Assembly: GCA_002715265.1 (NCBI GenBank)
Contig: PAYS01000009.1
Location: 37,511 to 73,450 of the forward strand
DNA length: 35,940 bases
Source of the DNA: Candidatus Pelagibacterales bacterium
GTDB lineage: Bacteria > Pseudomonadota > Alphaproteobacteria > TMED109
Direction: 5' to 3'
Shown: in pieces, positions 1-35,940 of the stretch
Position numbering within the stretch: the stretch's first letter is position 1
How the letters are laid out: the number at the start of each line of letters is the position of its first letter
The notes under the pieces: model-generated
The model's database searches: none
Seen by the model: only the letters and a program-made list of their open reading frames with translations
What the model was told of the DNA's origin: nothing
Program-made: the position numbers and the translations under genes

Positions 1-50
1 ACCTAAGTTATATAGGAAATACAAAATACCATGAATAATATCAAGTATTA
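1..50. other. short flank left of tgt, nothing assignable
   Basis: These 50 bases follow the tgt stop codon. Two plus-strand frames are open from the window edge and end at stops at 32-34 and just after it, so the tail of a plus-strand gene could end here. The fragments are too short to identify. I see no hairpin with a T-run and no tRNA end. Confidence 0.3.
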
Positions 51-2208
<2,158 letters not shown>

Positions 2209-2219
2209 ATTAAAAAATT

Positions 2220-2756
2220 CTATAAATCAGCTTTAATTTTCATTGAAACAATTATATCTGGATCACCTATTATAGCACCATTTGCACCTTCACCTTTTTT
2301 TATAGAATCTACATGTTCCATTCCGTCTATAACTTGTCCCCAAACTGTATACTGTCCATTCAAATGAGGCGCATCGTCAAAACATATAAAGAATTGGCTA
2401 TCTGCACTATTTGGATCTCTAGCTCTAGCCATAGAAAGAGTTCCTCTTATATGACGCTCATTATTAAATTCAGCAACTATATTTTGTCCTGAACCTCCAG
2501 TTCCATTGCCTAATGGGTCACCTGTTTGAGCCATAAACCCCGCTATAACTCTATGAAAAGTTAGACCGTCATAAAAACCTTCTCTAACTAATTCTTTTAT
2601 TCTTGCTACATGCATAGGAGCAACTTCTGGCTTCATTTCTATAGTAACAGTCCCATCCTTAAGTTCTAATAACAAAATATTTTCGTCATTTGCATTTGCA
2701 GTCATTGTAAATCCAATCATAATTATAATTAATAAAAAACTTTTAATAATTTTCAT
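2220..2756 (-). CDS. secreted cyclophilin-type peptidyl-prolyl isomerase
   Basis: Catalyses cis/trans isomerisation of prolyl bonds, probably in the periplasm. I place the start at the ATG ending at 2756 (178 residues). It follows a GGGTGGTG ribosome binding site, and the TTG four codons further up lies within that site. The N-terminus is a signal peptide: Lys-rich start, hydrophobic stretch of about 15 residues, then a likely Ala-x-Ala cleavage (TANANDE). The single cyclophilin domain shows FHRVI, GFMAQTGDP, GTLSMAR, SQFFI and the NGQYTVWG loop. The Trp contacting cyclosporin in human CypA is His here, as in many bacterial members. It lies between coaD and queA, an alphaproteobacterial arrangement. 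I cannot tell PpiA from PpiB, so no symbol is given. Confidence 0.93.
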   Translation of the reverse strand: MKIIKSFLLIIIMIGFTMTANANDENILLLELKDGTVTIEMKPEVAPMHVARIKELVREGFYDGLTFHRVIAGFMAQTGDPLGNGTGGSGQNIVAEFNNERHIRGTLSMARARDPNSADSQFFICFDDAPHLNGQYTVWGQVIDGMEHVDSIKKGEGANGAIIGDPDIIVSMKIKADL

Positions 2757-2777
2757 ATCACCACCCAATATAAATAT

Positions 2778-3266
2778 TTATTTTTTTTCTTTCATTGCTT
2801 TAAGCACATTTTCAGATACAAAGCTAGAAATATCACCATCAAATATAAATATTTCTTTAACTAATCTTGAAGAAATAAATTGCTGATTTTCGCTGGCCAT
2901 TAAAAAAACCGTTTCTATTTCTGAATCGAGCCTTGCATTCATTCCTGTCATCTGAAATTCATATTCAAAATCAGTTACAGCTCGCAAACCTCGAACTATT
3001 AATTTTGCATTTATTTCTCTCGCGTAATTAACTAATAAACCATTAAACGACTTTACTTCTATGAATTCTGACAAACCTAAATTTTTTATATCCTCTTTAA
3101 CTAATTTTTCACGAGTTTTATAATCAAAAAAGCCAGTTTTACCCAAATTAACTGCTATACCAATAACTAATTTATCTACAACTTTTAAAGCTCTTTTAAT
3201 AATATCTATATGACCATTTGTAATAGGATCAAATGATCCAGGATATAATCCAATTCTTTTAGTCAT
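2778..3266 (-). CDS. coaD: phosphopantetheine adenylyltransferase (CoaD)
   Basis: Makes dephospho-CoA from ATP and 4'-phosphopantetheine, the penultimate step of coenzyme A synthesis. The 162-residue length is standard. The nucleotidyltransferase TxGH motif is TNGH at residues 16-19, behind the YPGSFDPI phosphate-binding strand. [11 protein letters not shown] (93-103) and ISSRLVKEI (131-139) are the other family signatures. The ATG lies inside the last codons of gyrA (8-base overlap), so its translation is probably coupled to gyrA. The 3' end is close to the cyclophilin gene. All active-site blocks are intact. Confidence 0.97.
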
Positions 3267-6018
3267 GCTCTAAGTCCTTTTCGCTTGAATCGTTATTTAC
3301 TTCTTTATCCAAATCTATATCACTCTCTTCATCATCATTATTTTCATTTACAGATAAAGCTGTAACCGATACAACATTTTCTCCCTTATCTATGGAAAAT
3401 AATGTTACTCCTTGTGTATTCCTTGAAGCAATCCTTATATCATTTACAGGAGACCTAATTATCCTTCCTGCATCTGTAACCATCATTATATGATCAGTAT
3501 CTTCTACAGGAAAAGATCCAATAACAGAGCCATTTCTTTCAGACGTTTCTATGTTTATTATTCCTTGCCCACCCCTATTAGTAATTCTATATTCATATGC
3601 CGATGTTCTTTTTCCATAACCATTCTGCGTCACTGTCAATATATACTGATCATTATTGTTCATACTTTCAAAATCATTCTCTGACATCAGATCTTGTTTT
3701 TCACCTCGTCTAGTAGATGCCGCTGCCTTCAAATATAAAGTTCTGGTTTCGATATCTGTTTGAATATGATTTAATACAGAAATTGATATTACAAAATCAT
3801 CTTTTTTAAGTCTTATTCCTCGGACACCTATAGACCCTCTTCCCTTAAATAAGCGAACATCATGTGATCTAAACCTCATACATTTTCCATGAGATGCTGA
3901 TAGCAATATATCCTGATCTTTTTTACATGGAACCACACCAACAAGTGAATCCCCATCAATTAACTTCATAGCAATTTTTCCATTAGATTTAATATTTGAA
4001 AAATCAGATAATGCATTTCTCCTAACATTACCAGATTTTGTTGCAAACATTAGATCTGGAGCGTCATCTCCATTTTCAGGAAGCGGCATCATAGTTGTTA
4101 CTTTTTCACCTTCATCTAAAGGTAATAAATTTACAATTGGCCTTCCTCTAGCTTGAGGAGCTCCTTGAGGTAGCTTATATACCTTTAACTCATATACTAT
4201 TCCTGTTGTTGTAAAAAATAATACTGGATCATGAGTATTTAAAACAAATACTTGTCTAACAAAATCTTCATCTTTCACAGACATAGCAGCTCTTCCTTTT
4301 CCTCCTCTTTTCTGAGCTCTATAAGTATTTAAAGGCGTTCTTTTAATATAACCTCCATTCGTAAGTGTTACTACCATATCCTCTTTTTCAATTAGTGATT
4401 CTACATCTTGATTTAATTCTACATCTAAAATTTCACTCCTTCTTGGTACTGCAAATTGCTGCTTTATTTGTTCAAACTCATCTTTCATAATATCCATAAG
4501 CTTATCTCTAGACCTCAGAATAGATAGAAACTCTATTATATTTTGAACTATATCTTTTAGTTCTTCTACAATTTTATCCCTTTCTAATCCTGTTAATCGT
4601 TGCAAACGGAGTTCTAAAATAGCTTTAGCTTGTGAATTAGATAACTTGTACATTCCTTTTTCATCAGCAGCATCACTAGGATCACCTATTAAATCTATTA
4701 AATCAGTAATATCTTTTGCATCCCAATTTCTGTCTAATAATAATTTTTTAGCTTCATCTGAATCCTTAGAAGACTTTATTAACGCTATAACCTCATCTAT
4801 ATTTGCAACAGCCAAAGCTAAACCAACTAAAATATTGGCCCTTTCTCTTGCTTTTTCTAAATCATACAAAGTTCTTCGAGTAATTACTTCCTCTCTAAAA
4901 CTTAAAAATGAATCTAGTATTTGTCGCGTACTTAGTTGTTCAGGTCTTCCTCCATTTAATGCGAGCATATTAACTCCAAAATATGTTTGTAATGGAGAAT
5001 GCTTATATATTTGATTAAGCACAACTTCAGGCGTAGCATCTTTTTTAAGCTCTATAACTACTCTAACTCCTACTCTATCAGATTCATCACGAAGATCAGA
5101 GATGCCTTCTATATTTTTATTTCTAACTGCATCTGCTATTTGTTCTATCATACGAGCTTTATTTACTTGATAAGGAACTTCAGAAATAATTATAGCCTCT
5201 TTATCTTTACGAAGTGTTTCAATAGAAGTTTTACCTCTCATTACTATTGAGCCTCTTCCCGTTTCAAAAGCTGACTTAATACCTACTCTTCCTATTATTT
5301 GACCACCTGTAGGGAAATCAGGACCTGGAATAATTTCTAAAAGCTTATCATTTGTTATACTTGAGTCATTAATTATAGATACACAGGCATCTATAATTTC
5401 TCCTAAGTTATGAGGAGGAATATTAGTTGCCATTCCAACAGCAATGCCACCAGCCCCATTTACTAATAAATTAGGGAACTTAGCTGGCAATACACTTGGT
5501 TCTCTGGTTGAATTATCATAGTTATCCTGAAAATCAATTGTATTTTTATCTATATCGTCAATTAACATATTAGCCGCTTGATCCATTCTAACCTCTGTAT
5601 ATCTCATAGCAGCTGGAGGATCTCCATCCATAGAACCAAAATTACCTTGACCATCTAATAACTTTAAACTCATAGAAAATGGTTGAGCCATTCTAACCAT
5701 TGCATCATAAATCGCATTATCGCCATGTGGATGATACTTACCCATTACATCTCCTATAACTCTAGCAGATTTTCTATAGGGCCTATTCCAATGGTAACCA
5801 CCTTCCTTCATTGCATATAAAATTCTTCTATGAACAGGCTTTAAACCATCTCTTACGTCTGGTAATGCTCTACTAACTATAACACTCATTGCATAGTCTA
5901 AGTAAGACTTACGCATTTCATCAGATATTGCTACTGGTACATGCGTATCTTTTGAAGAGTCATCATCATTATTATTAAATTCTTCTTCAGGTATGTCTGA
6001 GTCGTCTGTTCCTGACAA
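3259..6018 (-). CDS. gyrA: DNA gyrase subunit A
   Basis: Cleaves and rejoins DNA in the gyrase A2B2 complex to introduce negative supercoils. The 919-residue protein has the winged-helix/tower/coiled-coil breakage domain with catalytic Tyr140 in AAMRYTE. A C-terminal beta-pinwheel follows, with its GyrA box as QKRGGKG near residue 560. The last 30 residues are very acidic, like the regulatory tail of E. coli GyrA. At the quinolone-contact position (E. coli Ser83) it has Asn101; the E. coli Asp87 equivalent is kept as Asp105. The start is a TTG with AGGGA eight bases upstream, and the next ATG (codon 35) would cut the conserved N-terminal arm. coaD overlaps its end; ssb lies 78 bp upstream on the same strand. 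Confidence 0.98.
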
Positions 6019-6096
6019 GTTATTTATCCCTATAATATATGATTATCTTACTATATTTAGTATATTAGAGCAAGCTATAGACAATATTTTGATTTG

Positions 6097-6591
6097 TTAA
6101 AAAGGTATATCATCATCTATATCAGAATCGATTTTCTCAATGCTTTCAGGAAGACTATTAGAAGCTTTATCATTAGAAACCTTGTCATCCATATCATTAT
6201 TCACATTTTCATTATTTGACATAGAAGAATTATTTTCACCTCTGCTATCTAAAAACGTCATCTCTCCTTTAAAATTTCTTAAAACTACTTCGGTAGAATA
6301 TTTCTCTTGTCCATTTGCATCGGTCCATTTTCTAGTTTCTAACTGACCTTCTATAAACAATTTTGAACCTTTTTTTACATATTGTTCTATAAGATTTATT
6401 AAATTTTCATTAAATACAACTACTCTATGCCATTGAGTTCTCTCTTTTTGTTCATTTGTCTCTCTATCTTTCCAACGCTCACTAGTTGCTAATGAAAGAT
6501 TACAAACTCTCCCTCCACTTTGAAAAGATCTTATTTCAGGATCCTGACCAACATTTCCAATCAATATAACTTTATTTACACTACCTGCCAT
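6097..6591 (-). CDS. ssb: single-stranded DNA-binding protein (SSB)
   Basis: Binds single-stranded DNA as a homotetramer during replication, recombination and repair. The OB fold fills roughly residues 1-110 (VNKVILIGNVGQDPE, then SLATSERWKD, TQWHRVVVF and LFIEGQLETRKW). A polar, Asn/Asp-rich linker follows. The last residues are DDDIPF, the acidic tip that docks partner proteins. The 164-residue length is normal. It diverges from uvrA with 95 bp between the two starts and lies upstream of gyrA on the same strand, an order common in alphaproteobacteria. No LexA-type box is visible in the shared upstream region. Confidence 0.98.
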   Translation of the reverse strand: MAGSVNKVILIGNVGQDPEIRSFQSGGRVCNLSLATSERWKDRETNEQKERTQWHRVVVFNENLINLIEQYVKKGSKLFIEGQLETRKWTDANGQEKYSTEVVLRNFKGEMTFLDSRGENNSSMSNNENVNNDMDDKVSNDKASNSLPESIEKIDSDIDDDIPF

Positions 6592-6686
6592 CTACTTACC
6601 CTTTAATTTTATATTATAAATATAATACAAAACTCGCAAAGATCCTACAACTGCTTTATATATTTATTAAATAATAGGTAATGAAA
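6592..6686. promoter_or_regulatory. shared upstream region of ssb and uvrA
   Basis: Both divergent genes must be transcribed from this 95-bp A+T-rich gap. On the minus strand a perfect TATAAT (6618 down to 6613) lies about 20 bases upstream of ssb, with only a poor -35 match (TTTGCG) at suitable distance. On the plus strand a TATAAT at 6621-6626 could serve uvrA but has no recognisable -35. The alphaproteobacterial LexA pattern GTTC-N7-GTTC or GAAC-N7-GAAC is absent. Promoter placement is a weak inference. Confidence 0.35.
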
Positions 6687-9542
6687 ATGAGAAGAAAACA
6701 AAATAGCAAAAATATAAGTAACTTTCTAGATATTATAGGAGCATCAGAAAATAACTTAAAAGACTTAAACTTAAAAATTCCAAAAAATAAATTAGTTATT
6801 CTTACCGGCGTTTCTGGAAGCGGAAAATCTTCATTAGCTTTTGATACAATTTACGCAGAAGGACAAAGAAGATATGTAGAAAGCTTATCTGCATACGCAA
6901 GACAGTTTCTGGAATTAATGCAAAAACCAAAAGTTGAACATATAGGTGGATTATCTCCCGCAATAGCAATTAACCAAAAATCAGTATCCCATAACCCTAG
7001 ATCTACTGTTTCCACTGTAACAGAGATAAATGACTACTTAAGATTATTATATGCAAGAGTAGGAATTGCATATTCTCCTTTAACCGGCAAACCTATAACT
7101 AGTCAAACCATTCCACAAATGGTTGATTCAATCATAAATATGGGAGAAGGTGCAAAAGCATATATTTTGTCTCCAATTGTAAGAAATAGAAAAGGAGAGC
7201 ATAAAAAAGAATTAGATAAATTAATAAAAATGGGATTTCAGAGAATTAAAATTAATAGCACATTGTATGATATTGATGAAATTCCAAAAATAGATAAAAA
7301 TGTTAATAATACATTAGAAGTAGTTGTAGATAGAATAATAATTAAAGAATCATTGTCACAAAGAATCTCAGAAAGTATTGAAACGGCATTAGATTTGTCA
7401 GATGGCCTAGTAAATGTTGAAAACCTTAATGATAATAAAACTACTACATTCTCATCTAAATTTGCTTGCCCAGTATCAGGCTTCACAATAGAAGAAATTG
7501 AACCAAGACTTTTTTCTTTTAATAATCCTGCAGGTGCATGCAGTAAATGTGATGGGTTAGGAGAACAAAGTTTCTTTAATCAAGAATTAATTATTCCAAA
7601 TAAGAATATTTCTTTAAATGATGGTGCCATAAAACCTTGGTCGGGAAGAGGGAAAGATTACTATTTACAAGCACTAGAAGGACTAGCTAAACATAATAAA
7701 ATGTCTTTAGATACGCCATGGAATAAATTAAGTGCTAAGCAACAAAATGATATCTTATTTGGAACAGAAAATAAAAATATATTGATTAAATATTCGCAAA
7801 ACTCTGAATATATTAATATAAATAAGCCATTCATTGGTGTTATTCCATCTTTGGAAAAAAGATTAAAGGAATCAAATGATCCATGGTTTAGAGATGAAAT
7901 AACTAAGTTTCAATCAATAGAGGATTGCGACAAATGTTCAGGTTTTAGATTAAATGAACAAGCATTATCTGTAAAAATTGATGAACTTCATATTGGAGAA
8001 GTTACAAAATTTACTATAAACAACATGCATAAATGGATAAATAATATTAGCTCCAAACTATCAAATCAATCTAAAGAAATAGCATTACCTATAATAAAAG
8101 AAATATCTGATAGACTTAAATTTTTGATGGATGTGGGGCTTGATTATCTAACCTTAAATAGAAAATCAAATACATTATCAGGAGGAGAGAGTCAAAGAAT
8201 ACGTTTAGCTTCACAAATAGGATCTGGTCTTACTGGAATTCTTTATGTATTAGATGAACCTTCTATAGGTTTACATCAAAGAGATAACATTAAATTAATT
8301 AAAACTCTTAAAAATTTAAGAGACCTTGGAAACACGGTAATTGTTGTAGAGCATGACGAAGAGGCTATGCTTGAGTCAGATTATCTAATAGATATAGGGC
8401 CAGGAGCAGGAATAAATGGAGGATATATAACTGCCAAAGGAACTCCATCTCAAGTTTCACAGAATAAAAATAGTCTTACAGGAAATTATTTATCTGGTAA
8501 AAAACTAATAGAAATTCCCTCAATAAGGAGAAAACCAAAAAATAATAATTTCATAAATTTAAAAAATGCTAAATCAAATAATCTTAAGAATGTAAACCTT
8601 AAAATACCTACAGGAACCTTTACCACTATTACAGGAGTATCAGGATCAGGCAAATCTTCGTTAATTATAGAAACTTTACTTCCTGCTTTAGAAAAAAATA
8701 TTAATACTAAAAGTAAATTTAAAATTGGAAATTATGAAAGTATAAGTGGAATATCATCTTTTGATAAAATTGTAGAAATTAATCAATCTCCAATTGGTAG
8801 GACTCCAAGATCCAATCCAGCAACATATACAGGAGCTTTTACACCTATTAGAGAATGGTTTGCCCACACTAACGAAGCAAAGCTTAGAGGTTACAAACCT
8901 GGTAGATTTTCATTTAATGTAAAAGGTGGAAGATGTGAAGCATGTCAGGGGGATGGTATAGTAAAGATAGAAATGCACTTTTTGCCAGATGTATACGTTA
9001 AATGCGAAGAATGCAATGGACAAAGATATAATAGAGAAACATTAGAAATATTGTTTAAAAACAAAAATATATTTAATATTCTTGACATGACTATTGAAGA
9101 GTCAAAAAATTATTTCAAGAACATACCTGCTATTTATAATAAAATTGAAACCTTATCAAAAGTAGGACTTGATTACATAAAACTTGGTCAATCTGCTACT
9201 ACTTTATCTGGTGGCGAAGCTCAAAGAATTAAACTTTCTAAGGAACTATCAAGAAGATCAACAGGCAATACTATATATATATTAGATGAACCTACTACAG
9301 GACTGCACTTTGAAGATGTGAAAAAACTCTTAAAAGTATTAAATACATTAGCTGATAATGGTAATACGGTAATAGTAATAGAGCATAACTTAGATATAAT
9401 TAAATGTTCAGACTGGATCATTGATCTTGGTCCTGAAGGAGGAGAAAATGGGGGTCAAATAATAGCAGAAGGAACTCCTGAGAATTTAGTTAATTTCAAA
9501 AATAGTTATACTGGAAAATACTTAAAAAAATACTTCAAATAA
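6687..9542 (+). CDS. uvrA: excinuclease ABC subunit A (UvrA)
   Basis: Damage-recognition ATPase of nucleotide excision repair; it loads UvrB onto lesions. I prefer the ATG at 6687 (951 residues), eight bases after AGG; the ATG at 6681 is only two bases from it. There are two ABC modules: Walker A GVSGSGKS at about 41-48 and 650-657, and signatures LSGGESQ near 497 and LSGGEAQ near 840, each followed by LDEP. The UvrB-binding and insertion regions lie inside the first half. The zinc module near 750-785 has all four Cys (CEAC...CEEC). The first module, near 261, reads CPVS...CSKC and so lacks one Cys, a variant I recall from other alphaproteobacteria. Its stop abuts the stop of the convergent glyoxalase gene. 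Confidence 0.98.
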   Translation: MRRKQNSKNISNFLDIIGASENNLKDLNLKIPKNKLVILTGVSGSGKSSLAFDTIYAEGQRRYVESLSAYARQFLELMQKPKVEHIGGLSPAIAINQKSVSHNPRSTVSTVTEINDYLRLLYARVGIAYSPLTGKPITSQTIPQMVDSIINMGEGAKAYILSPIVRNRKGEHKKELDKLIKMGFQRIKINSTLYDIDEIPKIDKNVNNTLEVVVDRIIIKESLSQRISESIETALDLSDGLVNVENLNDNKTTTFSSKFACPVSGFTIEEIEPRLFSFNNPAGACSKCDGLGEQSFFNQELIIPNKNISLNDGAIKPWSGRGKDYYLQALEGLAKHNKMSLDTPWNKLSAKQQNDILFGTENKNILIKYSQNSEYININKPFIGVIPSLEKRLKESNDPWFRDEITKFQSIEDCDKCSGFRLNEQALSVKIDELHIGEVTKFTINNMHKWINNISSKLSNQSKEIALPIIKEISDRLKFLMDVGLDYLTLNRKSNTLSGGESQRIRLASQIGSGLTGILYVLDEPSIGLHQRDNIKLIKTLKNLRDLGNTVIVVEHDEEAMLESDYLIDIGPGAGINGGYITAKGTPSQVSQNKNSLTGNYLSGKKLIEIPSIRRKPKNNNFINLKNAKSNNLKNVNLKIPTGTFTTITGVSGSGKSSLIIETLLPALEKNINTKSKFKIGNYESISGISSFDKIVEINQSPIGRTPRSNPATYTGAFTPIREWFAHTNEAKLRGYKPGRFSFNVKGGRCEACQGDGIVKIEMHFLPDVYVKCEECNGQRYNRETLEILFKNKNIFNILDMTIEESKNYFKNIPAIYNKIETLSKVGLDYIKLGQSATTLSGGEAQRIKLSKELSRRSTGNTIYILDEPTTGLHFEDVKKLLKVLNTLADNGNTVIVIEHNLDIIKCSDWIIDLGPEGGENGGQIIAEGTPENLVNFKNSYTGKYLKKYFK

Positions 9543-10076
9543 TTACGTATTATTTTTTTCTATCATATTTGCCTGTAGTATTTCTATCCAATATCCATCA
9601 GGATCTTGTATAAATGCTAAACCTTTCATTTTTCCATCATCTGGCTTTTTTATAAATTTTACACCTAATTTTTCAAACCTTTTAGATGCTTTATAAACAT
9701 CAGGTACCGAAAAACCAATATGACCAAAACCTGTTGGATCTGTATTTCCATTATGATAAGAAAAATTTTCCTCATTCTCTGTTCCCCAATTGTGTGTTAG
9801 CTCCAGCATTGCTCTTTGCGAAAATGTCCAAGTAGTCCTTTTGTCATCATCTTTTGGTACTGTACTTTCTACATCACCTGACATAGCTAAGAAATAGAGA
9901 CTAAACTTCATATCTGGAAAATTAATTTTTCTATATAATGTCATACCCATAATACGTGTATAAAAATCCAATGAAACCTTAGGGTTTTTAATGCGCAGCA
10001 TTGTTTGATTAAAAATATATTTCTGCGTATCTGCATCTTGCTTATTATTCAGACCATCAGCTATTTCATAATGCAT
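9543..10076 (-). CDS. gloA: glyoxalase I (lactoylglutathione lyase), eukaryote-like zinc type
   Basis: Converts the methylglyoxal-glutathione hemithioacetal to S-lactoylglutathione. The 177-residue chain holds two beta-alpha-beta-beta-beta repeats. The four metal ligands align with those of human GLO1: Gln24, Glu92, His119 and Glu165. The presence of Gln rather than His at the first position, the longer N-terminus, and blocks such as [17 protein letters not shown] and GYWIEIL place it with the zinc-dependent eukaryote/Pseudomonas class. It therefore differs from the short nickel-dependent E. coli class. AGGGAGA precedes the ATG at good distance. It shares the strand of the secDF cluster but could be an independent unit; its stop is directly next to the uvrA stop. 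Confidence 0.95.
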
Positions 10077-10130
10077 ATTAATATTCTCCCTTATTTTTAG
10101 ATATAATAAATAATATTTATATATAAACTT

Positions 10131-10778
10131 CTACCAGTAGCGAAATAATGCTCTTAAAATAATTTTAATTTTATTTAAACCATCATAGTCTCTGTGTAAC
10201 AAATAAAAAAATAAATACTTTCTATCTGGCCTTCTATTCAATTTTTTTGCTCTTTGCAATAAATTTTGCGATCTTTCATTTTCATTCATAAAACTAAAAT
10301 ACTCTGAAATGACTGCAAAATTTAGAGATTTACTGAATTTTCTATCTATAAAACTAATATTCAATAAGTTTTTAATAATAGTGTTCCGTCTTAAAATATA
10401 TTTAATATAACTACTATTTTTTAAAGTAAACTTACCTGACGAATAAAATTTTTCAGCACTATCTACTAAACTTAAATAAATATTTAGTGCTTTTTTGTCT
10501 ACGTTATAAATTTTATAATAAACTCTAAAAAATGGTACATTTGGTACATCTTTATTATTTGTAGATATTAGAAAGTTTCTCCACCAAACAAATTTACTAC
10601 ATATTATATTTTTTTCACTATTACTAAAAATAGTCTTATTAAGCTCCATATATAAATACAATAATAACAATAAAGAACAAAAATCTTTCTTATTTACAAA
10701 TAATAAACTTATATAATATCCTCTATTATAATCTTTTATTTCTTTTATTAATTGTTCAATATCGTTATTAATTTTCAA
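10131..10778 (-). CDS. highly diverged squalene/phytoene synthase-like protein, NDUFAF6-type
   Basis: Very probably the alphaproteobacterial relative of complex I assembly factor NDUFAF6, a non-catalytic member of the trans-isoprenyl synthase fold. Sequence support is thin but consistent. YNRGYYISLLFV (residues 17-28) matches the family's early DRY-x-x-LF pattern, then a LLLLYLYMEL helix and VWWRN at 64-68 (family form QWWRD). The Asp-rich DxxxD motifs of true synthases are absent. Gene position supports the call: it follows the Mth938/NDUFAF3-like gene, the usual alphaproteobacterial pairing. The start is a TTG overlapping the preceding gene by 11 bases, with no evident ribosome binding site, suggesting coupling. 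Base composition is very A+T-rich and the protein is rich in Lys, Asn, Ile, Leu and Tyr, as in fast-evolving genes. Confidence 0.65.
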   Translation of the reverse strand: MKINNDIEQLIKEIKDYNRGYYISLLFVNKKDFCSLLLLLYLYMELNKTIFSNSEKNIICSKFVWWRNFLISTNNKDVPNVPFFRVYYKIYNVDKKALNIYLSLVDSAEKFYSSGKFTLKNSSYIKYILRRNTIIKNLLNISFIDRKFSKSLNFAVISEYFSFMNENERSQNLLQRAKKLNRRPDRKYLFFYLLHRDYDGLNKIKIILRALFRYW

Positions 10779-11136
10779 TTTTTGTTGGCTCTATTATAGC
10801 ACCTATATTCCTACCTTCTGCTATTAATACAGACCAAGTTCTACAAGCAGAGTTTGTATGCATAAATTCTATAGGAATAGAAATTGATGATTTTAAATTT
10901 AAATATTTACTCTTATCAAGAGAATTTAAACTACCATATAGTATTAAGTCTAACTGAATTTTACATAAATTCACTGCATTAGTTATTTCTTTTATGTTTT
11001 CAGAATCCAATTCTATAAATTTATCAGGAAATAATATAAAGGTTCTGGTTAATTTATTACCAGAAATATTAACATAACCATGCCCATATCCTTCTATAAT
11101 TGGAGCACTTACATTAGGATATAGTTCTAAATCCAT
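10768..11136 (-). CDS. Mth938-like domain protein (NDUFAF3 family, DUF498)
   Basis: Bacterial member of the family containing human NDUFAF3, a complex I assembly factor; the bacterial role is not firmly known. From the ATG at 11136 it has 122 residues. EGYGHGYVNISG (15-26), FMHTNSACRTW (91-101) and LIAEGRNIGA (104-113) are the family blocks, the second and third being diagnostic. I chose this ATG because it sits one base past the secF stop and gives the usual N-terminus (short strand, then GYG). An in-frame ATG at 11166 would add ten residues inside secF. Neither has a good ribosome binding site. It is the fourth gene of the yajC-secD-secF cluster and overlaps the NDUFAF6-like gene. Confidence 0.85.
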   Translation of the reverse strand: MDLELYPNVSAPIIEGYGHGYVNISGNKLTRTFILFPDKFIELDSENIKEITNAVNLCKIQLDLILYGSLNSLDKSKYLNLKSSISIPIEFMHTNSACRTWSVLIAEGRNIGAIIEPTKIEN

Positions 11137-11137
11137 A

Positions 11138-12049
11138 TTAATTGTCTTTTTGATTACTTCTAACATTTAAATATATTAAAATAGTAGCTGCGATAAATAT
11201 TGATGAATAAGTACCAACTACTATTCCCCATAACATAGCAAAGGCAAAATCTGCAATAATTTGACCTCCAATAAAGTAAAGTGCACCTAGAGCTAATATT
11301 GTGGTTACAGTGGTATTAATAGTTCTTGATAAAGTTTGATTTACACTTTTATCTAATAAATCAATAAGATTCATTTTCTTAAATTTTCTCAAGTTCTCTC
11401 TTACTCTATCATAAACTACAACAGTATCATTCATAGAATAACCAATAATTAATAAAATTGCTGCTACTGTAGCTAAATTAAATTCTAACCCTAAAATAGC
11501 AAATACTCCCATAGTCAATATAATATCATGTACTAGTGCAACAACAGCCCCTATAGCGAAGGGAAGCTCAAACCTAAACCAGATATAAGCTAACATAGCA
11601 GTTATAGCGCATATTATAGCCATTATTCCGTCAAAAACTAAATCTCTACTGACAGTAGGTCCTACAAATTCAAGTCTTCTATACTCTATTTCATCGGAAA
11701 ATGTTGATGTTAAATTTGCTTTTATTAATTCAACAGCTTTTTGCTGTGCATCATCTGCACCTTGTTGTCTCTCAACTCTGATTAAATAATCAGTTTTAGC
11801 TCCAAATTCTTGAATCGAGACCTCTCCAATATTTAAATCATTTACGGCATTACGAATATCATTTATTTTAATATTATCTGAGGTTCTAACTTCAACTAGA
11901 ATGCCTCCCTTAAAATCAATGCCAAAATTTAAACCAACAAATATTACAGCTATAATAGAAAAAATTGATAAACTTAATGATAATGGAAAAGCAAATTTTC
12001 TTAATCTTATAAACTTAATATTGATATCATCTGAAATTAACCGTAACAC
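11138..12049 (-). CDS. secF: protein translocase subunit SecF
   Basis: Inner-membrane partner of SecD; the pair uses the proton gradient to complete Sec-dependent export. It shows the first transmembrane helix followed by FGIDFKGG, a periplasmic domain of about 90 residues, and five C-terminal helices including GYSMNDTVVVYDRVREN, the signature of this RND-like family. I place the start at the GTG at 12049 (303 residues), because GGAG (12059-12056) is six bases upstream. A TTG at 12061, immediately after the secD stop, would add four residues but has no ribosome binding site. It is directly downstream of secD and upstream of the Mth938-like gene. Confidence 0.95.
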   Translation of the reverse strand: MLRLISDDINIKFIRLRKFAFPLSLSLSIFSIIAVIFVGLNFGIDFKGGILVEVRTSDNIKINDIRNAVNDLNIGEVSIQEFGAKTDYLIRVERQQGADDAQQKAVELIKANLTSTFSDEIEYRRLEFVGPTVSRDLVFDGIMAIICAITAMLAYIWFRFELPFAIGAVVALVHDIILTMGVFAILGLEFNLATVAAILLIIGYSMNDTVVVYDRVRENLRKFKKMNLIDLLDKSVNQTLSRTINTTVTTILALGALYFIGGQIIADFAFAMLWGIVVGTYSSIFIAATILIYLNVRSNQKDN

Positions 12050-12061
12050 CTTAAACTCCAA

Positions 12062-13651
12062 CTAAATATTTAAACTAGATGGTTTAAATCTATTATACCA
12101 AATTGTAATTAATGCTCTGCTTAGTAATAAAGACGTAAACATAGTAGTAATTACTCCCAATGCCAGGGTTACTGCAAAACCTTTAACCGGACCAGAACCA
12201 AATTGAAACAAAATTATTGCTGCTATTAAAGTAGTAATGTTAGCATCAACAATAGTTCTGAACGCTTCCTTAAAACCATTATCTATAGCACCTATATTTG
12301 AACGCCCAGATCGGGATTCTTCTCTAATTCTCTCAAAAATTAAAACATTTGCATCAACAGCCATACCAACTGTTAAAGCTATACCTGCCAAACCAGGAAG
12401 AGTTAAAGTTGCATCTAAAACACCTAAAAGAGACAAAATTAATAACAAATTAATAATTAAAGATATATTTGCTGCAACTCCAAATCTAAAACCATAAATT
12501 ACTAGCATATAAACTATAACTAATAATAATGCTATAATCGCAGCATACATTCCTGCTGTAATTGAATCTTCACCAAGAGACGGACCCACAGATCTTTCTT
12601 CTAAAATAGTTAGTGGAGCAGGTAATGCTCCAGCCCTTAACAAAACTGCAAGATCACTAGCTGTTTCAAATGTAAAATTACCAGAAATTTGACCACTTCC
12701 ACCTGTTATAGGTTCTCTAATAACTGGAGCACTTATTACTTCACCATCAAGAACAATTGCAAAACGTTTACCAACATTCTTTGATGTAAGGTCTCCAAAT
12801 TTTCTAGAGCCAGAAGAATCAAACCTCAAGCTTACAACAGGTTGATTATTTTGATCAACAGTAGGATTTGCATCAATTAACTCATCTCCCGATACTCCAA
12901 TTCTTTTAAAAACAATATGAGGAAAAGAATTTTCTCCTGTCTCTTCATTTACCTCAAATAGTAGATCTGACCCTGGAGGAACTCTACCTGATAAAGCTTC
13001 ATCAATACTTGCAGTCTCATTTACTAATCTAAAATTCATTCTAGCGGTTTTACCCAATAACCTCTTAATTCTTTCAGGATCATCTAAACCTGGCAATTGT
13101 ACTAAAATTCTGTCATCACCTTGTCTTTGAATAATAGGCTCATTTGTTCCTACCTCATCCACCCTTCTTCTAATTATTTCTATAGACTGAAGTATAGCAT
13201 AATCTTCAATCTCTTTAATTTTGATTTCCGATAACATTATTTTAATAAATAAATCTTCTTCCCCTTCAATTATTAGACTATTATCAATCTCTCTTATAAG
13301 ACCAACAGCTCTTTCATAATTATTACTATTAATTAATTCAAAGTTAAGGCTGTTATTTTCAACAGATATATTTTTATAGCCTATTTTTGGATCTGATTGC
13401 CTTAATTTCATTCTTACTTCAGACGCTATATTGTTTAATCTATCTACCTGCAAAGCTTCTGCCTGAACTTTTAGCAACAAATATGAACCACCCTGGAGAT
13501 CTAAGCCTAATCTAATTTCTCCTAAATTAATAAACTTAGGTAGAACGTTATCTCTAAAATTATTTGAACTAAAATTTGGAATTACAAAAACTATTGCAAA
13601 TACAGATACCAAAAATACAAATATTTTTTTCCAATTCTCAAAAATAAGCAT
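12062..13651 (-). CDS. secD: protein translocase subunit SecD
   Basis: Large subunit of the SecDF translocation-assisting complex. The 529-residue protein starts with one transmembrane helix and LGLDLQGGSYLLL (about 48-60). A periplasmic region with the P1 base and head folds follows, including the EIIRRRVDEVGTNEP and ILVQLPGLDDPERIK blocks. It ends with five membrane helices and AVDANVLIFERIREE. The length is normal for alphaproteobacteria, which have a shorter periplasmic part than E. coli (615). ATG start with GGAA five bases upstream. yajC lies 33 bp upstream and secF follows with no gap, so the three form one operon. Confidence 0.97.
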   Translation of the reverse strand: MLIFENWKKIFVFLVSVFAIVFVIPNFSSNNFRDNVLPKFINLGEIRLGLDLQGGSYLLLKVQAEALQVDRLNNIASEVRMKLRQSDPKIGYKNISVENNSLNFELINSNNYERAVGLIREIDNSLIIEGEEDLFIKIMLSEIKIKEIEDYAILQSIEIIRRRVDEVGTNEPIIQRQGDDRILVQLPGLDDPERIKRLLGKTARMNFRLVNETASIDEALSGRVPPGSDLLFEVNEETGENSFPHIVFKRIGVSGDELIDANPTVDQNNQPVVSLRFDSSGSRKFGDLTSKNVGKRFAIVLDGEVISAPVIREPITGGSGQISGNFTFETASDLAVLLRAGALPAPLTILEERSVGPSLGEDSITAGMYAAIIALLLVIVYMLVIYGFRFGVAANISLIINLLLILSLLGVLDATLTLPGLAGIALTVGMAVDANVLIFERIREESRSGRSNIGAIDNGFKEAFRTIVDANITTLIAAIILFQFGSGPVKGFAVTLALGVITTMFTSLLLSRALITIWYNRFKPSSLNI

Positions 13652-13684
13652 AAAAATTCCAATATTTATTAAAACATAGATTAA

Positions 13685-14008
13685 TTATTTTTTATTATCA
13701 TCTTTAATCACTTCGGTAATTGTAGATCTAACTACCTGTACTTTTACATTTTCTGCAATTTCCACTAATGCAATTCTATCACTCTCAATTTTTGAAATTT
13801 GACCGACTAATCCACCAGCTGTTACAACTTTGTCACCTTTTGAAAGAGCTTCCACCATAGATCTATGCTCCTTCATCTTTTTTTGTTGAGGCCTAATTAA
13901 TAAAAAATAAAATACTGCAAATATCAAAACTAAAGGAGCAATTTGAATCAAAAATCCTGATCCTCCTCCAGATGACGCTCCTTGCGCTAAAGCTTCACTA
14001 ATAAACAT
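13685..14008 (-). CDS. yajC: Sec translocon accessory subunit YajC
   Basis: Small inner-membrane protein that associates with SecDF. The 107 residues comprise a short Gly/Ser-rich periplasmic N-terminus, one transmembrane helix (about 21-39), the hallmark LIRPQQKK at the cytoplasmic boundary, and a cytoplasmic beta-rich domain with GDKVVTAGGLVG. A strong AAGGAG ribosome binding site precedes the ATG. It is first in the yajC-secD-secF unit and diverges from the DUF815 ATPase gene. Confidence 0.96.
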   Translation of the reverse strand: MFISEALAQGASSGGGSGFLIQIAPLVLIFAVFYFLLIRPQQKKMKEHRSMVEALSKGDKVVTAGGLVGQISKIESDRIALVEIAENVKVQVVRSTITEVIKDDNKK

Positions 14009-14151
14009 TTGTTCTCCTTAACATAAAAAATATATATAACTATTATAACCTTTATTGCAAACTATATAATCAAGGTTTAGAGTAATTAATAACAAATAAT
14101 GGATTTATGCAACAAAAACTATTTTTCTTTAACATTTTTGAGAGATTTCTG
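14009..14151. promoter_or_regulatory. divergent promoter region between yajC and the DUF815 gene
   Basis: This gap must drive the sec operon on one strand and the ATPase gene on the other. On the minus strand TATAAT (14047 down to 14042) is the best -10 for yajC, about 34 bases upstream of its start; a TTGATT lies 20 bases further up, a longer than ideal spacer. On the plus strand TATAAT at 14065-14070 could serve the ATPase gene but lacks a recognisable -35. Both are weak calls. Confidence 0.3.
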
Positions 14152-15012
14152 ATGAAAATAAATGATGAAATTCTAAAATTACTAAGAAGAGCCACCAACG
14201 CTCTTGAGATATTAACAAATACCAAAGATTTTCAAATTACAATAGGTAAAGAAAATGGATATACATGGAATCCCGAAAACTTAAGTCTAATACCAATTAA
14301 AAATATGAATTATATTAATTTAAATTTACTAAAAGGGATTGATAACACAAAAGATATACTATTTAAAAATACAGAACAATTTGCAAATGGTTTTTCCGCT
14401 AATAATGTATTATTGTGGGGTGCAAGGGGAATGGGAAAATCTTCTCTCGTAAAATCTATTCACAAAGAAATAGTTAATAAAAAAAATAAAAATAGATTAA
14501 TATTAGTAGAAATAAATAGAGATGATATTAATAGTTTACCTGTTTTAATTTCAAAATTATCTGACATTAATGATAACTTTATTCTTTTCTGTGATGATTT
14601 GTCATTTGATGATAATGAAACTAGCTATAAATCTCTAAAAACAATTTTAGAAGGAGGACTTGCAGAAAAGCCTAGTAATATTATTTTTTATGCTACTTCA
14701 AATAGAAGACATCTTTTATCTAGATCTATGCAAGAAAATGAAGATTCGACAGCAATTATACCACATGAATCTATTGAAGAAAAAGTATCTTTATCAGATA
14801 GGTTTGGATTATGGTTAGGTTTTTATCAATGCTCTCAAGAAACATATTTATTAATGATTGAAGATTATATTAAATTTTATAAAATTGATATAGATATAGA
14901 TAAAGCTAAAAATTTAGCTCTTGAATGGTCTATAACTAGAGGCTCAAGATCGGGAAGAGTAGCATGGCAATTTATTCAGAACTTAGCAGGTCAACTTAAA
15001 AAAAATATATAA
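14152..15012 (+). CDS. DUF815 family AAA+ ATPase
   Basis: Member of a conserved bacterial P-loop ATPase family of unknown function. From the ATG at 14152 (286 residues) it has Walker A GARGMGKS (90-97), Walker B FILFCDD (143-149) and a sensor-1-like ATSNRRHL (181-188). These are the three hallmark blocks of DUF815. I prefer this ATG because GAGAGA lies six bases upstream; the ATG at 14107 has none and adds a Phe-rich stretch unlike the family. No signal peptide or membrane helix follows, so it is cytoplasmic. It sits alone on the plus strand, diverging from yajC and converging on the LysM/LytM gene with two bases between stops. This placement next to yajC recurs in alphaproteobacteria. Confidence 0.88.
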   Translation: MKINDEILKLLRRATNALEILTNTKDFQITIGKENGYTWNPENLSLIPIKNMNYINLNLLKGIDNTKDILFKNTEQFANGFSANNVLLWGARGMGKSSLVKSIHKEIVNKKNKNRLILVEINRDDINSLPVLISKLSDINDNFILFCDDLSFDDNETSYKSLKTILEGGLAEKPSNIIFYATSNRRHLLSRSMQENEDSTAIIPHESIEEKVSLSDRFGLWLGFYQCSQETYLLMIEDYIKFYKIDIDIDKAKNLALEWSITRGSRSGRVAWQFIQNLAGQLKKNI

Positions 15013-15014
15013 TG

Positions 15015-15935
15015 TTATAAATTTTTAGATGGTAATAATATTAATGGATCAATAGGTCCAGAATTATCCCTTATTTCAAAATGTAATTGTGGCCTATTAA
15101 CTTTACCAGTATTTCCTACTCTAGCAATTAGTTCTCCTTTTTTAACTATTTGACCCTTTACTACTTCAACATTATCAACATGCGCATAAGCACTCGTCCT
15201 ATTATTATTATGCTTAATTAATATCAAATTACCAAATGCTTCAATTTCATTTCCTGAATATACTACTTTACCATCTTGAGTTGCTAATACAGGTTGTCCT
15301 TTATCAGCAATTATATTAACTCCGTCATTTCTCATGCCCTTAGGTTGAATGCCAAATTTTGACAAAACCTTACCATTAACAGGCCAAATAAACTTTTTAT
15401 CTTTAGCGCTTGAAGTATTAGAATCTATATCAATATTAATATTTTTATTAACTATAATTTTTTCTTCATCATTACATTTTTTTTGAACATTAATATTTCT
15501 AGATGGAATAATTAATTTTTTACCAATACTAATAGTCTTATTATTAATATTATTTGTATTTATTATAGTTATTATATCTACTCCATAACATTCTGAAATT
15601 TTCCATAAGGAGTCCCCTTCCTTAACAGTATGAACTAAAGCAGATGGAATAATTAACTCATCGCCACTATGTAAAATAAATGGAGGTTTAAGATTATTTG
15701 CTTCAATAATTGAACGCACTGAAACACCTTCTTTTCGAGAAATAGAAAATAGCGTATAACCTTCCTTTACAATTATAGTCTTCGTTTTACTTGTTATTAT
15801 TTTATCTATAGAATCATGACCTTTATACACAACTGGAGCCATATATTTACTTTTTTCACATCCTATAATTAATAAAATTAAAGCAAACAGAAAATATACA
15901 ATATAATTATTTAAAGCTTCTAAAATTCTTAACAT
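15015..15935 (-). CDS. LysM/LytM (M23) lipoprotein, NlpD-like amidase activator
   Basis: Envelope protein probably regulating peptidoglycan amidases at division. The N-terminus is a hydrophobic signal ending in the lipobox IIGC (Cys26). Two LysM domains (about 53-97 and 101-144) bind peptidoglycan. An Asn/Asp/Ser-rich linker leads to an M23 domain (about 184-298). The zinc ligands are degenerate: the HxxxD positions are Asn203 and Asn207, and the HxH motif is Gln-Leu-His (283-285), although His252 is kept. This pattern fits a non-catalytic LytM activator such as NlpD or EnvC rather than an endopeptidase. It is last in the surE-pcm line, an order also seen in E. coli (surE-pcm-nlpD), and converges on the DUF815 gene. 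Confidence 0.9.
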   Translation of the reverse strand: MLRILEALNNYIVYFLFALILLIIGCEKSKYMAPVVYKGHDSIDKIITSKTKTIIVKEGYTLFSISRKEGVSVRSIIEANNLKPPFILHSGDELIIPSALVHTVKEGDSLWKISECYGVDIITIINTNNINNKTISIGKKLIIPSRNINVQKKCNDEEKIIVNKNINIDIDSNTSSAKDKKFIWPVNGKVLSKFGIQPKGMRNDGVNIIADKGQPVLATQDGKVVYSGNEIEAFGNLILIKHNNNRTSAYAHVDNVEVVKGQIVKKGELIARVGNTGKVNRPQLHFEIRDNSGPIDPLILLPSKNL

Positions 15936-15946
15936 AATAAAATATT

Positions 15947-16543
15947 TTAATTTATCCTAGTTCTTTGTACTTCAAATTGAGACTTTACTTCACTTAAATT
16001 ACCATTTGTAGAAAAAGAATAAAAGTATTGTTTTTTATCAAATTCTTTTACATAAACTAAAACTCCATTATCTTTATTTAATTGATCATATATATTTTTT
16101 GAAATTACATCACAGCATGAATCTATATATATAGCATCATAAGGAGCAGATTCTATCCAACCTTCTTTTCCATCACCAAGTTTTGAAACTATTCTATTAT
16201 TAATATTTTTAAAGATCTTATTAGTAAAATCAAAAGCAATTTCATCTATTTCAATTGTATAAACTCTATCATAAATTGTTGACAGTATATATGTTTGCCA
16301 GCCAGATCCCGTACCTATTTCAAGTACAGTTTTGGTATTATGATTGTTTGACAATCCTAAATGTATCATCTTTGCAATTTCTGAAGTTTTAGATGCAAAA
16401 ATATTTTCAAATATCTCAATATTTATGTCTTCATCAGCAAGACCAGCAAACTTAAAAGGTAAAAAATTTGAACGCGAAAGAAATGATATAGCTTGGTAAA
16501 TTCTATCATCTATTATACCAGCCTTTCGCAGCATTAAATGCAT
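15947..16543 (-). CDS. pcm: protein-L-isoaspartate O-methyltransferase family protein (diverged)
   Basis: By fold and context a Pcm homologue, which would methylate isoaspartyl residues in damaged proteins. The 198 residues show the N-terminal GIIDDRIYQAI and SNFLPF blocks and the SAM-binding VLEIGTGSGWQT (73-84). Two regions depart from the family. The substrate loop usually written GQTISQP reads IFASKTS (48-54), and the usual ITAA...IP stretch after motif I is YIDSCCDVI. Activity on isoaspartate is therefore uncertain; another protein methyltransferase role is possible. The gene lies between surE and the LysM/LytM gene. The start at 16543 has only a weak AGAG upstream, and a second ATG follows three codons later. 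Confidence 0.8.
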   Translation of the reverse strand: MHLMLRKAGIIDDRIYQAISFLSRSNFLPFKFAGLADEDINIEIFENIFASKTSEIAKMIHLGLSNNHNTKTVLEIGTGSGWQTYILSTIYDRVYTIEIDEIAFDFTNKIFKNINNRIVSKLGDGKEGWIESAPYDAIYIDSCCDVISKNIYDQLNKDNGVLVYVKEFDKKQYFYSFSTNGNLSEVKSQFEVQRTRIN

Positions 16544-16565
16544 TTTAAGAACTCTATCATCTAAA

Positions 16566-17339
16566 TTATTTACTATTATTCTCGTCCCATATATTTTTTA
16601 AATAATTCTTATCTGTCATATCTAAACAAAGCGGAGTTAAAGAAATATAATTATTTTCTAATGCCCAAATATCTGTATTAGGTTCAAGATTTACTTTAGA
16701 CCTATCTGTTGTTAACCAATAGTATGGAGTTCCTTTTGAATCTTTTCTATATAAAAATTTACCCATAGGTTTTCTTCTAGCAAGTTTTGTATATATTGTA
16801 CCTTTAATATCATTACTAGAAATATTAGGAATATTTATATTTATTATCATGTCTTTATTTTTTATAAAGCTCTCAATAAAATCTGGAATAAATTCCTCAA
16901 CCCCAGACCAGTCATCTTTATCATTATGCTGTGGCCGATTCTTAGATATTGCAATAGATTTTATTCCTGAAAAAGCACCTTCAAGAGCTGCACCTACTGT
17001 TCCTGAATATGATACATCATCGCCTATATTTTCTCCTATATTTACTCCAGAAATAAGAAGATCGGGCTTTTTATTTTTTAAAATTTCTGACAATGCAATC
17101 ATTACGCAATCAGTAGGAGATCCATCACAAGAATATAATTTTTCTCTTATCTTATACAATCTAATAGGCCTAGATAAAGTTATTGAGTGGCCAAACCCAG
17201 AACAATTTTTTGTTGGAGCTACAACAATATAATTTGAAGTTATATTGTTTACTATTTTAAGAATTACTTCTAAACCTTTCGAATCAACTCCATCGTCATT
17301 TGTAATTAAAATTAGTGGCTCAGTATTCTTATTACTCAT
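16566..17339 (-). CDS. surE: 5'-nucleotidase SurE
   Basis: Metal-dependent phosphatase acting on nucleoside 5'- and 3'-monophosphates, associated with stress and stationary-phase survival. The 257 residues include the N-terminal ILITNDDGVDS, with metal ligands Asp15 and Asp16, Ser47 in NCSGFGHS, and Asn100 in LLISGVNIGENIGDD. CDGSPTDCV (71-79) and YSGTVGAALEG are further signatures. The ATG follows the serS stop with no gap, so it is coupled to serS. The order serS-surE-pcm-M23 is standard in alphaproteobacteria. Confidence 0.97.
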   Translation of the reverse strand: MSNKNTEPLILITNDDGVDSKGLEVILKIVNNITSNYIVVAPTKNCSGFGHSITLSRPIRLYKIREKLYSCDGSPTDCVMIALSEILKNKKPDLLISGVNIGENIGDDVSYSGTVGAALEGAFSGIKSIAISKNRPQHNDKDDWSGVEEFIPDFIESFIKNKDMIININIPNISSNDIKGTIYTKLARRKPMGKFLYRKDSKGTPYYWLTTDRSKVNLEPNTDIWALENNYISLTPLCLDMTDKNYLKNIWDENNSK

Positions 17340-18605
17340 TTACTCGATCTTTTTCAAACCATTCATATAAGGAACTAAAACATCCGGAATAACTATAGAC
17401 CCGTCTTGCTCTTGATAGTTCTCTAATAAAGCAAGAAGCGCTCTGCCTACTGCCACACCAGACCCATTTAAAGTATGCAAGGTTCTAATTACCTTATTTT
17501 CATCTCTAAAACGTGCATTCATTCTTCTTGCTTGAAAATCTTTACAATTTGAACAACTAGATATTTCTCTAAAAACATTTTGTGATGGAATCCAAACTTC
17601 AATATCATAAGTTTTTGCGGCTGAGAAACCTAAATCACCTGTACATAAATTTACAACTTGATAAGGAAGATCCAATTGCTTTAAAATTTCCTCAGCACAT
17701 AGAAGCATTCTTTCATGCTCATTTTCAGACTCTTCAGGAATTGAAATGGAAACCAATTCAACTTTTTTAAACTCATGTAATCTGATCATGCCCTTAGTAT
17801 CTTTTCCTGCAGATCCTGCCTCTGACCTATAACAATTAGTTAACGCAGTATATCTTAAAGGAAAAATTTTATAATCATTAATAGTATTAGATACCAGATT
17901 AGTAAGAGGAACTTCAGCGGTAGGAATAAGCCAATGATCAGAAGAAGTTTTAAATAAATCATCAGAGAACTTGGGTAATTGACCAGTTCCATATAAAGAA
18001 TTATCTCTTACTAATGATGGCGGATTTACCTCTAAATACTTATGTTTTTCTGTATGTACGTCTAACATAAATGCAGATAAAGCTCTTTCTAATCTCGCCA
18101 ATTTATTTTTTAATATAACAAACCTTGATCCAGATATATCCGCTGCTTTTTCAAAATCCATCATATTTAAATTGATTCCTAACTCATCATGAGATTTTGG
18201 TGTAAAAGAAAAATTTCTTTTTTTTCCATATGACTTTATTACTTGGTTATATTTTTCATTATCTCCTATAGGAACATCTGCAAATGGAACATTTGGAATA
18301 ACTTCGACCATAGATTTAATATTATGAAATTGAACATCTGTTTCATCCTGCAACTTACTAATTTCAATTTTTAATTTCGAAACCTCATTTATTTCTTTCG
18401 AAGCATCTTGACCAGAAGCCTTTTTAATTCCAATATTTTTTGAAGCCTTATTTCTTGAATTTTGCAAGTCTTGTAAATTAGATATATTTTTTACATATTT
18501 ATCATATAATTCAATAATTAAATTTGAATCTATTTTGGTTCCTCTTTTGTTTAAACCTTCTTCAAATTCTAACCTATTTTCTTTTATCCATTTAAAATCA
18601 TACAA
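17340..18605 (-). CDS. serS: seryl-tRNA synthetase
   Basis: Charges tRNA-Ser (and tRNA-Sec where present) with serine. It is a class II enzyme of 421 residues with a long N-terminal coiled-coil arm (about 30-100) that grips the tRNA variable arm. Serine-binding TAE is at 229-231. Motif 2 (TNCYRSEAG through LHEFKKVEL, 256-284) has Arg260, and motif 3 near the C-terminus reads GVAVGRALLALLE. The start codon is TTG: GAGG lies nine bases upstream, a stop occurs two codons before it, and the N-terminus MYDFKWIKEN matches the family's MxDxKxIR opening. tatC lies upstream; surE follows at once. Confidence 0.98.
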   Translation of the reverse strand: MYDFKWIKENRLEFEEGLNKRGTKIDSNLIIELYDKYVKNISNLQDLQNSRNKASKNIGIKKASGQDASKEINEVSKLKIEISKLQDETDVQFHNIKSMVEVIPNVPFADVPIGDNEKYNQVIKSYGKKRNFSFTPKSHDELGINLNMMDFEKAADISGSRFVILKNKLARLERALSAFMLDVHTEKHKYLEVNPPSLVRDNSLYGTGQLPKFSDDLFKTSSDHWLIPTAEVPLTNLVSNTINDYKIFPLRYTALTNCYRSEAGSAGKDTKGMIRLHEFKKVELVSISIPEESENEHERMLLCAEEILKQLDLPYQVVNLCTGDLGFSAAKTYDIEVWIPSQNVFREISSCSNCKDFQARRMNARFRDENKVIRTLHTLNGSGVAVGRALLALLENYQEQDGSIVIPDVLVPYMNGLKKIE

Positions 18606-18623
18606 AACTTATATCCTCAAAAA

Positions 18624-19502
18624 TTAATCATCTTCATTATAATCAGTTTCAGAAATATCATTATCTAAATTATTTTCTTCTTTTATAGAATTATCAGCAT
18701 CAGAAACCATATCCTCTTCAGCAGATGCTCTTTTACGTTCCATCACTGAAGCTAAATGAATAGAAATTTCATACAAAATTATAATCGGAATTCCTAACCC
18801 TATCTGACTGATTAAATCAGGAGGTGTTAAAATTGCGGCAGCTCCAAATGCTCCTACAAATGCATATTTTCTTTTCGCTTTCATTCCTTTTGCAGAAACC
18901 AAGCCTGCTCTTGCGAGTAAGGATATAGCCACCGGAAGCTGAAAAGCTAATCCAAAAGCAAACATTAATTTTAAAACCAAAGATAAATATTCGTTTATTT
19001 TTGCTTCTAATTCTATTGCCAAACCTGTCTCAATTCCAGTTGTTTGAAACCCTAAAAAAAATTTCCAGGCTAGAGGAAAAATAAAATAATATACTAACGC
19101 TGCACCCAATATAAATAATACAGGTGTTGCTATTAAAAAAGGATAAAATGCTTGTCTTTCATTTTTGTAAAGACCTGGTGCCGCAAATTTATAAATTTGA
19201 GTAGCTATTACAGGAAAGGAGATAAATAGAGCGGAATAAAATGATACCTTTAAATAGGTGAAAAATGCTTCTGTTAGACCTGTATATATCATTCTAGGGT
19301 TTTCATAGCCCATATCTTTATAAGTAATTTCTAGAGGTTTAACTAAAAAAGTATAAATATGATCAGCCACAAAGTAAGAGCCTAGAAAAGCAATGAAAAA
19401 TGCTATAACCGCCCACTTAAGCCTATCTCTTAATTCAATTAGATGAGAAACTAAAGGAGCTTTTGAATTTTCAATTTCTTCTTCATTATTTATGTCTGTC
19501 AT
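18624..19502 (-). CDS. tatC: Sec-independent translocase subunit TatC
   Basis: Multi-spanning core of the twin-arginine translocase; it recognises the RR signal peptide of folded substrates. The 292 residues contain the signature HLIELRDRL (20-28) just before the first helix. A first periplasmic loop with YTGLTEAFFTYLK, and the PGLYKNER stretch (109-116) with the invariant Glu115, follow. Six transmembrane helices are visible. Unusually, about 40 residues of acidic, Asp/Glu/Asn-rich tail follow the last helix. The gene ends the tatA-tatB-tatC run and is followed by serS. Confidence 0.97.
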   Translation of the reverse strand: MTDINNEEEIENSKAPLVSHLIELRDRLKWAVIAFFIAFLGSYFVADHIYTFLVKPLEITYKDMGYENPRMIYTGLTEAFFTYLKVSFYSALFISFPVIATQIYKFAAPGLYKNERQAFYPFLIATPVLFILGAALVYYFIFPLAWKFFLGFQTTGIETGLAIELEAKINEYLSLVLKLMFAFGLAFQLPVAISLLARAGLVSAKGMKAKRKYAFVGAFGAAAILTPPDLISQIGLGIPIIILYEISIHLASVMERKRASAEEDMVSDADNSIKEENNLDNDISETDYNEDD

Positions 19503-19518
19503 TATACTTCACTAAGAA

Positions 19519-19968
19519 TTATGCTACTGGCTTTTTGGTATCTTCCTCTGTATTAATTTCTTTATCATCTTTTGGCAATTCCTCTTCAGACTTTAAATTA
19601 TTATCAGATTTTTCATTCAATGGTATAGGCCAAGCAGATGAGTTCTTTATTGATTCATTTTTTTTATCATCTTTATCTACAACATCAACACCTCTAAGCA
19701 TATCTGTTAATTCACCTTCAGAGTCAATTGTTTCTGTCATTTCTTTTGTGAATCCAGTCTTAGCCGATTCAATTTGTTTTTTTACTTCATCCAATTCTGC
19801 TTCTTTTACTGCATCATGCACTGTATTTTGAAAATCTCTTGAAATAGATTTAAATTTTCCAATCCATATTCCAATAGTTCGTAAAACTTTGGGAATGTCT
19901 TTAGGACCTACAACAAATAACGCAATTACTGTAATGATTAATATCTCCGTCCATCCTATATCAAGCAT
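19519..19968 (-). CDS. tatB: Sec-independent translocase subunit TatB
   Basis: Partner of TatC in the twin-arginine signal receptor. The 149 residues begin MLDIGWTEIL, with the conserved Glu8 in the membrane helix, the GP hinge (21-22), and an amphipathic helix rich in Lys/Arg. After that comes a long, charged C-terminal region ending in an acidic/Pro stretch, typical of TatB and longer than TatA. AAAGG stands eight bases before the ATG. It lies between tatA and tatC. Confidence 0.95.
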   Translation of the reverse strand: MLDIGWTEILIITVIALFVVGPKDIPKVLRTIGIWIGKFKSISRDFQNTVHDAVKEAELDEVKKQIESAKTGFTKEMTETIDSEGELTDMLRGVDVVDKDDKKNESIKNSSAWPIPLNEKSDNNLKSEEELPKDDKEINTEEDTKKPVA

Positions 19969-19992
19969 TAGTGAACCTTTCTTAGACAGAAA

Positions 19993-20208
19993 TTAATTTG
20001 TATTCGAATCTTCTTTCGATTTACTTTTATTAACAGAAACTACTTCCTCAGTCTTATCTTCATCTTCAGATGCTTCTTCTTTCATTCCAGATTTAAAGTT
20101 CTTGATACCTTTAGCAACATCACCCATTACTCTTGGCAACTTACCCGCACCAAATAATATCAAAACAATTGCTAAAATTAAAACAATTTGCCAAATACCT
20201 ATACTCAT
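19993..20208 (-). CDS. tatA: Sec-independent translocase subunit TatA
   Basis: Pore-forming or membrane-weakening component of the twin-arginine translocase. The 71 residues comprise a short periplasmic N-terminus, one membrane helix, the FGAGKLP hinge (19-25), an amphipathic helix with GIKNFKSGMKE, and an acidic/Ser-rich tail. A strong GAGGAGG ribosome binding site precedes the ATG. It is the first gene of tatABC, with 24 bp to tatB. Confidence 0.96.
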   Translation of the reverse strand: MSIGIWQIVLILAIVLILFGAGKLPRVMGDVAKGIKNFKSGMKEEASEDEDKTEEVVSVNKSKSKEDSNTN

Positions 20209-20234
20209 TATAATACCTCCTCTTCCATAATTGT

Positions 20235-20240
20235 ATTATA
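20235..20240 (-). promoter_or_regulatory. candidate -10 box for tatABC
   Basis: A perfect TATAAT lies about 27 bases upstream of the tatA ATG, in the 71-bp gap after fbpC. No good -35 hexamer sits 16-18 bases further up, so it would be a weak promoter. If real, it lets tatABC-serS-surE be expressed independently of the iron operon that now precedes it. Confidence 0.35.
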
Positions 20241-20279
20241 CATAAACTTTAATTTACATAGACTATATATATACACATT

Positions 20280-21320
20280 TTAGCTTTTAGGAAACACAAA
20301 AGCCCATTCTTTATCAAATAATAATTTTTTAACATTTATTAACATATTAAAAATATTTGTATAAACTAATATTTTGATATTTAAAGGGCTTCCTGAAACA
20401 TTAATTTCTAATTCTGTTAATAATCCTAAATTTTTATAAGATATTATCTCTAATTCAAATCCTTTTTCATTCTCATTAGGAATTGAAAATGCGTCTGGTC
20501 TAATTAACAATTCAAAATTATTTCCTTTAATAACTTTTTCAGAAAATTTTTTACCGAAAATGCCTTTAAAAATTAATTGCTTTTCCTGTTCCTTAAAATC
20601 CATTATAGGTCCCAATAAGCGAGCAGAAAAAGAATGCTTAGAACTTTTGTATAATTTATCAGGGGCTCCTTCATCAACTATAGTGCCATTTAACATTATT
20701 AAAACTCTATCACTTAGTCTCATAGCTTCTTGAGGATCATGTGTTACTATTAAAGTAGAAGTATTAGATGACTTTAATATTTTTATTAAGCCTTCACCAA
20801 TATCATATTTTGACCAAGTATCTAAAGATGCAAACGGCTCATCTAATAACATAACTTCAGGGTTTCTTGCTAGAGCCCTTGCTAAAGCTACTCTTTGTTG
20901 CTGACCACCAGACAATGTATCTGGATACCTATTAATAAATTTTTCTAAACCAACTTTTTTTAATAAATTTATTATAACTTCATTTCTATTTTTATTATTT
21001 TCAATGGCAAAACCTATATTTTTTCCCACAGTAAGATGAGGAAATAATGCTATATCTTGAAACAACATCCCAACACCTCTCTTTTCTGTAGAAATATAAT
21101 TTGAACCATATACTATGTTTTCACCTATGATTATTTCCCCGGAAACAGGATCATCAAAACCAGCTATAAGTCGCAGTAAAGTAGTCTTACCGCACCCACT
21201 TGGACCTAGCAAACTTACAACTTCACCCTTTTTAACTCTTAAACTAAAATTATTTATAGATTTAGTTTTTTTATAAAAGTGAGTTACGTCATTTACTATT
21301 AAAGATTCATTGTCATACAT
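20280..21320 (-). CDS. fbpC: ferric iron ABC transporter, ATP-binding protein
   Basis: ATPase of an FbpABC-type Fe(III) importer. The 346 residues have Walker A GPSGCGKT (39-46), the Q-loop in GMLFQDIALFPHLTVG, signature LSGGQQQ (136-142), Walker B VMLLDEP (156-162) and the H-loop VTHDPQEA. A C-terminal regulatory extension of about 120 residues is characteristic of the iron/spermidine/maltose-type ATPases, where it may sense metal or partner proteins. It is five bases downstream of the permease gene. Iron is inferred from family and operon; a related metal or phosphonate substrate is less likely. Confidence 0.92.
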   Translation of the reverse strand: MYDNESLIVNDVTHFYKKTKSINNFSLRVKKGEVVSLLGPSGCGKTTLLRLIAGFDDPVSGEIIIGENIVYGSNYISTEKRGVGMLFQDIALFPHLTVGKNIGFAIENNKNRNEVIINLLKKVGLEKFINRYPDTLSGGQQQRVALARALARNPEVMLLDEPFASLDTWSKYDIGEGLIKILKSSNTSTLIVTHDPQEAMRLSDRVLIMLNGTIVDEGAPDKLYKSSKHSFSARLLGPIMDFKEQEKQLIFKGIFGKKFSEKVIKGNNFELLIRPDAFSIPNENEKGFELEIISYKNLGLLTELEINVSGSPLNIKILVYTNIFNMLINVKKLLFDKEWAFVFPKS

Positions 21321-21325
21321 ATTTA

Positions 21326-22951
21326 TTAATTTTCTCTTTTATATTTAGTAGTTATTTTGTTTATAACAAATAAAGGGCACAAGCATACAAATATAATTGT
21401 AATTAATGGAAGCGAAGCTTCATATAATCTTTCATCCATAGCCAATTCATGAGCTTTAATAGCTAATGTTGAAAAATCATATGGGCGTAAAATAATAGTT
21501 GCAGGTAATTCTTTTAAGATATCGACAAAAACAACTAATATACCAAGGCAGATACCATTAATATTTAATTTAATTAATATATTTTTAAGTATTTTTTTAT
21601 TTGTTGCCCCCAGGACTTTTGCAGCATTATCTAAAGAATTAGGAACACGAATAAAAGCATTTTCTACAGATTGAATTGACAAAGCTAAAAATCTTATCAA
21701 ATAAGCAAACAATAGTGCAGCCAAAGAACCAGAAAGTAATAAACCAGTTGAATAATTAAAATATTTAGAAAAAAATATATTTAAATTATTATCCATCCAA
21801 ATTATAGGTATTAAAATTCCTATAGCTGCAACTGCTCCAGGTATTGAATATCCCATACTAGCTATTCTTGCAAAAGGACTTACAAATTTATAATTTACTC
21901 TTAAACCATAAACAATAATTATTGCGCATGCCATACATAATATAGCTGCAATAAAAGCTATGCTAAAAGAAGAAAATATAATTTTGATAAATGAATATAA
22001 ATCCCAATAACTTATACTTTTAAAACACCAACTAATTAATGTAATTAATGGTATTAAAAAGCCTAAAAACACTGGTATCAAACAAAGAGTAATTGCTAAA
22101 TAAGCATTAAAACCACTTAAATTTCTTTTAATTAAAGGCCTATCATTTCTAATATTTTTATTATATTTTGCTTTTCTTCTTGATGTTCTTTCAATAAAAA
22201 TTACAAAAAATACTGTAAGTAATAATATTGAAGACAACTTACCTGCAGAGTTTATATCACCTAAATTAAACCAAGTTCTATAAATACCCTTTGTAAAAGT
22301 GTCTATTCCCAAATAATCAGCAACACCATAATCAGCTAAAGTTTCCATAATGACTAGAGTAGCACCACCAATAATTGCTGGTCTCGCATAAGGTATAGAA
22401 TTTTTAAAAAAAATTTTTACTAAATTGTGACCAGAAATTTTAGAAATTTCTATATAACTTGCAGATTGAGAAATAAAAGACTGCCTAGCTAATATATATA
22501 CATATGGATATAAACTAAAAGTGAAAATAAAAATAGCTCCTTCAATGGAATAAAAATTTACTAAATATGAATTTGAATTAGTTAACCATTGAAACATTTG
22601 ACTAAAAAAACCATTGAATCCAAATGTTTCTGAATATACATAACATAAAGCGTATGACGGTATTGCCAAAGGTAATATTAAGAACCAATCAATGTATTTA
22701 CAACATGGAAAATTAAATATACTAATAATCCAAGCAGTCATGGTTCCAATAATTACACTAAAAATAAAAACACATAACGCTATTACTAAAGAATTTGTTA
22801 TATAATTTAATAAAACTGTTTCCTTTAGATGAAGCCATGTATCTCCTTCGTTTATAAAAACAAATGAACCAACAGTCGCAATTGGTACAATAACAATTAA
22901 ACTAAATAAAATTGCAAATAAAACCCAACCATTTTGTAGAGATCTAAACAT
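21326..22951 (-). CDS. fbpB: ferric iron ABC transporter, fused permease
   Basis: Inner-membrane channel of the Fe(III) importer. The 541 residues carry two binding-protein-dependent permease domains in one chain, the FbpB/SfuB arrangement, with about twelve membrane helices. The first half shows ETLADYGVADYLGIDTFTKG, a stretch highly typical of iron permeases. The second half ends with VDILKELPATIILRPYDF and LAIKAHELAMDERLYEA, also typical. The gene is flanked by fbpA (43 bp upstream) and fbpC (5 bp downstream) on the same strand, so the three form one operon. Confidence 0.94.
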   Translation of the reverse strand: MFRSLQNGWVLFAILFSLIVIVPIATVGSFVFINEGDTWLHLKETVLLNYITNSLVIALCVFIFSVIIGTMTAWIISIFNFPCCKYIDWFLILPLAIPSYALCYVYSETFGFNGFFSQMFQWLTNSNSYLVNFYSIEGAIFIFTFSLYPYVYILARQSFISQSASYIEISKISGHNLVKIFFKNSIPYARPAIIGGATLVIMETLADYGVADYLGIDTFTKGIYRTWFNLGDINSAGKLSSILLLTVFFVIFIERTSRRKAKYNKNIRNDRPLIKRNLSGFNAYLAITLCLIPVFLGFLIPLITLISWCFKSISYWDLYSFIKIIFSSFSIAFIAAILCMACAIIIVYGLRVNYKFVSPFARIASMGYSIPGAVAAIGILIPIIWMDNNLNIFFSKYFNYSTGLLLSGSLAALLFAYLIRFLALSIQSVENAFIRVPNSLDNAAKVLGATNKKILKNILIKLNINGICLGILVVFVDILKELPATIILRPYDFSTLAIKAHELAMDERLYEASLPLITIIFVCLCPLFVINKITTKYKREN

Positions 22952-22994
22952 TTAATGAATATAAATAAAAAGATTGGCTAATAAAATATATTTT

Positions 22995-24002
22995 TTATTT
23001 CCATCCAACTCTATCAGCCAATTTTATTGCTTCTGAGCTTAATTTTCCATATTCATTTGTTAATATATTATCTTCAATATATGATCCAAACTCTTGTAAT
23101 ATATATGGAATTTTAATTTCTTTAACAACTGGATATTCATAATTAATATTTGCATAAATATATTGAGCTTCATCGGAAGCTAAAAACTCTATAAATTTAA
23201 TAGCATTATTTACATTTGGTGCATTTTTTAATACTGCCGCTCCACTTATATTTAAATGAGTTCCCATAAAATCATCATTTGGAAAATAGATCCTCAATTT
23301 ATCAAATAAATTCTTTTTATCAGTATCCATCATATTGGCTACATAGTAGGAGTTTACTATTGCAATATCTCCTTCACCTGCAGCTAATGCTTTAACTTGG
23401 TCTCTATCCCCTCCTGCCGGATCTCTAGCAAAATTTTTAACCAGTCCCATAGCCCATTTTTCAGCCTCTACTAATCCATATTTAGATATCATATGCGCAA
23501 TAAGTGATTGATTATATATATTACTTGAAGACCTTATTAAAACCCTTCCTTTAAATTCAGGATTGGCTAAACTTTTATATCCAAGCAATTTATTTTTATC
23601 AACTCTCTCTGCTGCATATACTAGAATACGCGCCCTTAAACTTAATCCAAACCAATAATTATCAGGATCTTTATATTTTGAGTCAATTTTGGAATCTAAA
23701 ATGTCTGAAGAAACTGATTGTAATAGCTTATCATTATGAGCTCTCCACAAATTACCAGCATCGGAAGTCAACAAAACATCTGCTTGCGAATTTTCTCCTT
23801 CGCGTAAAATTCTCTGATGTAATTGGGCTGCTTTAGCAGTAATTATATTTACTTTTATTCCTGTATCTTTTGTAAATAGGTCTGTTAGTGGCTTTATTAA
23901 ATGTTCTTTTCTTGCTGAATATAAATTTATTTCATCAGAAAAAGTTTCAAATGATATAATCATAAAACTTAAAATTAAAAAAAAACTATTTATATATTTC
24001 AT
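22995..24002 (-). CDS. fbpA: ferric iron ABC transporter, periplasmic binding protein
   Basis: Periplasmic capture protein that delivers Fe(III) to FbpB. The 335 residues open with a signal peptide (MKYIN, then a hydrophobic run, cleavage probable after ETFS). The mature protein starts DEINLYSARKEHL, the FutA/FbpA-type strand bearing a ligand Tyr. The Tyr-Tyr pair (219-220) in IVNSYYVANM is the usual iron-binding pair. EGENSQADVLLTSDAGNLW and DPAGGDRDQVKALAAGEGDIAI are further family blocks. It is first in the operon and stands behind a consensus-like promoter overlapping a candidate iron-response operator, which fits induction under iron limitation. Confidence 0.95.
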   Translation of the reverse strand: MKYINSFFLILSFMIISFETFSDEINLYSARKEHLIKPLTDLFTKDTGIKVNIITAKAAQLHQRILREGENSQADVLLTSDAGNLWRAHNDKLLQSVSSDILDSKIDSKYKDPDNYWFGLSLRARILVYAAERVDKNKLLGYKSLANPEFKGRVLIRSSSNIYNQSLIAHMISKYGLVEAEKWAMGLVKNFARDPAGGDRDQVKALAAGEGDIAIVNSYYVANMMDTDKKNLFDKLRIYFPNDDFMGTHLNISGAAVLKNAPNVNNAIKFIEFLASDEAQYIYANINYEYPVVKEIKIPYILQEFGSYIEDNILTNEYGKLSSEAIKLADRVGWK

Positions 24003-24017
24003 TTTACCATCTTACTA

Positions 24018-24043
24018 TGATATTGAAAGTCAGTCTCATTCTC
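24018..24043 (-). promoter_or_regulatory. candidate iron-response operator (Fur-like / RirA-like) of fbpA
   Basis: Two overlapping iron-regulator patterns lie at the predicted start of transcription. The minus strand reads GAGAATGAGACTGACTTTC (24043-24025), matching 13 of 19 positions of the classical Fur box. The partly overlapping TGACTTTCAATATCA (24032-24018) fits TGA-N9-TCA, the core of the RirA iron-responsive operator of rhizobia. Either protein bound here would block the promoter. Both patterns are short or imperfect in A+T-rich DNA, so the support comes mainly from position and the nature of the operon. Confidence 0.45.
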
Positions 24044-24049
24044 ATATAG

Positions 24050-24077
24050 ATAATAAAAATATAAATTAAATAGTCAA
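24050..24077 (-). promoter_or_regulatory. sigma-70-type promoter of the fbp operon
   Basis: Reading the minus strand, TTGACT (24077-24072, five of six to TTGACA) is followed after 16 bases by TATTAT (24055-24050, five of six to TATAAT). The predicted transcription start is near 24043, giving a leader of about 40 bases before fbpA. It is the best promoter match I found in the window. Confidence 0.65.
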
Positions 24078-24110
24078 ATGAATAAAGATAAATAAAGTAT
24101 AAAAAAGAGA

Positions 24111-24677
24111 TTAATTATTTATATTATTACTATTTAAATAAGAAGGTCCTGTATTTCTTGCCAGCAAACCAGACGCTTTTAGCTCAGATAAACCTGGCAG
24201 ATCCTTAATGGATTCAAGACCGAAGTGATCTAAAAAATGTTTACTCGTTCTCCAAGTAGCAGGTCTTCCTGGAACATCTTTATAGCCGCGTGGCTCAACC
24301 CAATTAGCTTCAAATAACATTTCTAAAGAGCCTTGACTTACACTGACCCCTCTCATATCTTCAATCTCTGCTCTTGTAATTGGTTGGTGATAAGCAATAA
24401 TGGATAAAATTTCTAGTGCAGCTTTTGAAAGTTTTTTTTGAACAGTTTTTTCTACTATTAAATACTCAGCTACTTCAGGTGCAGTTCTAAATGCCCAAGA
24501 ATCTCCAACTTTACTTAAATTAACCCCTCTATTTGTATATTTACTTTTAAGCTCCTGCAAAATTTCGCTGACGTTACAATGATCTGGTAATTTACTTGCT
24601 AATACTCTATTACTTACCGGCTTATCACTTGCAAATATTATTGCCTCTACAATATTCATATATATATCATCACTCAT
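24111..24677 (-). CDS. scpB: segregation and condensation protein B (ScpB)
   Basis: Kleisin-associated subunit of the SMC-ScpAB condensin, which organises and segregates the chromosome. The 188 residues form two winged-helix domains: NIVEAIIFASDKPVS at the start, and ILSIIAYHQPITRAEIEDMRGV in the second, the family hallmark, followed by GRPATWRTSKHFLDHFGL. The ATG lies inside the end of scpA (8-base overlap), so the two are coupled. Downstream, 108 bp lead to fbpA, whereas tatA is the more usual next gene in alphaproteobacteria. Confidence 0.96.
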   Translation of the reverse strand: MSDDIYMNIVEAIIFASDKPVSNRVLASKLPDHCNVSEILQELKSKYTNRGVNLSKVGDSWAFRTAPEVAEYLIVEKTVQKKLSKAALEILSIIAYHQPITRAEIEDMRGVSVSQGSLEMLFEANWVEPRGYKDVPGRPATWRTSKHFLDHFGLESIKDLPGLSELKASGLLARNTGPSYLNSNNINN

Positions 24678-25485
24678 GCTTACCTCCTACTTTCGGCCTT
24701 AAAAATATATCTCCAAATGGAACCGATTGTTTTAGCTCAATTTCTCCTTTTTTAACCAATTCTAATGAAGCGGAAAAAGTAGCTGCCAAAACAGAACAAT
24801 CATATACACTTTTTCTTATATCAAGTCCCTTTGGTAAGAATAAAGATAATTGTGTCCAGTCTTGATGACTATTCATCATTTTATTCAATCTAGATAGTGC
24901 AACCTCAATGGTTTCAAGCTTTTTTAATTTGGGCACATAATCTGTTAAATTTTGACTTCTAATTAACGCACTATAAGAAATAATTAAATCTGATAAATTA
25001 GTATTATCTTCAAAATTTATAATCTTTTTTTCTTCTATATTTATACCTTTACTAAATCTATCCCTGTGTAACAATTTTAACTCAAACAAATCATTTCCCA
25101 CTCTTCGCATAGCATCCAACCTTCTCAATTGAAATGCTAAAGCTTCTGACATTTCCTCTGAGCTAACTTCTTCCTCTTCTTCTTCAGGTAGCAATATTCT
25201 TGATTTAAGAAAGGCAATCCACGCCGCCATAACTAAATATTCGGTAGCAATTTCTAAATTTAATTTTTTTACATTTTCTATATATTTTATATATTGTTCT
25301 GCTAACTCTAATATAGATATATTATACAAATCTACTTTTTGTTTTTTAGCTAATTCTAATAATAAATCTATAGGACCATCAAAACCCTCTAAATTTAGAA
25401 ACAAATCATCTGACTCTATTATTTCTAAATCTTCATTTTTATTAGAATCTTGACTTGTAATAAAGTTGTTATGAAGCTCTTCCAT
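24670..25485 (-). CDS. scpA: segregation and condensation protein A (ScpA)
   Basis: Kleisin subunit that bridges SMC heads and binds ScpB. From the ATG at 25485 (271 residues) it shows LEGFDGPIDLLLELAKKQKVDLYNISI, the strongly conserved SMC-neck-binding N-terminal block, then YLVMAAWIAFLKSRILLP. A variable middle and a C-terminal winged helix (VYDCSVLAATFSASLELVKKGEI) follow. I chose this ATG because GAAGGA lies four bases upstream; a TTG at 25497 would add four residues and overlap that site. It overlaps scpB by 8 bases. Confidence 0.95.
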   Translation of the reverse strand: MEELHNNFITSQDSNKNEDLEIIESDDLFLNLEGFDGPIDLLLELAKKQKVDLYNISILELAEQYIKYIENVKKLNLEIATEYLVMAAWIAFLKSRILLPEEEEEEVSSEEMSEALAFQLRRLDAMRRVGNDLFELKLLHRDRFSKGINIEEKKIINFEDNTNLSDLIISYSALIRSQNLTDYVPKLKKLETIEVALSRLNKMMNSHQDWTQLSLFLPKGLDIRKSVYDCSVLAATFSASLELVKKGEIELKQSVPFGDIFLRPKVGGKHE

Positions 25486-25570
25486 AGTTTCCTTCAAGTA
25501 GCTTATTTAATTAAAAATAACACAATATATATTAAAATACTACTATTAGATACTATATATAGTAAAATAT

Positions 25571-26611
25571 TTAAATAAATTTCCAGTTGATACCAATATT
25601 AGAAGATAAAATTTTATTTATATCTGCTATAATATCTTTTTTTTCACCAAACTCATTAATAGATAGCTCATTAAAAGCTTTTAGCCATTTATCTAAAATA
25701 CTCTGTTTTATATATGGAGAAAATTCTAAAACTTCTTCTATTTCGCTTTCTTCTCCTGAACAATGCAAAATTAAGTCATATCCTGCACTAGTAATACTAT
25801 TTATTTTATCTTTAATAGATCCAGATAAGGCTTTCATATTTATATCATCAGTCATTAGAATACCCTCATATTTAATACTATTTCGTATATATTCGTAAGC
25901 TTTTCTAGAAATGCTGATCGGATAAGAGTCATCTATTTCTTTATAAATAATATGGGCAGTCATAGCTAGAGGCATATTAGATAATTGTTTAAAAGGAAGA
26001 AAATCGCTTTTCTGAAGAATTGATAATGAATCCTTTACTATTGGTAATTCTTTGTGGCTATCAATATTGCTTCTACCATGACCAGGAATGTGTTTAATAA
26101 CAGGAACTACGCCCTGACTAATTAATCCCTTGCATGCATAATCGCCTAATATTGTAACTAATATTGGATCATTTGAAAATGCTCTATCCCCAATAACATC
26201 GTGAGTATCAATAGACAAAACATCTAAACATGGAGCGCAATTTACATTAATACCAATATCTCTTAATTCTTTACCAATCAATGAATAATTAAGTTGAACT
26301 GCTTTTTTTGCGTCATTTAGGTTTTGATTAGCAATTTTACCAAATAAATTAACAGGCGGATAGTTTAAAAAATCTGGACCAGTTAACCTTTGAACCCGCC
26401 CTCCTTCTTGATCTATAAGTATTGGACATTCCCATCCCATCAAATCATTAATTTCTGATATTAAATCCTGAAGCATAAAATAAGATTTATAATTTCGTGA
26501 AAATAATATAAACCCAAACGGATTATTTCTTTTTACTATATTTTTTTCATTTTGGGAAAGACGTTTTCCAGATATGCCTATTATAGTAGATTTTATAAAA
26601 TTATTTAAAAT
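25571..26611 (-). CDS. nagZ: beta-N-acetylhexosaminidase NagZ, probable ATT start
   Basis: Glycoside hydrolase family 3 enzyme that removes GlcNAc from anhydromuropeptides during cell-wall recycling. Catalytic blocks are intact: IDQEGGRVQRL (about 66-76), KHIPGHGRSNIDSH (about 173-186, with the general acid/base His) and MTDDINMKA with nucleophile Asp near 255. The first ATG (ending at 26476) would remove the first beta strand and helix of the barrel. The same frame stays open upstream and encodes STIIGISGKRLS and PFGFILFSRN, the expected NagZ N-terminus. No ATG, GTG or TTG exists there. The best candidate is ATT at 26611-26609, one base past the preceding stop and nine bases after GAGG, giving 346 residues, the normal length. 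An ATA start or a sequencing error remains possible. Confidence 0.9.
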   Translation of the reverse strand: MLNNFIKSTIIGISGKRLSQNEKNIVKRNNPFGFILFSRNYKSYFMLQDLISEINDLMGWECPILIDQEGGRVQRLTGPDFLNYPPVNLFGKIANQNLNDAKKAVQLNYSLIGKELRDIGINVNCAPCLDVLSIDTHDVIGDRAFSNDPILVTILGDYACKGLISQGVVPVIKHIPGHGRSNIDSHKELPIVKDSLSILQKSDFLPFKQLSNMPLAMTAHIIYKEIDDSYPISISRKAYEYIRNSIKYEGILMTDDINMKALSGSIKDKINSITSAGYDLILHCSGEESEIEEVLEFSPYIKQSILDKWLKAFNELSINEFGEKKDIIADINKILSSNIGINWKFI

Positions 26612-26612
26612 T

Positions 26613-27137
26613 TTACTTTTCCTCTGAAATTACACAACTATTTTTATCAAAATTAAAATATTCACAAATCTCAAAAACTTCATTTAAATTATTTATAGGT
26701 CCGATGCGAAGTCTAAAAAAAATACCTTTATTTTCTATTTCAGCTTCAGTTATAGAATAATTTAAATTATTTAAAAAAATATCATTTGATTTTTTTAACT
26801 CATTAATTTTTTCATCAGCAATTTTATAATTTTTATAAGACGCCAATTGTATATAAAATTTTATAATAGAAGAATTAATAACAGATTTATTCTCAGTTTC
26901 TTCTAAATTAATTTCGTTTTGTGGTAGCAACCTCTCTCTAGTAACTTCATATATATTTAAATTCTCTCCATCAAACTGTTGTCCTTTAAGGTTTTCAGGT
27001 ATAGTTTTGTAATTATTATTTAAACTCTTTATGTGAGCCACATCATTATTGTTATCAAAAAAAGTATTTATATTATCCTTAAAATAAAATAAGGACGTAA
27101 CAATTATAAGTATCAATAAAATTATTAATTTTACCAT
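26613..27137 (-). CDS. SPOR-domain membrane protein
   Basis: Bitopic envelope protein that probably binds denuded glycan strands at the division site. The 174 residues start with one membrane helix (about 2-19) behind a single Lys, an N-in topology. A polar, Asn-rich linker follows, then a C-terminal SPOR domain (about 92-170) beginning FYIQLASYKNYKIADEKI and ending FFRLRIGPINNLNEV, the two diagnostic strands. It lies between argS and nagZ, its usual alphaproteobacterial position, and its 3' end contains the nagZ ribosome binding site. The specific role among SPOR proteins is unknown. Confidence 0.88.
   Translation of the reverse strand: MVKLIILLILIIVTSLFYFKDNINTFFDNNNDVAHIKSLNNNYKTIPENLKGQQFDGENLNIYEVTRERLLPQNEINLEETENKSVINSSIIKFYIQLASYKNYKIADEKINELKKSNDIFLNNLNYSITEAEIENKGIFFRLRIGPINNLNEVFEICEYFNFDKNSCVISEEK
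26617..26624 (-). promoter_or_regulatory. ribosome binding site deciding the nagZ start
   Basis: GAGGAAAA on the minus strand, inside the last codons of the SPOR gene, sits nine bases (from GAGG) before an in-frame ATT. It is the only good anti-Shine-Dalgarno match near the point where the conserved NagZ protein sequence begins. It is the reason for choosing ATT over the later ATG at 26476. Confidence 0.55.
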
Positions 27138-27155
27138 AAATAATAATACCTATGA

Positions 27156-28877
27156 TTAATTCAACTTATCTAAAGGTTGTACACCTATAATTTTTAAACC
27201 TATACCAATTAATTTTTGAACAGTTTCAGCCAAAGCCAATCTACTCCTAGTTAATAATAAATCATCTTCTATAATTATTCTTTGTTTTTCATCCTCATTC
27301 CCTTTTGCCCAATATGAATGCAATGCTCCGGCTAAATCATTTAAAAATATAGTTATTCTATGAGGCTCATGAGCTTTTGCTGCAGCTTCAACAAATCTTG
27401 GCCATTGTGCCATAAGTTTCATTAAAAAAACTTCTTCTTTATTATTTAATAATGAATAATCTATTTTATAATTATTTAAATTTAAACTTTTAGACTTATC
27501 TAATAAAGAGTTCACTCTAGCATATGCATATTGTACATAATAAACTGGGTTTTCCTTAGATTCTTCCAAAACTTTATCCATATCAAAATCTAAAGTTGCA
27601 TCATTTTTTCTTGTCAACATAATAAATCTTAATACATCTGGCCCTACTGATTCAATTACGTGTTTCATAGTAATGAAATTACCTGCCCTTTTTGACATTT
27701 TAAAAGGTTTTCCCTTATTACTCAAACTAACTAACTGACATAACTTAACATTAAAATCTATTTTTCTTTCTGAAAAAGCATTTATTACTCCACCTACTCT
27801 TTTTACATAACCTCCATGATCAGCACCCCAAACATTTATAATAGATTTGTAATTTCTATTACACTTTTCATAATGATAAGCAGCATCAGCAGCAAAGTAA
27901 GTCCAACTATCATCCGATTTTTTAAGAGGTCTATCAATATCATCTCCATATAAAGAAGATTTAAATAATAATTGAGGTCTACTTTCCCAATCATCTTTCA
28001 ATTTACCTTTAGGAGGATCTAAAACACCTTGATATAATAGATTTTTTTTATCTAATATACTTACTACTTTATCAATATACCCATCTTTATGAATTTTTGC
28101 TTCAGAAGTAAAAACATCATGCCTAACATTTATGAGTGACAAATCATGCTTTATAACGTCCATCATTGCTTTAATACTAATTGTTTTAAATAATTCGAGC
28201 CAGTCTTCTTCCGATTTATCTATATATTTATCTTCATACTCACTTACAATTTGCTCTGCTACAGGAACCAAATATTCCCCAGGATAAAGATCATCTGTAA
28301 AATCATCTGTTTTAATATTTAAAATTTCTAAATATCTTTTATATACTGACCTTGCTAAATTGTTTACCTGCTCTCCTGCATCGTTTATGTAATATTCTCT
28401 AGTGACATTATAACCAATAAATTCTAATAAATTTGCTAAACTATCTCCAAATACAGCACCCCTTGCATGGCCAATATGCATAGGACCTGTTGGATTTGCA
28501 GATACATATTCTACATTAATCTTATTGGCATTGTCTGTTTTAATTCTACCATAATCAGTCTCAGAATCTAATATATAAAAACAACATTTTTGCCATATTG
28601 ATGTATGAAAATATAAATTTATAAAACCCGGACCCGCAATATCAACTTTAGAAATATTATTATTTTTCTCTAATTCTAACTTAATAATTTTAGCAATTTC
28701 TAAAGGTGGTTTTTTTAAGGTTTTAGATAATAACATAGCTACATTAGTTGAAATATCTCCATGCAATTCCTCTTTTGGTGGCTCTACAGATATTTTATCT
28801 ATTATATCATTAACATTAATTTCTAATTTGCTGATTATTGATATAATATTTGTTTTTATATCTTCATAAACATTCAT
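27156..28877 (-). CDS. argS: arginyl-tRNA synthetase
   Basis: Charges tRNA-Arg. Class I enzyme of 573 residues with the N-terminal additional (Add1) domain (about 1-110). The HIGH motif lies in ANPTGPMHIGHARG (HIGH at 134-137), and KMSKR of the KMSKS loop is near residue 392, within GKPFKMSKRAGNF. The C-terminal anticodon-binding helices include NPVYYVQYAYARVNSLL and end with IGVQPLDKLN, close to the normal bacterial finish. It lies 20 bp downstream of dgt and is followed by the SPOR gene 18 bases on, so co-transcription is likely. No anomalies seen. Confidence 0.98.
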   Translation of the reverse strand: MNVYEDIKTNIISIISKLEINVNDIIDKISVEPPKEELHGDISTNVAMLLSKTLKKPPLEIAKIIKLELEKNNNISKVDIAGPGFINLYFHTSIWQKCCFYILDSETDYGRIKTDNANKINVEYVSANPTGPMHIGHARGAVFGDSLANLLEFIGYNVTREYYINDAGEQVNNLARSVYKRYLEILNIKTDDFTDDLYPGEYLVPVAEQIVSEYEDKYIDKSEEDWLELFKTISIKAMMDVIKHDLSLINVRHDVFTSEAKIHKDGYIDKVVSILDKKNLLYQGVLDPPKGKLKDDWESRPQLLFKSSLYGDDIDRPLKKSDDSWTYFAADAAYHYEKCNRNYKSIINVWGADHGGYVKRVGGVINAFSERKIDFNVKLCQLVSLSNKGKPFKMSKRAGNFITMKHVIESVGPDVLRFIMLTRKNDATLDFDMDKVLEESKENPVYYVQYAYARVNSLLDKSKSLNLNNYKIDYSLLNNKEEVFLMKLMAQWPRFVEAAAKAHEPHRITIFLNDLAGALHSYWAKGNEDEKQRIIIEDDLLLTRSRLALAETVQKLIGIGLKIIGVQPLDKLN

Positions 28878-28897
28878 TATTATGCCTTTATCATTAA

Positions 28898-30109
28898 TTA
28901 GCGATCACGTTTATCATACAAAGAAGTTCCTTTCCATCCATCATGCATGTCAAATAACCTCTTATGTTCCATTACAGCATATCTATCCGTCATTCCAGCT
29001 ATATAATCTGCAATAATTCTATATTTTTGGAAATCAGATTTTTCTTTATCTGCAATATTCCTCCACTCGGTAGGCAACACAGATATATCTTCACTGAAAG
29101 CATTAAAAAGATCAGAAATAATTTTTTTTGCCTTTAATGTCATTCTATTTACAATAGTATGTTTATACATTTCTTTATGTAAAAAAGACCTGAGTTGATT
29201 ATTATTATAATATAGCTTATCTGAAAATTTTACTATAGTTTTTCCATAATTTCTTATTTCCTCTACATGAGAAAATTTTTCTTTTTTAATTATGTTAATT
29301 GTTTCATTAACTACATCATTAACCATGGAATTAATTAAAACTCTTATAGTTTCATGTACCAATCTTCTTTTTTCAATTTTAGGCCATTTACTTCTTATTG
29401 AAGATACTATAACTCCTATATGATCTATACATTCTAAATCTTCTATAGAAAACAACCCTGCTCTTATTCCATCGTCAATATCATGATTACAATATGCTAT
29501 ATCATCCGAAATTGCAGCTACCTGGGCTTCGAGACCTGGATAAAAATTTAATTTTAAATCATGCTCTGGCTTATTTTTTAATATATATTCTTGATGTTCT
29601 TTTAAGACTGTTGGGATATCTTTATTAATAGGACCATTATGTTTAACAATGCCTTCAAGTGCTTCCCAAGTTAAGTTTAAGCCGTCAAATTGTGCATATT
29701 TTTTTTCCAACTTAGTTACTATTCTTAAGGTTTGAGCATTGTGATCGAAACCGCCCTTATTAAGCATTAAAGAGTTTAATTCATCTTCTCCAGCATGTCC
29801 AAATGGAGCGTGCCCTAAATCATGAGCTAAAGCAATAGTTTCTGCCAAATCTAAATCTAAATCCATACTATTAGCAAGACTTCTAGCAATTTGTGAAACC
29901 TCAATTGTATGAGTAAGTCTAGACCTAAAATTATCACCCTCATGTTGAACAAAAACTTGAGTTTTATGTTCTAGGCGTCTAAAAGCTGCAGAATGAATTA
30001 ATCTATCTCTATCTCTCATATAAGGACTACGATTCGTTGATTCTTTTTCCTTATAAAATCTACCTTTAGTATCTTTAAATAAAGTGCGATAACTTTTGTT
30101 ATAATTCAT
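28898..30109 (-). CDS. dgt: dGTPase-like HD-domain triphosphohydrolase
   Basis: Hydrolyses dGTP or other dNTPs to nucleoside plus triphosphate and so trims the nucleotide pool. The 403 residues begin with RDRDRLIHSAAFRRLEHKTQV, a dNTPase signature. The HD metal site follows: His67 in SRLTHTIEV, His96-Asp97 in ALAHDLGHAPFGHAGE, and the later Asp in DIAYCNHDIDDG. The length and the missing E. coli-type insert place it in the broader dGTPase-like family, so substrate preference is uncertain. It diverges from erpA and heads a minus-strand run with argS, SPOR and nagZ. Confidence 0.94.
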   Translation of the reverse strand: MNYNKSYRTLFKDTKGRFYKEKESTNRSPYMRDRDRLIHSAAFRRLEHKTQVFVQHEGDNFRSRLTHTIEVSQIARSLANSMDLDLDLAETIALAHDLGHAPFGHAGEDELNSLMLNKGGFDHNAQTLRIVTKLEKKYAQFDGLNLTWEALEGIVKHNGPINKDIPTVLKEHQEYILKNKPEHDLKLNFYPGLEAQVAAISDDIAYCNHDIDDGIRAGLFSIEDLECIDHIGVIVSSIRSKWPKIEKRRLVHETIRVLINSMVNDVVNETINIIKKEKFSHVEEIRNYGKTIVKFSDKLYYNNNQLRSFLHKEMYKHTIVNRMTLKAKKIISDLFNAFSEDISVLPTEWRNIADKEKSDFQKYRIIADYIAGMTDRYAVMEHKRLFDMHDGWKGTSLYDKRDR

Positions 30110-30188
30110 TTAAATACTTTCTAAAAAATATAAATATGTTTATACATAACTTGAAATTATATAAATTTGAACTAACATTATAAATATT

Positions 30189-30554
30189 ATGAATATTATT
30201 AAAGATAATTTAAATGAAAAACATAATCTATCAATTACTAATGAAGCTATAGATAGAATTAACCTTATTAAAAATAAAGAGGGTAAAGGGTTTTTAAGAA
30301 TATCAGTAGACGGTGGTGGTTGTTCAGGTTTCTCATACTCTTTTTCCTTTGACTATAATACTAAGGATGAGGATATTATTGTTTTTACAGACTCTAGTGG
30401 TTACCCTACTTTAGTAACTGATAATACCTCTATGATCTATTTAAATGGTTCTAAGATAAACTGGGATGAAAGTTTAAATGGAGCAGCCTTTACTATTGAC
30501 AATCCAAATGCTACTTCAAATTGTGGATGTGGTACTTCATTTTCGGTAACTTAA
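30189..30554 (+). CDS. erpA: A-type iron-sulfur cluster carrier (ErpA/IscA family)
   Basis: Carries [2Fe-2S]/[4Fe-4S] clusters to apo-enzymes. The 121 residues form the HesB fold with the three ligand cysteines in place: Cys45 in GGGCSGF, and Cys112 and Cys114 in NCGCGTSFSV near the C-terminus. I favour ErpA over IscA because of the dgt-erpA-xthA context, usual in alphaproteobacteria, and because no isc or suf genes adjoin. No Shine-Dalgarno is visible before the ATG. xthA follows after three bases. Confidence 0.92.
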   Translation: MNIIKDNLNEKHNLSITNEAIDRINLIKNKEGKGFLRISVDGGGCSGFSYSFSFDYNTKDEDIIVFTDSSGYPTLVTDNTSMIYLNGSKINWDESLNGAAFTIDNPNATSNCGCGTSFSVT

Positions 30555-30557
30555 TTA

Positions 30558-31334
30558 ATGATAATTGCCACATGGAATGTAAATTCTATAAGAGTAAGAC
30601 TAAATCATGTTAAGGAATTTATTCAAAAAAATAAACCTGATGTTTTATTACTTCAAGAATTAAAAGCTCAAAACAGCGATGTCCCAAAAGATGAATTAGA
30701 AAACTTAGGATACAACCTAATTTTTAAAGGACAAAAAAGTTATAATGGAGTAGCAATTTTATCAAAATTTCCTATTCATGATGTAAAAACTAACCTTTAT
30801 AGCAAAAACGAGGAAGAACAGTCCAGATATATAGAATGTTGGATTGACAATAGTAATAATGGCGTTAGGGTTGCATCCATATACCTTCCAAATGGAAATC
30901 CTATTAACTCAGAAAAATTTACATATAAAATTGATTGGATGAATAAATTAAAAATACGAGCTAAAGAGCTTTTAGATTATGAAGAAACTGTAATATTAGG
31001 TGGAGATTTCAATGTTTGCCCAAAAGACACAGATGCATCTAATCCAGAAAATATGAAAAATGATGCTTTATTTCAACCAGAAACACGTTCTAAATTTAGA
31101 GAGATTCTAAATATGGGTTATTATGATGCTTGGGAAATACTTAAAAATAATAGTGAGTGGACATATTGGGATTACGGAAGAGCCTTTGAACAAAATAAAG
31201 GCTTACGAATTGATCATTTTCTTCTCTCGCCACAAGCTTTAGATAGATTACAAAATATAAATATAGAGAAATATTTTAGAGCTCTTGAAAAACCCTCAGA
31301 TCATGCACCAGTAATAATAAATATTTCTGATTAA
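30558..31334 (+). CDS. xthA: exodeoxyribonuclease III / AP endonuclease
   Basis: Cleaves at abasic sites and removes 3'-blocking groups in base excision repair. The 258 residues have the endonuclease/exonuclease/phosphatase fold with its catalytic set: Asn7 (ATWNVNS), Glu34 (LLQELKAQ), Asp150 and Asn152 (GGDFNVCP), and Asp248-His249 (PSDHAPV). LRIDHFLLSP is also present. Second gene of the erpA-xthA-transpeptidase unit; the next ATG lies five bases after its stop. Nothing unusual. Confidence 0.97.
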   Translation: MIIATWNVNSIRVRLNHVKEFIQKNKPDVLLLQELKAQNSDVPKDELENLGYNLIFKGQKSYNGVAILSKFPIHDVKTNLYSKNEEEQSRYIECWIDNSNNGVRVASIYLPNGNPINSEKFTYKIDWMNKLKIRAKELLDYEETVILGGDFNVCPKDTDASNPENMKNDALFQPETRSKFREILNMGYYDAWEILKNNSEWTYWDYGRAFEQNKGLRIDHFLLSPQALDRLQNINIEKYFRALEKPSDHAPVIINISD

Positions 31335-31339
31335 TTCTT

Positions 31340-31831
31340 ATGATTATTGTAAAAAGAAACCAAACTCTTCATTTCCATAATAAAATATATAGGTGTGCAT
31401 TTGGATTAAAAGGGTTAACAAACAACAAAACCGAAGGCGATAAAATGACGCCCATTGGCACATTTAATATTGGAAACTTATATGTAAGGACAGACAAAAT
31501 AAAAAATTTAAAAGCAAATTTAAAAATTAACAGTATTAATAAAAATATGGCATGGTGTGACAATCCGAAAAGTAAACATTATAATAAATTAATTACTACC
31601 TCAAAACCTCATGCAGAAAGTCTATATCGAAATGATAACATTTATGATATAATTTTAGTCATTCAATATAATGTAAATCCTATTATTCCTTATAAAGGAA
31701 GTGCAATATTTATACATAATTCTAAAAAAGATTATCAAGCTACAAATGGATGTATAGCTTTAGAAACTTCAGACCTAAGTGAAATAATAAAAAAATTAAA
31801 ACCCAGTGATAAAATAACTATTACTAATTAA
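31340..31831 (+). CDS. L,D-transpeptidase-like (YkuD fold) protein
   Basis: Related to L,D-transpeptidases that make 3-3 peptidoglycan crosslinks or attach proteins to peptidoglycan. The 163 residues contain the catalytic pattern with His126 in AIFIHN and Cys138 in TNGCIAL, separated by the expected gap; DKMTPIGTF (34-42) is the other family motif. No signal peptide or membrane helix is visible, unlike classical secreted enzymes, so export or a cytoplasmic role in muropeptide recycling is open. It resembles the COG3786 group. It ends the erpA-xthA run and converges on the M48 gene with seven bases between stops. Confidence 0.85.
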   Translation: MIIVKRNQTLHFHNKIYRCAFGLKGLTNNKTEGDKMTPIGTFNIGNLYVRTDKIKNLKANLKINSINKNMAWCDNPKSKHYNKLITTSKPHAESLYRNDNIYDIILVIQYNVNPIIPYKGSAIFIHNSKKDYQATNGCIALETSDLSEIIKKLKPSDKITITN

Positions 31832-31838
31832 ATTTATT

Positions 31839-33290
31839 TTAAAAAGAAATCATCTTAATAGGTTCTCCTATAGATAAAGAAGCATTTTCTGAACTACAAT
31901 CTATTCCATTTAAAACACAAAATAACTCTTTTTTATTTTTTGAAACAGCCATATTTTGTGATAATGAATTAATTGTATCACCTTCTAAAACTTTAATAAT
32001 CTTTATACGACTAGGTTGCGCTATTTTTCTATCATAATTTGATAATGAATCGAAACTCATAACTATATTTTCTGCTTCTAATATAGAGTTGTCTAACAAA
32101 TTAGGTGCAGATAATACTGTAAACCTCCAAACTCTCGTATTATTCCACGCTATTAAATATACTTTTCTATTGTATTTTGCTCCGTTATAATTAACTAATG
32201 ATTTATCTTCTACACTAATAGCTACTCTATTATTTATTGAAAACTCATCATAATTATATAATCTTGACCTTCCTATATTTGCTTCAACAATTTCGATTAA
32301 ACTAATACTTTCTTGATTAATTAACCCATCAAAAATGACAATAACAGTATTATCTTTATTATTTGAAATTACCGCATTTTCTTGATTATCAATTTTATAA
32401 TCTTTAGGTACTTCAAATTTAAAATTTAAATCCAAGTGTAAAAACAAATTATCCCTAATTACTCCATGCTTGGAACTATCTCCATATACCATGTTATCAA
32501 TTGCTAAAAGAAATTTTTCTTTATTTCTCAAAACATCTGAACTTAAATTAGTAGCCAATGTTTTTGAATATTGAACTCTATCTAAAGTTTTTGGGTGAGT
32601 AGCAAAGATAGAATTTATTAAGTTACTATTTTTTTCATTTGAAATTTTAGTTAGTACATCAAGCCTAGATAAAAACCTAGTAGAACCTTCTGTATCATAA
32701 TTTGACTTCTTGATATATCTAATACCTAGTTTATCTGCTTCTAGCTCTTGCGATCTACTAAATGAAGATAATATTCCTTGCACGCCTATATTTGCTAAAT
32801 TTGATACTATCGGCCTACCTATTACAATATCTAATATTTCTAAACCTAAACCAGAAATGGTGGCTTTAGCATGTCTCTCAGCTGTATGTCTAGCGGTAAC
32901 ATGTGCTATTTCATGACCTATTACACTAGCTATTTCTGATTCATCATTAGCTAAAGATATTAATCCTCTAGTTACATATATATATCCTCCAGGCAATGCA
33001 AATGCATTTACTACAGGACTATCTAAAATTGTAAACGTCCATCTAATATCAGGAAGTTCTGAATTAGATGCAAGTCTATTGCCTATATTATTAATATATT
33101 CTTGCAGGTTTTTATCTTCATAAATACCTCCAAAAGCTTTAATAATTTTAGGATGCTCTCTCGCACCAATATTATTTTCTTCATCTTGAGATAAAATTAC
33201 AAGCTGTCTATCTCCAGTAGCTTTATTTTGCGCACAACCAGTAACTATTAATAAACATAGAATAAATATTTTAATATATTTATGTAACAT
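31839..33290 (-). CDS. M48 family zinc metalloprotease lipoprotein
   Basis: Envelope protease of the BepA/LoiP type, probably clearing or maturing outer-membrane proteins. The N-terminus is a signal with lipobox VTGC (Cys19). The peptidase domain has HEIAH (126-130) with the catalytic Glu127, preceded by NAFALPGGYIYVTRGLI, and the third ligand Glu182 in SQELEADKLG. A region of about 200 residues of uncertain fold follows. The last 58 residues (from about 426) look like a LysM variant: KVLEGDTINSLSQ, then SIGEPIKMI. No TPR repeats as in BepA are seen. It lies nine bases after ilvD on the same strand and converges on the transpeptidase-like gene. Confidence 0.92.
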   Translation of the reverse strand: MLHKYIKIFILCLLIVTGCAQNKATGDRQLVILSQDEENNIGAREHPKIIKAFGGIYEDKNLQEYINNIGNRLASNSELPDIRWTFTILDSPVVNAFALPGGYIYVTRGLISLANDESEIASVIGHEIAHVTARHTAERHAKATISGLGLEILDIVIGRPIVSNLANIGVQGILSSFSRSQELEADKLGIRYIKKSNYDTEGSTRFLSRLDVLTKISNEKNSNLINSIFATHPKTLDRVQYSKTLATNLSSDVLRNKEKFLLAIDNMVYGDSSKHGVIRDNLFLHLDLNFKFEVPKDYKIDNQENAVISNNKDNTVIVIFDGLINQESISLIEIVEANIGRSRLYNYDEFSINNRVAISVEDKSLVNYNGAKYNRKVYLIAWNNTRVWRFTVLSAPNLLDNSILEAENIVMSFDSLSNYDRKIAQPSRIKIIKVLEGDTINSLSQNMAVSKNKKELFCVLNGIDCSSENASLSIGEPIKMISF

Positions 33291-33299
33291 TAAAATTAT

Positions 33300-35018
33300 T
33301 TAGATATCGGCATAACATTGCTTCTCTGATTTTGCTCCTGGATGCGTTACAGCTCCTTTAACAGCAGGACCTACTAACTGTGAATATTTCCATATTTCCC
33401 CAGAACCGTATTCATGTTCTCTAGGTTTCCAATCTTTTTTTCTATTTTCTAATTCTTCTTCACTTAAATCTACACTTAATTCACCAGTTTCAGAGTCTAT
33501 TGTAATCATATCTCCATTTTGCACTAAAGCTATAACTCCTCCGACTGCTGCTTCAGGACCAACATGACCAACACAAAAACCACGAGTAGCTCCTGAAAAT
33601 CTACCATCAGTAATAAGAGCAACTTTCTCTCCCATACCTTGTCCATATATAGCAGCTGTAGTAGCAAGCATTTCTCTCATGCCAGGACCGCCTTTTGGAC
33701 CTTCATACCTTATTACAAAAACATCATTTTCTTTATAATTTCTTTTATTAACAGCTTCATATGCATCTTCTTCACAATCAAAAACTATTGCAGGTCCAAC
33801 ATGTCTGCTTCTTGACATGCCGGCAACTTTAACAATAGCTCCTTCTTCTGCTAAATTTCCTCTTAAACCAACTACTCCCCCAGTTGGGGTTATTGCATCC
33901 GAAACTTTGTAGATTACATCCTGATCTACAGGGAAAGTAATATCTTTTAGATTCTCCTCAATTGTTTTTCCTGTAACAGTCATACAATCTCCGTGAATAT
34001 ATCCAGCCTCAAATAAAGCTTTTAAAATAACCTGAACTCCTCCAGCTTCATACAAATCTTTAGCTACATACTTTCCTCCAGGTTTTAAATCAGCAATGTA
34101 TGGAGTAGATTTAAATATATCTGCAACAGCAAACAAATCAAAATCTATTCCTGCCTCATTAGCCATGGCTGGTAAATGTAAAGCAGCATTTGTTGAACCT
34201 CCTGATGCAGCCACTACTCTTGCCGCATTCTCAAAAGATTTTAAAGTTACTATATCTCTAGGTCTTAAGTTCATTTCTATAAGTTGCATTACTTGTTCGC
34301 CTGCCGCAAGCGCATATTCATCTCGAGATTCATAAGGTGCAGGAGCTCCTGTACTATTTGGAAGCGCTAACCCAATAGCTTCGCTAACACAAGCCATAGT
34401 ATTTGCTGTAAATTGACCTCCACACGAACCAGCAGAAGGACATGCCGCTCTTTCTATCAAATCTAATTCTTCAGCATCAATAATTCCTGCATCATTCTGT
34501 CCTACAGCTTCATACACATCCTGTACTGTTAAATTTCTTCCTTTGTGTTTACCTGGCATTATAGAACCTCCATATATAAAAACACTTGGAATATTTAATC
34601 TTAACATAGACATCATAACGCCTGGTAGAGATTTATCGCATCCTGCAACCCCTACTAATCCATCATAGCAATGACCTCTTACAGATAATTCAATAGTATC
34701 AGCGATAGCTTCTCTACTTGCTAAAGATGCCTTCATTCCTTGATGTCCCATAGCTATTCCGTCAGTAACAGTAATTGTTGTAAATTCTCTAGGAGTACCA
34801 TCTTTTGCAGAAACTCCTTTTTTAACTGATTGTGCTTGCCTTCTAAGTGTAATATTACATGGTGCTGATTCATTCCAGGTAGTAGCCACGCCGACAAATG
34901 GTTGATGAATCTGCTCTGTTGTTAAATCCATTGCATAATAAAATGACCTATGAGGGGCTCTTCCTGGTCCCTCAGTAACATGTCTACTTGGTAGATTATC
35001 TTTATTTATTTTTGTCAT
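33300..35018 (-). CDS. ilvD: dihydroxy-acid dehydratase (IlvD)
   Basis: Third common step of branched-chain amino acid synthesis, converting 2,3-dihydroxy-isovalerate and its methylvalerate homologue to 2-oxo acids. The 572 residues have the three cluster cysteines: Cys54 (APCNITL), Cys127 ([10 protein letters not shown]) and Cys199 ([11 protein letters not shown]). The length and the [14 protein letters not shown] opening fit the [2Fe-2S]-type enzymes (as in Mycobacterium) better than the longer E. coli type; this is inference. [11 protein letters not shown] and [11 protein letters not shown] are further signatures. AGGAGGT stands five bases before the ATG, the strongest ribosome binding site in the window. 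valS lies 28 bp upstream on the same strand. Confidence 0.97.
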
Positions 35019-35046
35019 TTTTACCTCCTAAATTAATTTAATATTT

Positions 35047-35940
35047 TTATTCAGTTGTCATTTTTTGCAAAGCAATGGTCATCCTATCTGCTAGGCTTAC
35101 TAATTTTTCTTTTCTATCTGTTTGCTCCTCAATTACTTCTTTTGGAGCTCGTTCTATAAATTTTTTATTATTTAATTTATTATTAATTTTGTCGATATCA
35201 TTTTGTAATTTTTTTAAATCATTATTTAAACGTTTATATTCTACTTCAATGTTAATTAATCCTTTTAAAGGAACATAAAAAGTAGCCTGATCTACAATTA
35301 TCTGCGCTACATCTTTATTATTAAAATCATCTTTTAAAAAATTACTTACTCTTACCATCTGCTTTAAAGTATTAAGATTATTATTTATGTAAATAATATA
35401 GACATTATTCAAACCTTTATAATATATATTTATCAATGATTTAAATGGTATATTTAATATACTTCGTAAAGATCTTATTTCGGTAATTAATTTAACTAAC
35501 CAATTAACCTCATCTAATTTATTTTTATCTATAAGTAATTCTTTGTCTTTTACTGGCCATTTTTCTAGAGCTAATACTTTACCGTATTTATGTACATTTG
35601 AATATAAATACTCTGTATTAAAAGGTGCAATAGAATGCAATAATATTAATATTTTACTAAATATATATGAAGCTATATGCTTTGTTTCGTCACTTTCACT
35701 TATAAAGCTTTTTGTAAACTCTATGTACCAGTCACAATAATTATGCCATACAAAATGGTAAATTTTATTTGCAGCTTCATTAAACCTATAAGCTAATACA
35801 TCTTTTTTAACATTATCCGAACAAGTATAAAACAAGTTCAAAATCCAATGATTTATTGGCATTTTAACCATGTTTAAATCAATACTTTTATCAATTAAAC
35901 AATTATTTAACTGCAAATATCTAGAAACATTATTAATTTT
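35047..35940 (-). CDS. valS: valyl-tRNA synthetase, C-terminal part (runs off the window)
   Basis: The frame is open from its stop to the window edge, so only the last 297 codons are present. It begins KINNVSRYL, equivalent to the family's NKIWNASRF stretch at the start of the anticodon-binding domain. RFNEAANKIYHFVWHNYCDWYIEFTK follows in split form (FNEAANKIYHF, then NYCDWYIEFTK), a block diagnostic of ValS. The last 65 residues are the tRNA-binding coiled coil (VEYKRLNNDLKKLQNDI, then FIERAPKEVIEEQ). Class I catalytic motifs lie outside the window. An internal TTG near 35916 is not a real start. ilvD follows after 28 bp. Confidence 0.95.
   Translation of the reverse strand, partial: KINNVSRYLQLNNCLIDKSIDLNMVKMPINHWILNLFYTCSDNVKKDVLAYRFNEAANKIYHFVWHNYCDWYIEFTKSFISESDETKHIASYIFSKILILLHSIAPFNTEYLYSNVHKYGKVLALEKWPVKDKELLIDKNKLDEVNWLVKLITEIRSLRSILNIPFKSLINIYYKGLNNVYIIYINNNLNTLKQMVRVSNFLKDDFNNKDVAQIIVDQATFYVPLKGLINIEVEYKRLNNDLKKLQNDIDKINNKLNNKKFIERAPKEVIEEQTDRKEKLVSLADRMTIALQKMTTE

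What the first reader, a model, noticed from the sequence alone, without database searches (positions are those of the whole stretch)
26474..26624. nagZ appears to start at ATT, or at another non-canonical codon
Seen: from the first ATG (26476) the protein lacks its first strand and helix, yet the same frame continues 45 codons upstream without a stop and encodes STIIGISGKRLS and PFGFILFSRN, which fit the NagZ N-terminus. No ATG, GTG or TTG occurs there. An ATT at 26611-26609 lies nine bases after GAGG and one base past the upstream stop, giving the normal NagZ length. Known: ATT starts are rare and best known from infC and pcnB, where they limit expression. Inference: NagZ may be kept low or controlled through initiation-factor discrimination.
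Basis: partly seen in the sequence, partly recalled or inferred. Interest (0 to 1): 0.55.

Follow-up and report, generated by a model that had tools for sequence, protein, structure and literature searches.

The report
Cell-wall recycling gene starting at ATT
In an uncultured, AT-rich alphaproteobacterium the gene for the cell-wall recycling enzyme NagZ has no ordinary start codon and most likely starts at ATT, as several other genes of the same genome appear to do, so standard annotation would probably cut off the front of these proteins.

Summary
The nagZ frame is open from 26629 and has no ATG, GTG or TTG before 26476. The codons between ATT (26611) and that ATG encode the normal NagZ N-terminus: residues 8-45 are 47-58% identical to five sister proteins, like the rest (49-58%). 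Those five sisters use ATG within two codons of this place, and 0 of 90 inspected nagZ hits elsewhere in the class lack a canonical start.

The case is not isolated. In 47.7% of this genome five more genes have a conserved N-terminus without a canonical start: hisC, ppsR, mfd, dciA and a DUF3108 gene. In five of the six a Shine-Dalgarno motif lies 6-9 nt before an ATT; background 2.4%. hisC and mfd lack a canonical start in five sister genomes too. infC starts at ATA after AGGAG. An assembly error is therefore unlikely.

AUU starts are known, so nagZ is a new member of a known kind. Low expression or IF3 control of NagZ is inference, and the ATT is not conserved in sisters. The more interesting reading is relaxed start-codon choice in this lineage. 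Peptide evidence is lacking.

The parts
25571..26611 (-). nagZ coding sequence from ATT to stop, 346 aa, beta-N-acetylhexosaminidase
   Evidence: NCBIfam NF003740 207.9 bits against cut-off 207; Pfam PF00933; sister alignment
26609..26611 (-). ATT, proposed start codon
26621..26624 (-). GAGG, Shine-Dalgarno-like motif, 9 nt before ATT
26613..27137 (-). upstream SPOR-domain gene; its stop 26615-26613 is one base before ATT (possible coupling)
   Evidence: Pfam PF05036 25.3 bits
26630..26632 (-). in-frame TAA that bounds the nagZ frame upstream
26474..26476 (-). first canonical start codon (ATG) of the frame; too far inside the protein
26594..26596 (-). ATA, alternative near-cognate codon without SD motif in range

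Best explanation
nagZ of this AT-rich alphaproteobacterium is an intact gene that starts at AUU (26611). The 30S subunit is placed by the GAGG Shine-Dalgarno sequence, probably helped by ribosomes that end the SPOR gene one base upstream, and the initiator tRNA pairs with AUU through the first two bases. The lineage tolerates such starts: infC (AUA), hisC, ppsR, mfd, dciA and a DUF3108 gene of the same genome are of the same type. Shown: absence of a canonical start, coding nature of the 45 codons, position of the SD motif, the sister comparison, the further cases. Inferred: initiation at exactly this AUU, coupling, and a yield below that of AUG.
For: Frame and motif. N-terminal identity to five sisters 47-58%, as in the rest. 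Sister ATG within two codons of the ATT. Five more genes without canonical start in the sampled 47.7% of the genome; SD 6-9 nt before ATT in 5 of the 6. hisC and mfd lack a canonical start in five sister genomes as well. infC of own, G003, G016 and G008 has AGGAG, 7 nt, ATA. AUU and AUA starts with strong SD are measured facts in S. aureus (PMC13009471, passages read).
Against: No protein or ribosome data. The ATT is in one assembly only; no second genome of the genus was in the set searched. A genome-wide count of SD motifs before codons upstream of first canonical starts shows no excess for ATT over control codons. nagZ has a modest SD of four bases.
Confidence: 0.82

Rival explanations
1. 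Assembly or consensus error: the true codon is ATG or another canonical start and a miscalled base makes it look like ATT.
For: The genome is a draft in 45 contigs with scattered single Ns (1164 in 796,721 bases sampled), so its consensus is not perfect; trmB has a frameshift in an A run.
Against: No N in the window. Six genes share the same anatomy; two of them (hisC, mfd) lack a canonical start in five other assemblies too. Independent errors at the start codons of nagZ, dciA and the DUF3108 gene, and nowhere else in these frames, are improbable.
Confidence: 0.07
2. Start at another codon: the ATA at 26596 or the short protein from ATG 26476.
For: AUA is used by infC of this genome; ATG 26476 is a canonical codon.
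Against: ATA 26596 has no SD motif in range. The ATG would remove 45 residues that are as conserved as the rest and that align with solved NagZ structures.
Confidence: 0.08
3. The gene is decaying: the start was lost and NagZ is no longer made.
For: Only this genome lacks the start, and near-cognate codons give low yields in other bacteria.
Against: The frame is intact over 346 codons, the N-terminus is as conserved as the rest, and an SD motif stands at a usable distance.
Confidence: 0.03
4. The AUU is kept by selection so that IF3 can hold NagZ low or adjust it. This can be true together with the best explanation.
For: IF3 represses a GTC start of Streptomyces sigR (PMC5472188, abstract read). 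S. aureus AUU and AUA starts give about 10% of AUG output, one of them up to 30% in rich medium (PMC13009471, passages). In a cell-free system a higher IF3 level lowered the full-length share for AUU read by anticodon CAU to 31.1% (PMC10158994, passages).
Against: ATG, not ATT, in the five nearest sisters. The other genes of this type (hisC, mfd, dciA) share no obvious regulatory theme, so drift under AT pressure explains them as well.
Confidence: 0.2

Closest known systems
infC (IF3) and pcnB of Escherichia coli, AUU starts (recalled)
   Same: AUU as start codon; own infC also has a near-cognate start (ATA)
   Different: infC is autoregulated and its near-cognate start recurs in relatives; the nagZ ATT is seen in one genome only
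cvfC1 (AUU), ccpN and citZ (AUA), infC (AUA) of Staphylococcus aureus, PMC13009471 (passages read)
   Same: AUU or AUA after a Shine-Dalgarno sequence, several genes in one genome
   Different: shown there by ribosome profiling and reporters, with extended SD sequences; here sequence evidence only, and the nagZ SD motif is four bases
sigR of Streptomyces, GTC start repressed by IF3, PMC5472188 (abstract read)
   Same: non-canonical start in a gene cluster with possible translational coupling
   Different: regulatory role proven there; there the codon is GTC and it is the downstream gene rsrA that is coupled to sigR
Deinococcus deserti non-canonical starts (Baudet et al. 2010; title seen in a reference list)
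   Same: a genome with non-canonical starts
   Different: based on proteomics; the paper is not held, so details were not compared

Membership tests
NagZ, GH3 beta-N-acetylhexosaminidase | match to the curated NagZ model and to GH3 | tested here: met
   NF003740 207.9 bits, cut-off 207, a narrow pass; PF00933 156.2 bits, cut-off 27
NagZ, GH3 beta-N-acetylhexosaminidase | N-terminus of the barrel present | tested here: met
   present only if translation starts upstream of ATG 26476
gene with near-cognate (AUU) start, infC/cvfC1 type | no ATG, GTG or TTG before the conserved N-terminus | tested here: met
gene with near-cognate (AUU) start, infC/cvfC1 type | Shine-Dalgarno motif at usable distance from AUU | tested here: met
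   GAGG, 9 nt
gene with near-cognate (AUU) start, infC/cvfC1 type | near-cognate start conserved among relatives | tested here: not met
   nagZ: ATG in the five nearest sisters. Met or partly met for hisC, mfd and ppsR
gene with near-cognate (AUU) start, infC/cvfC1 type | initiation at AUU seen by peptides or ribosome profiling; discrimination by IF3 | not testable with these tools
   uncultured organism, sequence only

The most novel reading that the evidence does not exclude
In this uncultured lineage (the window's genus and its nearest relatives) AUU has become an ordinary minor start codon: about 1% of ortholog-tested genes (5 of 442 in this genome), housekeeping ones such as hisC, mfd and dciA among them, start at AUU, mostly with an SD sequence, some kept across genera and some newly arisen where sisters have ATG or TTG. 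This would reflect relaxed start-codon checking by the ribosome or IF3 in an AT-rich genome.
Probability: 0.35. Interest if true: 0.6.

Novelty: new member of a known kind. Interest (0 to 1): 0.45.

Why it matters
Common gene callers accept only ATG, GTG and TTG (recalled), so such proteins would be truncated or missed in databases. If AUU is a regular minor start in a whole lineage, its genomes are a natural experiment on how strictly ribosomes and IF3 must choose start codons, and on whether such starts arise by AT mutation pressure or are kept to hold expression low. hisC, with an AUU start shared by two genera, can be tested directly in a laboratory reporter.

Tried and rejected
Frameshift fusion of the SPOR gene with nagZ: it would need a +1 shift at the SPOR stop, and the sisters have separate genes with their own ATG; rejected. 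Masking mRNA structure at the start: nothing unusual, z -1.03, 34 of 200 shuffles fold at least as well. Codon-usage score of the stretch: uninformative; homology was used instead. Counting SD motifs before codons upstream of first canonical starts: no excess of ATT over control codons such as TTT and AAT, so the claim rests on the ortholog cases; that scan also missed ppsR because it looked back only 60 codons from the first canonical start. The first ortholog comparison was dominated by shadow ORFs and was replaced and then. Initiator tRNA: ARAGORN on the stretches held of own (window not included) and of G008 gave one tRNA-Met(CAT) each; the own one looks like tRNA-Ile2 (judged from recall). 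Pattern searches gave one false hit and then none in 6 of 6 genomes; inconclusive. IF3: intact; one Lys where the other 15 aligned rows (one of them E. coli from memory) have Arg; a lead only. Control genome G124 (30.5% GC, no N): in 116 pairs with own and 55 with G008 only trmB was left without a canonical start in the aligned part, and it looks like a frameshift in a T run. In G008, besides hisC and mfd, a weakly aligned 339-aa protein lacks one. A PCMT-like gene in the window was left undecided. Rows were judged by eye.

Full report
What is there. On the minus strand the genes run argS, a SPOR-domain gene, nagZ, scpA, scpB. The nagZ frame is open from 26629 down to its stop at 25573-25571. 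Its first ATG, GTG or TTG is ATG 26476. Between the in-frame stop 26632-26630 and that ATG lie 51 codons without a canonical start. The codon ATT at 26611-26609 follows the SPOR stop by one base and GAGG by nine bases.

Are the 45 codons coding? Yes. Against the five nearest sister genes (G016, G003, G023, G008, G002) residues 8-45 are 47, 55, 58, 53 and 50% identical, and the rest 58, 54, 52, 56 and 49%. The five best hits among solved structures align from query residue 8-12 on. The NCBIfam model for NagZ matches from residue 9 and just passes its cut-off (207.9 against 207). Codon usage alone does not show it.

What do relatives do? One search covered 61 genomes; 45 had a match. Of the 27 other genomes of the same family 18 had a match, and I read the 5' end in 15: ATG in G016, G003, G023, G008 (genus g4), G002 (g3), G022 (g8), G004 and G017 (g5), and GTG in seven genomes of genus g7. 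G009, G015 and G026 were not read. In a wider draw 116 of 142 genomes of the class had a match. I inspected 90 hits whose match began near the N-terminus (89 genomes, one of them of the same family) and left the others out; 0 of 90 lacked an in-frame ATG, GTG or TTG. Some of these frames were open to the edge of the stretch, so the test is lenient. The ATT start has thus been seen in this genome only. Whether ATT replaced the sister ATG directly or was taken up two codons upstream cannot be told from the alignment.

Is nagZ alone? No. I sampled 796,721 of 1,668,993 bases of this genome and 790,892 bases of the sister G008. They share 442 reciprocal ORF pairs. In 24 own rows and 18 G008 rows the alignment runs eight or more codons beyond the first canonical codon. 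Judged by eye, most of these rows have a sensible ATG, GTG or TTG start, and a few look like frameshifts or stay undecided. Own genes left without a canonical start are nagZ, hisC, mfd, a DUF3108 gene and dciA: 5 of 442. In G008 they are hisC, mfd and a weakly aligned 339-aa protein. ppsR was found by an ORF scan and confirmed by homology. Names rest on Pfam: Kinase-PPPase for ppsR, TRCF and other domains for mfd, DciA, DUF3108, aminotransferase class I/II for hisC (the gene names hisC and ppsR are judged from recall of the families).

The start sites are alike. nagZ: GAGG, 9 nt, ATT. ppsR: AGGAG, 8 nt, ATT. hisC: GGAG, 6 nt, ATT. DUF3108 gene: AAGGA, 8 nt, ATT. dciA: AAGGA, 9 nt, ATT. mfd: no SD motif, ATT as second codon of the open frame. 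The candidate regions of the six genes hold 19 near-cognate codons. At the background rate of 2.4% (1747 of 73,350 ATT triplets) about 0.5 of them would have an SD motif in range; six have one (five ATT, and the ATA next to the ATT of hisC). I set the limits of these regions, so this is a rough figure.

Conservation. hisC lacks a canonical start near its N-terminus in own, G002, G012, G008, G003 and G016 (6 of 6 read in genera g1, g3, g4). SD plus ATT stands in the same column in five of them; G002 has GTT in that column and ATT one codon later. Ten more distant family members read have ATG. mfd lacks a usable start in the same six genomes, and its second codon is ATT in 6 of 6; but in all six the end of an upstream gene in another frame overlaps this ATT, with its stop 5 or 8 nt further on, which may be why the letters are conserved. 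It also means that mfd, like nagZ, could be reached by ribosomes that end the gene before. ppsR: G012, G003 and G008 have AAGGA, 7 nt, ATA; in G003 a TTG lies further upstream. dciA: ATG in 5 of 5 sisters, ATT in own. DUF3108 gene: TTG in G012, G016, G003 and G008, ATT in own. infC: AGGAG, 7 nt, ATA in own, G003, G016 and G008 (G016 also has a TTG further upstream), in keeping with the known near-cognate start of infC.

How it probably works. The SD sequence places the 30S subunit, AUU pairs with the initiator anticodon at two positions, and ribosomes arriving from the SPOR gene next door may help. Near-cognate starts in S. aureus gave about 10% of AUG output, and one AUA start up to 30% in rich medium (PMC13009471, passages read). 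In a cell-free system more IF3 lowered the full-length share for AUU read by anticodon CAU to 31.1%, while well-paired codons rose to 70-100% (PMC10158994, passages read). So NagZ is probably made at a low level; that this serves a purpose is not shown.

Errors. Single Ns are scattered through the own and G008 assemblies but the window has none. A random miscall is a poor explanation for six genes of the same anatomy, two of which lack a canonical start in five other assemblies as well.

Control. In an AT-rich single-contig genome of the class (G124, 30.5% GC, no N in 400,000 bases) only trmB was left without a canonical start among its pairs (116 with own, 55 with G008), and it appears to have a one-base shift in a T run just after an ATG. 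This control is smaller and more distant than the own/G008 comparison.

Known or new. AUU starts are an established kind (infC and pcnB of E. coli recalled). The searches on nagZ with start codon, SAR11 with non-canonical start codon (no paper), alternative starts in AT-rich Alphaproteobacteria and the general ones listed no title on an AUU start of nagZ, hisC, mfd or dciA. I saw listings, plus passages of PMC13009471, PMC3305630 and PMC10158994 and the abstract of PMC5472188; a report may exist elsewhere. nagZ is a new member of a known kind. The recurrence within one lineage is the part worth following.

Noticed in passing
L110:8226 (+) hisC; L109:2255 (+) ppsR; L104:8094 (-) mfd; L239:17582 (-) DUF3108 gene; L225:10651 (-) dciA: Five further genes of the same genome without a canonical start before their conserved N-terminus, with ATT at the expected place; part of the argument above.
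   Followed up: yes
L107, minus strand, about 5475-5405 (trmB): trmB starts at an ATG in one frame and continues in another; the frames meet in a run of ten A. In the control genome G124 trmB seems to have a one-base shift in a T run near its start too. Slippage or error; not decided.
   Followed up: partly
window 15950-16597 (-): PCMT-like gene: alignment to the sister runs 17 codons upstream of its first ATG, without a canonical codon there. An ATG start is still possible; undecided.
   Followed up: partly
Whether it bears on start choice is unknown.
   Followed up: no
own and G008 stretches (L104-L123, L223-L262, L299-L318): Single scattered Ns (1164 in 796,721 own bases, 6653 in 790,892 of G008, 0 in 400,000 of G124), in places spaced by multiples of three, as if polymorphic sites had been masked. 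None in the window.
   Followed up: no
G008:C2 near 131466 (-), in L305: A 339-aa protein of the sister G008 without a canonical start in the first 99 or more codons of its aligned part; AGGA lies 9 nt before an ATT.
   Followed up: no
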